In this document: positions 1-64,000 of the stretch, in pieces | Numbering within the stretch: the first letter of the stretch is position 1 | Layout: every line of letters begins with the position of its first letter | NCBI RefSeq assembly: GCF_017939745.1 | Contig: NZ_JAGKQQ010000002.1 | Coordinates: 124,001-188,000 of the forward strand | Direction: 5' to 3' | Source of the DNA: Gemmata palustris | GTDB taxonomy: Bacteria; Planctomycetota; Planctomycetia; Gemmatales; Gemmataceae | DNA: 64,000 nt | Position numbers and translations under genes: made by a program | Notes under the pieces: generated by a model | What the model saw: only the letters and a program-made list of their open reading frames with translations | What the model was told of the DNA's origin: nothing | Database searches by the model: none

Positions 1-2
1 TC

Positions 3-785
3 TACGCCCTAACCGGGTCGGACTGGGTGGCATCGCTGACATACACTGTCAATTTCCTCCCCAGGCTAGACGAAAGGTGGCCAATTGGCCACCTTTGGAG
101 CTTGTCCGTGGAGGAACATTTCTATCTCCTCTGGCCGTTCGCGCTCGTTCTTTTCGGGCGCCGGGCGGCTGGATTTCTTCTCGTTGTCGTCGTCGCATCC
201 TCCCCGGCCATACGCTACGTCCTATGGCTGACTCTCCGAGATAGACTCGACATCGATTTCGCAACGCCCGCACGAATGGACACACTGGCTGTCGGATGCT
301 TGCTCGCCTATCTACTGACAGGTCGGGCCGGGCCGACCGTCTTGGCCTGGGCCGGACGGCGGGCTACTGGCCTGTTTCTGGTCGGCGTCTGCGGGATCAT
401 CCTGTCACTCGTCGCGAGCTCCCTATCGGGCAAGGTGGCGATCACTATCGCGCGCCCCCTCGTCGCCGGATTCGTTGCCTTGGTAACTCTCGCGGCCGTC
501 GCCAACGCTCACAGCCGAGTCACCCGCCTCTTGGAATTCCGCCCGCTCGTATGGATTGGTACCCTCTCCTACTCGCTCTACCTCTGGCAAGGGCCATTCC
601 TGAACCCGCACTCTGACGCTTGGGTCGCGCGTTGGCCAGTTAACCTCGCGCTGTCTGTCGCCGCGGCCACCGCGTGCCATTACCTGATCGAGCGACCGTT
701 CCTGCGTCTGAAAGCTCGGAATCGCGGAGGGTCCGAAATTGAGGGCGAGGGACGCTCCAACCCACCGCTGCGCGTCCCCCAGTAG
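3..785 (+). CDS. Membrane acyltransferase, acyltransferase-3 (OafA/YrhL) family, 5' end missing
   Basis: This is the C-terminal part of a polytopic inner-membrane acyltransferase that O-acylates surface sugars. The frame is open to the left edge of the window, so the true start lies outside it; the first internal start is a GTG at 27. The motif WSLSVEEHFYLLWP, coded from about base 96, is the family signature (SLxxEExFYLxxP), and several hydrophobic helices follow up to a charged tail. About 260 residues are visible, against roughly 350-400 for complete members, so about a third is missing. It opens the polysaccharide locus, and a second family member lies at 11703. The acyl group and the acceptor sugar cannot be read from the sequence. 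Confidence 0.85.
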   Translation, partial: YALTGSDWVASLTYTVNFLPRLDERWPIGHLWSLSVEEHFYLLWPFALVLFGRRAAGFLLVVVVASSPAIRYVLWLTLRDRLDIDFATPARMDTLAVGCLLAYLLTGRAGPTVLAWAGRRATGLFLVGVCGIILSLVASSLSGKVAITIARPLVAGFVALVTLAAVANAHSRVTRLLEFRPLVWIGTLSYSLYLWQGPFLNPHSDAWVARWPVNLALSVAAATACHYLIERPFLRLKARNRGGSEIEGEGRSNPPLRVPQ

Positions 786-1051
786 ATGTCGGCCTCAGGG
801 GCATTCAGTTGGCTGGCCAGTTGGAGCACTGATTTAGCTCCAAGACAGCGGTCTGCCGATACGCGACCGGCGATGGCCGCTCGGCACAACGCACGCCCAG
901 TTTTCTTGAGGGCTACAAGCGGGTGGCGGGTGTCGAGGTAAAACCTTGGCCGAAAATGTTTTCGGCCCCAAATGCGAGTTGGCTCTGCCCGCCCGCCAGC
1001 CCGTACAATCACTCCGCCGCGAGCTGATTCCGGCAGGCACCAACTCACGGC

Positions 1052-1822
1052 ATGCGAGGTCTGAGACCAATGGAAGACCGCGTCTATTCCGAGAAATTCT
1101 TCAGCGACCATGTCGCCGGATCGCGGCAGTCGGCCCACGTTATCGTTCCTATGGTGCTCGACCTCATCCACCCCAAAAGCGTCGTTGATGTTGGCTGCGG
1201 CCTCGGTGCTTGGCTCGCCGTTTTCGCGGAAAACGGCGTGACCGACATCATGGGTATCGACGTGGACTACATCGACAGATCCCATCGGCTAATCGCAGAG
1301 GACAAATTCCGCCCAATTGACCTCAATAAGCCATTCAAACTCGACCGCTCGTTCGACTTGGTCGTCTGCCTCGAGGTCGCCGAACACCTCCCGGAGAGCT
1401 CTGCCGAAGGATTCGTCTCCAGCCTCGTCGCGATTGGGGGCGCCGTCCTCTTCTCTGCCGCCATACCCGGCCAAGGCGGCACTAACCACATCAACGAACA
1501 GTGGCAGGTGTACTGGCGAGATCAATTTCTAAAATGTCGCTACGAGTTGGTCGACTGCTTCCGTCCGCTGATCTGGGAAAACGACCGGGTCCAGGTCCAC
1601 TACCGTCAGAATATGTTTCTGTACGTGGATGCAACTATTTTAGACAGTATGCCCGGTCTCGTTGCAACTCGGGCTAAATTCGCCGGCCATCCGCTATCGA
1701 TCGTCCATCCCGCGCTCTGGGAAGTAGAGCACATGAATACCCGCCCCACAATCGGCAGTCTCCTCCGTGAATTTCCTCGCGCCGCCCTCCGGTCGGTCCG
1801 GAAACGGTTTCTGAAGAAGTGA
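1052..1822 (+). CDS. Class I SAM-dependent methyltransferase
   Basis: A 256-residue protein with a Rossmann-type methyltransferase core. Motif I, VVDVGCGLG, is at residues 44-52. An acidic residue (D70 in GIDVD) sits at the end of strand 2, where SAM ribose is usually bound. A CLEVAEHLPE segment near residue 105 matches motif III of small-molecule methyltransferases. The ATG at 1070 (MEDRVYSEKFF) is an equally good start. It stands among glycosyltransferase genes, so methylation of a sugar or polymer end is a reasonable inference. The substrate is not shown by the sequence. Confidence 0.8.
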   Translation: MRGLRPMEDRVYSEKFFSDHVAGSRQSAHVIVPMVLDLIHPKSVVDVGCGLGAWLAVFAENGVTDIMGIDVDYIDRSHRLIAEDKFRPIDLNKPFKLDRSFDLVVCLEVAEHLPESSAEGFVSSLVAIGGAVLFSAAIPGQGGTNHINEQWQVYWRDQFLKCRYELVDCFRPLIWENDRVQVHYRQNMFLYVDATILDSMPGLVATRAKFAGHPLSIVHPALWEVEHMNTRPTIGSLLREFPRAALRSVRKRFLKK

Positions 1823-1894
1823 TATCCTTGTCTCCGGAACATCTGAGTACAGGGCAAATTCGCGCATCATGCCGCTAAGAGGTTCATCAATCCT

Positions 1895-3145
1895 ATGAGA
1901 GTGTTGTTTTATCAGGAGCGGTGCGCCCCGGGGGGGATAAGTACGTTCATTCAGAGCATGTGCATCGCGTTGAAGGAAGCCGGCGTCGATTGTGCGGCGT
2001 TCTTTGAACGCGACGAAGGTGATTTTACCCGCCTCTCACGCTCCACTCCCGCCCACCTCGGCTCCATCAATCCGCTCAGTCAACTCCTGCGGGAACGCCC
2101 TGTCGATGTCATCCACACTACGCTGTCCTCGGCTAGCGTATCCCTGCCCAAAAAGCTCCACCGCATTGGCTGGAGAGGGCGCCTCATCGTGACCGGACAG
2201 GGTGTCGTCATTCCGGGCTGGCATTCCAAAAACTGCTTCGCACTGACTAACGTGAACACCAAACAGGCTACCGAACTAGAAAGCTTGACCGACCTTGAGG
2301 TCGAAGTCATCTACAACGGCATTGACACTTCTGTTTTCCAGCCCACTGAATACATTGGCGGGGCTCCCATCGTCGCCTGGGTCGGCCGGGCCTCCGACTT
2401 TGAACAGAAACGCTTCGATCTGTTCGCCGATATTGTTCCCGCACTGCACCAGGCGGGCGTCCGAATCTGGGTCGCCGACCCCGAAGGCCCGAACGCTGTC
2501 CCGCCGTCACTCCGCGACCGCATCTCCCCCTACGTCGATTTCTGGGACGGTCTCTCGCGCGATCGCATGCCGGGCTTCTATCGCGACGTCGCCGCCAGTG
2601 GCGGGTGCGTTCTCTCGACTGCCCGCTACGAAGGCCTCTCATTCGCGTTGATCGAAGCTCAAGCCTGCGGCTGCCCCGTCGTTGCGGCTCGCGTTGTCGG
2701 CGTCGACGAAGGCGTCCGCGAAGAATACGGCGGGACGTTGTACTCACCCGACCTCGACGCTGCCGGCATCGGCCAATTACTTCTGAACACCATGTCCGAC
2801 CGCGCTCGCATGATCGAGCGCGGTCGCAAGTGTCGAGAGTTTGTCCTCAAGGAGTTCCAACAATCCGAGATCGCTCGCCAGTATCTCGATATCTATCGCC
2901 GCACCACCCAACGACTGGCGATCGCCACCTCCGACATTCACAATCGGCGCCACCGAGCCCAGGATCTGATCGCCGCGACCCGATGCGCATCCTGGTCCTT
3001 CCGCGAAGACCTTGGCGCCATCCGAGCCGCCGTGGCAATCGACCCAACCCAAAAATGGAACGCTACCGTCTGGCGGCTCTACGTTACCTCTCTGCTCAAA
3101 GAACTTGCCTTCCCAATCATTAAACGCCTGCGGAGCAAGAAGTAG
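1895..3145 (+). CDS. Glycosyltransferase family 4 (GT-B fold)
   Basis: A 416-residue retaining glycosyltransferase of the GT4 type, which transfers a sugar from a nucleotide-sugar to a lipid-linked or growing glycan. The N-terminal half has a glycine-containing acceptor loop (CAPGGISTFIQSM). The C-terminal Rossmann domain carries the donor-binding pattern EGLSFALIEAQACGCPVVAA, whose two glutamates form the E-x7-E motif. The last 80 residues are an extra basic, helical tail beyond the core fold. It follows the methyltransferase by 72 bases on the same strand. Donor and acceptor are unknown. Confidence 0.85.
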   Translation: MRVLFYQERCAPGGISTFIQSMCIALKEAGVDCAAFFERDEGDFTRLSRSTPAHLGSINPLSQLLRERPVDVIHTTLSSASVSLPKKLHRIGWRGRLIVTGQGVVIPGWHSKNCFALTNVNTKQATELESLTDLEVEVIYNGIDTSVFQPTEYIGGAPIVAWVGRASDFEQKRFDLFADIVPALHQAGVRIWVADPEGPNAVPPSLRDRISPYVDFWDGLSRDRMPGFYRDVAASGGCVLSTARYEGLSFALIEAQACGCPVVAARVVGVDEGVREEYGGTLYSPDLDAAGIGQLLLNTMSDRARMIERGRKCREFVLKEFQQSEIARQYLDIYRRTTQRLAIATSDIHNRRHRAQDLIAATRCASWSFREDLGAIRAAVAIDPTQKWNATVWRLYVTSLLKELAFPIIKRLRSKK

Positions 3146-3350
3146 CGTAGCCCATGAGGCCCTTGGGGTAAAAATCAGCAGCCCGAGGAGCATGCGGACC
3201 GCACCCGGAACGGCGACCGTGAGGTTGTGCATCCACCGGAAATCCGCGACGTACCAGTGGAGGGATCAGTTGCTCACGCGGGGGAACGGGCGGATAAACG
3301 CCCCCCAGGCACCATACAGTCAATACCCAACAATCCATCCGCAGCCACCA

Positions 3351-6300
3351 TTAACCCACCCAAACCTTGCCCGCGTACTCGGGGTACGGGTCAGACACCC
3401 GAAGGACCGGCGGCAGGGTGCCGACGGGAGGGAGATTTCCACCTGCGAAAGCGATCAAGCGATCACCTGATGTCGTCAGGATGTCAGATTTTCCATCGCC
3501 ATTAACATCTCGGGTCGCCACTCGAGTACCTCCCACAAGGTCGGCGTTTGGTGGCAAGAACTCCGCGAGCACCGTCCTGGTGTTAGTCCGCACGAGCGAC
3601 TTGCCAGAATACACGACGATCCGTCCGTTCCCCCACTCCCCCGCACCTAGAACGAGGTCGCCGTACCCATCAGAATCGACATCTCCGATTGCGAGGAACA
3701 CCCCCTTCCCCATAGCAGAGCCGGGCGAAAAGGTGCTGAACAGCGCGGCGGGAGTGCTGCCCGTCCGGAGCGAAGTGCCGGCAAAACCGGACACGGTCGT
3801 GCCCGTTGCGTAAAGCCCGGAGACCACGAGGTCCGCTTTACCGTCCGCGTCGAGGTCACCGAGAGCGACTCGGGTTTGACCCCAATAGCCGGTCGACGGA
3901 CCGGCCGAAAATTCGGTCAACTTGGCGTAGTCTCCACCGCGGTACACCCGCACGTGCGGCCCGCTCTCGTCAGTTCCCATTGCAATATCTGCAATTCCGT
4001 CGCCCGTTACGTCCCCAACCGCAACCGACACCCGACCGTAAGTATAGTTCGCGCCAAGGAATTTTTCCGGCCGTACTTTCCCGGTTGCACCATCAACGAT
4101 TACGGCTTGCGAGTACATGCCCCCGTTCGACCCGACGACCACATCGGCGACCCCGTCCCCGGTCACGTCGCCGGTCGCTACACTGGCGCCGCCCGTGTAA
4201 TTGTCACCGAACGGTCGAACACGGAACCGAACCGAGCCGTCCGGATTAAAAAGGGTAACCGTTGCCACCGGGCCAGCATCCGTTCCCACTGCGTACGGAA
4301 GGCCGACTGCGGCAACCGAGAGTGTGGCGCTACCGACTAGTGCCGCCGACGCCTTATCGACCAAGTTGATGGAGCGCGAGCCCGCGGTCCGAAGCGTGAT
4401 CGTAAACGTGTGGACGCCGGCATCGGCTGCCGTAAATGTGTAGTCCGCCGGAAGCCCGGCCAGAACATCGCTACTCGTGAACCGCACCGCACCACGATAC
4501 CCCGTCGCAGCGGTCCCATTGCTTGTAAGAGCGGATACAGTAATGGTGAACGACGAACCCGCGGTTGCTGCCGCCGGAGCCGAAATGCCAAACTTTGCGA
4601 CCGAAGGCACGTTCTCGACGACCGTCCCTCCACTGGTCACACTGCCGCTATACTCAAACGCCCCGAGATCCAAAGCCTTCCCAGCAACCAATCGGGGGCG
4701 ACTCGTACGGGGGTCGAGGTACTCGCGATCAACTGGGTGTGCTGAGGCCCCCCCCGCCATTTGACCCGAGGTGTCGATTGCAGTCGAAGTCGCTTTGAGA
4801 TGATAGTCCCCATTGCCCGGAGACACGAAACCGGGATCACCGGACGAGCCGACGATAAGGTTTTGAGTTCCACTCGCGTGCCCGGAAAAAGTCAAGAACG
4901 AAAGCGCGTAATTTGAAGGCACCCAGTTTCGCCCGAAATACGCGTTGTTGTTTTCAGTCACCAAGTTAAAATAAGGTGATTTAGCGCCAGGGGTACTTGG
5001 GACAGTAGCGAAAATATTGTTCCGCGCGTCCACGGTCTCGCCGTTAGTGGCCAGTTTAACAGCGATGATTTTATAAACCTGGGACAGATCCGACCGAGTC
5101 ACCAGTGTATTATTATATAGCGACAACACTCCCTTCCGATATAGCGGGGTCAACCCGCCGTCCCCACCATAATACACAATCGACGCGGCGTTCCCGGGCG
5201 GAGCGACGAGCGTATTTCCGTATACAAACGCCTGATGATATTTAGCAAGAGTGATGGCCAAATCGAATTGATTATCGGCTTCCGGGAGCTGGAGCTGGTG
5301 CGCGCCGCCCTCGATATAATTATTCCGGATAACGAGCCCAGCCGAACGGTCCTTTAAACCCGCGCCGAGAGCTCCTGATCGGAGCGGGCCATACCGATTA
5401 TTCTGGTATAAAGTATCAACACCCTCAAGATAAGTATTATGCTGACGATCGCTCCCGATATTCCCGTTTCCGTAGATATAATTCCCATCAAGGGTGACGC
5501 CCATCATCAGGCGATCGAACCCAGATTGGCCCGCACCATACACCCCTTGCCCGTTATCATTGATGGTACAGCCCTTGATCGTGACATTTTCGGCCCGCTC
5601 CAAGTAGATGCCCGCACCGACTCGCCCATATACTTTTTTCGTTCCGTTGTAATCGGTAAACGTGTTATCCGCATTCCCCTGGTACGCATTTTGGATCTGG
5701 AGATTCTGGATCGTAATGTACCCTGGTTTGTAACCGACCGCGTAGCCGGGCCGGACGCCCACAACCACTGCGCCGGCCCCACTGAGCGCAGCGTAGCTGT
5801 TGACAAACTGCGGCGCAAGAACGGCCTGATAGCCATCAATAACGGGCAAAGCCCCTGTCACCGGGTCGGGAATTCCGTTGATGGTAATCCCGGCGCTCGC
5901 CGTTCCCCGCGTCGAGATCTGAAACAGCTCGTGGTAGCCGCCCGCCTTATAGTGGATGTTGACCGTATCCCCCGGCCCGAGTTTGCTCCAATCCAGATCG
6001 GCGATTTTCTGATATTTTTGGCCCGGCCCGATGTCGTACACGCGGGCCGCTCCGGTCCCGGCACTTGGGGTAACCACACCAATCTCCGTCCCGAAAATCG
6101 AGTACATCACTTCGCTTGACGGCGTAGCGTAACCCGAATCGCCCGCGCCGCTCGTCGCCCGCACCCGGTACACATACGCGCGCTCGGCCGCCGTTCCGGT
6201 ATCGGTAAACGATGCCACCCCCGGCGCCGTCAAGCCGATCTGAGTCCAAGTCATTGTGTGGTAGGGGTCGTACACCGCGCGTTCAACTTTAAACCGGGTA

Positions 6301-7052
6301 CCCGCCGAGTCGTTATTCGTCCAGGAAATCGTAACAGACGTCGCCGCGTTCGCAACCGCCCCAAGCGCCGACGGTTCGCGTGGGATTCCGGCCGCGTGTG
6401 CAGACAGTGTTACCGCGGCCGGGGCTGAGTAGTCGGAGGTCGGCGCGTTCCAAGAGTAACCGCGAACCCGGTAGGAATAAGTCGCCCCCGGTGTGAGTCC
6501 CTTATCCACCCACGTCGTCGAAGTAAGGAGTGATTTAATTACTTGATATGACACTCCGTCAGCCGATCGCTCCAGTATGTATCCACGCTTAGTGTCACTG
6601 GTATTTGGATCCGTAAACGAGACGGCCGCTGTGGTTGAAGAGGTAGCCACCGCGCGGAGGGTGGTGACCTGAGCTAATGCACCGGATGGCACGGACTGGG
6701 TAGTCGCTACTGTCACTGCGGTGTAGGGCGTCGGACCGGCCGCGGTGAGGGTTCGTACACGGTAGTTGTAGGCCGTTCCGGCCCAGCCGCTGGTGTCGGT
6801 AAACGTGTTCTCGTTGGACGGTAGGACAGTCAACGTTTGAAACGTGCCCGTTGATTTCGCGGCGCGCTCGACCACCACAGCCGTGTCCGCTGTACCCGTG
6901 AGATCCCACGTCAAATTTACTTCAGATTGCGACAGCGCTAAACTTGTCAGATTTACGGCATTGAGCACCTCGCGAGACTCAAGTGCCTCAAGCCGAGGGC
7001 CGAACGGAGAATTCCGTTTCATAAAAACATGTGCCTTGGTTGTTGCCGGCAC
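3351..7052 (-). CDS. Giant secreted surface protein: FnIII repeats, beta-helix, FG-GAP repeats
   Basis: A 1233-residue protein on the strand opposite the polysaccharide genes. Residues about 17-33 contain PRLEALESREVLNAV, similar to a motif found near the N-terminus of many large secreted planctomycete proteins. Three fibronectin-III-like domains cover about 35-318. A long right-handed beta-helix region (Asn/Gly-rich, pectate-lyase-like) covers about 335-800 and ends in the typical LDLGAFEY tail. An Ig-like bacterial domain follows at about 820-920. The last 300 residues hold five FG-GAP/VCBS units such as GDVTGDGIADIAMG and GDVDSDGYGDLVLG, whose Asp-rich loops normally bind calcium. A start at the ATG at 7022 is also possible. 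It is most likely a polysaccharide- or surface-binding protein; no catalytic site was identified. Confidence 0.8.
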   Translation of the reverse strand: MPATTKAHVFMKRNSPFGPRLEALESREVLNAVNLTSLALSQSEVNLTWDLTGTADTAVVVERAAKSTGTFQTLTVLPSNENTFTDTSGWAGTAYNYRVRTLTAAGPTPYTAVTVATTQSVPSGALAQVTTLRAVATSSTTAAVSFTDPNTSDTKRGYILERSADGVSYQVIKSLLTSTTWVDKGLTPGATYSYRVRGYSWNAPTSDYSAPAAVTLSAHAAGIPREPSALGAVANAATSVTISWTNNDSAGTRFKVERAVYDPYHTMTWTQIGLTAPGVASFTDTGTAAERAYVYRVRATSGAGDSGYATPSSEVMYSIFGTEIGVVTPSAGTGAARVYDIGPGQKYQKIADLDWSKLGPGDTVNIHYKAGGYHELFQISTRGTASAGITINGIPDPVTGALPVIDGYQAVLAPQFVNSYAALSGAGAVVVGVRPGYAVGYKPGYITIQNLQIQNAYQGNADNTFTDYNGTKKVYGRVGAGIYLERAENVTIKGCTINDNGQGVYGAGQSGFDRLMMGVTLDGNYIYGNGNIGSDRQHNTYLEGVDTLYQNNRYGPLRSGALGAGLKDRSAGLVIRNNYIEGGAHQLQLPEADNQFDLAITLAKYHQAFVYGNTLVAPPGNAASIVYYGGDGGLTPLYRKGVLSLYNNTLVTRSDLSQVYKIIAVKLATNGETVDARNNIFATVPSTPGAKSPYFNLVTENNNAYFGRNWVPSNYALSFLTFSGHASGTQNLIVGSSGDPGFVSPGNGDYHLKATSTAIDTSGQMAGGASAHPVDREYLDPRTSRPRLVAGKALDLGAFEYSGSVTSGGTVVENVPSVAKFGISAPAAATAGSSFTITVSALTSNGTAATGYRGAVRFTSSDVLAGLPADYTFTAADAGVHTFTITLRTAGSRSINLVDKASAALVGSATLSVAAVGLPYAVGTDAGPVATVTLFNPDGSVRFRVRPFGDNYTGGASVATGDVTGDGVADVVVGSNGGMYSQAVIVDGATGKVRPEKFLGANYTYGRVSVAVGDVTGDGIADIAMGTDESGPHVRVYRGGDYAKLTEFSAGPSTGYWGQTRVALGDLDADGKADLVVSGLYATGTTVSGFAGTSLRTGSTPAALFSTFSPGSAMGKGVFLAIGDVDSDGYGDLVLGAGEWGNGRIVVYSGKSLVRTNTRTVLAEFLPPNADLVGGTRVATRDVNGDGKSDILTTSGDRLIAFAGGNLPPVGTLPPVLRVSDPYPEYAGKVWVG

Positions 7053-7616
7053 CCTACAGCGGGCGCGCGAGCTGGGATAGTGTGCGGGTGCGAGTTCCCG
7101 CGGTCACGCGCCGAACTACCCCTGAAGATCTGGGTGGCCATTCACGTGATTACTGGGATATAGCTTGAGGAACCGACAATGCCAATTTTATGAGTCAACT
7201 TAGTGTCAGAGCATATTTTTCTCGTCTAACGGGCTCCCCCCGCTCTTAAAGCAACTTAAAAAGTCATTTTCGGAATCTTGCCGGAGTTCACGAGAACCGG
7301 TGTCGCAATAAGCCCGAATGCTTGAAAAGCTGAGGGCAGCAATCGTTTCGCCGGAGATTCCCGCGCGTGAAATGCAAATTTCAATTGCGCCTTCTCCAAG
7401 GCAGACTGATGACAGGCAAACACCAACTGATTCATTAGCAAACCATATTCTCCGCCGACGATCTGATTCCTGCCACACTTAAGTACTACTGCAAAATTAA
7501 GGTGCCCCCTCAACACCTACTGATAGACGGCACGAGCGTCACCTAGAATTTGCCGCGACTGAGCTTAAAATTGCGATTCGGATCTCATGCGCGATCTTGT
7601 AAGGAACGTGATTGTA
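7053..7616. other. Intergenic region without a convincing gene
   Basis: About 560 bases between the divergent surface-protein gene and the next glycosyltransferase. Two short reverse-strand reading frames (7206-7478 and 7256-7516) overlap each other, have no recognisable domain and no ribosome binding site that stands out. GC content is visibly lower than in the flanking genes, as expected of a promoter-bearing spacer for two divergent genes. Confidence 0.5.
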
Positions 7617-8690
7617 ATGCCACAACCCACCCTTCGCGTCGTTCACATCGTCGGCCAGCTCGAAGTGGGCGGGATGGAAAAACTGCTCGTCGAGTTCGCG
7701 CGGCACTGCGATCGGGATCGATTCGATCTCGTTTTCCTTGCTTTAGGGAGAAACGGGACCGTTGGAGACGAGATCGAAGCACTCGGGTGGCCGGTCGAAT
7801 CACTCGAACTGGCGCCTGGGTTGAATCCGTGGCTTGTCATTCGACTCAGCCTACTGTTCCGCAAACTGGGCGCGGACATCGTTCACACACACAACACGCG
7901 CCCGCTGCTTTATGCGGGACTGGCGGCGAGTTTGGCGCGAGTCAAACGTATAATCCACACCCGTCACGGGCAGAGGTTCGGATCGTCCCGCCGCGAGAAC
8001 GTCATGTTCCGTCTCGCGGCCTTAACAGCGAATCGCGTCGTTTGTGTCTCGCACGACAGCGCCCGGCTCACCCGAACCGAAGGCGTCGCTCCCAAACGAA
8101 TCCGAACGCTACTGAACGGCATCGACATTACGAGGCTTCGACCTGCTACCCCGGAGCACAACAACCCGGTACTTGCGGTAGGCCGTTTCAGCCCCGAGAA
8201 GGATTTTACGAACCTAGTTCGCGCCGCCGCGATTGCCGTTCGATCGGACCCGACGTTCCGTCTCGAAATTGCAGGGGATGGAAGATGTATGCCCGATATC
8301 CGCCAACAGGTTACCGACCTGAATTTGGGTGGCGCGGTACGACTTCTCGGTCAGATCAGCGACATTCCGACTCTGTTAACCCAGGCAAGCTGTTTCACAT
8401 TGGCGTCCCTGACTGAGGGCATTTCGCTCACCATTCTCGAAGCAATGGCAGCAGGCCTGCCAGTTGTCGCGACCCGAGTTGGCGGGAACCCTGAGGTCAT
8501 CACGGAAAATGAAACCGGCCTTTTGGTACCCGCCTCGGATCCGGAAGCACTCGCCGCAGCTCTTCTGGAACTCTGGCAAGATCCAACCCGCCGCCGGAAA
8601 ATGGGCGATGCAGGTCGGAGGCGCGTCGAGAAGCACTTCGACGTCCGCCAGATGGTGGCAGAGTACGAGAAACTGTACCTTGACCAATGA
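7617..8690 (+). CDS. Glycosyltransferase family 4
   Basis: A GT-B glycosyltransferase of 357 residues from the ATG at 7617. An upstream in-frame ATG at 7587 would add ten residues, but AAGGA about 11 bases upstream and the normal family N-terminus (LRVVHIVGQLEVGGMEKLL) favour 7617. The glycine-rich acceptor loop VGGMEKLL is near residue 16. The donor site EGISLTILEAMAAGLPVVAT, with its E-x7-E pair, is near residue 275. It resembles the PEP-CTERM/XrtA-locus type of GT4 enzyme, although that assignment is not certain. The next gene starts about 50 bases later on the same strand. Confidence 0.87.
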   Translation: MPQPTLRVVHIVGQLEVGGMEKLLVEFARHCDRDRFDLVFLALGRNGTVGDEIEALGWPVESLELAPGLNPWLVIRLSLLFRKLGADIVHTHNTRPLLYAGLAASLARVKRIIHTRHGQRFGSSRRENVMFRLAALTANRVVCVSHDSARLTRTEGVAPKRIRTLLNGIDITRLRPATPEHNNPVLAVGRFSPEKDFTNLVRAAAIAVRSDPTFRLEIAGDGRCMPDIRQQVTDLNLGGAVRLLGQISDIPTLLTQASCFTLASLTEGISLTILEAMAAGLPVVATRVGGNPEVITENETGLLVPASDPEALAAALLELWQDPTRRRKMGDAGRRRVEKHFDVRQMVAEYEKLYLDQ

Positions 8691-8744
8691 GATAGAGTTG
8701 ACTGAATACCGATAAAACCCGTATTGCATCACGAGAACCCGACG

Positions 8745-10145
8745 ATGCTGGCCCGGCTCCATCGTAATTTCGTGCTCCGCCCGTTCGAGGGGACGGTCAA
8801 AGGGCGGAACACGTTTCGTCACTGGCGCGAGCTGGAACAAACGCAGTGGCTCCCGCGCGCCGAGCTCGAGCGCCGGCAACTCGAATCCCTGCGCCGGCTG
8901 CTCGAGTACAGTTACCAGAAGTGCCCGTACTACCGGCGCGAGTGGGACCGCCTCGGTTTGAAGCCGGTTGCGGTTCAGACCCTCGCCGACTTCAGCGCCT
9001 GGCCCGTCCTCACCAAAGATGCGATCCGCACCAACCGCACCGAGATGCGAGTGGCAGTTCCGGGTCAGCAAATGCTCGCCAAGGCCACCGGCGGGTCGAG
9101 TGGGGTGCCCCTCCAGTTCGACCTGAACATGGAGAGCCACGAGCGCCGGGTTGCCGCCACGTACCGCGGGTACAACTGGGCCGGCGCCGGCCCCGGAACC
9201 AAGCAATTCTTCCTCTGGGGCGTTGCCCTCGGGAACCGGACCTGGCGCCAGCGCACAAAGGACCGGATCTATGACTGGCTCAACCGCCGCATCACAGTCA
9301 ACTCGTTCGAGTTCAGCCGCGCGAAGGTGCCCGAGTTTCACCGCCGGCTGAGCCGGTTCCGCCCGGACGTCATAGTCGCCTACACGAACCCGCTCTACGC
9401 CTTCGCACAGGGCCTCGAAGAGCAAAAGCTGGTGCCGTACTCGCCGCACTCGATCATCGTCGGCGCGGAGAAGATCTACCCGTTCCAGCGCGAGCTGATC
9501 GAGCGCGTGTTCCGCGCCTCGGTGTTCGAGACCTACGGCGCGCGCGAGTTCATGATTATCGGGGGCGAGTGCGACCGGCACACGGGCCTGCACCTCACTA
9601 CCGAGAATCTCGTGGTCGAGGTCGTGGACGACCAGGGGCGCCCGACCCCGGACGGGGAAGAGGGGAACGTCGTTGTCACCGACCTGACGAACTACGGCAT
9701 GCCGTTCGTGCGGTACATTAACGGCGATCGCGCGGTGGCCGGATTCACGGAATGTTCGTGCGGGCGCGGGCTCCCGCTCCTACGGAAGGTCGTCGGCCGG
9801 CAACTCGACATGATCGACACCCCGGACGGGCGGAGTGTGCCCGGCGAATTCTTCCCGCACCTGCTCAAAGACTTCCCGGCAATCGAACGGTTCCAGGTGG
9901 TCCAGGAATCGAACGCGCGGGTAGAAATTCGCGTGGTACTCCGCTCGGGGTGGGACGACGCGAGCCGGAATCGACTCGATACCGAACTGCGAAAGGTTCT
10001 CGGCCCCGTGATCGCCATCGACGTGACGCCCGTCACCGACATCCCGCTGACGGCCGCTGGGAAGCTCCGGGTCGTGGTGCGCACGACTCCGCGCGCGACC
10101 GGCGCGTCTCCAGAACCGACCACAGCCGCGAATCCGCATGGGTAA
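8745..10145 (+). CDS. PaaK/CapK-like adenylate-forming enzyme
   Basis: A 466-residue member of the phenylacetate-CoA ligase-like superfamily, whose members activate carboxylates with ATP. Seen in the sequence are the AMP/phosphate loop [14 protein letters not shown] near residue 107, the adenine-contact segment [14 protein letters not shown] near 260, and [18 protein letters not shown] followed by [10 protein letters not shown], which marks the hinge to the C-terminal subdomain. A TTG at 8724 would extend the N-terminus by seven residues. Members next to glycosyltransferases (CapK type) occur in capsule and exopolysaccharide loci, where they are thought to help attach acyl or amino-acid groups. 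That role is inferred here from context. Confidence 0.82.
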
Positions 10146-10345
10146 ACGCACGCGTTCTCACCAGTTTCGCGGTGATCGCGGGGCGCGTGAAAGGTTCGGG
10201 CACGGGACGTCGTACTATTACCGCGACGCCAGAGCACCCGCGCCGGCACCGTCGTTTCAACGACCGCGCCCCGATCTCGTGCCGCGACAAACGAGCCAAG
10301 TCAACCAAAACGTAGACGCGCGAGAAGCGCCCGGACGGAAATGCG

Positions 10346-11563
10346 ATGCGGATTCTGACGGTCACGAACCTGTACCCGAACCCGTTCCAACCGCAACGAG
10401 CGACGTTCAACCGCGAACAAGTGCGCGCACTCTCTCGCGCGCACCAAGTCACCGTCATCTCGCCGATCGCGTGGACCGACGAACTCGCCGCCCGGCGCGC
10501 GGGGAGCCCCCCCCTGCCCCGCGGTCGGCGCACGGAATGGGACGGGGTGCCGGTCGAGTACCCGCGGTCGTGGTTCCTTCCGCGCGTCCTGCGCGGCTCT
10601 TACGGGCGCTTCTTCCAGTGGTCCCTCGCGAAGCCGTTCCGCCGCGTTGTGCGCGAGTTCTGCCCCGATGTCGTGTTCGCGACCTGGGCGTACCCGGACG
10701 GTTGGGCCGCGATTCGGCTCGGGCACAAGGCCGGATTGCCGGTCGTGCTGAAGGTTCACGGATCGGACGTTCTCGAACTCGACAAGCACCCCGCTCGCCT
10801 GCATGGAACCGCTGAAGCGCTCCGACGAGCCGACCGCGTCGTGGCCGTGAGTCGCGATCTCGCGACCAAGGTGCTCGAATTCGGAACCGACCCCGATCGC
10901 GTGCATCTCATTTACAACGGCGTCGATCACCAGGTCTTCTTCCCCGGCAATCGGTCCGAAGCGCGCCAGCGCGTGGGTCTCGACCCGGACCGGCCGGCGC
11001 TGCTCTACGTCGGCAATCTCGTCCCGGTCAAAGGGCCGGACATCCTCATTGAAGCGTGCGGCCTGCTCGCCAAACAGGGCACCGCGTTCGACCTCCACAT
11101 TGTGGGTAAAGGTCCGTTGCGCCCGACCCTGGAACGACAAGTCGCGGACCGCGGAATCGCCGACCGGACCCGGTTCCACGGTACGATCCCGCACGACCGC
11201 TTGCCCGACTGGTTCCGGGCCACGACGATGCTCGTACTGCCCAGTCGGTCCGAAGGGGTGCCGAACGTACTGTTAGAAGCGTCGGCGTGCGGCACCCCGT
11301 TCGTCGCCAGTCGCGTCGGCGGGGTGCCCGAGATCGCGCACCTCGGCGCGAGCCGACTGTTCCAGCCGGGAGACCCGAACCAGCTCGCGAGCGCGATTGC
11401 CGAAGTGCTCGCTCGTCCCCCGGCACAACCGACCAGTCAAGCGGGCCGAACTCAGGCGATCGTCGCGCAGGAACTCAGCGCAGTGTTTCAGTCCGCCGTC
11501 CAAAAAGACCCTTCGGTGGCGAGCAAAACGCTCTTCCGGCCAGAAGTCGCCTCGACAATTTAG
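10346..11563 (+). CDS. Glycosyltransferase family 4
   Basis: A 405-residue GT4-type glycosyltransferase. It starts with LTVTNLYPNPFQPQRATF, a beta-strand followed by the acceptor loop typical of WbaZ/RfaG-like enzymes. The basic patch YNGVDHQVFFPG lies between the two Rossmann domains. The donor site SEGVPNVLLEASACGTPFVA ends in a GGVPEI loop. About 200 bases without a gene separate it from the PaaK-like gene. The last 35 residues after the Rossmann core are poorly conserved in character. Confidence 0.87.
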   Translation: MRILTVTNLYPNPFQPQRATFNREQVRALSRAHQVTVISPIAWTDELAARRAGSPPLPRGRRTEWDGVPVEYPRSWFLPRVLRGSYGRFFQWSLAKPFRRVVREFCPDVVFATWAYPDGWAAIRLGHKAGLPVVLKVHGSDVLELDKHPARLHGTAEALRRADRVVAVSRDLATKVLEFGTDPDRVHLIYNGVDHQVFFPGNRSEARQRVGLDPDRPALLYVGNLVPVKGPDILIEACGLLAKQGTAFDLHIVGKGPLRPTLERQVADRGIADRTRFHGTIPHDRLPDWFRATTMLVLPSRSEGVPNVLLEASACGTPFVASRVGGVPEIAHLGASRLFQPGDPNQLASAIAEVLARPPAQPTSQAGRTQAIVAQELSAVFQSAVQKDPSVASKTLFRPEVASTI

Positions 11564-11702
11564 CCCCTGCGCGATCAAAACCAGGAACGTCAATACGCAC
11601 TAGTCCGCCAGTCACGCCGGAATTTACGCGAATCGTAAACAAGAATTCTTTTCTCGATGTGTAAATTACAAGGTTGATGGAACCAACGCGAGCAGCCACG
11701 CA

Positions 11703-12854
11703 ATGAACTCATCCCCTTCTCCTTCGCCCCTATCAGGCTACGTCCGAGAGTTTGACGGATTCCGCGGTCTGGCCATTCTCGCGGTCATGGTTCACCATTT
11801 TTGGCCCCGGTCTGGGCCACTGGCCGCTCACTCCGCGATCCCGCACTTGGGATGGGTTGGGGTGGACCTCTTCTTCGTGCTTTCGGGGTGCCTCATCACT
11901 GGCATCCTGCTAGACACACGCGGCTCCGCAGGGTATTTCAAGAATTTCTACGCGCGGCGCGTGCTCCGCATCTTTCCTCTCTATTTTCTGTTCGTCGCCG
12001 CGGCCTACATACTGATCCCGCGTCTTCAAGCGGCCACGAACCCCGGTGAGTTCGTGCAAGAGTCCGGGCCTGCGTGGTGGTACCTCTTGTACTTGGGTAA
12101 CCTTCGCGAAGCCCTGACCGGATCGGCGCCAGCTTACGTCCTCGCTCCAACCTGGAGCCTGTGTATCGAGGAACAGTTCTATGTCGCTTTTCCGCTCCTC
12201 GTCGCGGCCCTCCCCGTTTACCGTCTCCGCCTACTACTCTGGGTATTAGTGTGTTTTGCGCCGGCTTTCCGACTCGCAACTGCAATCTGGTGGGTCGAAA
12301 ACGAACGCATCCAATACCTCTTCACGCTGAGTCGGGTCGATACACTAGCGCTCGGGGGCTTGCTCGCGCTCGCGTTCCGTGGGTACGCAGCGGTACCGGG
12401 TAAACGGGCGACAGGGATTTTGCTGCCCATTGTGTCTCTTGTGTTCGTAGGCGTTTTCGTCACGGGCGGTTTGGACCGAACCACGTGGTTCGGTCGAGTC
12501 GCAGGGTACACCGTGGTCGGATTCACCATGTGGGTACTCGTAGCCTGGGCCATCCACCGTCGGGGCACGGCTCCGACCAGCTGGCTCCGATGGACGCCAC
12601 TTACAGGACTCGGCACTATTTGTTACGGCATCTACCTGCTCCAGCGCCCGGCGGAGGTCGTTCTCGGCAAGCTCGCGGTCCGGTACGCTCCGGGGTGCTT
12701 CGACCCCGATACCGTAACGGGTTTCTTGGCCAAGTGCGCCGTTGCGGTGATCGCCGGGGGCGCCTCTTGGTTCCTCATCGAGTGCCCGATTCTGCGACTC
12801 AAATCGCTCTTCGTGTCCCCGCGGCATCCGGCGCTCACGCCTCCGGACTGTTAG
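11703..12854 (+). CDS. Membrane acyltransferase, acyltransferase-3 family
   Basis: A complete 383-residue polytopic acyltransferase. The N-terminal FDGFRGLAILAVMVHHFWP carries the conserved R and H of helix 1. The mid-protein motif is WSLCIEEQFYVAFPLL, and about ten hydrophobic segments are spread over the protein. The family moves acyl groups from acyl-CoA or a lipid carrier across the inner membrane onto exported sugars. It lies between a GT4 gene and a polysaccharide deacetylase on the same strand, so O-acylation of the locus polymer is the likely role. Confidence 0.88.
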   Translation: MNSSPSPSPLSGYVREFDGFRGLAILAVMVHHFWPRSGPLAAHSAIPHLGWVGVDLFFVLSGCLITGILLDTRGSAGYFKNFYARRVLRIFPLYFLFVAAAYILIPRLQAATNPGEFVQESGPAWWYLLYLGNLREALTGSAPAYVLAPTWSLCIEEQFYVAFPLLVAALPVYRLRLLLWVLVCFAPAFRLATAIWWVENERIQYLFTLSRVDTLALGGLLALAFRGYAAVPGKRATGILLPIVSLVFVGVFVTGGLDRTTWFGRVAGYTVVGFTMWVLVAWAIHRRGTAPTSWLRWTPLTGLGTICYGIYLLQRPAEVVLGKLAVRYAPGCFDPDTVTGFLAKCAVAVIAGGASWFLIECPILRLKSLFVSPRHPALTPPDC

Positions 12855-13104
12855 CGATCGTGGCCGTGGCCACTGGTTTGGTCCACTTGTGGAGACCGGC
12901 GCGTCGAGGCCCTTGTTTCGTCCACCCACGAACAACACGAGATCCGCCGACCGGTCGTGATCAGAATCGATCCGCTTCCACCGCCACCAGTTAGGGTTTC
13001 AGCAGAGCAAGGTTCTGTCAAAGCCTGTTAGAAGGCCCACAAACGACTGACCGAAGCCCGATTCGTAACGTATATCATCCTTTGACCGACCAATTCATCC
13101 GCCC

Positions 13105-13797
13105 ATGCACCGGGATGAGGAGTACGCGATCGTGACGCCCCGCCCGATCATGTGGTCCCGCCAAATCGTCAGGCGCGGTCTCGCGGCGAGTTTGCCGCGC
13201 CGCGTCTACATGACGCAAGGCCCGCGTCAGTCCGATTCGATCTGCCTCACGTTCGACGACGGACCGCACCCGGAAGTCACCCCCCGGCTGCTCGATCTGT
13301 TACGCGACTTGCGCGTGCCCGGCACGTTCTTTCTCATCGGGCGCGAAGTCGAAAAGTACCCCGATCTGGTCCGCCGAATGACCGCCGAGGGGCACGCCGT
13401 CGGCAATCACTCGTATTCGCACCCGCGGCGCGAGTCCCTTTCCCGGCGCGAAGCCGCCGCGGAAGTCACCAACGGGGCCGCAGCCATCGGCCGAATTCTG
13501 GGGAAGCCGCCCACACTTTACCGACCTCCCCGTGGGAAGGTAACCGTGGGAGACATGTGGCGGCTCTGGCGCGCGGGAACGACGACCGTGCTCTGGAACG
13601 TGGACCCGAAGGACTGCTCCGTCCGCCGGACCACCGCCGAGGTAGAGGGCTGGTTCCGGGACCGCCCGCTTGAGAGTGGCGACCTGGTTCTCTTGCACGA
13701 CGACCAGACGAAGGTTCTCGACATTCTGCCCGAGCTGATCGCCGTCACACGCGACCGGAAGCTCAACTTCACCACCGTGGAGGCGTGGGCTAAATGA
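13105..13797 (+). CDS. Polysaccharide deacetylase (NodB homology, CE4)
   Basis: A 230-residue metal-dependent N-deacetylase of the carbohydrate esterase 4 type. The motifs are in order: TFDDGPHPEV (motif 1, catalytic base and metal Asp) near residue 50, HSYSHPR (metal histidines) near 100, YRPPRGK (motif 3) near 135, and LLHDD (motif 5) near 197. It would remove acetyl groups from amino sugars of the polymer or a precursor. No clear signal peptide is present, so the site of action is unsure. Its TGA stop overlaps the ATG of the next gene in an ATGA, indicating translational coupling to the following glycosyltransferase. Confidence 0.9.
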   Translation: MHRDEEYAIVTPRPIMWSRQIVRRGLAASLPRRVYMTQGPRQSDSICLTFDDGPHPEVTPRLLDLLRDLRVPGTFFLIGREVEKYPDLVRRMTAEGHAVGNHSYSHPRRESLSRREAAAEVTNGAAAIGRILGKPPTLYRPPRGKVTVGDMWRLWRAGTTTVLWNVDPKDCSVRRTTAEVEGWFRDRPLESGDLVLLHDDQTKVLDILPELIAVTRDRKLNFTTVEAWAK

Positions 13798-15176
13798 CGG
13801 CTGTGGCCCCGCCCCCGACGCCCCCGGCAGCCGACCCTGCCGATCAGCCCCCGCGCAAGCGCGTGCTGATCGTCACCTACCCGTTCCCGCCGGTCGGGGG
13901 AGCCGGCGTTCAGCGCGTTACGAAGTTCGTCAAGTACCTGCCCCGGCACGGCTGGGACGTTTCGGTCCTCACCGTCGCGAACCCGTCCGTCCCCCTCTTC
14001 GACGACAGTCTGGCGAAGGACATCCCGCCCGGCACCGTTATCACCCGGGCGCGCTCGTGGGAACCGGGGTACGCGCTGAAGGCGTCCGTTTCCGCCGGGC
14101 AGCAGGGGGAGAAGCGCGCCCGGGGCGGGCTCAAAACGTTTCTCACCGGTGCCGCGCGTCGGCTCGCCACTCTCGTACTTCAGCCCGACCCGCAGATCCT
14201 CTGGATGCCCGGCGCCCTAGCCGACGGGAAGCGGTTGCTCCGCCGCGTGCGGCACGACGCGATCCTCGCGAGCGGCCCGCCGTTCTCGACGTTCCTCCTC
14301 GCGGCCGCGCTGGGGCGCAACTCGAAAGTGCCGCTCGTCCTCGACTACCGAGACGAATGGACCATCAGTAACGAATACTGGGAGAACAAGCGCCTCGACC
14401 CGCTCTCGCGGTTCGTTCAGGGCCGGATGCAGCGAAAGGTCATTCGCGCCGCCCGGGGCCTGATTGCGACCACGCGGTTCAGCGCGGAAGCCCTGGGCGC
14501 GATGAACCGCCGGGCCGGGGGGCACGCGCGGACCGCCTGGGTGTACAACGGGTTCGACCCCGATGACTTCGACTCGCACGAGCCGGCCGCGCGCGCGGAA
14601 GGCGGGCGGTTCCGACTGACGTACACCGGAACCTTGTGGAACCTGACTTCGGTGGGCCCACTCGTCGAAGCGGTGAAGCGTATCGCCGCGACCGTGCCGG
14701 AACTGGTTGCCGGGCTCGAACTCGTGTTCGCTGGGCGCCGAACCGGGCCGCAAGCCCAGCTCCTAACTGACCTCCGCACATTACCGTGCCGGCTCGTCGA
14801 GCTCCCGTATCTGGACCACTCCGAAGCAGTGGGGCTCATGCGCGGGAGCGAGGCCCTGTGCCTGCTCCTCAGCGACCTGCCCGGCGCGGGGCGCGTGGTA
14901 CCCGCGAAACTGTTTGAATACGTAGCAACAAACCGCCCGATCCTGACCATCTCTCCCCCCGGCGAAGCCCGAGATTTGCTCCGTGGCTACACTGGGGGGC
15001 AGTTCTCCCCGAGCGAGGTTGAAGGTGTCGCCGCGTGGCTTACCGGCGCGATCCGGGCACATCGGGCCGGCAATTTCCCTTTGACTAAGGCTGGGGGCTG
15101 GGACGCTTCCCCGTTTACGCGCGACAACGAGGCTGGACAACTCGCTGCTTTCATGAACGAGATTTCTTCCTGGTAA
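13794..15176 (+). CDS. Glycosyltransferase family 4-like, coupled to the deacetylase
   Basis: A 460-residue GT-B protein. After a short proline-rich leader, the segment YPFPPVGGAGVQRVTKFVKY gives the first strand and acceptor loop characteristic of a GT4 subgroup in exopolysaccharide loci. The C-terminal half contains LTYTGTLWNLTSVGPLVEA and a donor region around VVPAKLFEYVATNRPIL, where the usual E-x7-E pattern is reduced to a single glutamate. The ATG sits inside the ATGA overlap with the deacetylase gene, so the two products are probably made together and may modify the same sugar. Confidence 0.83.
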   Translation: MTAVAPPPTPPAADPADQPPRKRVLIVTYPFPPVGGAGVQRVTKFVKYLPRHGWDVSVLTVANPSVPLFDDSLAKDIPPGTVITRARSWEPGYALKASVSAGQQGEKRARGGLKTFLTGAARRLATLVLQPDPQILWMPGALADGKRLLRRVRHDAILASGPPFSTFLLAAALGRNSKVPLVLDYRDEWTISNEYWENKRLDPLSRFVQGRMQRKVIRAARGLIATTRFSAEALGAMNRRAGGHARTAWVYNGFDPDDFDSHEPAARAEGGRFRLTYTGTLWNLTSVGPLVEAVKRIAATVPELVAGLELVFAGRRTGPQAQLLTDLRTLPCRLVELPYLDHSEAVGLMRGSEALCLLLSDLPGAGRVVPAKLFEYVATNRPILTISPPGEARDLLRGYTGGQFSPSEVEGVAAWLTGAIRAHRAGNFPLTKAGGWDASPFTRDNEAGQLAAFMNEISSW

Positions 15177-15337
15177 CGGTGTTAAGGACTACCAGACAAA
15201 ATCCCTGCCTACCTGCCGTTTTCCAGCAATTTTCGATGATGATCAGGGTCTTGTCGTTTAGTCTTAAAGCTATCACCGCATTCGACACCACCCGCTGCCA
15301 GACTGGTCCGGTGTTCAAAGAAGTGAGGCTGCCTAGA

Positions 15338-16510
15338 ATGACGATTTTAGATCAACCTCCGCTCACCGGGAGGGACATGTTGTGTTTCAGTCACGATTGG
15401 ACCGGCGACCCGCTTTCAAAGACCCATTTGATGCGGCTCCTAGCTCGCAATAACCGCGTCCTCTGGGTGAACTCGATTGGTTACAGAACTCCGTCGTTGG
15501 GAAGTAAGAAGGACCTCGCCCGAATCGTCCAGAAACTCAAAGAAGCATCCAAACCGGTACGCGAGGTCGAAAAGAACATCTTCACGTTTAGCCCGCTCGT
15601 CGTCCCGAGTTGGGGCAGCCGCGCGCTCCGGGCTCTCAACGCGCAGTTCCTCCGGTGGCAAGTTCGCCGTGTCATGCGGCGGCTCCAGTTCCGCCGACCA
15701 ATCAATTGGATATTCAACCCCGCGGCCGGCCCCCTTGCGGGCTCGCTCGGCGAAGATCGAGTCATCTACTACTGCGTGGACGAGTACACCGCGTTCAAGG
15801 GAGTCGATACCACGGCTCTTGCGACAATTGAGCGGGCGCTGATAGATCGCGCGGACCTCGTGATCGTTTCGGCAGAGAAATTATTGCACACAAAGCGCGC
15901 GGCCCACGTGCCGACGCTGTTAATACGTCACGGGGTCGACTTCCAGCACTTTGCCTCGGCCCTGCGCCCCGAAACAATCGTTCCCGACGAAATCGCCAAG
16001 CTCCCACGCCCCGTGATTGGGTATTTCGGCCTCATCGCGGATGACTGGGTGGACCTGCCCCTCTTAGTCCACACCGCGCGAAGTTTCCCCACAGGTTCCT
16101 TGGTCATGCTCGGGAAGGTAACGATGGACGTGAGCGCGCTGGAGCGCGAACCCAACGTCCATATACTCGGGCGCAAGTCATACGAGAGCCTTCCCGGATA
16201 CTGTAAAGGGTTTGATGTCGCCGTCATTCCGTTCCCCGTAACAGAAGTGACCCTCAACGCGAACCCGCTGAAGGCACGGGAGTACCTTGCCGCCGGGTTG
16301 CCCGTCGTTTCGACAAACATTCCAGAGGTTCGCGTACTCAATCGCTGCCTACTCGCGAACTCTCCGACCGAATTTGTAGCGCACCTGAACAGCGTGCTGA
16401 GTTCCCCGCCGCCGCGCACCGAGGTGAGCGAATCGGTCCGAACCGAGGGGTGGAACACGCGACTGCGGGAAATCGAGCGCCATCTCGTCCCGCTCCTGGA
16501 AACCAACTAA
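15338..16510 (+). CDS. Glycosyltransferase, TuaH-like GT-B protein
   Basis: A glycosyltransferase of 390 residues from the ATG at 15338. The frame is open back to 15179, but the upstream part does not look like the family, and the conserved N-terminus GRDMLCFSHDWTGDPLSKTH begins shortly after 15338. Residues around YYCVDEYTAFKG and VIVSAEKLL are typical of GT-B proteins related to teichuronic-acid TuaH. The donor side has NPLKAREYLAAGLPVVSTN. It is the last of the run of GT4-like genes before the UDP-sugar dehydrogenase. Confidence 0.78.
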   Translation: MTILDQPPLTGRDMLCFSHDWTGDPLSKTHLMRLLARNNRVLWVNSIGYRTPSLGSKKDLARIVQKLKEASKPVREVEKNIFTFSPLVVPSWGSRALRALNAQFLRWQVRRVMRRLQFRRPINWIFNPAAGPLAGSLGEDRVIYYCVDEYTAFKGVDTTALATIERALIDRADLVIVSAEKLLHTKRAAHVPTLLIRHGVDFQHFASALRPETIVPDEIAKLPRPVIGYFGLIADDWVDLPLLVHTARSFPTGSLVMLGKVTMDVSALEREPNVHILGRKSYESLPGYCKGFDVAVIPFPVTEVTLNANPLKAREYLAAGLPVVSTNIPEVRVLNRCLLANSPTEFVAHLNSVLSSPPPRTEVSESVRTEGWNTRLREIERHLVPLLETN

Positions 16511-16647
16511 AACTCAAGCAACAGACCATCCGGGAACTACAGTCTGAACCACTTGGTTGTAGCGGTCCCGGGGTGAAATTTATCGTCCGTTTCACATGAT
16601 ATTCGGGCGCCGGCCGAAACGGTTCGGCAGATACTGAGGTGCGAAAA

Positions 16648-17994
16648 ATGACTATGCCAGTAACTCCCGACCACCATTTTCGTACCGCCCGCGAGCGGAT
16701 CGAATCCCGCGCTGCGGTCGTCGGGATCATCGGCCTCGGGTACGTCGGGCTGCCCCTCGCGCGCGGGTTCGCGACCAAGGGGTTCCCGGTGCTCGGGTTC
16801 GACGTCGATCCGGTGAAGGTCGAGAAGCTCGCGCGCGGCGAGAGCTACATCGGGCACATCGACGCCGCGACGATCAAGCAGATGCGGCAGAACAAGTTCG
16901 ACGCCACCACCGACTTCGCGCGACTTAAGGAAGCGGACGCGGTCATCATCTGCGTGCCGACCCCGCTCACCGACGCGCGCGAACCGGACCTGACCTACAT
17001 CGTCAACTCCGTGAAGGCGATCGCGGCGACACTGCGCAAGGGCCAACTCGTCGTGCTGGAGAGCACGACCTACCCGCGCACCACGCGCGACGTCGTGCTC
17101 CCGATCCTCAACGAGGCCGGTCTCAAGTCCGGCGAGGACTTCTTCCTCGCGTTCAGCCCAGAACGGGAAGATCCGGGCAACGCACACTTCTCGACGACCA
17201 CGATTCCGAAGGTCGTCGGCGGGTTGGACCCGACGAGCCTCGAACTCGCGGCGGCCATGTACCGCCAGGTGATTGCGAACGTCGTCGAGGTGTCCACGCC
17301 CGAGGTGGCGGAGGCGTGCAAAATCCTGGAAAACACGTACCGGGCAATCAACATCGCGCTGGTGAACGAGTTGAAAGTGCTCTACGATCGGATGGGCATC
17401 GACGTGTGGGAAGTGATCGACGCGGCCAAGACCAAGCCGTTCGGGTTCCAGGCGTTTTACCCCGGTCCCGGACTGGGCGGGCACTGCATCCCGATCGACC
17501 CGTTCTACCTCACGTGGATCGCGCGCAAGTACGGGCTCAACACCCGTTTCATCGAACTGGCGGGCGAGGTGAACACCGCGATGCCCACCTACGTGGTCTC
17601 GAAAGTGGCCGACGCACTCAACGACGCGGGCAAGCCCGTGAAGGGGAGCAAGGTGCTGCTGCTCGGGATGGCGTACAAGAAGGACATCGACGACCCCCGC
17701 GAATCGCCCGGGTTCGAGTTGCTCGATCTGCTGCTCAAGAAGGGCGCGAAGGTCAGCTACAACGACCCGCACATCCCGACCCTGCCGAAGATGCGCCACT
17801 GGCCGCACCTGGAGCCAATGGAGAGCGTCGCGCTCACGCCCGAAGCGCTCGCGGGGTTCGACTGTGTCCTGATCGCGACCGACCACACCGCTTACGACTA
17901 CTCGTGGATCGTGGCGCACAGCCCGCTCGTGATCGATACGCGCAACGCGACGAAGAAGGTCGCCGCCGGCCGCGCGAAAATCGTCAAAGCGTGA
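16648..17994 (+). CDS. wbpA: Nucleotide-sugar dehydrogenase, UDP-N-acetylglucosamine 6-dehydrogenase type
   Basis: A 448-residue NAD-dependent dehydrogenase that oxidises C6 of a UDP-sugar to the uronic acid in two steps. IGLGYVGLPLA near residue 30 is the NAD-binding GxGxxG. KILENTYRAINIALVNEL is the central dimer helix with the catalytic Lys/Asn region. GPGLGGHCIPIDPFYLTW contains the nucleophilic cysteine. LGMAYKKDIDDPRESP marks the C-terminal UDP-binding domain. Motif spacing fits WbpA/WecC enzymes (UDP-GlcNAc or UDP-ManNAc) better than UDP-glucose dehydrogenase. The start at 16648 is preferred over GTG 16639 because GAGG lies about nine bases upstream. It supplies a charged sugar for the locus. 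Confidence 0.88.
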   Translation: MTMPVTPDHHFRTARERIESRAAVVGIIGLGYVGLPLARGFATKGFPVLGFDVDPVKVEKLARGESYIGHIDAATIKQMRQNKFDATTDFARLKEADAVIICVPTPLTDAREPDLTYIVNSVKAIAATLRKGQLVVLESTTYPRTTRDVVLPILNEAGLKSGEDFFLAFSPEREDPGNAHFSTTTIPKVVGGLDPTSLELAAAMYRQVIANVVEVSTPEVAEACKILENTYRAINIALVNELKVLYDRMGIDVWEVIDAAKTKPFGFQAFYPGPGLGGHCIPIDPFYLTWIARKYGLNTRFIELAGEVNTAMPTYVVSKVADALNDAGKPVKGSKVLLLGMAYKKDIDDPRESPGFELLDLLLKKGAKVSYNDPHIPTLPKMRHWPHLEPMESVALTPEALAGFDCVLIATDHTAYDYSWIVAHSPLVIDTRNATKKVAAGRAKIVKA

Positions 17995-18246
17995 CGTGTG
18001 GTGCCGACATGATGTTTCGATGTATTCGTGGCACCCGGGAACTGATGCCGCGTTGAAACTCTCAGTGGATTGTTGAGAACCGTCCGGCCTTCGCTCTTTG
18101 GGAGTGAAGAGGATGAAGATGGCATGCTGAATCCGCGCCACTGCGCTGGGAAGTTCGGCGCTGCCGAACTCGGCCCATGAAAACCAGTATTCCACCGCCA
18201 ACCGCGAAACCGCTCAAAGTGCTCCAACGAACAACGGGCCGAGGCC

Positions 18247-18810
18247 ATGATCCGAACGGTCCGTCTCATCCTCTCCGACCTTCGTGCAAAAGCCGAGTGG
18301 TGCTACGAGACGCGCGGGTGGAAGGGGATTATTAAGGTTCTGCTCACGGACGGCACACCCGCGATGATCTGGTACCGCCTCATGCAGTGGGCGCGGCGCT
18401 GGCGACTCGCCCCGCTCGAAATGCTCTTCAACCGGATGAATACAATGTGTTGCGGGTGCATTATTGGCCGCGGCGCAGAATTCGGTCCCGGATTTGTCCT
18501 GATCCACTCACTCGGAGTCGTAATTAACGGAAACGTGTCCGGCGGTTTCGGTGTCAAAATCGAGCACCAAGTCACGATCGGGGCCGAAAAGCGACAAAGC
18601 CCGGTTCTCGGAAACAACGTGTTCGTGGGGGCGGGGGCCAAAATCGTCGGCGCGGTCCGTCTCGGGGACGGAGCAAAGATCGGAGCAAACGCTGTCGTTC
18701 TGACCGATATCCCCGCCGGCGCGACCGCGGTCGGTATCCCCGCAAAAGTTGTTCGGATTGTGGAACCAAACCCAGTTGAGACGCGACAATACATTGCTGA
18801 GGCAAAGTGA
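18247..18810 (+). CDS. Hexapeptide-repeat acetyltransferase, serine acetyltransferase-like
   Basis: A 187-residue protein with a helical N-terminal half and a left-handed beta-helix. Hexapeptide-like repeats run from about residue 75 to 170 (GFGVKIEHQVTIGAE, GAKIVGAVRLGDGAKIGANA) and end in the usual AVGIPAKVVR cap. LIHSLGVVIN provides the catalytic-type histidine. It resembles CysE, but it lies in a polysaccharide locus and lacks a cysteine-biosynthesis neighbour, so acetylation of a sugar is at least as likely as serine acetylation. Two adjacent cysteines (MCCGC) just before the helix are unusual. Confidence 0.75.
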   Translation: MIRTVRLILSDLRAKAEWCYETRGWKGIIKVLLTDGTPAMIWYRLMQWARRWRLAPLEMLFNRMNTMCCGCIIGRGAEFGPGFVLIHSLGVVINGNVSGGFGVKIEHQVTIGAEKRQSPVLGNNVFVGAGAKIVGAVRLGDGAKIGANAVVLTDIPAGATAVGIPAKVVRIVEPNPVETRQYIAEAK

Positions 18811-18829
18811 TTTTTTAGCGGATTACCCT

Positions 18830-18858
18830 TTGACAAACGCTCAAGCCGCTATTACCAT
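18830..18858 (+). promoter_or_regulatory. Candidate sigma-70-like promoter before the GT2 gene
   Basis: TTGACA at 18830-18835, a 17-base spacer and TACCAT at 18853-18858, in an AT-richer patch about 70 bases before the GT2 start. The -35 is a perfect consensus match and the -10 matches four of six. The gap between the acetyltransferase and the GT2 gene suggests a separate transcription unit. No experiment supports it. Confidence 0.4.
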
Positions 18859-18930
18859 CACAAACTGAACTTTCCTACCGTTTCTTTACACTTTAACCGC
18901 CCAACGCTGACCGCCCCAGCGAGACTAACC

Positions 18931-20208
18931 ATGTTTTCCGACGCCCTCTCCATCGCGTTCTGGACATGCTTGTTCCTGGGATCGTTTACGTACATTATTT
19001 ACCCGATCTTGATCCTTATATTCGCCAATTTGTTTGGGCGAAGAGTACCCGACGACACACTTGTTAAGCTCCAGCCGCAATCCGCGGCCGCTGAACTCGC
19101 GGTGGCAGAACAGGCGCACGCGGCGAGCCCGGACGATTTTTTGCCGACACTTTCGCTCCTCATTGCCGCTCACAACGAAGAGGCGGACATTGAAGCTCGT
19201 ATCCAGAACGCGCTCGCTCTCGATTACCCGGCCGGCAAACTCGAAATCGTGATCGCGTCGGACGGCAGCACTGATGGGACGAACGATATCGTCCGGCGGT
19301 TCGCGGACCGGGGCGTGCGACTTCTGGCGTACTCACTGAACCAGGGTAAGGCGTCGGTTCTCGATAAATCGGTCCCGCGCCTGACCGGACAAGTCGTGAT
19401 CCTCTCGGACGCCAATACACACATGGCGCCGGACGCGGCCCGGCGGTTGGCGGCGTGGTTCTCGGACCCGGACATTGGGGTCGTTTGCGGGCGCCTCGTT
19501 CTGACGGACGCGCGGACCGGCAAAAATGTCGACGGGTTGTACTGGAAGTACGAAACGTTCCTCAAAAAATGCGAGAGCCGTTTGGGGGCGCTGCTCGGGT
19601 CGAACGGTGCCATCTACGCGATCCGCAAGTCGCTCTTCCCCGGTGTGGCGGCGGGTACGATCATCGACGACTTTGTGATCCCGCTCAATGCGAAACTGCG
19701 GTCCGGGTGCCGGATCGTTTACGACCCACACGCCGTTGCCCACGAGGAAACCGCACCCACAATGCGAGCGGAGTTCCGCCGGCGGGTTCGGATCGGGGCC
19801 GGTGGGTTCCAAAGTATCGGAATGCTGTGGCCGCTCCTTGCACCGACGAACGGTTGGGTGGCGTTCACCTTCCTGAGCCACAAAGTTCTGCGCTGGGCGT
19901 GCCCGTTCTTTCTTTTGGGAATGTTGGGCGCAAACGCCCTACTGCTCAGCGACCCCCTGTACGCCTGGACAATGAGCGTGCAAGCGGCGTTTTACGCTCT
20001 GGCAGCGGTCGGCAATTGGCTCCCAGCACGCCCGCGGGTCCTACGGTACTTCCGCCTCCCGACGATGTTCGTGTCGATGAACGCGGCCCTGTGCCTCGGT
20101 TTCTTCCGCTGGTGCCTCGGGCGCCAGGGCGGGACGTGGAAGCGAACGGACCGAACCACTGAAGGCGTGAGCCTGCCCGAAGTTCATCCCGTGGGCTCGG
20201 GGCAATAA
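18931..20208 (+). CDS. Membrane glycosyltransferase family 2
   Basis: A 425-residue processive-type or membrane-bound GT2. A hydrophobic helix spans residues 5-33. The GT-A domain has SLLIAAHNEEADIEARI (start of fold), IVIASDGSTDGTNDI, and the acceptor and catalytic motifs SDANTHM (DxD-like), TIIDDFVIP and RRRVRIGAGG (R-x-x-R in place of QxxRW). Three further hydrophobic segments lie between about 310 and 400. The layout matches enzymes that couple synthesis to membrane passage, such as poly-GlcNAc synthase-like proteins, though it is shorter. It could be the polymerising enzyme of the locus; this is inference. Confidence 0.85.
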   Translation: MFSDALSIAFWTCLFLGSFTYIIYPILILIFANLFGRRVPDDTLVKLQPQSAAAELAVAEQAHAASPDDFLPTLSLLIAAHNEEADIEARIQNALALDYPAGKLEIVIASDGSTDGTNDIVRRFADRGVRLLAYSLNQGKASVLDKSVPRLTGQVVILSDANTHMAPDAARRLAAWFSDPDIGVVCGRLVLTDARTGKNVDGLYWKYETFLKKCESRLGALLGSNGAIYAIRKSLFPGVAAGTIIDDFVIPLNAKLRSGCRIVYDPHAVAHEETAPTMRAEFRRRVRIGAGGFQSIGMLWPLLAPTNGWVAFTFLSHKVLRWACPFFLLGMLGANALLLSDPLYAWTMSVQAAFYALAAVGNWLPARPRVLRYFRLPTMFVSMNAALCLGFFRWCLGRQGGTWKRTDRTTEGVSLPEVHPVGSGQ

Positions 20209-20267
20209 AGTCCTTTGCAGTGGAGTAGGTATAGGGGATCGGTAGACGGACACGCTGGAGCGCAGGA

Positions 20268-21383
20268 ATGTTGGGATTGGGCGGCCGGGGGTTGGATCGT
20301 TGGCTCGTCCCGTACTTACTCTCTGGGTCGAAGCGCCGAGCGCCGGCGCAAGGGCAACCGGTTCACCTGCTCCTGGCGATTTGCGACCATTACGAACCCA
20401 AGCGCGGGAACGCACCGCCGGAAAAAGCGCGGGCGCGGGTGCAGCAGTGGATCGAGGAATACCCGCGACTCTTCGACCGGTTCCGCGACGCGGACGGCAT
20501 GCCGCCGCAATACTCGTTCTTCTATCCCGAAGACGAGTACGAGCCGGAACTCGTTGACATGGTGGCGGAGTTGTGCCGGCACAAGAGCGGCCAGCGCTAC
20601 GGCGAAGTGGAGATCCACCTCCACCACGACAACGACACGGCCGACAACCTGCGGCGCACGCTGTTGAACTTCAAAACGACGCTGGCCGAGCGACACGGGT
20701 TGCTCTCGCGAGACAAGGAAACGGGCGAGATCGTATACGGGTTCATTCACGGAAACTGGTGCCTCGACAACTGTCGGCGCGACGGCCGCTGGTGCGGAGT
20801 GAACAACGAACTGGACGTGCTGCGAGAGACGGGGTGCTACGCGGACTTCACCCTACCATCCGCACCGAGCGAGACACAAACGCGGAAGATCAACAGTATT
20901 TATTGGGCCGTGGACGATCCGAACCGGCCGAAATCACACGACACGGGCGTCGATTTGGGCACCGCACCCAAACCAAAAGACAGCCTTTTGATGATTCAAG
21001 GTCCGTTGGCTTTAGACTGGGCGCGAAAGAAGTGGGGACTTCTCCCAAAAATCGAGAATGCGTGCTTGCAGAAAAGTCAACCACCAGATAAAAATCGACT
21101 GGAACTCTGGCTGCGTGCTTGCGTTAAAATTCCGACGAAGCCAAACTGGTATTTCGTTAAATTGCACACGCACGGAGTAAACGAACCCAACCAAGACGTG
21201 CTCCTCGGTGAGTCGATGGTTCGGTTCCACGAGATGCTCTCGGAGCGAGCGAACCGGGATCCCCTTTTCCGGTTCCACTATGTAACGGCGCGGGAGATGG
21301 CAAACATCGCTCTCGCGGCCGATCGCGACCTGGATCTGACCATCCAAGAAGCACGTTCGCTCCGGTACATCCCACTCGGGTAA
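20268..21383 (+). CDS. Polysaccharide-deacetylase-like protein of exopolysaccharide loci
   Basis: A 371-residue soluble protein without a signal peptide. Near the N-terminus it has LLAICDHYEPKRG, and further on SFFYPEDEYEPE and EIHLHHDNDTADN, then YGFIHGNWCLDN. The clusters of Asp and His at these places resemble the metal sites of NodB-fold deacetylases, with CDHYEP in the position of the first motif and HLHHD in the position of the HxxxH motif. It is not a standard CE4 protein, and the enzyme activity is unproved. The gene follows the membrane GT2 by 59 bases on the same strand, so a role in trimming or modifying the same polymer is plausible. Confidence 0.6.
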   Translation: MLGLGGRGLDRWLVPYLLSGSKRRAPAQGQPVHLLLAICDHYEPKRGNAPPEKARARVQQWIEEYPRLFDRFRDADGMPPQYSFFYPEDEYEPELVDMVAELCRHKSGQRYGEVEIHLHHDNDTADNLRRTLLNFKTTLAERHGLLSRDKETGEIVYGFIHGNWCLDNCRRDGRWCGVNNELDVLRETGCYADFTLPSAPSETQTRKINSIYWAVDDPNRPKSHDTGVDLGTAPKPKDSLLMIQGPLALDWARKKWGLLPKIENACLQKSQPPDKNRLELWLRACVKIPTKPNWYFVKLHTHGVNEPNQDVLLGESMVRFHEMLSERANRDPLFRFHYVTAREMANIALAADRDLDLTIQEARSLRYIPLG

Positions 21384-21434
21384 TTTCGCCCAGTGGGCCC
21401 ACCGCGGGTCCCGTTCCCCAAGGAGGACGCCCCA

Positions 21435-22175
21435 ATGTCCCGTTTGAAGTTTCTCATGGTAGCGACCGTCGCTGCCGCCGCAGCTCTGGTCGCTCCGGCG
21501 AAGAGCGAAGCGGCCCTCACCGTCACCATCAAAGATGGTGCCAACACCACTATCCTGACCGATGGTGACAACGACGGCCTCATCACTACTCCCACCGCTG
21601 CCACCAACTCCACCACCGGCGGTGTCGTTGTGGGCGGTTACCGTATCGGTTTGACCTCGTCCTTTACGCCTGGCGCTATATCTTCTGAGCTCACGACGAA
21701 TACGACCTTGCGAGTTTTCCGCACCGGAGGGGCTATTTCCGGTCCCCTTACGATTACCGTTCTGGAAGATAACCTCACGACCCCCGTCGCTCCGGCGAGC
21801 GGCCTACTGAATTTGCTCAACGCCCTTACTCTGCTGCAAGTCACTGGAACCGGGAGCAATGTTTCGGTAGTCACGATCGCTAGTAACATTCCCGCCGGCG
21901 CTGGTGACCCCACCAGCACGAGCGCTGTTACACTCTCGAATCCGAACTCGGGCGGTGACTCCCACACCACCTTCAAGCAAACAACGAACCCGTACTCTCT
22001 GAGCCAAGTGTTTACTGTTACGCTTGGTTCGGGTGGTTCTGCGAATTTTAGCGGCACTGGTAGCGTCAACGCAGCTCCCGCTCCCGCCGGTCTCGTGATG
22101 CTGGCGACCGTGCTGCCGTTCGCTGGCATGCTCCGTCGCCGGCTCCGCAAGAGCGAAGTCGCGACCGTTGCCTAA
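21435..22175 (+). CDS. PEP-CTERM-like secreted protein
   Basis: A 246-residue exported protein. The start at 21435 is set by an AAGGAGGA ribosome binding site at about 21419-21426; the open frame upstream is not part of it. A signal peptide covers residues 1 to about 26, ending near KSEAAL. The mature part is rich in Thr, Ser, Gly and Asn without cysteine, as in surface or matrix proteins. The C-terminus has the sorting-signal layout: APAPAGLVMLATVLPFAGM followed by an RRRLRK cluster, that is, a Pro motif (PAP in place of PEP), a membrane helix and an arginine cluster. Such tails are cut by exosortases, and no exosortase gene is in this window. Confidence 0.75.
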   Translation: MSRLKFLMVATVAAAAALVAPAKSEAALTVTIKDGANTTILTDGDNDGLITTPTAATNSTTGGVVVGGYRIGLTSSFTPGAISSELTTNTTLRVFRTGGAISGPLTITVLEDNLTTPVAPASGLLNLLNALTLLQVTGTGSNVSVVTIASNIPAGAGDPTSTSAVTLSNPNSGGDSHTTFKQTTNPYSLSQVFTVTLGSGGSANFSGTGSVNAAPAPAGLVMLATVLPFAGMLRRRLRKSEVATVA

Positions 22176-22207
22176 ACTGCGCCGTTACTTGGCACCCTGA
22201 AAATCGC

Positions 22208-22252
22208 GTCGCCTGGGTAGTCATTATGATTACTCAGGCGACTTTGTTTTCC
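22208..22252 (+). terminator. Rho-independent terminator after the PEP-CTERM-like gene
   Basis: A stem of about 14 base pairs (GTCGCCTGGGTAGT pairing with ATTACTCAGGCGAC, with two imperfect pairs) and a four- to nine-base loop, followed by TTTGTTTT. It lies 33 bases after the stop codon and separates this gene from the TPR gene. Confidence 0.75.
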
Positions 22253-22318
22253 GTTTGTCTCTGCTAAACTTCAAGCACTTCGTCGCTACCCCACGACCGA
22301 CACCCTGGTTTTTCTCCC

Positions 22319-25300
22319 ATGTGGTTCAAAATCAACTGGCGTTTCCTGGTGAAACTCTCCGCGGTGGCGATCGTAGCCCTGATCGCGGTTCATTTCACCC
22401 ACCGCTGGCAGGTGCGCCAGCAAGTCGGGGCGTTTCTGCGTTTGGCCGACGCCGCACGCGATGCAAAGGATGGTGACGAAAAAGCAGCGGAGCGAGAGAT
22501 CGCCTACCTCAAGCGATACGTGATGGCGCGGCCAAACGAAAACGACGTGCGCGAGCGACTGGGACGATTGCTCTGCACGTCCGCAAAGTCGGGAAAGGAC
22601 ATGCTGGAGGGTTACCTCGTTGTCCAGGACATCCTGCGCCGCGATCCGGCGCGCGACGAATTGCGTCGATTCGCCATCGATTTCGCACTGAATCGCCTCG
22701 GCTTGTACACGGAAGCTCTCGCAGACGTCGAAATTCTGCTCGATAAACGAAAGGGTGATGGCGAACTCAAGGCACTGGAGGCCCGGTGTTTCGTTCAGGC
22801 CAAAATATACGACAAGGCTAAGCACTCGTATCTAGCAGCAATCGAGGTCCGACCCGATCTACTTGATGCCTATACTGGGTTAGCGGCGGTACTCCGAGTC
22901 GAACTCAAACAGGCTAAGGAGGCGGATAAAGTCGTCGTAATGCTGTTCAAGAACAACCAGGAAAATTTTCGTGCACACCTATTGATAGCGGACTATTGGC
23001 GCACGTTTTGGGGACTCGGCCAGAGCGCGTTTGAGTCTGCTAGTTTAGTTGCGGCGGCGCAAAAGTTAAAGGAACATGCGGAAGTTGCGGACGCGATCGC
23101 GAACGCTGTAGAGGTAGCGAAAAGACTGGCCCCAGACAATCTCGACGTCATCCTCGCTGTTTCGGACGTTTCACGCTTCCGTAGTTACAAACTGGCCCGA
23201 TCACCTGACAAAGAGGATCGGGACAAGGCTGCGGCAGCGTTCACCGAGGCTCACGGCATTCTGAAAGCCGGGTTGGTCAAGTACCCTCAAGCGCCCGCAC
23301 TTTATCTCGCCCTCGCCGCACGAGAATCTGAGCAGCGCCAGGAAAAAGATCCCGCGACCGTCATCAAGGACGGACTGGAGGCGATTCCCGACTCGCCCCC
23401 ATTGACGCAGGCCCTCTTGGGCTATCAAATTCTTGCCGGGGACGCGCCGGGCGCGTCCGAGACGCTCGGTAAATTAAAAGGCCGCGGACTAACGCCCACA
23501 CAAGCCGAACTCTACGAGGGGCGCATTCTAATACTCAGAAGTGAGTGGTACGAAGCCGCCGCAGCCCTGGAGCGCGTGCGAACGACCACAGTAGACAATC
23601 CCGCACTGGAGCGCGAGGCGAATCTGTACTTGGGGCGGTGTTACGAGCAATTGGGCATTAAAGATCGGCGGCTGGACGCCTTCAATCGGGCCGTCCCCGT
23701 CGATACGACGGACGCACTCTGGGTGCCCGCACTTTTGGGTGTTGCAGAAGCGGAGACGGCGCTCGGGAAGACGGACGCCGCACTACAAGTTTACATGAAA
23801 CTCCAAACGCAAGCTCCCGGAGTGTGGTTGCAGGTCGCGCGCCTTCAAATGCTTAAGGCCCTCCAAACTCCCGCCGACAAGAACCGCAACTGGCGGGATA
23901 CTGAAGAGGCGCTCAAGAACGCGGAACAGATTCTGCCAAAGAGCACGGATGTTCGGCTTCTGAGGGCGACCCTTCTCGCTACCCAGGGCAACGCGGCCGA
24001 AGCCCGAACGCGGCTCGAGGTACTCAAATCCGAGAGGCCCAAAGACGCGGCCGTGTGGATCGCGTTGGCGGCCCAGGATCAGCACGACGGGAAACCGAAA
24101 CAGGCCCTCGAAACCCTCAACGCGGCCGAAAAAGAAATCGGAGATTCGCACACGCTTCGGCTGGCGCGCGCGAAGCTCTGGGTGGACGTCAAGGAGCCAG
24201 AACTTTCTCAAAAGCTTCAAACACTCGCGTCCGACCTGCACAAGTTCTCCCCCGAACAGCAGCGGTTTCTGCTCTCTGGGCTGGCGGAACTGGCAACGGC
24301 TACGGTGACCGGTCCGCTCGGGGGCCAGTTGTGGGACCGTGTGGCCGAGCTCCGGCAATTCGACCTCGGCGTCCAGTTGACCCGTTTTGACCTCGCAGTC
24401 CGATCCGGAGACGAGAGCAAAATCGCCAGTGTTTTGGAGAAAATCCGCGAGATCGATGGTGAAGCGGGGTCCGCGGCCCGCCTCAGCCGGGCCCTCGTCC
24501 TCATCTGGCGCGCTCAAAACAAGAAAGAGCCGGCCGGTCTCAACGAAGCCGACCTGCTGCTCGCTGGGCTGGAGCGCGAGCGAAGCGGACGGGCTCGGGT
24601 CGTCTTCGCGCAAGCTCTGGTCGACGACCTGCGCGGCCAGCCATCGGCACTCGCCAAGTATCAGAAGGCGGTCGAGGCGGGTGAGACGAGCCCCGATGCG
24701 CTCCGCCGACTAATAGAGCTGCTTCACGCGGCCGGCCGCTCCAAGGAAGCTGAAAGCTACCTCGCAAAACTGCCGAAAGAGGCCCTCGCGAACAGTTCGA
24801 TGCTGCGGCTCGCGGCCGAGTTGTCGCTCCCGACCAATAAAGCTCTGGCCATCACCTACGCGGAGCGGACTATACCCGACAACTCAACAAACCCCGCCGA
24901 ATACATTTGGCAGGGACAGATATTTTCCCGCGCGGGGGACGCGACCAAAGCCGAAGCCGCGTTCCGTAAAGCGACCGCGGTGCGCCCGGACGCATTGGAC
25001 GGCTGGTTGGTACTCATCGAGCACCAGACCCTCACGCAGGGCAAGAAAGACAAGAATGAAGGCGAAAGAACATTTGACGAGGCCAAAGACAAGGTCGCCA
25101 AAGCCGAAAGGACGCTGTTCCTCGCCCTGGCGCATACGATCCTCGGAAAGGGTGATAAGGCTGCAGAAGCGTACAAACAAGCACGGGTAGAACGCCCCAC
25201 CGATCTGCGGACACTTCAGGCAGAAGCGGATTTCTTGTTCAAATACGCCAAGTACGATAAAGACGGGCACAGCACGGAGGCAGTTGAAGCGTACCGGCGA

Positions 25301-26650
25301 GTGCTCGCGCTCTCGACCGCTTCGCCCGCCGATAAGGATGCCGCCCGACAAAGGATCGTACTGATCCTCGCCTCCAGTCCCAACTACGCCGTTTCTCGGC
25401 AAGCACTTTTGGAACTCGGGGCGGCGCAGGACGACCGCCGATCGCGGCTCATGGCGCTAGCGTTCCAGCGCGATCGGGCGAGCCGCTTGGAAGCCATCGG
25501 TATGCTCGAAGCCGACCGGAAAGGCACTGAGCGCGGGCTCACCCCCGAGGACCAGTTTTTACTCGCCCAGCTTTACCGTATGGTTGGGGATCGGAGCCAG
25601 GTGCGATTGGTCATGTCCAATCTGCTCGAGAAAAACGGCGAGGTTCCACTCTACGTTCGGTTCTACGGAAGCTGGCTGCTCCTGATTGGCGACTCCCGAG
25701 CGGCAGAGGAATGGGTGAAGCGCCTGGGCGCCCTTCAGCCCGATGCCTTCGGAACCGCGGAGTTGCAGGCCCGACTCGCCGCGGCCAAGGGCAAAGGGGA
25801 CCTGGCCGCCGCCCGCAACATCATTGTCCCCCGTGCGGACCGGCCCGGCGCACCCGTGCAGGCCGTCGCAACCATCTGCGAGAGCATCAAACTTTACGAG
25901 GACGCCGAGCGGTTGTTCCAACGAGCCACGGACCGGGCCAAAGAAAAACGACCCGAGGCCCCGCTCGTGCTCGCCGGGTTCTACGGTCGCCGGGGCCGAA
26001 CGGCCGACGCGCTCCGGATCTGCGACGAGGTTCGGAAAGCGGTTCCCGCAGCAACGGCGTTGGCGGGAAAGTTCGCGGTCGAGGCCCTTTACAGTAACCC
26101 CGTGTCCGCACCCGCAGACACGAACCGCGTCGCGGATTGGCTCGATGAAGCGGCCAAGAAAGCCGACGCAAAAACCAAAGCGATCCTTGTCCAGCTCCTC
26201 GCATCGGTCCGAAACCTTCAGGGGAACTACGCCGAAGCGATGCGGCTCTACCGCGACGCGATCGACACCAATAAGGACGACGTACTGGCCCTCAACAACC
26301 TCGCGTTCCTGGTCTCGGCCCAAGAGAAGAACCACGACGAGGCGCTCCGACTGATCAAGCGCGCCCAAGGTGCAGGCGGAACGCTACCAGAACTGCTCGA
26401 CACCGAGGCCCTCATTCTCCTGCAAAAGAAGGATTTCGGAGCGGCGCGGCGGTTGCTTGAAACGGTCACCGTCGAGGACCCGAGTGGCACGGCGTACTAC
26501 CACCTCGCGCAAGTGGAACTCGCCGCCGGGGACCGCAAGCTCGAAGCGAAACGGGCCTGGCAGCAGGCCGAAGATTTTGGGATCAAGCTCGCCGACCTGC
26601 ACCCGCTCGAGCGCGCCGAGTTTGAACGGGTGTCGGCCCTCTTAAAGTAA
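22319..26650 (+). CDS. Giant TPR protein with N-terminal membrane anchor
   Basis: A 1443-residue protein. Residues about 8-26 (LVKLSAVAIVALIAVHF) form a single membrane helix with a short basic cytoplasmic start, so the rest is probably periplasmic. The remainder is almost all helical and made of degenerate TPR units, for example AALERVRTTTVDNPALEREA, AEAAFRKATAVRPDALDGWL and AMRLYRDAIDTNKDDVLALN. The last group, near residue 1300, is the closest to the canonical pattern. Very long TPR proteins accompany exopolysaccharide/exosortase loci and are thought to act as assembly scaffolds. That role is inferred, since no catalytic domain is present. It is followed by the IS element. Confidence 0.8.
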   Translation: MWFKINWRFLVKLSAVAIVALIAVHFTHRWQVRQQVGAFLRLADAARDAKDGDEKAAEREIAYLKRYVMARPNENDVRERLGRLLCTSAKSGKDMLEGYLVVQDILRRDPARDELRRFAIDFALNRLGLYTEALADVEILLDKRKGDGELKALEARCFVQAKIYDKAKHSYLAAIEVRPDLLDAYTGLAAVLRVELKQAKEADKVVVMLFKNNQENFRAHLLIADYWRTFWGLGQSAFESASLVAAAQKLKEHAEVADAIANAVEVAKRLAPDNLDVILAVSDVSRFRSYKLARSPDKEDRDKAAAAFTEAHGILKAGLVKYPQAPALYLALAARESEQRQEKDPATVIKDGLEAIPDSPPLTQALLGYQILAGDAPGASETLGKLKGRGLTPTQAELYEGRILILRSEWYEAAAALERVRTTTVDNPALEREANLYLGRCYEQLGIKDRRLDAFNRAVPVDTTDALWVPALLGVAEAETALGKTDAALQVYMKLQTQAPGVWLQVARLQMLKALQTPADKNRNWRDTEEALKNAEQILPKSTDVRLLRATLLATQGNAAEARTRLEVLKSERPKDAAVWIALAAQDQHDGKPKQALETLNAAEKEIGDSHTLRLARAKLWVDVKEPELSQKLQTLASDLHKFSPEQQRFLLSGLAELATATVTGPLGGQLWDRVAELRQFDLGVQLTRFDLAVRSGDESKIASVLEKIREIDGEAGSAARLSRALVLIWRAQNKKEPAGLNEADLLLAGLERERSGRARVVFAQALVDDLRGQPSALAKYQKAVEAGETSPDALRRLIELLHAAGRSKEAESYLAKLPKEALANSSMLRLAAELSLPTNKALAITYAERTIPDNSTNPAEYIWQGQIFSRAGDATKAEAAFRKATAVRPDALDGWLVLIEHQTLTQGKKDKNEGERTFDEAKDKVAKAERTLFLALAHTILGKGDKAAEAYKQARVERPTDLRTLQAEADFLFKYAKYDKDGHSTEAVEAYRRVLALSTASPADKDAARQRIVLILASSPNYAVSRQALLELGAAQDDRRSRLMALAFQRDRASRLEAIGMLEADRKGTERGLTPEDQFLLAQLYRMVGDRSQVRLVMSNLLEKNGEVPLYVRFYGSWLLLIGDSRAAEEWVKRLGALQPDAFGTAELQARLAAAKGKGDLAAARNIIVPRADRPGAPVQAVATICESIKLYEDAERLFQRATDRAKEKRPEAPLVLAGFYGRRGRTADALRICDEVRKAVPAATALAGKFAVEALYSNPVSAPADTNRVADWLDEAAKKADAKTKAILVQLLASVRNLQGNYAEAMRLYRDAIDTNKDDVLALNNLAFLVSAQEKNHDEALRLIKRAQGAGGTLPELLDTEALILLQKKDFGAARRLLETVTVEDPSGTAYYHLAQVELAAGDRKLEAKRAWQQAEDFGIKLADLHPLERAEFERVSALLK

Positions 26651-26697
26651 TCCCGCACGCGCCGACCCACTCCGAAAGTCGCCCGGGGCGCAGGGCC

Positions 26698-26710
26698 ATT
26701 GAAAGTTTCA
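26698..26710 (+). repeat. Left terminal inverted repeat of the IS
   Basis: ATTGAAAGTTTCA, the exact inverse of the right end. The stop codon of the transposase frame lies inside this repeat, as is common for compact IS elements. Confidence 0.8.
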
Positions 26711-27869
26711 CAGTGGTGAAGCGAGGAGGTTGATCGCTTCGTGGAATCGAGCGGCCAACCTCCGTATAGCGCGCGCATGGTTGTCGGCTTCGACGTGTGC
26801 GAGGAGATGAACGCTCACGTTGCGTAACGCGGCGAGCACCTGCGGCGCGGAACCGCGGCGCACCGGGCACGCATCCTCGCCCAGCGTCACGTCCCGGACG
26901 TAGTGCAGACTGTTCTCGATCCGCCCGTGCTCGCGCACCAACTCCAGCAGCCGTTTCGCGTCGGCCTTCTCCGGGGGCCGGCTGGTGATCCCGTGGACCA
27001 CCTCCTCATACGCCTTGCCCTTGCGAATCCCCCAGCGGCGCACGCGGAACCCCTGCTTCAGCCCGGGCCACTTCGGATGCACCGTTAGGATCACCGTGCT
27101 CTCCAAACTCCGGTGCTCAACGCGCCCGTGCCCCTTCTCGGTCGTTCGCGCGAACCGTGGACCGGGCGCCGGTTCCTTCGGCGGCACCCGCCCGTCGGGG
27201 GGAAAATGTCGCCGCTTGAGCGGCGAATGCGAGTCCCGCGTCGATATCCACGGCCAGGGCATGCTGGTTGTCCTTGACCACCAGCACATAGTCATCGCCC
27301 CGATCGCGAACCGCTTGGCACACATCGGCTTGTGTGAACATCGCGTCGCCGGTGATGATGTACCCGCCCGGGCGCGGGGGCAGGATGTTGAGCAACTCCA
27401 GCGCGGCCTTGTACTCGTTGGTCTTGGTATCGACACGCAGTTGAGCCAGAACGGCTTGGAAGCGTGGCGCGAATGCCGCCAGGAGGTGAACGCCGGGTAG
27501 TTGCGCGGCTCGGTCGGCGCTGCCGCGAGCGCACTTGCCGTCCATGTTGACGACGAGCACGTCGTCGGGCGGCAGACGGGCCGCGATCCACTTACGCAGA
27601 ACCGCCTCCAGCGCCCGAACGTCGACCCGCGGGAGCAGTTTGGAGAGCGTGGAAGCGGTGGGCAATCGTCGTCGTGGGAACCCTAGGAGCAAGGCGAAGT
27701 CGCCACCATAATCGTCGGCGAGTTGGATGATCGCACCGGGCGAACGTCGGCCCAAGAGGATGCCGACGACCAGCAGAGCGAGGATGGGAGCGAAAGGGAA
27801 GGACCGTCCCTTGTCATCTCGTGGATCGGGAACGGCGGCCAACGCATCCAACAGGCAAGTGGGAGGCAT
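26708..27869 (-). pseudogene. ISAs1-like transposase, frameshifted
   Basis: A DDE transposase split into two overlapping frames. The first begins at the ATG at 27869 (MPPTCLLDALAAVPDPRDD; the frame is open to 27929) and includes VVNMDGKCARGS and YIITGDAMFTQADVC, which carry the first and second catalytic aspartates. The second continues with ARTTEKGHGRVEHRSLES and LVREHGRIENSLHYVRDV, the region of the catalytic glutamate, and ends at 26708. The switch needs a +1 shift and maps to a run of six C on the coding strand (27197-27202). Five C would restore a single frame of about 387 residues. It is therefore probably inactivated by a one-base insertion, or it is a sequencing error. Confidence 0.8.
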
Positions 27870-27947
27870 CGAAGCAACTCCAAGTGCCCGCCGCTCCAAT
27901 TGCGACGGCGGGGCACCGGAATAGCACATCCCCCCATTTCACCAAGA

Positions 27948-27960
27948 TGAAACTTTCAAT
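27948..27960 (-). repeat. Right terminal inverted repeat of the IS
   Basis: TGAAACTTTCAAT on the plus strand, an exact inverse of the left end. It is adjacent to the upstream side of the transposase gene. Confidence 0.8.
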
Positions 27961-28073
27961 AGCCCTGGCCCGGGGCGCGGAACTCCTTCCGCACCCCGAT
28001 TCATTTCACCCGAGGTACCGATTGTGCCGATTAGATCGATACGATGTTGGAATGCCACGGCAGGGAGGCGCAT

Positions 28074-29135
28074 ATGGGCGCGATTCGGAAGACCACCGGC
28101 CCGACCTTTGCTCTGATCGCGGCGGTACTGGCCAGCGGAGGCTGCCTGAGCGCGGGTCCGCGCCGGCCATCCGTACCAACCGCGGATCTCCCACGCGAAC
28201 TGGTCAAAGTTTCACTACCGGACTACCGGGTCGAACCGCCCGACGTGCTCCTGATCGAAGCCGTTCGTGCGATCCCCAAACCGCCGTACCGGGCCGAACC
28301 GCTCGACGTGTTGTTCCTTCAGCTAGCGGAGCCCATCCCGGGCGAGCCGCTGGCCGGACCGGTCAGCATCGAGTCGGACGGGACCATCAACCTCGGGGCC
28401 GGGTACGGAGGGTCGGTGAAGGTCGTGGGGTTGACGATCCCGGAAATCAAAGAGGTGATCGAAAAGCACCTCGAAAAAGTGGTCGGACTGAAGGGTCCGC
28501 GTCTCACGGTGTCGCTCGCCCAGGGGCGCGCGGCCCAGCGCATCAACGGCCCGCACCTCGTCCGCCAGGACGGGTCCGTTTCGCTCGGAACCTACGGAAG
28601 CGTCCGGGTGTCGGGCATGACACTGGCCGAAATCCGGCAGGCGATCGAAGCCCACCTGTCCGCGTTCCTCGAAAAACCCGAGATCTCGGTGGACGTGCAG
28701 GGGTACAACAGCAAACTGTTTTACGTTATTCAAGACGGCGGTGGGGTGGGGCAGACTGTGACCCGGTTGCCCATTACGGGCAACGACACGGTCCTCGACG
28801 CGATCGCGCAGTTGAACGGGCTCTCACCGGTCGCGAGCCAGGACCGGATCTGGGTCTCGCGCCCGGCGCCCGTCGGGGCCGGGCACCAAATTCTGCCAGT
28901 CGACTGGCGCGCGGTGACCGAGTGCGGGGACACGACTACGAACTACCAACTCATGCCCGGGGACCGCGTGTTCGTCGCCGCTTACCCGATGGTCCGAGTC
29001 GATAGCACGATGGCCCGGGCCTTCGCTCCCATCGAGCGCCTACTCGGGATCACTCTCCTAGGCACGAGTACCGCAAAAGGAATCAGGTTCTTCAACTCGT
29101 TCAACGGTGCCGGCGGCAGTGGCGGCAGCAACTAA
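28074..29135 (+). CDS. Outer-membrane polysaccharide export lipoprotein (Wza-like)
   Basis: A 353-residue protein from the ATG at 28074, chosen over 28044 because GGGAGG lies just upstream. The N-terminus is a lipoprotein signal with lipobox LASGGC, so Cys24 would be lipidated. A polysaccharide export segment follows (YRVEPPDVLLIEAV, then YRAEPLDVLFLQLA, an apparent partial duplication). Two SLBB-like units come next, containing GSVKVVGLTIPEIKEVIE and GSVRVSGMTLAEIRQAIE. The late LMPGDRVFVAAYPMVRVD is also typical. It should form the outer-membrane exit channel for the polymer. It is shorter than E. coli Wza, and a partner tyrosine kinase/copolymerase gene is not in the window. Confidence 0.85.
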   Translation: MGAIRKTTGPTFALIAAVLASGGCLSAGPRRPSVPTADLPRELVKVSLPDYRVEPPDVLLIEAVRAIPKPPYRAEPLDVLFLQLAEPIPGEPLAGPVSIESDGTINLGAGYGGSVKVVGLTIPEIKEVIEKHLEKVVGLKGPRLTVSLAQGRAAQRINGPHLVRQDGSVSLGTYGSVRVSGMTLAEIRQAIEAHLSAFLEKPEISVDVQGYNSKLFYVIQDGGGVGQTVTRLPITGNDTVLDAIAQLNGLSPVASQDRIWVSRPAPVGAGHQILPVDWRAVTECGDTTTNYQLMPGDRVFVAAYPMVRVDSTMARAFAPIERLLGITLLGTSTAKGIRFFNSFNGAGGSGGSN

Positions 29136-29214
29136 CGCGGCAATATAGTGGTACAATATCCCGGGTAAGGGTCGCGCCAACCCGAGCCCCGAATCACCCC
29201 CGCGGAGGAACCAG

Positions 29215-29694
29215 ATGAAGTATCGCGTCATCGTGGCGGTCGGAGCTTTGCTTCTCGCCACAGAAGCCGCTTCCGCCCAGCCGCAAGTCGGCCCCCCTAC
29301 GCAGCGCCCGGCGTTTAGCCCGTACCTCAATCTCGCCCGACAGGGTGGATCGCCGGCCCTCAATTACTATGGACTCGTTCGCCCCGAGATCCAGGCGCGC
29401 CAGTCGATTCAAAACCTCCAGGGGGCCGTCGGCGCGAACCAACAAGCGATCAGCAACATCGAATCGGGAGCGTCGGGCAGTGACGTATCCACGACGGGTC
29501 ACCAGGCCGGGTTCCTGAATTACGGGAACTACTTCATGACCGGAGGCGCCGGGCAAATGGGCAACTCCGGTGGAACGAACCGCTCGAGCACCGGCGGAAA
29601 CAATCGCATGAACGCCACCCAAATGCGCCCCCCCGGGCTGCCCGGGGGAATGGGGGGAGGAGCCCTCGGGACACCGCCCCCCCGGAAGAAGTAA
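29215..29694 (+). CDS. Small secreted protein of unknown function
   Basis: 159 residues with a clear ribosome binding site (GGAGGAA) and a signal peptide ending near residue 22 (EAASAQPQ). The mature part is rich in Asn, Gln, Gly and Ser, has a helical stretch around RQSIQNLQGAVGANQQAISN, and ends in a Pro/Gly/Met-rich tail (PPGLPGGMGGGALGT). No catalytic or binding motif is visible. It lies 79 bases after the export lipoprotein and before a strong hairpin, so it is likely the last gene of the export unit and may be an accessory matrix or periplasmic factor. Confidence 0.65.
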   Translation: MKYRVIVAVGALLLATEAASAQPQVGPPTQRPAFSPYLNLARQGGSPALNYYGLVRPEIQARQSIQNLQGAVGANQQAISNIESGASGSDVSTTGHQAGFLNYGNYFMTGGAGQMGNSGGTNRSSTGGNNRMNATQMRPPGLPGGMGGGALGTPPPRKK

Positions 29695-29720
29695 ACCCTC
29701 ACTGTGTTTGCGTTGCCCGA

Positions 29721-29782
29721 GTTAACCGTGCGGCCCCGGTGATTCCTTCAGCGAGAAGAATCACCGGGGCCGCACGGTTAAC
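29721..29782. terminator. Bidirectional hairpin with a 25-bp perfect stem
   Basis: Arms at 29721-29745 and 29758-29782 are exact reverse complements (beginning GTTAACCGTGCGGCCCCGGT), with a 12-base loop. The hairpin lies between two convergent genes. There is no long T-run, so it may stop transcription by strong folding or protect 3' ends. Confidence 0.7.
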
Positions 29783-29805
29783 AGTCGCGTTCGGAGCGAT
29801 CGACA

Positions 29806-30957
29806 TCAGCCAGACTTTTTCCCATTCGAGTTCGGCGCCTTTTGAACGAGGCGATCGAGGAACCACGTGTGCGCGTCCGCCAACAGGTGCGCTTCGTTGG
29901 GATCCACGACCCGTGGAACGGGTCTCGGAGCCGGTGGCGGCGGTGGTGGCGCAACGGTCGGCAGGGGGGCGGCGGCCGCCACTGCGGGGGCCACGATTGA
30001 AACCGACGGCGGCACCGGCGGGCGGGCATCGCGCATCAGCTCTTGGACCTGCCGCATCTGCTCGCACATCATCGCAGTGTGCTCCTGCTGCATCGTTGTG
30101 AACATCCGGGCCATCGTTACGAAGCACTGTTGGAACTGCTCCATCATCTCGCGGAGCGGAAGGCCGACCGCGTTCGTCGAGTCGGGCACCGGCACAAAGG
30201 GGGCCGGAACCCCGCTCATCCCGAACGGAACCGGCGGGTGCGCGGTCGAGGCGCCGACCCGCAGCAACAGCGAGATCTTCCCGAGTTCAATCAGATCGCC
30301 GTCGCGGAGCGACGTGACCCGGGTCGGGCGCCCGTTCAGAACGGTCCCCCCGCGGCTCAGCAAGTCGACGCACCAAATCCCCTCCCGCGTCTTCACAATG
30401 GCGCACTGAAAATACGCCACGGCCTCGTCCAAGAACCGGAGGTTACAGTTGGGATGGCGCCCGATCAGGGTGACCGGTTGATCGAGCGCGAAGCGCCCGT
30501 TCGGTCCACCCGGGGCGTGTACGTCGAGCGTCGCCAGCGGGACCGCGTCGGGGTTGAACCCGGGTTCGTGCCACTCGGATTCGCCCGGGAGTTCCCCCGT
30601 TGCGGTGATCTGAACGTCGAACATACCGATCCGGACCGTTTGCCCCGAGTGGATCCACCCGCGCCCCTGCCCCCCGTCGTCCCACAGCACACCCGTCCGG
30701 CTCCCGAGGTCGATGCAGTACGGCACCCCGTCGACGAGTTGCAGGTACGCGTGACACTGGCTCACGCTCGGATCGTCCAAGCGAACGCCGGCCCGCGGCG
30801 CGCGCCCCAAAAGGGCATACGGCTGTCCGATGCACTGGGACCGGACCTCCCCGCTCGTCCGGTGAACGGCGTGAACGTCGAGGCCGCCGGGTAGTCTGGT
30901 TGCCAAGGCGAATACTCCCGATGACGTAAGGGAAGTGGCACCATCTGACTGCGACAT
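29806..30957 (-). CDS. Protein with two FHA domains
   Basis: A cytosolic-looking 383-residue protein; the start at ATG 30957 is preferred over GTG 30966. The first FHA-like domain, at about 45-115, has LLGRAPRAGVRLDDPSVSQC and IDLGSRTGVLWDDG. The second, at about 150-230, has LIGRHPNCNLRFLDEAVAYF and VDLLSRGGTVLNGRP. Each shows the G-R...S pattern, although the second lacks the usual SxxH (AYFQC instead). FHA domains bind phosphothreonine, so a link to the Ser/Thr kinases of this genome is natural. A Met/Gln-rich helix follows at about 265-315, then a proline stretch (PPPPPPAPRP). The partner is unknown. Confidence 0.85.
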   Translation of the reverse strand: MSQSDGATSLTSSGVFALATRLPGGLDVHAVHRTSGEVRSQCIGQPYALLGRAPRAGVRLDDPSVSQCHAYLQLVDGVPYCIDLGSRTGVLWDDGGQGRGWIHSGQTVRIGMFDVQITATGELPGESEWHEPGFNPDAVPLATLDVHAPGGPNGRFALDQPVTLIGRHPNCNLRFLDEAVAYFQCAIVKTREGIWCVDLLSRGGTVLNGRPTRVTSLRDGDLIELGKISLLLRVGASTAHPPVPFGMSGVPAPFVPVPDSTNAVGLPLREMMEQFQQCFVTMARMFTTMQQEHTAMMCEQMRQVQELMRDARPPVPPSVSIVAPAVAAAAPLPTVAPPPPPPAPRPVPRVVDPNEAHLLADAHTWFLDRLVQKAPNSNGKKSG

Positions 30958-30966
30958 TCGGCACAC

Positions 30967-31562
30967 TCGGGACGAGACTATTTTGGAGGCGCCCGCCGGC
31001 GCGCAGGATTAATCCCCTGGGGCTACCAATCAGTCTAGAGCACGGGACCGCGTCGCGGAACCGGAGAAGTCACGAACGCCATTGGGGTCGAATCCACCAC
31101 ATTTCGCGCCCCAGTCGCACAGGGTTAGTTTGCTTGCCCCGGTATCGATTGGCACTGACTTTCTTTATCTTTTCTCCGTCCGCCCTTGTCTCCGACACTT
31201 CGGCACTACTGGGGCCGTTACCGCGGCCGAGCCCACGCTCGACACAAGGGTCAGCGCCCGCTCGAAGCTCGAGTCCCGCCCTCAAAGGGTCGAGCAAATG
31301 AGACGAAGCCTTGCACGAAATCCGGTACCCAATTACCCGCTTCTGAGCCGGGTCGCCCACACTCCCGTTAGTCTCAATAATAATTCAATCGTCCCTATCT
31401 ACGATTAATGTTTCGGCGAAACGGTGGTATCCGTTCAGAACAGGCGCGAATATTCATCGATTTTATCCGCACTTCCGTTGTAGACGGTGTAGTTGCCCGT
31501 TACCATTCCACCTCCTAACTCCGCTTTCGGTATTCGCCTAACACCAAACTCTGGAGTCGCCC
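30967..31562. other. Intergenic region, divergent promoters expected
   Basis: About 600 bases between the divergent FHA and GNAT genes. The only longish frame (31082-31408) has no domain and an unusual composition. The part around 31375-31500 is AT-rich compared with the surroundings and is the likeliest place for promoters, but no convincing -35/-10 pair was assigned. Confidence 0.45.
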
Positions 31563-32036
31563 GTGTCGACCGAATCCGAACTGCACTACATCTGCAAGCC
31601 CACCGCTCTACACCCCGTCGCCCGCGTGATCGATTTTCTCACCACGCAAGAATTCCTCGCCGATGAACCCGCGTGTAAGCGGCTCTGGGAACTCGTGTCC
31701 ACGCACTTCCGCACGCGCAGCAAGTTTCTCGCCGTGTGGAGCGGGGTGCGGTTCGTCGCAGTTCACCGCGAATTGGACGGGCGCGCGGACGGGTTCCTCC
31801 TCGTGAATGCTCCGGTCAACTGGCAGATCGATTACGTGGTCGTCAGCCCCGAGGCTCACGGCCGCGGCATCGCGTCCGCACTCGTGACCGAGACCGCGAA
31901 CCAAGCGTTCCTGCGGGGCGCCCCCTACGTCATGCTCACCAGCAAAGAGAGCCTGCGCCGCCTCTACGAAGGGTGCGGGTTCGTTCCCGTTTCCGAATCG
32001 CCCGCACTCGTCGCCGCAGACGGCACGACGATCTAA
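31563..32036 (+). CDS. GNAT-family N-acetyltransferase
   Basis: 157 residues from a GTG start. The acetyl-CoA binding motif A is VVVSPEAHGRGIASALVTE near residue 95, with the G-R-G-I-A pyrophosphate loop. It is followed by the motif B strand and helix ending in LYEGCGFVPVSE, a standard GNAT finish. The substrate (a protein N-terminus, an amine or an antibiotic) cannot be told. It lies 156 bases before glmS on the same strand; an association with amino-sugar metabolism would be attractive but is not shown. Confidence 0.8.
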   Translation: MSTESELHYICKPTALHPVARVIDFLTTQEFLADEPACKRLWELVSTHFRTRSKFLAVWSGVRFVAVHRELDGRADGFLLVNAPVNWQIDYVVVSPEAHGRGIASALVTETANQAFLRGAPYVMLTSKESLRRLYEGCGFVPVSESPALVAADGTTI

Positions 32037-32192
32037 GGGCCTTTTGCGACACGATCCGAGCCAAATTAAACAAGCCATTCGGCACCCCGAAGCTGCGCGG
32101 GCCGCGGACACACCGTGCCCCCAGCGGCCCCGCACCGACACACTTGTGTCTCCACTCAAAACTCTTTCTCCTTTGCACGCCGGAGTTACCCC

Positions 32193-34026
<1,834 letters not shown>

Positions 34027-34343
34027 TGGGTTAAATAGGCAATTTGAGATATGTGCGTCGAGGCTCGCAATAACAGGGATTTTTTCGCCTCGGCGCTCCA
34101 TCTCGTCACAGACTGTGATAATTTCCCCTTACGCTTTAACCCGGAGTTGACACAACAACATCTGACGCAAATCGGTTGGAATTTGAATCCGTCGCAGTAA
34201 CACCGGGCTCAAGTTTCAATCGAATCCGCGGGGCTCCATAATTGCCCGGAGCCACGAGGAACGGACGCCTCAAAATTATCTCTCAATTCCCCTCAGAACG
34301 GATTTCTGCGGGAATATCGCGAGAACTGCTGAGGAGCCGCTCC
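34027..34343. other. Intergenic region after glmS
   Basis: About 320 bases of lower GC than the flanking genes. No gene, RNA or strong hairpin was recognised apart from a short GGCTCC/GGAGCC hairpin around 34231-34253. Confidence 0.4.
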
Positions 34344-34560
34344 ATGCCAAGCGTAACCCATTCCACCCATCGGACTCCAGCCGCCTCCGGCACCGACGTA
34401 TCAAAACAAGCGCAACCGCGTCCTCCCGACCACCGCGGGCCAGTTAATCAAGGACCGTATCGGGCGCTTGGCCGTGTTCCTCGTGGGACCGTTCTTGGTC
34501 TGTGCGTACTTCGTGGTCGTAACCATGTTGAAGTTCACCGACCGGGGCACTAGTAGCTCC
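34344..34560 (+). pseudogene. Possible small membrane-protein gene with a frameshift
   Basis: An ATG at 34344 has a good ribosome site (GAGGAG seven bases upstream) and starts MPSVTHSTHRTPAASGT. In the +1 frame the sequence then reads KRNRVLPTTAGQLIKDRIGR followed by the hydrophobic LAVFLVGPFLVCAYFVVVTM and LKF. That is a convincing basic amphipathic segment plus a membrane helix. Joining the two requires one indel around 34390. The coding signal fades after about 34540. The same kind of damage affects the genes on both sides. No family was recognised, and the call is tentative. Confidence 0.3.
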
Positions 34561-35014
34561 TCGCTCGAGAGTCGCTCGATTTCCCCGCACGTGGGCGGGG
34601 CACGCACTCCGTTTCGCCTTTGCGGAACCCGGAGCACGGTTGAGTCGCGATTTCAGAAACAGTGCCAGCCAACACGAACAAGCAATCGCTCCCGATCACC
34701 ACTTCCAGCCAATCAGACGAATATCACAGGAAAACAACCACTAACAATGGCTAACATTTTCGGGGCCGCAATTGTTAGCCATTCGACACAAACACATAAA
34801 CCACAATTTGTTACGAAAAACGTCAAAAAAGCTCGCGCCCGCAGTGGGCGCTGATTGGTATTTCGTCTTTTGACCCCACCCAATCTGATCGCATGTCCAC
34901 AATTTTACGCCGCACCTCATGGGCACACGAACACTAAATGTCGAATCAGAAATGGCGTGCCGGAGTCGACGTTGATTTCGTAGGATTCGGCCACAGCCAC
35001 CACAGGAGCACCTC
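34561..35014. other. Intergenic region with an 11-bp inverted repeat
   Basis: About 450 bases of lower GC. AATGGCTAACA at 34746-34756 is exactly inverted at 34773-34783 with a 16-base loop. This could be an operator or a weak terminator. No gene was recognised. Confidence 0.4.
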
Positions 35015-35748
35015 GTGCCCGACGTTTTCGCCCCGGAGCCGAGTCGGGCCGACGAACTCGTCTCGTGCATCATGCCGACCCGCAACCGGCGCGTTCGTTC
35101 CGCTCGCGCGCTCCACAATTTCCTCGCGCAAGACTACCCGAATAAAGAACTCGTCGTGATCGACGACGGCACCGATTCCGTGGCGGATCTGGTCGCGGGC
35201 GCCCCGGCGTGCGCTACTTCCGGCTCCCCGGGGTGGTAACGATCGGCGAGAAGCGCGACCTCGCGTGCGAACTCGCGCGGGGCGTTAATCGCCCAGTGGG
35301 ACGACGACGACTGGTTCGCCGCCGACCGACTGAGCTACCAGACGGAACCGTTGCGCCCGGGCGCGGACGTCACCGGGCTGGTGACCGATCGCGTGCTCGT
35401 TTTGCCGGAAGGCGAGTTCTGGTCGATCCGCCCCGCTGCACGCGCGGATGTTCGCCGGGGACGTCCACGGGGCACGCTCGTGTTTCGCAAATCGCTACTC
35501 GACAATCAGATACGGTACCCAGCCGTTAACTGTGGCGAGGACGCGACCCTTCTCCGTGCCATACTCGGGCGCGGCCACCGGCTGTGCCGGCTCCCGAACC
35601 GCGGCACCTTCGTCTACGTCCGCCACGGCGCGAACGCTTGGCGCTTCGACACCGGGCCCATCTCGACCCCGACGGCTGGCTCCGTGTTGAAGCGCCGGAC
35701 ACGTTTCCCCGTGGCACACTGGATCACTACCGATTAGCCGCGAGGTAA
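35015..35748 (+). pseudogene. Glycosyltransferase family 2 gene broken by multiple indels
   Basis: A GT2 gene that starts at GTG 35015 (ribosome site AGGAG) with LVSCIMPTRNRRVRSARALH and KELVVIDDGTDSVADLV, the nucleotide-binding start of the GT-A fold. The frame changes near 35200 (RYFRLPGVVTIGEKRDLACE), changes back near 35282 (LIAQWDDDDWFAADRLSYQ, the DxD region), shifts briefly around 35445-35470 (MFAGDVHG) and again near 35655 (LDPDGWLRVEAPDTFPRG). It would end at the TAA at 35746-35748. Reading across these points gives a coherent protein of about 240 residues. At least five indels are needed, so as given it is not translatable into one protein. Confidence 0.75.
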
Positions 35749-35756
35749 CACCGGGA

Positions 35757-35899
35757 AGGTGAACCCCGCCCGCCAGGGCGGGGTGCTCGCCTCCACCCAC
35801 CGCCCTGGCGGGCGGGGTTCACCTGGGGTCGGGGCGAGCAGTCGATGCGAGCGCCAGGGCGATGAGCACACCCACCGCCCTGGCGGGCGGGGTTCACCT
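35757..35899. repeat. Three copies of a 25-base palindromic-type repeat
   Basis: The 25-base unit CCGCCCTGGCGGGCGGGGTT plus CACCT occurs at 35800-35824 and 35875-35899, and as an exact reverse complement at 35757-35781. The first two copies face each other with 18 bases between, giving a perfect 25-bp stem just after the broken GT2 gene. The unit itself is partly self-complementary (CCGCCCTGGCGGG). It resembles REP-like intergenic repeats. Confidence 0.75.
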
Positions 35900-35926
35900 G
35901 TGGTTTTGAGAAGGCAGGAAGTGCAA

Positions 35927-35953
35927 AAGCCGGGCGCAACGTGCGCCCGGCTT
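35927..35953 (-). terminator. Rho-independent terminator of the 36006-36884 gene
   Basis: A 12-bp perfect stem (AAGCCGGGCGCA with TGCGCCCGGCTT) and a three-base loop. On the minus strand it is followed by TTTT. It lies about 50 bases past the stop codon of the reverse-strand gene and could also act on the plus strand. Confidence 0.7.
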
Positions 35954-36005
35954 CGTTATTGGCACTCTCCTCTTCCCCTTCAATCCGCGAAGCGAACAGC
36001 GATAG

Positions 36006-36884
36006 TCACTTCTTCAGAGCACCGACCTTCGCGGCGTTGGTAATCGTGCTCTGAAGTGTGATCGACCCGGAGTCGGGGAGTTCGGCGGTGATGTCGATGA
36101 TCGTTTCTCCCTTCGCGTCCTCGAATTCGACAGTGCCATCAATGCACGTATCGAGCGTGCCCTTGAGGACCACTTTGCTACCGGCCGTGGTCTTGAACGA
36201 TTGTCCGTCGAGTTCGACCTCGGTCACAATAACCGTGACCGTGAGCTCGATGACACCGAACTGCGCCCCGTTCCGCTTATAGGCTTTCAGCAACGTCCCT
36301 TCGATCGTCGATTTCTCCGCATCGACCTTCATCTTGTCGTCGCCGAGTGTTTTGAACATTTTCGCGCTCTCGGCGGCGGGCACCTTCCAGTTCTCGCCAA
36401 CCTTGACCGCGTTTTGGGGCATGAAGTCCCGACTGTTCGGCCTGTTGTTCTTCTTGAAGCTCTTGTATAACTCCGGCGCGTCGCGTTCGTCGAGCGCCTT
36501 GCCGTCAATGCTGAACTGGTACGCACCGCCCTTCTCTTCAATGAGAACGGCCTTCCCCGCGTACACGGCCCTGGCTTTCTCACCCCGAACGGTTTTCTCG
36601 GCGACGGTATATTTTCGCAGCAGTTTCGTGGCCCGGGAGTCGCCGGCCTTCTTCTCCAGGATCTCCTCGGTGTAGGACTCGCGCGAGTCCGTTGTCGCGT
36701 CGTCCTTTTCGTTCGTGTCGGCGGTGTCGACGAAAACCGTGACCTTCGTCCCCTCGCTCTTCTCGGTCGCGCTCGTGTCGCCCTTCTTGCCCTGATAGAG
36801 CTTGATGGTGTACGTTTCGTCGGCGGCCCCGGCGCCCGCGGCACTCAACCCGACCACGAGCACACTCGCCAGTAACGTCCTCAT
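36006..36884 (-). CDS. Secreted protein of unknown function
   Basis: 292 residues from the ATG at 36884, where a typical signal peptide begins (MRTLLASVLVVGLSAAGAGA). The frame continues upstream without resembling protein. The mature protein is Lys/Glu/Thr-rich with many predicted beta-strands, and has no cysteine except one (DTCIDG). Its segments (AGKAVLIEEKGGAYQFSIDG, VGENWKVPAAESAKMFKTLG, GTLLKAYKRNGAQFGVIELT) resemble periplasmic beta-sheet proteins often annotated as hypothetical in planctomycetes. No catalytic site is visible. It may be the last gene of a reverse-strand unit that includes the glycosyltransferase-like gene upstream. Confidence 0.7.
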   Translation of the reverse strand: MRTLLASVLVVGLSAAGAGAADETYTIKLYQGKKGDTSATEKSEGTKVTVFVDTADTNEKDDATTDSRESYTEEILEKKAGDSRATKLLRKYTVAEKTVRGEKARAVYAGKAVLIEEKGGAYQFSIDGKALDERDAPELYKSFKKNNRPNSRDFMPQNAVKVGENWKVPAAESAKMFKTLGDDKMKVDAEKSTIEGTLLKAYKRNGAQFGVIELTVTVIVTEVELDGQSFKTTAGSKVVLKGTLDTCIDGTVEFEDAKGETIIDITAELPDSGSITLQSTITNAAKVGALKK

Positions 36885-37018
36885 CGACTTTCTCCGCGTT
36901 GCGTTTGGTGCGCCCGGGCCGAACGCCCGGTTCTCCCTACGAAGCGGAAATCTCGATTGGGTGTTACCCGAGAGTTGTTCGACCCGCATCCGCGGGACGG
37001 TCGCGGCAGTTGGGGAAG

Positions 37019-37912
37019 TTATTTCGGAAGGTACCCGCGGTACGCCGGTGAGAAGCCGATCCCGAACGCCTCGCCGGGACCGTGGTAGTGCCCCTGGGTC
37101 GAATTGTCCCCGCCCGTGTGGTCGCCGAGGCTCGGTACGTGGAAGTAGCTCTTCCGCCCCAGTTCACTCACGGCCAGCGAAATCACCTCATCGGTTCCGA
37201 CCGTGTCACCGTGGGTCCGAACGGTGCGCGAGCTCAGAAGCGCCCGAAGGCCCGTGCGCGTGAAGCACCACGCCAGCGCGCCCCACGTGCCCGCCCCCAC
37301 TGGCACGTGGCGCCAACCGGCCGGTCCGCTCGCATCGGGCAGGTTGTGGCGCGGCGTGTATAGAGAAACGTACCCCCAACTGTCGCGCGGGAGTACGTCG
37401 ATCGCGTGCTGAAGGGCCAGCGCCGCATACGAGCTGAACCGCACGTCGTCCTCACAAATCAGGAGAAACGGCGCGCCCGTTCCCTCGAGCATCCACCGGG
37501 CCGCCGACAGCCAGTTCCCCCACAACCCGAGTCGGGCGGCGTTCGGGTGAAGGACCAGCCCCGGGTGCTCGGGCACCGGCGCCGCGGGTTCGGCGAAGAC
37601 GTGAACCGGTTGCGCGAACCCCGCGCGCCGGAGTTCCGCGAGCGTTTGTGGCAGCGTCGCGACCGGGCGCGGCGCGGTGATGACCCCGACCGCGACGAGG
37701 TCGGGGTGGTACTCGACGCGGACGCCCGGCGCATCCGGCTCGGTGCCCCCGGCGGATGCGGGTTCGTGGTCCACATACGGGCACCGTGCCCGGCACGTTT
37801 CGCTCGGCACCAACCCCGTGCGGAGCACGAGTCGGTCCGAGTAACACAACCACCGGTCGGGGAGCAACTCCTCCCCGCGGTGCCGGCACGCGGGCAAATG
37901 GGCGGAAGACAT
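37019..37912 (-). CDS. Glycosyltransferase-like protein with an N-terminal Cys/His motif
   Basis: 297 residues from the ATG at 37912 (an in-frame start at 37951 adds 13). Near the N-terminus is CRHRGEELLPDRWLCYSDRL, and further on CRARCPYVDHE; together these four cysteines could bind zinc. The middle has VAVGVITAPRPVATLPQTLA and then LLICEDDVRFSSYAALALQ. The acidic EDD after a hydrophobic strand is typical of the DxD metal site of GT-A enzymes (GT2/GT25-like). The C-terminal part has a His-rich HVPSLGDHTGG. A role in glycosylation is likely; donor and acceptor are unknown. It lies 82 bases after the membrane-protein gene in the same orientation. Confidence 0.55.
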   Translation of the reverse strand: MSSAHLPACRHRGEELLPDRWLCYSDRLVLRTGLVPSETCRARCPYVDHEPASAGGTEPDAPGVRVEYHPDLVAVGVITAPRPVATLPQTLAELRRAGFAQPVHVFAEPAAPVPEHPGLVLHPNAARLGLWGNWLSAARWMLEGTGAPFLLICEDDVRFSSYAALALQHAIDVLPRDSWGYVSLYTPRHNLPDASGPAGWRHVPVGAGTWGALAWCFTRTGLRALLSSRTVRTHGDTVGTDEVISLAVSELGRKSYFHVPSLGDHTGGDNSTQGHYHGPGEAFGIGFSPAYRGYLPK

Positions 37913-37993
37913 TTTGGCAGGGTCTCTCGATGAGATCCGGGAACGAACCACGGCGCCCGATCGACTCGTTTTGCTGTGCTGTTTTGTCCGCGA

Positions 37994-38827
37994 TCACGCG
38001 GGGGTCACAACGAGCGCGGGAACACCGGGTTCGTCCGACTCGCACACAAAGCGGCTCGCCCCGTTCGCGCGCCAGGTGCTCGTCACCCAAACCAATTCCA
38101 CGCGCTGCCCCGCGACGAGGATCGCGCCCCGCAGGAGCGCCCCCGTACCGTCCACCCGGTGCATCAAGCGGAGGGTCGCCTCGTGGATCACGTCCGTGCC
38201 CCCGAGCGCCCGCCAGAACGGTTCGGACGGGCTCGACTCTTCGGGCACGTACCGGAGCACCGTTCCGGGCGCCCGGCCCAGCGCCCCGGCCAGTTCCGCC
38301 GCCGGTCCGCGCGCCGGTTCCCCCGCTACCGCGAGCGTCACGCGGACCTCGCGCGGCACCGCGTCGAGGTCCGGGGACACCACTTTCGGGACCATGTGGG
38401 TCGAGGACCCTGACGAACTCGCCGGGCACGCGGGGTACGCCCTGGAGCCGTGGGTCCACGCGGTGTACTCGCCCCAGACCGCGACCAGGTCGTTACCCGT
38501 AGTGCCGCCCGGGACCGGGTGGGTGATCGGGAGCGCGGTGACGGCGTAGCGGGTCACTCCCGACTCGGTAAGCGGGTTCGCGGGGACGGTCGTCGCCGGG
38601 TTGTCGTAGACCTTCACGTGGAGCGCCCTCAACTGGAACTCGGCGTTATCGGCATCGATCACGCCGCCAATGGTGATCCGCCCGCTCGCGCAGGGGGCGC
38701 TGTTGATGGTTATGGTCGGGGTCGCGAAACGTGCCATGACGATCGCCTTCAAAAGCACATAGCCGAAGGAGAGGCCGGCCAGAATTCCGCCGAAGCCCAC
38801 CAGCGCGAATTGGGCGAAATGGTCCAT
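37994..38827 (-). CDS. Membrane-anchored protein, translationally coupled to a Ser/Thr kinase
   Basis: 277 residues. The start codon overlaps the stop of the upstream kinase gene in TAATG (38825-38829), so both are probably translated together. Residues about 6-32 (FALVGFGGILAGLSFGYVLL) form one membrane helix, and the rest appears exported or cytosolic without a recognisable family. The middle has beta-rich sequence (LRALHVKVYDNPATTVPANP), and the C-terminus is rich in Arg, Val and Glu. The frame is open far upstream into the kinase gene, but that part is only the antiphase of the kinase. The coupling suggests a substrate, sensor or modulator of the kinase; this is inference. Confidence 0.7.
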   Translation of the reverse strand: MDHFAQFALVGFGGILAGLSFGYVLLKAIVMARFATPTITINSAPCASGRITIGGVIDADNAEFQLRALHVKVYDNPATTVPANPLTESGVTRYAVTALPITHPVPGGTTGNDLVAVWGEYTAWTHGSRAYPACPASSSGSSTHMVPKVVSPDLDAVPREVRVTLAVAGEPARGPAAELAGALGRAPGTVLRYVPEESSPSEPFWRALGGTDVIHEATLRLMHRVDGTGALLRGAILVAGQRVELVWVTSTWRANGASRFVCESDEPGVPALVVTPA

Positions 38828-40752
38828 TACGGTCCCTCCGGGGCACGCGGTTTGGAGTCGATGAGTAGGGGAATAGAAGCGCCGTCCAGCGTCAGGTTCG
38901 AGAACAGGCCCTCGCTCCTGCGGGTGTACACACCGAACGGCCCGGTCGCGGGCAGTTGGAGCTCGGGCACAGCGCCCCCGAGTTCCTTGTACTCCACGTC
39001 GTTGAACCACACCTCGGCCAATCGCTTGTTCCGCACGATCACGCGGAGCTTGTTCTCCTCGTGCAGGGCCGGAACCGGCGCGCTCTCCAGGGTCTTCCCG
39101 TGAACGGTAGGGAGTTGCGCGTCGAACCGGTAGCTCTCGACCGACCGGTTGAGATGGGCCTTGTTGTCGCGGTCCACGACGATCTGGATCAACTCGAAGT
39201 CCACCGTGCCGGTGGCCGGGTTCAACCGGTGCCCCAGGAACAGCCCGATCCAGCCGACGTTGTTGAGTTGCCGAAGCGTCGCGCAAAACTCCCACGAATC
39301 GGCCCTTGCCTCGCCGAGCTGGAGCAAGCCGACCACGTCGGTCGATACCTTGAGCCGGTTCGCGGGGAGTATTTCCCACTTGCACTCCGCGCGGCCCGTG
39401 GGCCAAACCAGCTCCTTCACCGCGGGCACCTTCGGGGCGGGCTCCACGTGTGCGATCGCCCCCGAGCGATTTCCCCCGGCATAGACCACGTAGCCGATGA
39501 AGCCGGCCAACAGGAGCACGGTCCCGGCCCCGACCGCGGCGGGCTTCAGCCAGTCCCCCGGAGCCGCGGCGCGCCGCGCGTGGGGCGCGACCGCCGGCCG
39601 GGTCGTTTCCGCCAGCCACGCTTCGAGGTCGGCGGCCAAATCCTGCGCGGTCCGGTAACGATCGCGAACCTCTTTGGCGAGGCACTTCAGGCAGACGCGC
39701 TCGAGTTCCTCGGGAACGGCGGGCTCGACGGTGCGGGGCGGGCGCGGCTCGCGCCGTAGGATCAGTTCCCGGTACTCTTCGATGTGCGTGGCCCGGAACA
39801 GCGCCCGCCCGGTGAGCAGTTCGTAGAGCACGGCCCCGAGCGCGTAGATGTCCGCGCGCCCGTCGAGCAAGTGCGTGTCCCCGCGGATCTGTTCGGGCGG
39901 CATGTACGCGAGGGTGCCCGCCACCCGGCTCCGCTCCGCGAACAGTTCGTCCTCGCGAACGGCCAACCCGAAGTCGGTGAGGTAGACGTTACCGGACCGG
40001 TCGAGCAAGATGTTGGCGGGCTTGACGTCCCGGTGAACGAGCCCGGCGAGGTGCGCCGCGTTCAGCGCACCGGCCACCGACGCGACGATGCGCGCGGCCC
40101 GATCGAACGGGAGCCGGCCGGCTTCGGCGCGGACCCGAAGGCTCTCGCCCTCGACGAACTCCGAAACGATGTACCACCCACTCGCGCTCTCGACCACGTC
40201 GTGAACCTGAACGAGCGCCGGGTGCCGCAGCGCGGCCGCCTTGCGAGCCTCCCGGAGAAACGTGTCGCGCGGGAGCTCGCGCCCGGGCTCGCGCGGAATT
40301 TGGGCCTTCACCGCCACGAATTTTTGCAGCACCGGGTCGAACGCCTGCCACACCTCGCCGAACGCCCCTCGACCCACCATGCGAACGAGCCGGTAGCGCC
40401 CCAGGAGCTGGCCGGGCGCGGTCGATTCGTTGCACCCGGTTCCGACGAAGAACGCGGGAGCCGGTTGCGGAAAGCTGAGCGTCCCGCGCCCGTCCGCGGA
40501 AATCGTGGGTTCGCCGTTCGGCCCCGAAATGTCGAGGGACGGCGGGCCGAGTGGGGGAAGGAGCTTGTTGTGCGATTCGACGGTCGGTGCGAGTTGCGGC
40601 TCCCCGCACATTCCGAGCAAGTGGTCCAACCGCCCGGCGACTTCGGGGTCGGTGGTTCGCAGCTCTTGCAAGTAGCGCTCGGCCCCCGCGGTATCGAGCG
40701 CGAAGAGTTCGTCGAGGGCCGCGTTCAGGCGCTGGTCCGAGTCGGGTTCCAT
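38827..40752 (-). CDS. Transmembrane serine/threonine protein kinase (PknB/Hanks type)
   Basis: 641 residues. The kinase domain lies at about 120-380: glycine loop VGRGAFGEV (126-134), catalytic Lys149 in VAVKA, HRD at 240-242 in VHRDVKPANILL, DFG at 260-262, PPE at 285-287 in the APE position, and [19 protein letters not shown]. All residues needed for activity are present. A membrane helix follows at about 404-424. The C-terminal 215 residues, probably periplasmic, contain a beta-rich domain (WEFCATLRQLNNVGWIGLFL, VDFELIQIVVDRDNK) that resembles LamG/DUF1080-type folds and may sense ligands. The N-terminal 115 residues are an acidic helix plus a Pro-rich linker. It is followed by a coupled membrane-protein gene. 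Confidence 0.9.
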   Translation of the reverse strand: MEPDSDQRLNAALDELFALDTAGAERYLQELRTTDPEVAGRLDHLLGMCGEPQLAPTVESHNKLLPPLGPPSLDISGPNGEPTISADGRGTLSFPQPAPAFFVGTGCNESTAPGQLLGRYRLVRMVGRGAFGEVWQAFDPVLQKFVAVKAQIPREPGRELPRDTFLREARKAAALRHPALVQVHDVVESASGWYIVSEFVEGESLRVRAEAGRLPFDRAARIVASVAGALNAAHLAGLVHRDVKPANILLDRSGNVYLTDFGLAVREDELFAERSRVAGTLAYMPPEQIRGDTHLLDGRADIYALGAVLYELLTGRALFRATHIEEYRELILRREPRPPRTVEPAVPEELERVCLKCLAKEVRDRYRTAQDLAADLEAWLAETTRPAVAPHARRAAAPGDWLKPAAVGAGTVLLLAGFIGYVVYAGGNRSGAIAHVEPAPKVPAVKELVWPTGRAECKWEILPANRLKVSTDVVGLLQLGEARADSWEFCATLRQLNNVGWIGLFLGHRLNPATGTVDFELIQIVVDRDNKAHLNRSVESYRFDAQLPTVHGKTLESAPVPALHEENKLRVIVRNKRLAEVWFNDVEYKELGGAVPELQLPATGPFGVYTRRSEGLFSNLTLDGASIPLLIDSKPRAPEGP

Positions 40753-41078
40753 CGGTGGCGCTCCGTGGTTCCGGACGGTTTCGAGCCTCGCTGGGGTCGG
40801 GGAGAGGGCGACCTCACCATGAAACTACCAGATCCAACTAAAAATCGAAACATGTTACACATATTTGGTCTTCCGCGCCGACGGCGCCCGCGCGATCACG
40901 TCTCCGCGGGCGCCGGTCTCGGGCTTTGCGCGCAGGTTTCGCTACCGGTGCGAGCGACCTCTTTCGCACGGCGAGCGCCTCGCGATATTCGTTTCGGGAG
41001 GTCGGGGCCGCGAACGATCGGAGTTTTCTTGGCAGTTCGCGACGGCCCCACGCAACGAAGTTGTTCCCAAAAGGTGCC
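40753..41078. other. Intergenic region upstream of the kinase
   Basis: About 325 bases. The segment 40820-40870 is AT-rich (AAAAATCGAAACATG, CACATATTTGG) and probably carries the kinase promoter on the minus strand. Nothing else was recognised. Confidence 0.45.
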
Positions 41079-41924
41079 TTACGCCTTCACGAGCCGGAAG
41101 ACGGTGATTTCGGGACGCACGTTGAACCGCACTCGGAGTAGGTGCCCCAACCCGCGATTGATGTAGAGGGAGCGCCCGTCCCCGAGGTCGAACGCCCCCG
41201 ACGTGTAGCGCGTGTTCGATACGGGAAGTAGCGGCGGGGCCAGAAACGGCGGCTTGCACTGCCCGCCGTGCGTGTGCCCGGAGAGAACCCACCCCCGGTA
41301 CCGGCCCCAATCCACCGGGGAATCAACGGCGTCGGGGTTGTGGCACAACACAACGGCCGGTTCGTCCGCGGTCAAGCTCGGGAGCACGGCCGCGGGGCGG
41401 AAGTTCGGCCCCCACATGTCGTCCACGCCAACAATGCGAAGCCCCGCGACGACGTGGCTCGCGTTCCGCAACACGGTGATGCCCACATCCGTCAGCCGGC
41501 GCACGAGCTGCTCTGCGATCCGCGAATCGGACCAGCGCTCGCCGTAATCGTGGTTCCCCAGCACCGCGAACGTACCCAGCGGCGGCGCGGCGAGCGCCTC
41601 GAACACGCGCGCGACGTCCTCAATGCGTTCCGAGTTTCCCTGACTCATGAAATCGCCCGTGACAGCAACCAGATCGGGCTGCAGGGCGGACAGCTCCCGC
41701 AAACACGCCGCGAGGTAATCCGAATCGACGCGCGGGCACACGTGTAAATCGCTCACTTGCGCGAGCGTCTTGCCGTCCAGTTCCGGGGGCAGGTTGTGAA
41801 CCGGCATCTCGCGCCGCACGACCGTAACCCAGTGCGGCTCGATGCGCCAGGTCCACACCCCGACCCCCAGCGCCGCGGCGCCGAGTCCCAATACGAACCG
41901 GCGGCGCGTCAATCGAATTTTCAT
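41079..41924 (-). CDS. Metallophosphoesterase with Tat signal (YaeI-like)
   Basis: 281 residues from the ATG at 41924 (ribosome site GGAG); the frame continues to 41990. The N-terminus KIRLTRRRFVLGLGAAALG is a twin-arginine export signal. The calcineurin-like phosphoesterase motifs are in order: VSDLHVCPRVDSD (D-x-H), VTGDFMSQ (GD), LGNHDYGE (GNHD), VVLCHNPD (His) and SGHTHGGQCKPP (GHTH). The family binds two metal ions. YaeI-like members cleave phosphodiesters of lipids such as UDP-diacylglucosamine or cyclic nucleotides; the substrate here is unknown. It lies directly after the sugar kinase/pyrophosphorylase gene in the same orientation. Confidence 0.87.
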   Translation of the reverse strand: MKIRLTRRRFVLGLGAAALGVGVWTWRIEPHWVTVVRREMPVHNLPPELDGKTLAQVSDLHVCPRVDSDYLAACLRELSALQPDLVAVTGDFMSQGNSERIEDVARVFEALAAPPLGTFAVLGNHDYGERWSDSRIAEQLVRRLTDVGITVLRNASHVVAGLRIVGVDDMWGPNFRPAAVLPSLTADEPAVVLCHNPDAVDSPVDWGRYRGWVLSGHTHGGQCKPPFLAPPLLPVSNTRYTSGAFDLGDGRSLYINRGLGHLLRVRFNVRPEITVFRLVKA

Positions 41925-41991
41925 GGGCGCTCCATCGCTACTCGGGCCAGAAACGATCGCCCGATTTGTACTCGCCAGAAGACGGCTCATT

Positions 41992-44900
41992 CTACCCGCC
42001 CGCAGAAAACGCGCACAACTGCGATACGGTGTCGGCCGAGCCGTCGCGGAGCCAGCCGTCGAGTTGCGCCGGGTCTTTAAGCTGCTGCCCGCGTACCCGC
42101 GGAACCGCCACGAACCCGCAGCCCACGCCGTCCACCGCGGTCATGTCGCCCCACAGTTTCTCGAACTGGCACACCGGGTACACGTCCTCGTGCCCGTGCC
42201 CCCAGCGCTTCTTCACGTCCTTCAGCGTCACATAGGTCGGCAGGCGCGTCGCCATTTGGCTCACCGCAGCGCCCACGCGCACAGGGTCCGAAAGGTCGCT
42301 CCGCGTGAGACCGAAGAAGCTCAGAAGCCCGTCGATGTCCACCCAGGTTGTCAGCGAGTTGTAGTAGCTGAGGGTGAACTCTTCCTCTTCGCGCGGCATC
42401 GCCAGACCTTCGAGAATCCGCACCCGGCCGTTCACGCGCGCCAGTCCGCCCCCTCGATCCTCGAGCCGCCGACCGATCACCTCGAACGTGAGTTGCCGAC
42501 CCGATTCGAGGTGCAAACCCAGTATTGCCGGGTCGAGGTCGGCCCCGAGCGTGTCCACGTTGTGAACGAGGAGCGTTTTCAGTTGCGGGCGCTCGGCGAG
42601 CAAATCGCGCAGCACACCATTGCGGAGCAAATTGGGCACCTCGTACCAGTGACCGACCGGGTGCAGGCACTGGAGCGGCTCGTTGTCGGTATAGTCCGCG
42701 CCCTCCCCCGCTCCGCGCGCCCAGCCGATGAGCGCGGCGTGGGCGCTCTCGCGCACCCGTTGCTTGCGCTCGTCGAGCACCTGGTGCGCGGTTTCTTCCC
42801 ACGCGAACCGCAGGTCGCGTTCCATTGGCACCAATCGCAACCCCACGGACAGCCCGCGCGAAAGACGCACCGGTCCCGGGTAGCCGTAAGACCGATTTTC
42901 CTGAAGGTGCGCGGCAATGGGGTCGTGCGTGAGGTACCCCGTGGTGAAGACGTGCGGCACCGGCGCGCCGAACGTGTTCGAGGTGCGCTGGCTCTTCGCG
43001 AGGTGGATTTCGAGGAACGTGCGGTGGTGCCCGGCGAGTCGCGCGAACGGGTGCAGCGCCTTCACCACGCCCGCGCCCTGGGTCCACCGACTGCCCGCCC
43101 CGGCCGCCAGCGTCACCACCGCGACCTCCCCCGCGGCCAGCGCCGCGCGCCCGCGCGATTCGTGGGCCGCACTCAAACCGCCGCGTGCGTCCACCACGTC
43201 CCCCGCGCGCACGTCCTCCACAACGGTCGAAGCCGGGAGCCGGTTCAGCGCGAGGCCGATGAGTCCGCGGCGCAGGTCGGTGCGGATGCGCTCGTGCTGG
43301 TCGCGGTCGAAGCCGTTGGCGGTCAGCAGTTCGGTGATATTGCCACTCCGCGTCGGGGAGGTCGGCGCGCTCGGCAACATCCGGTCGAAGAGCGATTCCA
43401 CCAGCCCGGACAGATCGGGGTTTCGGCGGGCGGCCTGCCCCACGCGGTCGAGTTCCGCGCGCCGGGACGCGGGCACGGCGCGCGGGTCTTCGCGCAACCA
43501 GCGCGGCACCAGGAGTGCGTAGTACCCGCGCGGCAGCAACGCCTCATCGAGCGGAAGTAAGTCGGCGGTGGTGCCGTTCGGGTTGATCGCGAAGTCGTAA
43601 ACGACCGGTTCCATCGCGAACGGCAGGCTCGTTCGCAGCGCGTTCCGCAAGCGCCCCATTTCCGCACGCAGATAGGTTTGTGCTTCGCGCTTACGGTTCG
43701 GCGCGACCATGAACCCCATCCCGCCGCCGGACATGCCGCCGAGCATCCAGAAGCCCCAAAAATCCGTGCCGAATTGTGCCCGCGCGGACGCGATCAGCGC
43801 TTCCGTAAAGGCATTCGTCGCGGCCGGGATAACCGTTTGAATCGGCCCCGCGAAGTTCCGCGTGGTGGCGCCACCGAGTTGCTTCACATCGCCACTCTGG
43901 AGGTGAGACGCGATTTCGTCGAAGATCCCGAGCGCCTCCTGGCGCGCGGCCCACTCGCGCTCCTCGCGCAGCAGGTACTTTTCGGTGACCATCTCCAGAA
44001 CCGGGCCGACGTTCTGCGCCATTCCGCCGTGAACGAGTACCAGACTGTCTTCGAGGCGCTGGCGGGCTTCGGGCGACACGCGATCGGGGCCGAGGACCGT
44101 GTGGCGCGGGAGGAGCCGCCCGCGGCTGACGCCGAACTCCGGGTCGCCCTCCGCCGCGAAAGTGCCTTCGATGAGCTTGATCCCGGGCCACACCCCGCCC
44201 GAGTCCTGCCACCCACCACCCGACCCGCCGATCCACTCGCCCAGAATCGCGCGGGCGGCCACGAGCCGGCGCTCGGATTCCGTGAGCCCGCCCGTCAGCG
44301 CCTTCGCTTGCCCGGTCGCGCGCATACACACCGAAATGAGGGCCGCGAGCAAGTTCGTGGACACCGCGAGCCGCGAGCCCTTCGGGATGTCGTTCACAAC
44401 ACTTACGAGTTCGATGCCCAACCCCGGCCCGACTAACGCTTCGAGCACCTGCTTCAGTTCCTGGCGCACGCCCTCCAGCCCAGGCGGAATCAGACCCGAC
44501 GCGATGACCGCCGCTTTCAGCAGCCCCAAGTAGTCGCGTGCGAAGTCGAACACCTCGGCGAGCGACTTCACATCGGCCGCGGTGTCGAGATCGACGCTGA
44601 CGAGCCGCAGCACCGGTTCGTCGATCACGCGGAAGTACACCTCGATGGGCGGGCGCGGGTGCGCGTCGCGCCCGTTCACCCCGAGGTCGATTGACACGTT
44701 CAGAACGCGCGCGCCTTCGGGGTAGTCCATCCCGAGGAAAAAGATGTCGCTCCAGCACGAGTGCGAGAGGTCCATGCGCACCGGCGTGCGCTCGCGCAGC
44801 ACCGGGAACGCCCCGCCCGGGGTCGCTCGGGTGCGCAGTTCGGGGCGCACCCGCAGCGGGTGCTCATCGGCCGACCCGGTGCGGAACATCCACCGGTTAC

Positions 44901-45393
44901 CCGCAACCCCGCGGACGCTGGCGCGCACCTGATCCGCCAGTGTTTGGAACGCGAGCGCGTGGTGCGCCACGGCCAGCGCGCTACACACGGGATCGCTCGG
45001 CCCGCGGGCCTGTTCTTCGGCACGGAACAGGCGCACGGCCTCGTCGAAGCGCCGGGCCAACAGGCGCTCGACGCCGGCATAGGGGATGCGCCCGCTGGTG
45101 GGGAGTTCCGGGCGCGCGGGCAGGTGGAACCGGTCGATCGCGTAGAGGAAGAACAGCGCGCGCACGCGGTCGTAGAGGTTCGTGCTGGCGCGGCGGAACC
45201 GGTCGAGGGCGGCGCGCTCGGCGAGCAGTTCGGAATAACTCAGCTTGCGGCACGCGGCGGCCAGCGGCGTGTTCCGCACGGCGGGGTCAGAAGACGTGAT
45301 GATGTCGAGGAGCATACGTATCCGTGCGAAGATGGTGAGCCGCACCACGGTAGAATCGCGCCGGGGGCTGCCCCCGATTACGCGCTCCATCAT
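41992..45393 (-). CDS. Bifunctional fucokinase-like GHMP kinase fused to a UDPGP-type pyrophosphorylase
   Basis: A 1133-residue protein with two enzyme modules. The N-terminal half is a GHMP sugar kinase: substrate loop [14 protein letters not shown] at 203-216, [15 protein letters not shown] at 392-406 (a fucokinase hallmark), ATP loop [13 protein letters not shown] at 335-347, and third GHMP motif [14 protein letters not shown] at 550-563. The C-terminal third is a UDPGP family nucleotidyltransferase: [12 protein letters not shown] at 759-770, with Lys778 in KALHP and FLEIHL. It would phosphorylate a free sugar at C1 and convert the product to a nucleotide-sugar. Bacteroides Fkp and plant FKGP have the same two activities, but with the pyrophosphorylase first and of a different family. 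The start overlaps the galU-like stop (ATGA). The sugar is unknown. Confidence 0.8.
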
Positions 45394-46244
45394 TCGGCGG
45401 CGCCGTTCCGCTGGGCGAGGAGTTCGACGATTTGGGCCAGGATCTTCTCGCGGTCCACACCGTCGAGGGCCAGCGCGAGTTGGGCCGTGAGCAGCCCGTA
45501 CTTCAGTCCAATGTTGTGTCGCTGACCGGCCACTTCGAGTGCGAGGTAACGCTCGCGTCGGGCGAGTTCAGCGAGTGTGGACGACAGATCGAGCGGGCGC
45601 CCGCCGCGGTCCAGTGCCGCTTGTTCAGCGAGGATGTCCATCACCAGCGGTGTGAACACGTGAATGCCGAAGAAGCACAAATAGAAGCCGGCCCGCACCC
45701 CGGGCACGGAGAGCACCTGTTCGGCCTCGCTGGGCGTGGGTTTTTCGAGAACGTGCTGAATTTCGTAGAGATCCGGGCGCAGCGCGACCCGGCGCCCGCC
45801 CACGGTCCCGTAGAACCGCAGCACGCTCTCGCGCGTGGGCTGCACCGCCGACACCGCGCACCCTTCCGCCCGCGCCAGGTCCGCCACTTGCCGCGCGGAC
45901 CGCGTCGCGCCGCGAGCCACATACAGGTGGTCGCTGACGAGGTGAAGGAACGGCTGGCCCGCGGTAAACGCGCGCGCGAGCAGCACCGCGTGCCCGTAGC
46001 CGAGCGGTTCGGGCTGCGTGACGAAGGTGAGTAGCGGCGCGTGTGGCCCGGCCGCGGCTCGGTAGACCGATTCATCACCCGGGGCGATCACCAGACAGAC
46101 GGCCTCGGCCCCGGCACCTACGACTTCGTCGAGGACGATCTCCAGCGCCTTTTTCTCGACGCCGTCCCGATCGACCAGCGTTTGAACGGGCAACGCGCGC
46201 TGCCCGCGCCCGGCGGTAGTAATGACCGCCCTGGTGATTTTCAT
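45390..46244 (-). CDS. GalU-like sugar-1-phosphate nucleotidyltransferase
   Basis: 284 residues from the ATG at 46244; the open frame upstream to 46451 is not protein-like. The nucleotide-binding start is [20 protein letters not shown], in which the common GxGTRxLP is changed to [16 protein letters not shown] occupies the position of the metal-binding Asp, followed by [18 protein letters not shown] and FFGIHVFTP as in GalU/glucose-1-phosphate uridylyltransferases. It probably makes a UDP- or dTDP-sugar. The stop overlaps the start of the kinase/UDPGP fusion by four bases, so the two form an operon of three nucleotide-sugar activities. Confidence 0.77.
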
Positions 46245-46331
46245 CGTACCGCACTCGCCGAATGAGGAAACGCCCGCGACGGGTAGGAATAGGCAATGAG
46301 AACCGAGAAAGGAAGGGCCGCGCCGGGCGGT

Positions 46332-46363
46332 CGCATAACGGGCCGCGTCACGCACGTTATGCG
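46332..46363. promoter_or_regulatory. Nine-base inverted repeat, possible operator
   Basis: CGCATAACG at 46332-46340 is exactly inverted as CGTTATGCG at 46355-46363, between the divergent GalU-like and EF-hand genes. Its position fits a regulator site, but nothing else supports it. Confidence 0.3.
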
Positions 46364-46429
46364 GGCACCTGTTGAACCGTCCGCCCCCGCGCTGCGTACT
46401 GGAACCGTCGCGCCTCACGAGGGCATCCG

Positions 46430-46768
46430 ATGGGCGAACTGCGGCCGGCAAACGTGATCGCGTTCGGGTTGTTGGGGCTGTTCGTAGCGGCGCTCGTTGT
46501 GACCGGAATTGTCAAGGCCCGGCGCGGGGGCGAGCACGCCAACCGCGAGGAGGAGCGCCGCCCGCGCTCGATGGCGGCCGAGGGTGATCCGGCCCTCACG
46601 GACTGGTTCCGAAACATGGACCGGAACACCGACGGGAAGCTCACGCGAGCCGAATTCATCGGGACCAATGAGCAGTTCAAGCGGATCGACACGGACGGCA
46701 ACGGCGAAATCTCGCCCGCCGAAGCCCGCGCCGCGGACGACTGGTTCCGCCACCTCGTGCCCAACTGA
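46430..46768 (+). CDS. Membrane-anchored EF-hand protein
   Basis: 112 residues. A membrane helix at about 8-28 (VIAFGLLGLFVAALVVTGIV) is followed by a basic/acidic linker and two calcium-binding loops, DRNTDGKLTRAEF near residue 64 and DTDGNGEISPAEA near 88. Both have Asp, Asn or Asp, Asp, and Glu or Ala-Glu at the right positions. It probably binds calcium outside the cytoplasm. The partner is unknown. It is divergent from the nucleotide-sugar operon. Confidence 0.8.
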   Translation: MGELRPANVIAFGLLGLFVAALVVTGIVKARRGGEHANREEERRPRSMAAEGDPALTDWFRNMDRNTDGKLTRAEFIGTNEQFKRIDTDGNGEISPAEARAADDWFRHLVPN

Positions 46769-47159
46769 TACGGGCATTGCGAACCATTCTCGCTTACCGC
46801 ATTCGTGCGCACGATCCGCTCGCTCCGCGAGCCTTTGCCCCGGCGCTTGCATCGGCCAGCGGTCCGGGTATCGTGTGAACCTGTTCTCGTGGTCGGTTTA
46901 GCTCGCTGCGTTGCAGCGGGACGATGTTGCGTCGTCCGAGCAGATTGTGCCCTTACGACACGAGGATCGCTTTTTCCGGCCCGCTTGGGGTTCCGTTCAA
47001 ACTAACGTTGGAACAGCCGGCCCCAACCCCGCCCGTCGGGGTTGTGTTCAAACGCCAGTTTAAACGGAACCCCGGCGGGCCGGTGAGCGCTCCGCGTTCC
47101 GGGTCGGAAGTAAACGCCACGGGAACACGGCCCGATTCCGGCGGAACACGGACGTTCCG
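46769..47159. other. Intergenic region with an imperfect long inverted repeat
   Basis: About 390 bases. A hairpin GCTCGC/GCGAGC follows the EF-hand gene at 46816-46830. Further on lies the inverted repeat listed separately (46976-47083). No gene was recognised. Confidence 0.45.
46976..47083. repeat. Imperfect inverted repeat of about 26 bases
   Basis: CCGGCCCGCTTGGGGTTCCG (46976-46995) plus TTCAAAC pairs with GTTTAAACGGAACCCCGGCGGGCCGG (47058-47083), with one two-base difference and one mismatch. Inside the loop is a second hairpin, CAACCCC/GGGGTTG (47023-47043). It could be a 3'-end structure for either gene or the remains of a small mobile repeat. Confidence 0.5.
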
Positions 47160-47594
47160 CTACTCCACGGGCGCTGGCGCGGGCACCAGTTGCACGTCGG
47201 CCAAATCGAGCTTGCGCCCGTCTTCCGATCGCAGTTCTAGCTGAACGCGCTTTCCCTTCTTGCGGTCCACGAGCGCGAACTCGGACTCCCCGCACCCCCA
47301 CTGCCCCAGTGCGACCAACACGAGCAGTAGCCCCCTCCCCTTCTCCGTAAGCACGTACTCCTTGTATGCACTCCCGTCGGACGCGGGGACCATTTCCAGC
47401 ACCCCGTCGGCGACCAGTTTCTTGAGCCGCACCGTGAGGATGTTCTTCGCCACACCCAGGCTCGTCTGGAACTCCCCGAACCGCTTCTTCCCGGTAAACG
47501 CATCCCGCACAATCAACAGCGCCCACCAGTCGCCCACCGTGTCCAACGACCGCGCAATCGGGCACTCCTCCTTCGCGAAACTCGTGCGTTTCAT
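47160..47594 (-). CDS. HxlR-family transcriptional regulator
   Basis: 144 residues. The start is ATG 47594, fixed by the ribosome site GGAGGGAG just upstream. A longer frame to 47639 would run through the operator. CPIARSLDTVGDWWALLIVR near residue 12 is the HxlR hallmark, with the conserved Cys that can serve as a redox or aldehyde sensor. The winged helix-turn-helix follows (RFGEFQTSLGVAKNILTVRL, KKLVADGVLEMV, YVLTEKGRGL). The C-terminal 45 residues extend beyond the usual 110-residue family length. The promoter and two matching palindromes just upstream suggest autoregulation. Confidence 0.9.
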   Translation of the reverse strand: MKRTSFAKEECPIARSLDTVGDWWALLIVRDAFTGKKRFGEFQTSLGVAKNILTVRLKKLVADGVLEMVPASDGSAYKEYVLTEKGRGLLLVLVALGQWGCGESEFALVDRKKGKRVQLELRSEDGRKLDLADVQLVPAPAPVE

Positions 47595-47618
47595 GGCTCC
47601 CTCCGAATATTCCGAGCT

Positions 47619-47635
47619 GGTTGCAAGATGCAACC
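47619..47635. promoter_or_regulatory. Operator 1 for the HxlR regulator
   Basis: The perfect palindrome GGTTGCAAGATGCAACC (7-bp arms, three-base centre) lies just downstream of the -10 box on the minus strand, between promoter and start codon. It shares GTTGCAA-N3-GCAACC with operator 2. Confidence 0.6.
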
Positions 47636-47643
47636 ACACTTTC

Positions 47644-47672
47644 AGTATACCTCGTTAAGTTGCAAATCGCAA
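47644..47672 (-). promoter_or_regulatory. Sigma-70-like promoter of the HxlR gene
   Basis: On the minus strand, TTGCGA (47672-47667), a 17-base spacer and TATACT (47649-47644). The -35 falls inside operator 2, and the expected transcription start falls at the edge of operator 1. Confidence 0.6.
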
Positions 47673-47674
47673 CC
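47659..47674. promoter_or_regulatory. Operator 2 for the HxlR regulator
   Basis: GTTGCAAATCGCAACC, with GTTGC/GCAAC arms. It matches operator 1 at the outer bases and overlaps the -35 box of the HxlR promoter. The centres of the two operators are about 39 bases apart, close to four helical turns, so two dimers would bind on the same face of the DNA. Confidence 0.6.
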
Positions 47675-47781
47675 ACTAACGAGGAAAGAAGCCATGACCG
47701 CCTTTAACCTGTTGCGTCCTGCCGGGCGTAGGGCCGCATTTTACCCAGTCTAAACGGCCATACTTTTTCGTTCGGATACTC

Positions 47782-47809
47782 TTGACAGCGTGATGGGGCC
47801 GGGTATAGC
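47782..47809 (+). promoter_or_regulatory. Promoter of the multiheme cytochrome gene
   Basis: TTGACA at 47782-47787, a 16-base spacer and TATAGC at 47804-47809, placed 45 bases before the ATG. No HxlR-type palindrome overlaps it. Confidence 0.6.
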
Positions 47810-47854
47810 CGCCGGTTCTCTGCGCTATCCGCGGATTATCGGGGGGAGTTCCGC

Positions 47855-50800
47855 ATGGACGCGGTCGATACACCGGTTCCAGGTCGCTATCCGCACCGCC
47901 GCGCTCGCCGCGCGGCGCTCCGGGCACTCGTGATGTTCCTGCCGCTCGCGTGCGTACTCACGCTGTGCGCGGTGGTCGCCTACGCCAACCAGCCGCCCGC
48001 GGTCAGCGCGCCCAAGTCGGCGGTACTCCCGGCCGCCGGGGACGGTACCCGCGACCCCAAGAACCCCGAGTGGTCCACGGACCCGGCCGACCCGTTCCCG
48101 ATGCCCCCGGAACTCGCCAACGTCGAGCTGATGAAGCAGACGCACGAAGAGGCCTACGCCAAGTCCGCCGGGTGCATGGTGTGCCACAAGGGGGTCGGCG
48201 ACCCGCACGGCAAGGACACGCTCCGCATCGGCTGCACCGACTGCCACGGCGGGGACGCCTCGTGTACCGACAAGAACAAGGCGCACGTCCTGCCGAAGAT
48301 GCCCCAGTTCTGGACCAGCACCGCCAACCCGGTGCGGTCCTACACGCTGCTCAACAACGAATCGCCCGCGTTCGTCCGGTTCATCAACCCCGGCGATTTC
48401 CGCATCGCGCACATCAGTTGCGGTACCAGCGGGTGCCACCCCAAAGAGGTGCAAACGAACCGCAAGCAGATCATGAACACGGGCTGCATGTTGCTCGGGG
48501 CCGCGGCGTACAACAACGGCACGCTCCCGGTGAAGCGCTCGATCATCGGCGAGGCCTACGGCATGAACGGCGCCCCGCTGATGCTCAAAACGTACCCGCC
48601 GCCCACGCCGGAAGAAGAGAAGCGCGGGGTGGTGGCCCAACTCGTGCCGCTCCCGCGGTTCGAGATGAGCCAGCCCGGTAACGTGCTGCGGATCTTCGAG
48701 CCGGGCGGCCGGTTCCTGCCCGAAATCGGCATCCCGGAAATGAAAGACGAGCCGGGGCGCACGCGCGTCCGGCTCAGCCTCCGCGGGCTGGGCACCAGCA
48801 ACCGGACCGACCCCGTGCTCGTGAGCGCGAACAAGACGCGCCTCTTCGACCCCACGCTGAACTTCCTGGGCACCAACGACAACCCCGGCGACTACCGCAG
48901 CAGCGGGTGCTCGGCGTGCCACGTGGCCTACGCGAACGACCGGTCCCCGGTCCACTCCGGGCCGTTCGCCAAGTACGGCAACCGCGGGACCAGTTTCAGC
49001 GACGACCCGACCATTCCGAAGAACGAACCGGGCCACCCGATCGAGCACAAGTTCACCAACTCGATCCCGACCAGCCAGTGCATGGTGTGCCACATCCACC
49101 CCGGCACCACGGTCATGAACAGTTACATCGGGTACATGTGGTACGACGAGGAGTCGGACGGGAAACACATGTACCCGGCGAAGCAGAAGAACCCGACGTC
49201 GGAAGAACTGATCCGCTCGATGCTGCGGAACCCGAACGAGTCCGCGGCGCGCGGGCACCTGTCCGATCCGCAGTTCACCGCGGACCTCGTGAACCTGAAC
49301 CCGCACTTATCGAAGAACCACTTCGCGGACTTTCACAGCCACGGCTGGGCGTTCCGCGCGGTGTTCAAGAAGGACAAGAAGGGCAACTACATCGACCACG
49401 CCGGCGGGTTCGTCGGTCCGCCCACCGCGGAGAAGATGGCCGCGGGCGTCGACTGGCCGAACCAGGCCCGCAAGTTCCACCAGGACACGAAGTTCCCGGA
49501 CCCGAAGACCGGCTCGCAGGCCGCTCGGGAAGCCGAAACCAAGCTCAACGACTCGTGTCGCGCCGGGAAGCCCGTTCACATGATGGACATCCACATGGAG
49601 AAGGGGATGCACTGCGTGGACTGCCACTTCTCGCAGGACATGCACGGCAACAACCGGCTCCACATGGAGGTGCGGGCCGCGATCGAGATCCAGTGCGTGG
49701 ACTGCCACGGCACCGCGGGCACCCACGCCACGCTGAAGACGTCCGGCCCCGCGAGCTACACCTCCGCGCCCGACGGGAAGGGGCGGAACCTGCTCGCCAT
49801 GAAGACGCCGTTCGGCACACCGCGGTTCGAGATCCGCGAGGCCCCGGACGGCACCAAGCGCTATTTCCAGAACTCCAGTGTCGAGAAGGGACTGCAGTGG
49901 GAACTGGTGCAGACGAAGGACACCATTACAAAGGGCCACGCTCGGTACAACGAGAAGGCCGCGCTTGCGAAGACCGTCCGCGTCGATAAGGCCAGCGGCA
50001 AAATGGTGTGGGGCGACTTGCCCGCCGACGGCGCGAGCTGTGCCCACTCCAACGACAACATGAGCTGCATGACGTGCCACTCGGCCTGGAACCCGAGCTG
50101 CTTCGGGTGCCACTTACCGCAGCGGGCCAACATGAAGATGCCGACGCTCCACGCGGACGGGGGCGTGCAGCGGAACTACACCGCGTACAACTTCCAGACG
50201 CTGCGGGACTGCACGTACATGCTCGCCCGCGACGGCGACGTGACGGGCAACAAGATCAACCCGGCCCGGTCCAGTTGCGCGATCCACGTGGGGTCGCACA
50301 ACGGGAACCGCGAGGGGATCTACGTACAGCAGCCGACGATCTCGGCCGAGGGCTTCGGCGGCATCGCGTTCAGCACGAACGTGCCGCACACGGTCCGCGG
50401 GCGCGGGGTGGGCGAGACCAAGCAGTGCAGCGACTGCCACCTCTCGAAGAAGAACGACAACAACGCGTGGATGGCCCAGTTGCTCATGCACGGCACCGGG
50501 TTCATGAACTTCGTCGGCAAGTACGCCTGGGTCGGGGCCGGCGAGGAGGGACTGTTCGCGGTGCAGGTGACGGAAAGCACCGAGCCCCAAGCGGTGTTCG
50601 GCAGCGACATGCACTACTACGCCTACCCGGACAACTACAAGAAGCACGCCGAGAAGGGCGGGCTCTTGAAGAACGCGCACGAGCACCCGGGGCGCGACAT
50701 CGCGACCGGTGCGAGCCGGCCGTTCAAGAAGTCCGAGGTGCTGATGGTGCAGAACCGCGGGGAGTACCTGTACGCCGCGTGCGGCGAGGGCGGGGTCCGC

Positions 50801-51892
50801 GTGTTCGACATCGCGTTCATCGACGACAAGGCGTTCGCCGAGCGCATCACGACCGCGCCGGTCTCGCCGGTCGGCCAGAAGTTCTACCTCGATACGAAGT
50901 ACGCGACCTACGTCGCGGCCCCGACGACGGTGCCGGTGGACCCGACCCGCACGCACATGGAGGGCAACAAGGAACAGAAGGTCCACCCGCTGTTCGGGTA
51001 CCTCTACGTCTGCGACAAGTACGAGGGGCTGATCCTGACCGGGGCCGCGACCACCATCGACGGCAACCCGGTGAACAACTTCTTGAAGAAGGAAGTGTGC
51101 TTCAACCCGGACGGGCTCCTGTACGACGCCAAGCACGCGGTGGTCCACGGGCACTACGTTTACGTGTCGTGCGCCGCGGGCCTCGTGGTGATCGACATTG
51201 ATGACCCGAAGAAGCCGAAGGTGACCTCGGTCATCGGCGAGAAGCACGTGAAGCACCCGCACATGGTCGCGACGCAGTTCCGCTACGCCTACGTGTGCGA
51301 CGAGGAGGGCGTGAAGGTTCTGGACATCACCGACCCGGCCAAGCCCGTTCCGAAGTCGATGATCCGGCTCCCGGAAGCGCACAGCGTCTACCTGGCCCGC
51401 ACCTACGCCTACGTTGCGGCCGGTTCGCGGGGGCTGGTGATCCTCGACATCCAGAACGCCGAGGAGCCGAAGGTCGATCAGGTGTACAGCGCCGGCGGGC
51501 ACATCAACGACGCCCACGATGTGAAACTCGGCATCACGTACAACAGCCTGTTCGCGTACATCGCGGACGGGAAGAACGGGATGCGGATCGTTCAACTGAT
51601 GTCGCCGGAAACGCCGGGGTACGAGGGCTTCGGGCCGCGCCCGACCCCGCGCCTGGTGGCGACGTACCGGTTGCCGCACGGCGGGCACATCAAGAGCGTG
51701 GCCCGCGGACTCGACCGCGACCGCGCGGTGGACGAGAACGGGAACCAGATCGGGGTGTTCGGCCGGGTGGGTGCGCGCCCACTGAACGACCAGGAACAAC
51801 GAAAAATGTACCTGCGCGACGGAGTGCCGTGGTTCGTGAGCGACAACCCGAAGGAACCAGGGATGTACGAAGAGCGCCGAAGTAAGAAATAA
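47855..51892 (+). CDS. Multiheme c-type cytochrome fused to an LVIVD beta-propeller
   Basis: 1345 residues, with ribosome site GGGGGGAG. Residues about 20-43 are an uncleaved-looking signal anchor. Nine CxxCH haem sites are at residues 107, 127, 352, 409, 587, 614, 738, 749 and 858, and one CGTSGCH (CX4CH) at 189, so up to ten haems. Many extra His (NNRLHMEVR, MMDIHMEKGMH) can act as distal ligands. From about 880 to 1300 are at least six LVIVD-type blades such as YVYVSCAAGLVVIDIDDPKK and YAYVAAGSRGLVILDI, expected to form a propeller. It is probably a periplasmic or surface electron-transfer protein; the redox partner is unknown. It converges with the copper-type protein gene. Confidence 0.88.
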   Translation: MDAVDTPVPGRYPHRRARRAALRALVMFLPLACVLTLCAVVAYANQPPAVSAPKSAVLPAAGDGTRDPKNPEWSTDPADPFPMPPELANVELMKQTHEEAYAKSAGCMVCHKGVGDPHGKDTLRIGCTDCHGGDASCTDKNKAHVLPKMPQFWTSTANPVRSYTLLNNESPAFVRFINPGDFRIAHISCGTSGCHPKEVQTNRKQIMNTGCMLLGAAAYNNGTLPVKRSIIGEAYGMNGAPLMLKTYPPPTPEEEKRGVVAQLVPLPRFEMSQPGNVLRIFEPGGRFLPEIGIPEMKDEPGRTRVRLSLRGLGTSNRTDPVLVSANKTRLFDPTLNFLGTNDNPGDYRSSGCSACHVAYANDRSPVHSGPFAKYGNRGTSFSDDPTIPKNEPGHPIEHKFTNSIPTSQCMVCHIHPGTTVMNSYIGYMWYDEESDGKHMYPAKQKNPTSEELIRSMLRNPNESAARGHLSDPQFTADLVNLNPHLSKNHFADFHSHGWAFRAVFKKDKKGNYIDHAGGFVGPPTAEKMAAGVDWPNQARKFHQDTKFPDPKTGSQAAREAETKLNDSCRAGKPVHMMDIHMEKGMHCVDCHFSQDMHGNNRLHMEVRAAIEIQCVDCHGTAGTHATLKTSGPASYTSAPDGKGRNLLAMKTPFGTPRFEIREAPDGTKRYFQNSSVEKGLQWELVQTKDTITKGHARYNEKAALAKTVRVDKASGKMVWGDLPADGASCAHSNDNMSCMTCHSAWNPSCFGCHLPQRANMKMPTLHADGGVQRNYTAYNFQTLRDCTYMLARDGDVTGNKINPARSSCAIHVGSHNGNREGIYVQQPTISAEGFGGIAFSTNVPHTVRGRGVGETKQCSDCHLSKKNDNNAWMAQLLMHGTGFMNFVGKYAWVGAGEEGLFAVQVTESTEPQAVFGSDMHYYAYPDNYKKHAEKGGLLKNAHEHPGRDIATGASRPFKKSEVLMVQNRGEYLYAACGEGGVRVFDIAFIDDKAFAERITTAPVSPVGQKFYLDTKYATYVAAPTTVPVDPTRTHMEGNKEQKVHPLFGYLYVCDKYEGLILTGAATTIDGNPVNNFLKKEVCFNPDGLLYDAKHAVVHGHYVYVSCAAGLVVIDIDDPKKPKVTSVIGEKHVKHPHMVATQFRYAYVCDEEGVKVLDITDPAKPVPKSMIRLPEAHSVYLARTYAYVAAGSRGLVILDIQNAEEPKVDQVYSAGGHINDAHDVKLGITYNSLFAYIADGKNGMRIVQLMSPETPGYEGFGPRPTPRLVATYRLPHGGHIKSVARGLDRDRAVDENGNQIGVFGRVGARPLNDQEQRKMYLRDGVPWFVSDNPKEPGMYEERRSKK

Positions 51893-52013
51893 GACACGGG
51901 GGTTCCACCCTGTGCTACGGACGACGGCCCCTCCGGGGCGAAGACAAGGAAGCCCCTGTTCTTCGCCCCGGAGGGGCCGTCGTCCGTAGCACAGGGTGGA
52001 ACCCCCGTGTCTT
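51891..52013. repeat. 54-bp perfect inverted repeat between convergent redox genes
   Basis: Arms at 51891-51944 and 51960-52013 are exact reverse complements (starting AAGACACGGGGGTTCCACCC), with a 15-base loop. The left arm includes the last two bases of the cytochrome stop codon, and the right arm ends 26 bases before the stop of the opposite gene. It can act as a bidirectional terminator, but the stem is far longer than needed and lacks a T-run. Confidence 0.85.
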
Positions 52014-52038
52014 CATTCAACCTGTGATTTCATTCGAC

Positions 52039-52827
52039 TTACTTCGGGCTCACATCGAACTCGGTCGGCTTCACTTCGGTCGTCGGGCCGGTGATCTCGA
52101 TCGGCTCGCCGGCGCGCCCCTTGGCCCCGCCGCGGACGCCGTTCTCGTGCCAGTACACGATGCGGAACTTCCCGGCCGGGGCGTTCTTGATCTCGAACTT
52201 CCCGTCCTCGTCGGTGATCGCGTAGTACGGGTGGTCGAAGATGCGGACGTAACCCGTCATCCAGCCGTGAATGGTACATTTGTACTGGATCGGGGTGTTT
52301 TCCTTCACCAGCGGGTCGGGGAGCTTCCACTCCTCTTGCTTCGGGACGGTCTTGTTGTGGGTGCCGTTGTTGGCGGTGTCCCAGAAGAAGTTGTGCGCGA
52401 CCGGGGCGGAGTTCTTCACCACGAGCTTGTCACCGACGCGGGCCACCGAGACGCGCGGGCCGAACATGCAGCACGGCTGGTCGATGACCAGTTCGCCGGG
52501 CTTCCGCTTCGCGTCGTCCGGGTGAATCTTGTCCTTCGGGAACTCGGCCTTCAGATCCGTGTCGTCGGGGCGCAGGAACACCACCACGTTCTTGATGCCC
52601 TTGCTCTTCGGGTTCACGAGGACGGACTCGTCGAGCAGGTCGCCCTTGCTGGTGCAGTGCTCCTTGTCCTGGGTGACGTTGAGCGTCGCGCGCTTCGGCA
52701 GCTCCTTGTCCTTCGGGAACACCACTTGGCCCTTGATCGTCGCCCATTTTTCTTGAGCGTTCGCGGCGCTCCCGGGGCCGATGAACACGGCCGCGGCGAA
52801 CAGCGCGGAAAAGACGAACCGTTGCAT
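52039..52827 (-). CDS. Secreted cupredoxin-like (type-1 copper) protein
   Basis: 262 residues from the ATG at 52827, with GGAG ten bases upstream; TTG 52836 is less likely. A signal peptide ends near residue 24 (SAANAQEK). Residues about 120-195 form a plastocyanin-like segment: VGDKLVVKNSAPVAHNFFW supplies His145, and IQYKCTIHGWMTGYVRIF supplies Cys184, His187 and Met190, a complete type-1 copper set. After it comes a small carboxypeptidase-regulatory-like beta-domain (DEDGKFEIKNAPAGKFRIVY). An additional CC pair is at DQPCCMF. It probably carries electrons in the periplasm, and the facing multiheme cytochrome is a natural partner. Copper loading is unproved. Confidence 0.82.
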   Translation of the reverse strand: MQRFVFSALFAAAVFIGPGSAANAQEKWATIKGQVVFPKDKELPKRATLNVTQDKEHCTSKGDLLDESVLVNPKSKGIKNVVVFLRPDDTDLKAEFPKDKIHPDDAKRKPGELVIDQPCCMFGPRVSVARVGDKLVVKNSAPVAHNFFWDTANNGTHNKTVPKQEEWKLPDPLVKENTPIQYKCTIHGWMTGYVRIFDHPYYAITDEDGKFEIKNAPAGKFRIVYWHENGVRGGAKGRAGEPIEITGPTTEVKPTEFDVSPK

Positions 52828-53107
52828 CAGGAGCAACTCCAGATTGGGAAAGGGGAATTGGGCGGGGACGGCGGGAACCTATCTTGCCTATTGTTCTGCG
52901 GAAGTGTCCAGACGGCAACCGGGGGCGCGAGTTTGGCGCCCGGTATTTCGCTCGCGTTTCGGGAACCGCGGCACGAATCCGGGTTCCTGGCCAGTTACCG
53001 GACTCGTTGCAGAATAGCGGCCGCTTGGCTATTTGGGCGGCATGGCGGGTTCCGAGAAACTGGTCAGTTCATTGCACTCAAAAACACAGCCCCGGTGCCG
53101 CACACCG

Positions 53108-53584
53108 TCAGGCCGTAACGGTGGTGCTGCCCGCAACGCCCCCCTCGCGGCGAATGAAGGCGGGGAACCGGACGAGCGCGATTGCAATGCTGACGCCAAG
53201 CGCTACCGCGCACACGCCCGTCATGGGGACAGCAAGCGATAGCCAATGGCCCGGCCCGCCCGCGACGAGTGGGCCCGACATGACCCCAAAGGGAATGATC
53301 GTCATCGCAATCAGCTCGGTAAACACCAACCGGTACCGCACCTCCACGTGCGTCGGTTGGCGGACGACCTCGATCCGCCCCCACCCGATCGGCCCGAGCA
53401 AGTTCGACCGCGGTACGCGCCGAAACATCCCTCCGACGAAAACGACCGCCCCAGGTTCCCGGCGCACCTCTTTCGCACGAACCTCTCGGAGCGCGCGGGC
53501 CAGTCGGTCGAGAATCCTCTCGGGGTCGTGCCCGGGGCGCAGTTGCAAACGAATGGTCCCGGTCCGACTCAGTGGTAACGTCAT
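53108..53584 (-). CDS. Small membrane protein of unknown function
   Basis: 158 residues from the ATG at 53584 (a frame to 53623 exists). The N-terminal 80 residues are soluble and basic (RLQLRPGHDPERILDRLARA). Two hydrophobic helices follow, YRLVFTELIAMTIIPFGVM and the region WLSLAVPMTGVCAVALGVSI, and the C-terminus is a short polar tail. No family was recognised. The gene stands alone between the copper-type protein and a divergent zinc-ribbon protein. Confidence 0.6.
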   Translation of the reverse strand: MTLPLSRTGTIRLQLRPGHDPERILDRLARALREVRAKEVRREPGAVVFVGGMFRRVPRSNLLGPIGWGRIEVVRQPTHVEVRYRLVFTELIAMTIIPFGVMSGPLVAGGPGHWLSLAVPMTGVCAVALGVSIAIALVRFPAFIRREGGVAGSTTVTA

Positions 53585-54067
53585 CACCTGCCCCAGTTCC
53601 TGACAACTCAAAAGCCCGTGCAACTTGTGCGATCGCGCCGACTTCGAGAATCATTTTGGTCATCGATTTGAGGCGGCACAAGTGCGCCGCGCGTGTTATA
53701 CGGCTCGCGCGCGAACAGAACGCACCCCGCTACTCTTTGCCCAGCACCAAGTCCACGACCCAGCACCCACGGACGTGCGGCCCCGGACCGCGGACGTGCT
53801 CCAGTACATCGGCGCTATCACAGCCGGCGTCCTGAAGTGCGTCGGCCAGGATCGGCGGTCGCGCTAAACTCGCGGTCCGTGTACATTTCCCGGGCCAGTA
53901 CAAGCCGCGTGCAAGCCCCGGGGCGTCCCATCGCGCGGCCACCGTTGCGGTTCCGGGCCGCCAGCACACGCTTTCCGCGCACCTCGACCGGAACGCGAGT
54001 GGCTTGCGCGTGCGCGCCCCGTTACACTGTGGAGAACGTCCATCCCTTTTCATCACGGAGTGCCCCC
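53585..54067. other. Intergenic region with divergent promoters expected
   Basis: About 480 bases between two divergent genes. The forward frame is open, but its composition is not protein-like. No strong promoter, hairpin or RNA was recognised. Confidence 0.45.
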
Positions 54068-55006
54068 GTGGGTCTGCTCAAGATCAAGTGCCCGGAGTGC
54101 AACGCCGGGCTGAAATCGGCCGCCGGATTCACGGTCGGACAAACGGTGTGCTGCCCCAAATGCGAAACGTACTTCGCGGTCGAAGAACCCGAAGCGAAAT
54201 TCGAGGAAGTCATAACCAAGCCCGCGACGGGAAAGAGCGCAGGCACGACGGCCGGGAAAAAGGCCGTCCGCGCCGCCGCCGTGGACGATGACGACGAGGA
54301 AGACGAGAAACCCCGGAAGAAGAAACGGAAGCGCGACGACGACGATGATGAAGAGGGCGAGCACTCGTATAAGAACTCGCCGATCCGATTCGTAATCCTC
54401 GGCGTCCTCATCGTCGTCATGCTCGTGCTCGCCTACTTCCTCTACGATAAGAAGCGCAAGGAAAACAAGGACAGCGAGGTCACCACCAAGGGCAATACTT
54501 CACTCGACGGCGGCGAAGTCCCTCTCATCAACCCTCGAATGAATAACCCGAACGGCGTCCCACCGATCCAGCCGATCCGACCCGGCTTGGGAGGAGCGAA
54601 CCCCGGACCAGCGGTGCCGCCCAAAGCCGGCGGGGCGGGTGCGGGCGCCGGTCCCATCGGCGATTTCGCAGTGGGGGGAACGCCGACCGCTCTCGCACAA
54701 GTACAAGCGCTCACGAAGAAACACACGGCCGCGCTACTGGGCGCGTGGACCGCGGATCTGGGGGGCGGGGCGACAGAGGAAATCTCTTACAAAGCCGACG
54801 GGACGTTCACCGCGAAGATGCTCGGCCCGAACGCACAGACCGCGACCGGAAAATACACGGTGAAAGCCATCGTGGGCACGAAGGGCCTGAAGATCCAGCT
54901 CGAAGCCGGCGAGAGCCCGCGCACGATTACGGTCACCTTCGATGGCGACGAGCTCGAGCACCCCAGCCTGCAACCCGGCGTGACAGCGACCTTCCGTAAG
55001 AAATAG
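54068..55006 (+). CDS. Zinc-ribbon membrane protein with C-terminal beta-sheet domain
   Basis: 312 residues from GTG 54068 (ribosome site GGAG). Residues 6-36 form a zinc ribbon of two CxxC pairs: KCPECNAGLKS and CCPKCETYF. A Lys/Glu/Asp-rich linker follows (DDDDEEDEKPRKKKRKRDDD), then a membrane helix at about 102-122 (FVILGVLIVVMLVLAYFLY). A Pro/Gly-rich linker and a C-terminal domain of about 85 residues (ALLGAWTADLGGGATEEISY, KIQLEAGESPRTITVTFDGD) follow that resemble small lipocalin-like folds. The ribbon is cytoplasmic if the helix is a type II anchor. The function is unknown; the layout suggests a signal or stress protein. Confidence 0.7.
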   Translation: MGLLKIKCPECNAGLKSAAGFTVGQTVCCPKCETYFAVEEPEAKFEEVITKPATGKSAGTTAGKKAVRAAAVDDDDEEDEKPRKKKRKRDDDDDEEGEHSYKNSPIRFVILGVLIVVMLVLAYFLYDKKRKENKDSEVTTKGNTSLDGGEVPLINPRMNNPNGVPPIQPIRPGLGGANPGPAVPPKAGGAGAGAGPIGDFAVGGTPTALAQVQALTKKHTAALLGAWTADLGGGATEEISYKADGTFTAKMLGPNAQTATGKYTVKAIVGTKGLKIQLEAGESPRTITVTFDGDELEHPSLQPGVTATFRKK

Positions 55007-55037
55007 GCCCGTGCCCCGGGCGGTACCGGGGCTATTT
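55001..55037. terminator. Terminator between convergent genes
   Basis: GCCCCGG (55013-55019) pairs with CCGGGGC (55026-55032) around a six-base loop, and outer AATAG/CTATT pairs extend it. It lies at the 3' ends of two convergent genes and overlaps the stop of the reverse-strand gene. Confidence 0.6.
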
Positions 55038-56420
55038 CGCCAGGGGGGGCTCGTCGCCCGGCTTCACGATCGTGATCCGGAGCGCCGGGCGCTGGCCCCG
55101 AACCGATTTCGTGCCGGGCACCACGGGCGCCCCCGCACCGAACGCGACCTTTGCGGCCGGCGCAGAGGGTTGGGGCGCAGCCGTCCGCGTTTGCATCTCG
55201 GCCAGCTTCGCTTCGGCCTTCGCCTTTTCTGCTTTCAATTTCACCGGATCGAGCCACGCGGTCTGGTTGGTCGGCGGTTCTCCCTCCCCGGTCGCCGGGG
55301 GAATCGGCGCGTGCTCCGAACTCAGTGCGGGCATCATCGCCGTGGGCGCGCTCGCCATCGCGTCGCCATCGAGTGCGAAAACGTCCCCCGCGGCAACCGG
55401 GGGGCCGGGCACCAGTCCGTCGAAGTCGAACACCTTCGCGTAGTCGATCGTTTTGACCGGCGCCGGCGGCTCGGACGGAATGACCTCGGCGTCGATTACT
55501 TCCGCTTCGATCACTTCCGCTTCGATCACTTCGGCGTCAATCACTTCGGCTTCGATCACTTCCGCTTCGACCACTTCGGCAGGGATCGGTTCGCGTGCGG
55601 CTTTCCACTTCGCGACGATCCGCTCCTGGAGCCGCAAAATACCGCTCACGCTCTTGATGTGCAGTCGGGAGCACTTTTGCCGGGCGCTCTGGAGCTGGTT
55701 CATGAACTTGCCGGTCCACCCCTTTGCGTAATCGGGGGGCGGTTCGGCCACCAACTTGTCTTCGAGGATGAAGTCCCCGAGGTCGGCGCACTCCTCAAAA
55801 TACGTCAGCGCCGGCAGGTCGGTCTCGCGCGCCTCCTTGACGATTCCCTTGAGGGCCTTCCACGAATCCCGGAGCACCCGGACCACGTCATCAACGAACT
55901 CCGGGCCGAGGTCGATTTCGTCACGCTCGTTCTTCGCGTGGGCGGCGAGGTAGGCGTCCGCCTTCGTGAACGCGGCCCGGACCTTCTGGTAGAACCGCTG
56001 GACCTCCAACTGGAGCCGGTACCGCTCGACCAGTTCCTCCCGCAACTTCTTGTCCACCCGGTTGGCCATCTGCACGTGGAGCAGGTACACGCGCCGGTCG
56101 AACGACTCGAACCACTCCCGGTTCTCGGCCCGCTGCTGCTCCACGGTCTCGATCTGGCGCTTCAGTTTGGGCGACGCGCGCCCGACGCCGCTCGCCCGCA
56201 GGTTCTGCACCTCGTCGTACAACTCGTCGTGCTCCACCGCGCGCCGCGCGCACCCGTCGTACAGCTTATCGAGCACCTTTTCCATGCGCTCGTCGGCCCA
56301 CGGGCTCTCGCGCGCGGTGCGGTTGAGTTCGGCCAGGTCGCCGAGTTCGAGCGCGCGCGTCCCGTAGGCGCCCTGGTACTCGTCGGGCGGGAGGTCTTCG
56401 GTCTCGCGGTCTTTCGGCAT
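55032..56420 (-). CDS. Coiled-coil protein with EAEVI repeats
   Basis: 462 residues from the ATG at 56420 (MPKDRETEDLPPDEYQG). The frame is open to 56681, but its upstream part lies inside the divergent gene. The N-terminal 275 residues are highly charged and helical (LYDEVQNLRASGVGRASPKL, KKLREELVERYRLQLEVQRF), consistent with coiled coils. Six EAEVI/DAEVI units in tandem follow at about 280-315, then a Pro/Ala-rich part with VFDFDGLVPGPPVAAGDVFA, and a charged helix (KLKAEKAKAEAKLAEMQ). No enzyme motif was seen. It is probably a structural or scaffolding protein; location unknown. Confidence 0.65.
   Translation of the reverse strand: MPKDRETEDLPPDEYQGAYGTRALELGDLAELNRTARESPWADERMEKVLDKLYDGCARRAVEHDELYDEVQNLRASGVGRASPKLKRQIETVEQQRAENREWFESFDRRVYLLHVQMANRVDKKLREELVERYRLQLEVQRFYQKVRAAFTKADAYLAAHAKNERDEIDLGPEFVDDVVRVLRDSWKALKGIVKEARETDLPALTYFEECADLGDFILEDKLVAEPPPDYAKGWTGKFMNQLQSARQKCSRLHIKSVSGILRLQERIVAKWKAAREPIPAEVVEAEVIEAEVIDAEVIEAEVIEAEVIDAEVIPSEPPAPVKTIDYAKVFDFDGLVPGPPVAAGDVFALDGDAMASAPTAMMPALSSEHAPIPPATGEGEPPTNQTAWLDPVKLKAEKAKAEAKLAEMQTRTAAPQPSAPAAKVAFGAGAPVVPGTKSVRGQRPALRITIVKPGDEPPLAK
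55482..55586 (-). repeat. 15-bp tandem repeat coding EAEVI units
   Basis: Six units of a 15-base pattern (typical unit CACTTCCGCTTCGAT on the plus strand) run from 55482 to 55571, with a degenerate seventh to 55586. The period keeps the reading frame, so copy number can change without breaking the gene. Confidence 0.8.
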
Positions 56421-56537
56421 GGCGCCCGACGGCTCGCGCCGCCCTGTGTAAGGGGAATCGGTATGTATTCTTAGACGATGGCGGGGCTGAAGGCGTCTGT
56501 CAACCCCGCGGGAACAATGTGGCGCGCGGAGTGCGGA

Positions 56538-57842
56538 ATGCGCAACGAAAGTCAGCAACCCCCGAACCCGAGCGCGGCCCCCAATTGGGGCGCGGCCCGC
56601 GCCCGGATCGTCCTCGATCCGACCGTCACAATGCTCAACACCGGTTCGTTCGGGCCGCTCCCGCGCCCGGTGTTCGACCACGCCACCGCGCTACGGTTGC
56701 GGCTCGCGGCCGGGCCGACGGACTTCTTCGTCCGACAAGCCCCACCACTATTATGGGAGGCGCGCGAGCGCACCGCGGCGTTCCTCGGCACGAAACCGCA
56801 CCGGCTCGTCTTCACCACGAACGTGTCCGCGGCGATCAACTTGGTCGCGTCCGGGCTTCGGTTGAACGCGCCCGGCGAGATCCTGATGTCGGACCACGAG
56901 TACGGCGCGATGATCTGGTGCTGGGAGCGCGTCGCGCAGCGCCAGGGGCTCACGATCCGCACGTTCCCGCTCCCCACGATGGCAACCGACCCCGGTGCGA
57001 TCGTCGAGGCCGCAACAAAAGCCATGTCCGCGCGCACGCGACTGCTGTTCTTCAGCCACGTCCTGTCGCCGACGGGCCTAGTTCTCCCGGCCCAGGAACT
57101 GTGTGCAGAAGCCCGGAAGCGCGGAATTATGACGGTCGTAGACGGCGCGCACGCGCCCGTTTACATCCCGCTCAACGTGTCCGACGTGAACGCGGACTTC
57201 TACACCGCGAACCTGCACAAGTGGCTACTCGCGCCGAGCGGCGCGGGGTTCCTGGTGATCGGCCCCGGCAACGAGGACCGCTTGCAACCACTCCACGTGA
57301 GTTGGGGATACTATGCGGACAAATACCCCCTTGGAGCGGCCGTGAAGCCCGGCTCGGCGGGCGACAGGCCGCGAGACACGACGAACGAGCTAAGGCCGTC
57401 CGCTGGCCCGGACGCGCGCGACAATTACGGCAGTACCCCGCGCACCCGGTTCCTGGAGTTTGAAGGCACGCGCGACATCTGCCCGTGGCTCGCGGTGCCC
57501 ACTGCGATCGACTTCCAGGCCGAACTCGGATTCGACGCCGTGCGCGGGCGCATCGCGGAACTGGCAGAGTACACGCGCAAGGTGATCGGCGGCACCGGCC
57601 TGCCGCTCGCGACCCCGACCACCCCGGGAATGTGCGGCGCGATGACTGCGTTTGAACTACCGCCCGGTCTCAGTGCCCCGGCGCTGCGAAAGGAGTTCTG
57701 GGCGCGGCGCGTGGAAATCCCCGTGATCGAGCGCCCGAACCGCTCGCTGGTCCGCGTGAGCCACCACTTCTACACGACCGAGGGCGAAATCGACCGACTG
57801 GCGGAAGTGCTACCCGAAGTCCTGGCCGCGAGCCGGGGGTGA
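56538..57842 (+). CDS. PLP-dependent aminotransferase class V, isopenicillin-N-epimerase-like
   Basis: 434 residues from the ATG at 56538; another in-frame ATG is at 56478, but the first 20 residues from it look non-coding. MLNTGSFGPLPRPV is the usual substrate-side N-terminus. FTTNVSAAINLVASGL contacts PLP, VVDGAHAPVYIPLN provides the Asp/His pair, and ANLHKWLLAPSGAGFLVI contains the PLP lysine. Members of this group (CefD-like) are mostly racemases, epimerases or desulfurases, so the reaction is not certain. An insert of about 45 residues before PRTRFLEFEGTRDICPWL is rich in Gly, Arg and Asp. The gene is divergent from the EAEVI-repeat gene. Confidence 0.82.
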   Translation: MRNESQQPPNPSAAPNWGAARARIVLDPTVTMLNTGSFGPLPRPVFDHATALRLRLAAGPTDFFVRQAPPLLWEARERTAAFLGTKPHRLVFTTNVSAAINLVASGLRLNAPGEILMSDHEYGAMIWCWERVAQRQGLTIRTFPLPTMATDPGAIVEAATKAMSARTRLLFFSHVLSPTGLVLPAQELCAEARKRGIMTVVDGAHAPVYIPLNVSDVNADFYTANLHKWLLAPSGAGFLVIGPGNEDRLQPLHVSWGYYADKYPLGAAVKPGSAGDRPRDTTNELRPSAGPDARDNYGSTPRTRFLEFEGTRDICPWLAVPTAIDFQAELGFDAVRGRIAELAEYTRKVIGGTGLPLATPTTPGMCGAMTAFELPPGLSAPALRKEFWARRVEIPVIERPNRSLVRVSHHFYTTEGEIDRLAEVLPEVLAASRG

Positions 57843-57856
57843 GTTGCGCGACAGCG

Positions 57857-57889
57857 AATGAGGCTCCCGAACAGGTGAGGAGCCTCATT
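57857..57889. terminator. Terminator between convergent genes
   Basis: An 11-bp perfect stem (AATGAGGCTCC/GGAGCCTCATT) with an 11-base loop, followed by TTG. It is located between the aminotransferase and the PTH2-like gene and overlaps the stop of the latter. Confidence 0.65.
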
Positions 57890-58232
57890 TGTAGAGCGTG
57901 AAGAACCGAAACACTTTCGGGTACTCGGCACGCGGCTTGAACGCGATCGCGACCTCTTGCCCGTCGAGCGCCGATTCAGTGATTACGACGTGTTCCGGCT
58001 CCTCTTTCGCCCTCTCGAACTCCGCATCACTGACGCGGCACACCGTCTTGTAAAACGGCCCGGCCAGCCACTCTTTCACTTCGGGCGTGTCTGCAAAGCG
58101 CAGATACGCGGCGAGCGAGGCATGCGCCGCAGAGAGTACCGCGAACCCGACCGGCACCGATTCGCGGACAAGGATGTACATTCTGAATTTCGGAGGAGCG
58201 GGCACTTCGTCGGGCATAAGAAGCAGCCTCAC
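57885..58232 (-). CDS. PTH2-like small protein
   Basis: 115 residues. The start is inside an ATGA overlap with the upstream gene (an alternative ATG is at 58217). After a short leader comes RMYILVRESVPVGFAVLSAA, then HASLAAYLRF and SDAEFERAKEEPEHVVITES. This order (MxIxVR, hydrophobic turn, AAHAS, helix, then a Lys-Glu-rich helix) resembles peptidyl-tRNA hydrolase type 2 and related proteins, where the His and Ser/Ala region is near the active site. The terminal KPRAEYPKVFRFFTLYK differs from true PTH2. It may be an unusual hydrolase or a nucleic-acid binding partner. It is the last gene of the Uma2 cassette. Confidence 0.5.
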   Translation of the reverse strand: MRLLLMPDEVPAPPKFRMYILVRESVPVGFAVLSAAHASLAAYLRFADTPEVKEWLAGPFYKTVCRVSDAEFERAKEEPEHVVITESALDGQEVAIAFKPRAEYPKVFRFFTLYK

Positions 58233-58648
58233 GATGACTCGAAGCCGTAAGCGGAGAGTTGGGCAAAGTTCAACTCGAATTCTTCGTCGTCTGCGAGGTG
58301 CATGACCACGAGTCGCAACCGTCGAATTTCCGTTTCCAGCTCGAATATCCGCTCACAGATTTTGCGGATCTCTTCCATCTGCTCACTGGAGATTTCGGAC
58401 TCGGAATGCAACGGGGTGCCGTCTTCGGGGTTGCGATACCGAACCCGTCCGCCTATCGCACGGACGAGGTACGACCGGACCAATGCCCGATCTTGAAGGA
58501 ACGTTTCAAGCGCGCTGTCGCGACGCGCCAAACGCGACCGGAGTTGATCCAACCGCGCGCTTGCAGCGGCTTTGATCTCGCGCCCCGTCTTCTTGAATCG
58601 AACGCCCTTGGCCATTCGTCCCTCTCCCTCTCGCGGCATTTTGCTCAT
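58229..58648 (-). CDS. Small helical protein of the Uma2 cassette
   Basis: 139 residues from the ATG at 58648. A GTG at 58654 abuts the previous stop, and ATG 58615 with GAGG upstream is also possible. The N-terminus is basic (GVRFKKTGREIKAAASARL) and followed by QLRSRLARRDSALETFLQDR. The C-terminal half is an acidic-basic helix (MEEIRKICERIFELETEIRR) and ends with ADDEEFELNFAQLSAYGFE. No family was recognised; the composition suggests DNA or RNA binding or a coiled-coil adapter. It is joined to the next gene by an ATGA overlap. Confidence 0.6.
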   Translation of the reverse strand: MSKMPREGEGRMAKGVRFKKTGREIKAAASARLDQLRSRLARRDSALETFLQDRALVRSYLVRAIGGRVRYRNPEDGTPLHSESEISSEQMEEIRKICERIFELETEIRRLRLVVMHLADDEEFELNFAQLSAYGFESS

Positions 58649-58654
58649 CTTCAC

Positions 58655-59251
58655 TCACGGCTGCACCGGCGGGTTGACCGGAGGCGTGGGTGGTTGCAGG
58701 AAGAGTTCGGAGAGCGGCAGCGCGAAGCCGGGCAGCACCGGGCCGCCGTCGAGCGTATCGACACGTGTCAATCGGCGCACCCGGCTCGCGGACTCGTAGA
58801 CGTAGAACCGCTCCTGCCGCGGGTAGACGACCCACACGAGGGTCACGCCCGCCTGCAAATATTCGTCCACCTTCGTTTCGATCTCGTCACCCGTATCGTT
58901 GGGACTGACCACCTCAACGCACAGGTCCGGCAAGACGTCCCAGGCGTTCGTGTCCGGCATCGGTTGGTACTTCGACCACCGCGTGTACGACACGAACGCA
59001 ACGTCCGGTCTCCGGTTCCGGTCCTTCTTGGAGGGCGACTTGAACAGGACTTCCGCGTAAGCCTCGCCGAGATCCTGGGCAACTCCGTAGTTGCTCAGGT
59101 GGCGGAGCAAGCGAGAGGCCAGAACCTGAGAGTCGACACTCATGGGCGGCAGCTCCACGTGTACGCCGTCAACGATCTCGTAGTGGTCGCGATCCTCAAA
59201 GGCGTCGCGCACCAGTTTCGGCAACGGCATCAGCACTTCGGCGGTACTCAT
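58655..59251 (-). CDS. Uma2-family PD-(D/E)XK protein
   Basis: 198 residues. The Uma2/DUF820 fold is recognisable from YEIVDGVHVELPPMSVDSQV at the start, the central RRPDVAFVSYTRW, and LCVEVVSPNDTGDEIETKVD with the following VTLVWVVYPRQERFYVYES. The acidic residue of RPDVAF, the E of CVEV and the K of ETKVDEY fit a D-ExK nuclease core. The family is greatly expanded in planctomycetes and cyanobacteria, and most members have no known function. The C-terminus is Pro-rich (LQPPTPPVNPPVQP). Here it heads a compact three-gene unit. Confidence 0.85.
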   Translation of the reverse strand: MSTAEVLMPLPKLVRDAFEDRDHYEIVDGVHVELPPMSVDSQVLASRLLRHLSNYGVAQDLGEAYAEVLFKSPSKKDRNRRPDVAFVSYTRWSKYQPMPDTNAWDVLPDLCVEVVSPNDTGDEIETKVDEYLQAGVTLVWVVYPRQERFYVYESASRVRRLTRVDTLDGGPVLPGFALPLSELFLQPPTPPVNPPVQP

Positions 59252-59262
59252 GGCGGCTCCCC

Positions 59263-60306
59263 TTACTTGCTTCCACTACCGGCAATCATACCCTCGGTCG
59301 GGCTGCTCGCGTTAGCGTAGAGGCGCTTCGGGATGCGCCCGGCCAGGTACGCGAGGCGCCCGGCGTCGGTCGCGTAGCGCATCGCCCAGGCCATTCGCAG
59401 CGGATCCTTCGCGCTGGCGATCGCGGTGTTCAGCAGCACGCCGTCGCACCCGAGTTCCATCGCGGCGCTCACGTCGCTCGCGGTGCCCACGCCCGCGTCC
59501 ACGATTACGGGGTAGTCCGGGTCGTTCTCCTTCAGATACTCCAGGCAGATGCGAATGTTGTTCGGGTTCAGAATCCCCTGCCCGCTCCCGATCGGGCTCC
59601 CGGCCGGCATCACGCTCGCCGCGCCCGCTTCCTTCAGGCGCTTCGCGAGCACCGGGTCGTCGCTCGTGTAAACCAGCACCGTGAACCCGTCCTTCACGAG
59701 CTGCTCGGTCGCCTTCAGCGTGTCGACCGGGTCCGGGAGCAGCGTGCGCTTGTCCGCGAGGCACTCCAGTTTCACCCAGTCCGCACCGGGGTTCTCCAAG
59801 TTAGTGAGCAGTTCGCGGGCGAGCCGGGCGTGGCGGATCGCATCGTCCGCACTGAAGCACCCGGCCGTGTTCGGCAGGATCGTGAGCCGCTTCAGGTCGA
59901 GGAAGTCCAGGATGCTCTTGCCGTCCTTGTCGATGAGCCGCTCGCGGCGCACCGCGACGGTCGTCACGTCGCACCCGCTCGCGTCCATGCACTGCTGCAT
60001 GAGCGGGTACGATGTGTACTTCCCGGTGCCGGTGAACAAGCGCGACGAGAAGACGAACTTCCCGACCTTCAGCGGCTTGTCAGACGGCGGTTCGACCGCA
60101 CCCGACCCGCCGCCGACGAGGGTGACGATCTCCACCGCGTCGCCCTCTCGGAGCGCGCGGGCGGGGTGGTCGGTGCGGGGTACGACAGCGCGGTTCACCT
60201 CGACCGCGAGCTTCTTCGCGTCCTTGCCAAGATGATTGAGCAGGTCCGCGACGGTGAGGGGATCGGGGAACGTCTTCGGCTCGTCGTTGACGGTGATCTT
60301 CGGCAT
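59263..60306 (-). CDS. thiG: ThiS-ThiG fusion for thiamine thiazole synthesis
   Basis: 347 residues from the ATG at 60306 (GGAG nearby); the open frame beyond it is only antisense to the kinase gene. Residues 1-67 are ThiS-like: [40 protein letters not shown] and the C-terminal LVGGGS, where free ThiS ends with Gly-Gly. From about 78 it is thiazole synthase Thi[61 protein letters not shown] (Schiff-base Lys), [20 protein letters not shown] and the usual end. ThiG makes the thiazole phosphate from deoxyxylulose phosphate, dehydroglycine and sulfur carried by ThiS. In this fusion the ThiS C-terminus is internal, so cleavage or another sulfur route is required. Confidence 0.88.
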
Positions 60307-60450
60307 GATTGCGGCTCCGTTCTCGGTGTGGGTAACATACCGGAAAACGGTTCCCAAAACCGCCCACACAGTGTCCGGGGTTTCAACCCCCGGGTCGTTT
60401 GGTACAACAGACCGTACCGTGACGCAATTCGCAGCCCCGGTGACCATTCG

Positions 60451-62661
60451 ATGAGTAGCGCCGCCGACGCGACGGCCAGCTTCTACCAGAACCTGCAGGC
60501 CAGCAGGCTCCTGACCGAAGCGCAGCTCCGGGAGCTGTGGGGCTGGATCGCGTACACGAAGCCGGACGTCCAGGGCGTCGCGAAAGAACTGCACCGGCGG
60601 TCCTGGCTCACGCCCTACCAGATCCGCGAGACCGCGAAGGGCCGCGCGGCCGCGCTCAAGATCGCCAGCCGCTACCTCCTGCTCGACATCCTGGGCGAGG
60701 GCGGGATGGGGCGCGTGTACAAGGTCCAGGACGCGCGCATGGGCCGGACCGTGGCCCTCAAGGTGATCCGCAAGGAGAAGCTCGCGCAGGGGATCGCACA
60801 GGGGCGGTTCTACCAGGAGATCCAGGCGCTCTCGGCGATGGACCACCCGAACGTGGTCAAGGTGTACGACGCCGAGGAGGTGGACGGGAACCACTTCTAC
60901 GTGATGGAACTGATCGACGGCACCGACCTCACGAAGATCGTCCGCGAGAGCGGGGCGCTGAGCGTCCCGGACGCCTGCGACGTGATCCGCCAGGCCGCGC
61001 TGGGGCTCGAACACGCCTTCGAGCGCGGGCTCGTCCACCGCGACATCAAGCCCTCGAACATCATCGTCCCGCGCGCCGGCGGCGCGGTGAAGCTGGTGGA
61101 CCTGGGGCTGGCCCGGCTCATGGAGCAGCCCGGCGGCGAGGAGGCGAGCCGCATCACGCAAGAAGGGTTCGTGATCGGCACGCCGGACTTCCTCGCGCCG
61201 GAGCAGGCGCGCAACCCGATGGCCGTGGACATCCGCGCGGACATTTACGCGCTGGGCGGCACGCTGTACTTCGCCCTCACCGGGAAGGCCCCGTTCGACG
61301 GCGCGACCCCGACCGAGAAGCTCCTCAAGCACTGCACCGACCCGGCCCCGCGCCTGCTCCTCAGCCGCCCGGACGCGCCCGCACAAATCGAGCAGATCAT
61401 CCTGTGGTGCATGGCGAAAGGGGCCGAAGAGCGGCCCCAAACGCCGCTCCAACTGGCACTCGCGCTCCAGCCCTTCTGCCCGCCGCCCGCGCCCGGCGGG
61501 TCGCGGTCCGGCTCCGGGTACTACCCGATCCCAACCGTCGCCCCCCTGCCCGTGCCCGTTCCACAAAGCGCGTATGCCGCTCCCGCGGCCCCGGCGGTTT
61601 CTTACCCCCCTCAGCCGGCGTACCAACCGCCGGCCGGGTATCCGGCGCCAGTGTACGCCCCGCAGGGCATCCCGCTCCCACCCGCGGACCCGGCCCCGAG
61701 CAATCAAGTATTCAAGCTGCCGCCCCGGAGGAACGCGGACGACCCGATTCGGCGGCGGGCCGAGGGCGGGTTCCCGGTCGGGGCCGTGCTGGTCGTACTC
61801 GGCGCGCTGTTCGTGGTCGGGGTGCTCGGATTCGCGGGTTATCAGCTCTTCCTGAAGACCGAACCGCCCCCGGTCGAGCCGTTCGCGAACACGCTGGAAA
61901 TGAAGATGGTCCGCATCGAGGGCGGGACGTTCCGCATGGGGTCGCCGGACAGCGAACCCGGGCGCGCTGGGGACGGGCGCGAGGGGCCGGTGCGCGAGGT
62001 CACGATCCGCGGGCCGTTCTTCATGTCCGCGACGGAAGTCACCAACAGCCAGTTCGTGAAGGTGATAGGGCGGAACGAATCGCGGGCCGCGAAGATCGCC
62101 CACCGCATCGATTCGCTCCCGGTCGACGCCGCGACCTGGAGCGAGGCGAACGAGTTCTGCAAGAAGCTGACCGAGGCGGAGAAGAACCAGCCCTGGGCGC
62201 GCAAAAACTGGGCGTACCGGTTGCCGACGGAGGCCGAGTGGGAGTTCGCCGCGCGCGCCGGGACCGACACACCGTTTGCGTGCGGGGACCGCGTGAACTT
62301 CCCCACTCAAGCGGTATTCCGCGCGACCGAAGACGACCCCCTGGGAACCGGCGGAGACCCCCTCAAGCCGCTCCGGTTCGCGCAGGACGTGGGCAAAACC
62401 GAGCCGAACAAATTCGGTCTCTACGACATGAACGGCAACATCGCGGAGTGGTGCAGCGATTATTACAAATTGGAGGCGTACAAGGACGCCGCACGCGACA
62501 ACCCTTCCGGCCCGACCGACGGCGACAGGCGCGTGATCCGCGGGGGCTCGTTCCGCGACCCGGCCGCGGCCACGCGCTCTGCCGCCCGCGACGGCCAGCG
62601 CCAAACCGCGCGCCTCGACTTCGTCGGGTTCCGCGTCGTGTACGCACCCGTGCAGAAGTGA
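60451..62661 (+). CDS. Membrane Ser/Thr kinase with extracytoplasmic FGE-like domain
   Basis: 736 residues from the ATG at 60451. After an N-terminal helical segment, the kinase domain runs from about 75 to 345: GEGGMGRVY (82-90), Lys104, HRDIKPSN from 196, DLG at 217-219 in place of DFG, APEQ at 249-252. A Pro/Tyr/Ala-rich linker (about 345-430) and a membrane helix at 441-468 follow. The outer part at 481-735 is a formylglycine-generating-enzyme-like (sulfatase-modifying factor) domain: [56 protein letters not shown] and [20 protein letters not shown]. The last stretch lacks the catalytic cysteines of true FGE, so the domain is more likely a sensor. It is divergent from thiSG. Confidence 0.9.
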
Positions 62662-62706
62662 GCGAACGGGAAGTGAGATTGGAGCTTTTGCGATGTCCCG
62701 GTGCGG

Positions 62707-62775
62707 GCGAACGGCGCGGCGTAAGCCCGCCGGTGGTTTTTAGACACTACCGGCGGCTTACGCCGCGCCGTTCGC
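62707..62775. terminator. Strong hairpin after the kinase/FGE-like gene
   Basis: GCGAACGGCGCGGCGTAAGC (left arm, 62707-62734) pairs with the arm ending at 62775 over about 27 bases with a single bulged C. The loop includes TTTTTAGAC. It lies 45 bases past the stop codon and is probably the terminator. Confidence 0.65.
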
Positions 62776-62905
62776 AAAGTTCCAACACGACATCGGGACT
62801 TCAGTGTTCCAATTGATGCCCAAGCCAACCACTAATTAGTTAATTACCGGCCGCAAATCTAAAATCTGAAATCACTTATCTCAAATCAACACAAGGAGAG
62901 CAGTC

Positions 62906-63805
62906 ATGAAAGTGAACTGGCGCGGTGTGTTCCCCGCTGTTTGCACACAGTTCCACGCGGACCAGTCGCTCAACATCCCGGGCACGCTGGCGCACGTCGA
63001 CGCGATGCTCGCGGCCGGCGTTCACGGTTTCGTGATGATGGGGAGCGTGGGCGAGAACACCACACTCGATCCCAGTGAAAAGAAGGAACTGCTGAAGGCA
63101 ACGATCGCGCACGTCGGCACGCGCGTACCGGTGCTCACGGGCGTGGCCGAGTACACCACTGCGGGCGCGTGCCGGTGGGCGGCCGACGCCGCGCGTCTCG
63201 GCGCGGACGGACTGATGGTCTTGCCGCCGATGGTATACAAGAGCGACGAGCGCGAGACGATCGCGCACTTCCGCGCGGTCGCGAAGTCCAGCGACCTACC
63301 GATCATGGTTTACAACAACCCGCCGGCGTACAAGGTGGACATCACGCCCGAGATGTTCGTCGAAATGGCCGACGAACCGAAGTTCGCGTGCATCAAGGAA
63401 TCGAGCGACAACCCGCGCCGCATCACCGACATCATCAACCTCACCAAAGACCGGTACGTGATCTTCGCCGGGGTCGACGACCTCGTGGTGGAGTGCATGA
63501 TCCTCGGCGCGGTCGGGTGGGTGAGCGGGCTCGTGAACGCCTTCCCCGCCGAAAACCGGCTCCTGTGGGACTACGCACAAGCGGGCAAGTGGAAGGACGC
63601 GCTCGATGTGTACCGCTGGTACACGCCGCTCCTGCACCTGGACACGCACGTCAAGCTGGTGCAGTACATCAAGCTCGCGGCGGCCGAGTGCGGGTACGGC
63701 ACCGAGTTGTGCCGCGCGCCGCGGTTGCCGATCGTCGGGGCCGAGCGCGAGCACGTGCTGAAGCTCATCCGCGCGGCCATCGCCACGCGACCGACGAAGA
63801 AGTGA
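62906..63805 (+). CDS. Dihydrodipicolinate synthase / N-acetylneuraminate lyase family protein
   Basis: 299 residues with ribosome site AAGGAGAG. A (beta/alpha)8 aldolase of the DapA/NanA type. GSVGENTTL (46-54) is the carboxylate loop. Tyr136 in LPIMVYNNPPAYK and the Schiff-base Lys164 in FACIKESSDNP are in the right places. The reaction uses pyruvate or a related ketoacid in the known family. The GSVGENTTL loop (not GTTGE as in DapA) and the spacing point to a sugar-acid or other aldolase rather than lysine synthesis, though the substrate cannot be told. It stands alone after a strong hairpin. Confidence 0.85.
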   Translation: MKVNWRGVFPAVCTQFHADQSLNIPGTLAHVDAMLAAGVHGFVMMGSVGENTTLDPSEKKELLKATIAHVGTRVPVLTGVAEYTTAGACRWAADAARLGADGLMVLPPMVYKSDERETIAHFRAVAKSSDLPIMVYNNPPAYKVDITPEMFVEMADEPKFACIKESSDNPRRITDIINLTKDRYVIFAGVDDLVVECMILGAVGWVSGLVNAFPAENRLLWDYAQAGKWKDALDVYRWYTPLLHLDTHVKLVQYIKLAAAECGYGTELCRAPRLPIVGAEREHVLKLIRAAIATRPTKK

Positions 63806-64000
63806 ACCCCGGTACCGAACTATAAAACCAGCCACGGATCAGAACCAGAAAGACGGAATGGCCACAAAAAGGCACAAAGAGCACAAAAGAAAGCAAAGAG
63901 CAGAGTTCAGAAGACAGAGGACGGAGATCAGAAAACAGAGATCACGGTATCTTTACGCATAGGAGCGGGAGTGGTCGGCGGAAGTAAAAGCTACTGACAT
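63806..64000. other. Purine-rich intergenic end of the window
   Basis: From about 63840 to 63950 the plus strand is a run of A- and G-rich repeats (CACAAAGAGCACAAAAGAAA, GAAAACAGAGATC). No gene or RNA was recognised. Confidence 0.5.

Follow-up and report, generated by a model that had tools for sequence, protein, structure and literature searches.

A stretch of 64,000 nucleotides from Gemmata palustris, here called the window, carries a gene for a ten-haem c-type cytochrome that faces a gene for a copper protein (Table 1), which raises the question of which partner the cytochrome works with. The sequence-only reading had proposed that the two form a periplasmic or surface electron-transfer pair. 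Such a role is supported for the cytochrome, whereas the pair is not, since the arrangement is confined to one subclade of the genus. We think instead, with moderate confidence, that the cytochrome is probably part of an apparently undescribed electron conduit of the porin-cytochrome type, formed with a putative barrel encoded upstream of it in most relatives; for this conduit, the haem sites, the joint occurrence and linkage of the genes and the wider cluster are observed, and the barrel fold, localization, direction of electron flow and substrate are what we infer.

Haem sites and propeller of the cytochrome

The open reading frame encodes a protein of 1345 residues. As the sequence-only reading had counted, it contains exactly nine CX2CH motifs and one CX4CH motif, and the LVIVD propeller that had been recognized in the same chain was confirmed by a match to PF08309 (E 9.1e-17) whose 60.6 bits place it in the family, for which the Pfam gathering score is 20.2. 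LVIVD was likewise found in all 18 scanned members of the cytochrome alignment A1 (E up to 0.01). Read by eye, the N-terminus is of the Sec type, with AYA before NQPP, and a lipobox is not evident, so that surface exposure of the cytochrome is unproven.

Table 1. Features of the cytochrome and copper-protein locus, in positions of the window.
Feature	Position	Strand	Evidence
Decahaem c-type cytochrome with C-terminal LVIVD propeller	47855..51892	+	ORF, haem motifs, PF08309, conservation
Haem site 1, CX2CH, residue 107	48173..48187	+	motif and alignment
Haem site 2, CX2CH, residue 127	48233..48247	+	motif and alignment
Haem site 3, CX4CH, residue 189	48419..48439	+	motif and alignment; CX2CH in 36/116 aligned sequences
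Haem site 4, CX2CH, residue 352	48908..48922	+	motif and alignment
Haem site 5, CX2CH, residue 409	49079..49093	+	motif and alignment
Haem site 6, CX2CH, residue 587	49613..49627	+	motif and alignment
Haem site 7, CX2CH, residue 614	49694..49708	+	motif and alignment
Haem site 8, CX2CH, residue 738	50066..50080	+	motif and alignment
Haem site 9, CX2CH, residue 749	50099..50113	+	motif and alignment
Haem site 10, CX2CH, residue 858	50426..50440	+	motif and alignment
LVIVD propeller, best-scoring stretch, residues 1092-1121	51128..51217	+	PF08309 match
Palindromic element of 133 nt in the convergent gap, dispersed repeat	51886..52018	.	arms and genome matches
Cupredoxin-domain copper protein, 265 aa from TTG (or from ATG at 52827)	52039..52836	-	ORF, motif, predicted fold
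C187-X2-H190-X2-M193 copper-ligand motif	52258..52278	-	motif, 26 aligned sequences
H148, fourth type-1 copper ligand	52393..52395	-	motif, 26 aligned sequences

The complete set of nine CX2CH and one CX4CH motifs was present in 30 of 30 cytochromes extracted from relatives, the window's own counted; these represent 30 of the 34 cytochrome-bearing near genomes, four with partial or split matches having been left out. Because all ten sites are kept in this set, we judge from the motifs that they are not due to chance. One of the cytochromes (G027) contains an additional CX3CH. For a broader alignment of 116 sequences, in which some genomes are present twice, the 30 were combined with 86 of 108 loci; the 22 loci left out have frames of at most 1150 residues, mostly truncated by the end of the locus. 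Here 1157 of the 1160 site cells were filled, and the three empty ones belong to two loci, L144 (one site) and L173 (two sites). Site 3 is CX4CH in 80 sequences and CX2CH in the other 36, an exchange from which we conclude that it very probably does bind haem. In one sequence, site 1 has the CX4CH form. A single-sequence fold prediction of the cytochrome reached a pLDDT of 30.9, and no chain in the PDB matched profile A1 at E up to 1.

The same alignment bears on the main rival reading, in which the cytochrome would be a multihaem redox enzyme for a soluble periplasmic substrate and the upstream protein no more than a porin that admits this substrate. Conservation extends to two non-motif cysteines (C808 in 110/116 and C976 in 104/116), and between the haems lie long invariant stretches that look more enzyme-like than a bare wire. 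ExtM, which belongs to selenite/tellurite reduction operons, matches weakly and below its cutoff (61.5 bits versus 800), which points in the same direction. However, 17 histidines outside the motifs are conserved in >90% of the 116 sequences and would suffice as distal ligands for bis-histidine ligation of all ten haems, which argues against an enzyme because every haem could then be ligated on both sides.

A putative barrel encoded upstream and the wider gene set

A scan of contigs for relatives of the cytochrome returned at least 568 confirmed stretches. The best 80, which were kept, are nearly all from planctomycetes; L180, L182 and L184 are recorded as Acidobacteria or a class thereof, and L111 and L185 as 'bacterium'. 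Neighboring genes were clustered using naive gene calls (GC-frame greedy), and duplicate genomes as well as some doubtful ORFs enter the counts. The co-directional gene directly upstream of the cytochrome fell into one cluster (cluster 2) of 47 members with a median length of 701 residues. In a profile search, this gene was found within 1.5 kb upstream of the cytochrome in 43 of the 62 named loci with at least 1.5 kb of upstream sequence. The 19 loci without an adjacent copy include several Gemmata-type and Limnoglobus records as well as L140 and L146, where the gene lies nearby.

A C-terminal aromatic residue is the usual signal of outer-membrane barrels, and the last residue is F, Y or W in each of the 47 cluster members, versus 6.7% of 984 other called genes. 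Based on this residue and on its size, the upstream protein is probably an outer-membrane beta-barrel. The representative sequence had no Pfam match. Pfam searches with 26 members found no porin match and returned HEAT repeats (3), cytochrome domains (2) and single weak matches, while an NCBIfam porin match remained sub-threshold in four of the 26 (best E 0.015). A hydrophobicity scan for amphipathic strands did not rise above shuffles (z 0.1 to 0.7), a scan of low power that gave only 0.5 to 1.6 for the beta-rich copper protein, and a PDB search with the barrel profile A3 yielded nothing beyond one unrelated match at E 7.9. Three Acidobacteriota barrels (L180, L184 and L229) contain four CX2CH motifs in the same chain, and Cytochrom_CIII was found in both of the haem-bearing chains scanned; the remaining listed Acidobacteriota barrels lack CX2CH, except for L209, which is the genome of L180 again.

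Cytochrome and barrel occur together. Among 392 Planctomycetota genomes, drawn evenly across the phylum, the two profiles (each at E up to 1e-50) matched the identical 38 genomes, with a Fisher value of 1e-53 from a statistic that ignores relatedness. Acidobacteriota were sampled because they are the phylum of the genome of L180 (G442), a Blastocatellia record, and cytochrome (E up to 1e-50) and barrel (E up to 1e-30) matched the same 20 of 199 genomes. Scoring in these large searches covered the 2 to 5 best candidates of each genome, and the E cut-offs of 1e-50 and 1e-30 were our choice. The barrel gene lies upstream on the same strand with a gap of <1.6 kb in 32 of the 38 Planctomycetota and in 20/20 Acidobacteriota genomes, with median gaps of 207 and 228 bases, respectively. 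As for the six remaining Planctomycetota genomes, the genes are a few kb apart on the same contig in G061 and G276, the stretch is cut at a contig end in G331, and they are on different contigs in G044, G325 and the window's own genome (G000), where the barrel is found at G000:C1:4927813-4929561.

Closer to the window, 59 near genomes (own included) were searched, of which 34 have the cytochrome, 34 the barrel and 33 both; the cytochrome alone occurs in G001 and a partial barrel alone in G037. The count of 34 cytochromes results from 36 matches after subtraction of two weak, LVIVD-only ones (G050, G054), and the match in G007 is partial. Within the genus sample of 19 genomes (G000-G018), both genes are present in 18, the exception being G001; an early contig end in G018 prevented scoring of their adjacency.

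The gene set extends beyond these two proteins. In the window's genome, the barrel gene and a gene for a protein with an HbpS-like domain (L205) are oriented divergently, as is the case at many linked loci, where the tested representative also has a dockerin match. A third cluster, at about 4790-4803 kb of G000:C1 (L206), encodes cytochromes with five, four and four CX2CH motifs, a protein with ten CX2CH motifs, a hydrophobic protein that by eye is a putative membrane protein, a NuoE-NuoF-like protein (Complex1_51K, E 1.9e-38) and a cNMP/4Fe-4S/2Fe-2S protein. The decahaem A5 profile matched 21 of the 392 genomes, of which 20 belong to the 38 cytochrome-barrel genomes. Among the 59 near genomes it matched 35, and 33 of these also have the cytochrome. 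At E 1e-30 it found no match in the other 18 of the 38, so this part of the system is not universal. In G016, the cytochrome, the trio of 4- to 5-haem cytochromes, the putative membrane protein, the decahaem, NuoEF, Fe-S/cNMP and HbpS-like proteins and the barrel are all encoded within about 27.5 kb of one contig (covered by L091, L249 and L208). In other congeners these genes are dispersed, apparently as remnants of one ancestral cluster.

Our working model is a two-protein module like a porin-cytochrome conduit, in which a secreted decahaem-propeller cytochrome would act together with an outer-membrane barrel of about 700 residues. The barrel would span the outer membrane, electrons would pass along the ten haems as a wire that runs through the barrel or on it, and a partner or substrate may dock on the propeller. 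Toward the inside, the 10-haem protein, the three 4- to 5-haem cytochromes, the putative membrane protein and the NuoEF-like and Fe-S proteins could link the module to NADH or quinol. With its ten conserved sites, the cytochrome has enough haems to span a membrane; we counted against a conduit that Gemmata are aerobic heterotrophs. The further multihaem cytochromes and the haem-bearing barrel chains fit a conduit better than a periplasmic enzyme, which we consider unlikely.

More generally, the module may define an undescribed family of trans-outer-membrane conduits across Planctomycetota and Acidobacteriota, consisting of the decahaem-propeller cytochrome and the unclassified barrel, tetrahaem-fused in some Acidobacteriota, and often fed by a NuoEF-like, NADH-linked multihaem chain, a proposition that we regard as evenly balanced. 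A search of open-access papers found no description of a module of decahaem-propeller cytochrome and barrel. If true, the family would allow aerobic heterotrophs such as Gemmata to exchange electrons with the outside of the cell. Both phyla are abundant in soils and waters, and the perfect co-occurrence of two unclassified families over the two leads to the testable claim of electron exchange with minerals, humics or partners.

The copper protein and its place beside the cytochrome

The convergent neighbor had been described by the sequence-only reading as having a full His/Cys/His/Met copper set, and this held: H148, C187, H190 and M193 (CX2HX2M) are invariant in 26 aligned sequences, picked from 30 returned loci. 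An AlphaFold2 model based on this alignment (pLDDT 88.8) predicts a cupredoxin core at residues 112-201; among the matches listed, entries for Cupredoxin_1, nitrosocyanin, plastocyanin and amicyanin align with it over 81-97 residues at Z of about 10-12. Judged from ligands and predicted fold, the protein is a type-1 copper cupredoxin. The small beta-domain that had been noticed next to the copper set could be placed C-terminal to the core, where CarboxypepD_reg-like models match below threshold only. The cupredoxin fold is common to this protein and to amicyanin and plastocyanin, and its CX2HX2M loop presumably resembles that of amicyanin; unlike both, it has an N-terminal extension (with a conserved C61), C123 and the C-terminal small beta-domain.

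Cytochrome and copper gene are adjacent, and convergent, in six of the 19 genus genomes (G000, G001, G002, G004, G008 and G010, own included). They are not adjacent in ten (G003, G005, G006, G009, G011, G012, G013, G014, G016 and G017), and contig ends or partial matches prevented scoring in three (G007, G015 and G018). In a tree of 28 cytochromes, the six pair genomes together with G015 form one clade with a support of 100/99. Conservation of the neighborhood in relatives, one check that the sequence-only reading had named, thus failed beyond this subclade, while its other check, the presence of haem and copper sites in orthologues, came out in its favor.

Outside the pair clade, the copper gene is convergent with pyrG in nine congeners and also in G025, which has no cytochrome match; in G019 and G036 (L066, L067), the copper gene or a relative is convergent with pyrG. 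Beyond the copper gene, the five pair genomes other than the window's carry IMPase and ROK genes, as do several pyrG-type genomes. Because this far flank is shared, it appears that the cytochrome came to occupy the position of pyrG at a breakpoint. Beyond the copper gene, the window's own genome has different genes from the other pair genomes. In six congeners (G003, G005, G006, G012, G016 and G017), the cytochrome is instead convergent on 4- to 5-haem cytochrome genes, with only part of the trio on the contig in G003 and two doubtful ORFs between cytochrome and trio in G016. We rejected the idea that pyrG and the 5-haem gene had simply swapped places, since no pyrG match was found in the stretches around the 4/5-haem cluster of the six pair genomes (L206, L240-L244; L243 is cut before the 4/5-haem genes).

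Given the single clade and the pyrG arrangement, the cytochrome-cupredoxin pair was also rejected as an ancestral unit. The copper gene appears to have come to lie beside the cytochrome through rearrangement in one subclade, as a chance neighbor outside the conduit system. That the two proteins exchange electrons and have been kept together for this purpose is very unlikely: both are predicted to be exported redox proteins, and the pair persists in six genomes, in the window's despite flanks on both sides that match none of the other five by clustering, but it has a single origin, the copper gene pairs with pyrG elsewhere, even in a genome lacking the cytochrome, and convergent genes share no promoter. 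In addition, the copper-protein family was found in 59/59 near genomes searched (own included), so its presence is uninformative about the cytochrome. Least probable of all is that barrel and cytochrome are a lineage-specific package inherited by linkage and lacking a joint function: adjacency in most genomes of both phylum samples would indeed lead one to expect joint gain and loss anyway, but the two are also co-present where not adjacent (18/19 genus genomes and 6/38 phylum-sample genomes, own included) and haem-bearing barrel chains exist.

The 3' hairpin that the sequence-only reading saw the two genes share is real, and this palindromic element (arms at 51886-51949 and 51955-52018, 94% complementary) is all that separates them. 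It may act as a two-way terminator. The idea of a special terminator belonging to the gene pair was dropped, since the element is a dispersed repeat, with 107 genome matches among which many copies figure on both strands owing to the palindrome, and the gaps of the other pair genomes contain different hairpins.

Comparison with known systems

Among named families, ExtM (NCBIfam NF040943) is likewise a multihaem cytochrome, and the best stretch of its weak match lies around haem sites 6-7; membership was rejected at 61.5 bits versus the curated cutoff of 800. Profiles A1 and A3 matched no MtrA, MtrB or MtrC chain in the PDB, the copy searched presumably including the MtrCAB structures, and we take the barrel to be similar in size to MtrB. 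The combination of ten haems and an outer-membrane barrel, putative in our case, resembles that of MtrCAB, PioAB and MtoAB as described in PMC10654088.

The gene arrangement resembles that of the Pcc complexes, which comprise OmbB-OmaB-OmcB of Geobacter and two-gene forms in Anaeromyxobacter and the planctomycete Ca. Kuenenia (PMC4245776). According to that account, the gene of a porin-like protein lies beside that of a multihaem c-type cytochrome with more multihaem cytochromes nearby, two-gene clusters occur, and some outer-membrane members have atypical CXnCH sites (PMC4245776). Pcc members were found there via similarity to OmaB, OmbB or OmcB (PMC4245776), and we set our system apart from them by description: unlike in Pcc, a single decahaem protein of 1345 residues carries the propeller, and the barrel is without a Pfam porin match.

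Within the PVC superphylum, a novel porin beside a multihaem cytochrome has been reported from Verrucomicrobia and proposed to transfer electrons to humics (PMC5615132). These clusters resemble ours, in which the gene of a putative barrel lies beside that of a multihaem cytochrome, but differ, compared by description, in that their cytochromes have eight haems and the homologues named are all from Verrucomicrobia (PMC5615132). Finally, porin-cytochrome genes of other kinds have been reported from both phyla considered here: besides the Pcc cluster of Ca. Kuenenia (PMC4245776), there are PCC genes in MAGs from a subsea tunnel (PMC10732223) and PioA/MtoA homologues in Acidobacteriia (PMC10654088).

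Hairpins in the convergent gap and their placement

A strong hairpin occupies the gap between the cytochrome and copper-protein genes in all six genomes that carry the pair (window 51886-52018; orthologous gaps at loci L086-L090), and a comparison of the gaps showed that these hairpins differ in sequence from genome to genome. Identical bases common to two gap sequences number 23-27 between G000 (own genome) and G008, G008 and G010, and G001 and G004, and at most 10 in the other pairs. In a sample of 42 loci plus the window, nearly all from the genus and with some overlap, hairpins whose arms measured 30 nt or more fell in convergent gaps (9), tandem gaps (10), divergent gaps (3) and genes (4), with convergent gaps making up 12.8 of the 74.8 kb of intergenic DNA. 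The hairpins may mark rearrangement breakpoints.

Genes around the cytochrome and at related loci

In the window, the HxlR-type regulator, 215 bp from the cytochrome gene, formed no cluster with neighbor genes of other loci, and the repeat protein had no Pfam match at E 0.01.

Features at the cytochrome and related loci
Feature	Position	Strand	Origin
HxlR-type regulator, divergent from cytochrome	window 47160-47639	-	own genome
Predicted protein with short internal repeat (VIEAEVIDAEV-like)	window 55032-56681	-	own genome
Small protein, EF-hand motifs and N-terminal hydrophobic stretch (by eye)	window 46430-46768	+	own genome
Putative barrel with four CX2CH	L180:7691-9982		Acidobacteriota
Putative barrel with four CX2CH	L184:5695-8016		Acidobacteriota
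Putative barrel with four CX2CH	L229		Acidobacteriota
Putative barrel and HbpS-like protein genes, divergent neighbors	L205:8810-13435		own genome
ECF-type sigma factor fused to copper-protein-homologous domain	L080:6380-8017	+	own genome
ECF-type sigma factor fused to copper-protein-homologous domain	L081:9270-10838	-	

Putative barrel proteins and a sigma-factor fusion

In the three Acidobacteriota, the CX2CH sites lie within the putative barrel chain itself. The divergent order of the barrel and HbpS-like genes is also found outside the genus, and L205 retains it despite the location of the cytochrome elsewhere in the genome.

The sigma part of both fusion proteins contains Sigma70_r2 and Sigma70_r4, and serine replaces the CX2HX2M cysteine in the copper-protein-like domain, as judged from the motif by eye. 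At L080, the fusion gene immediately precedes a copper-protein paralogue. The fusion is possibly a sensor.
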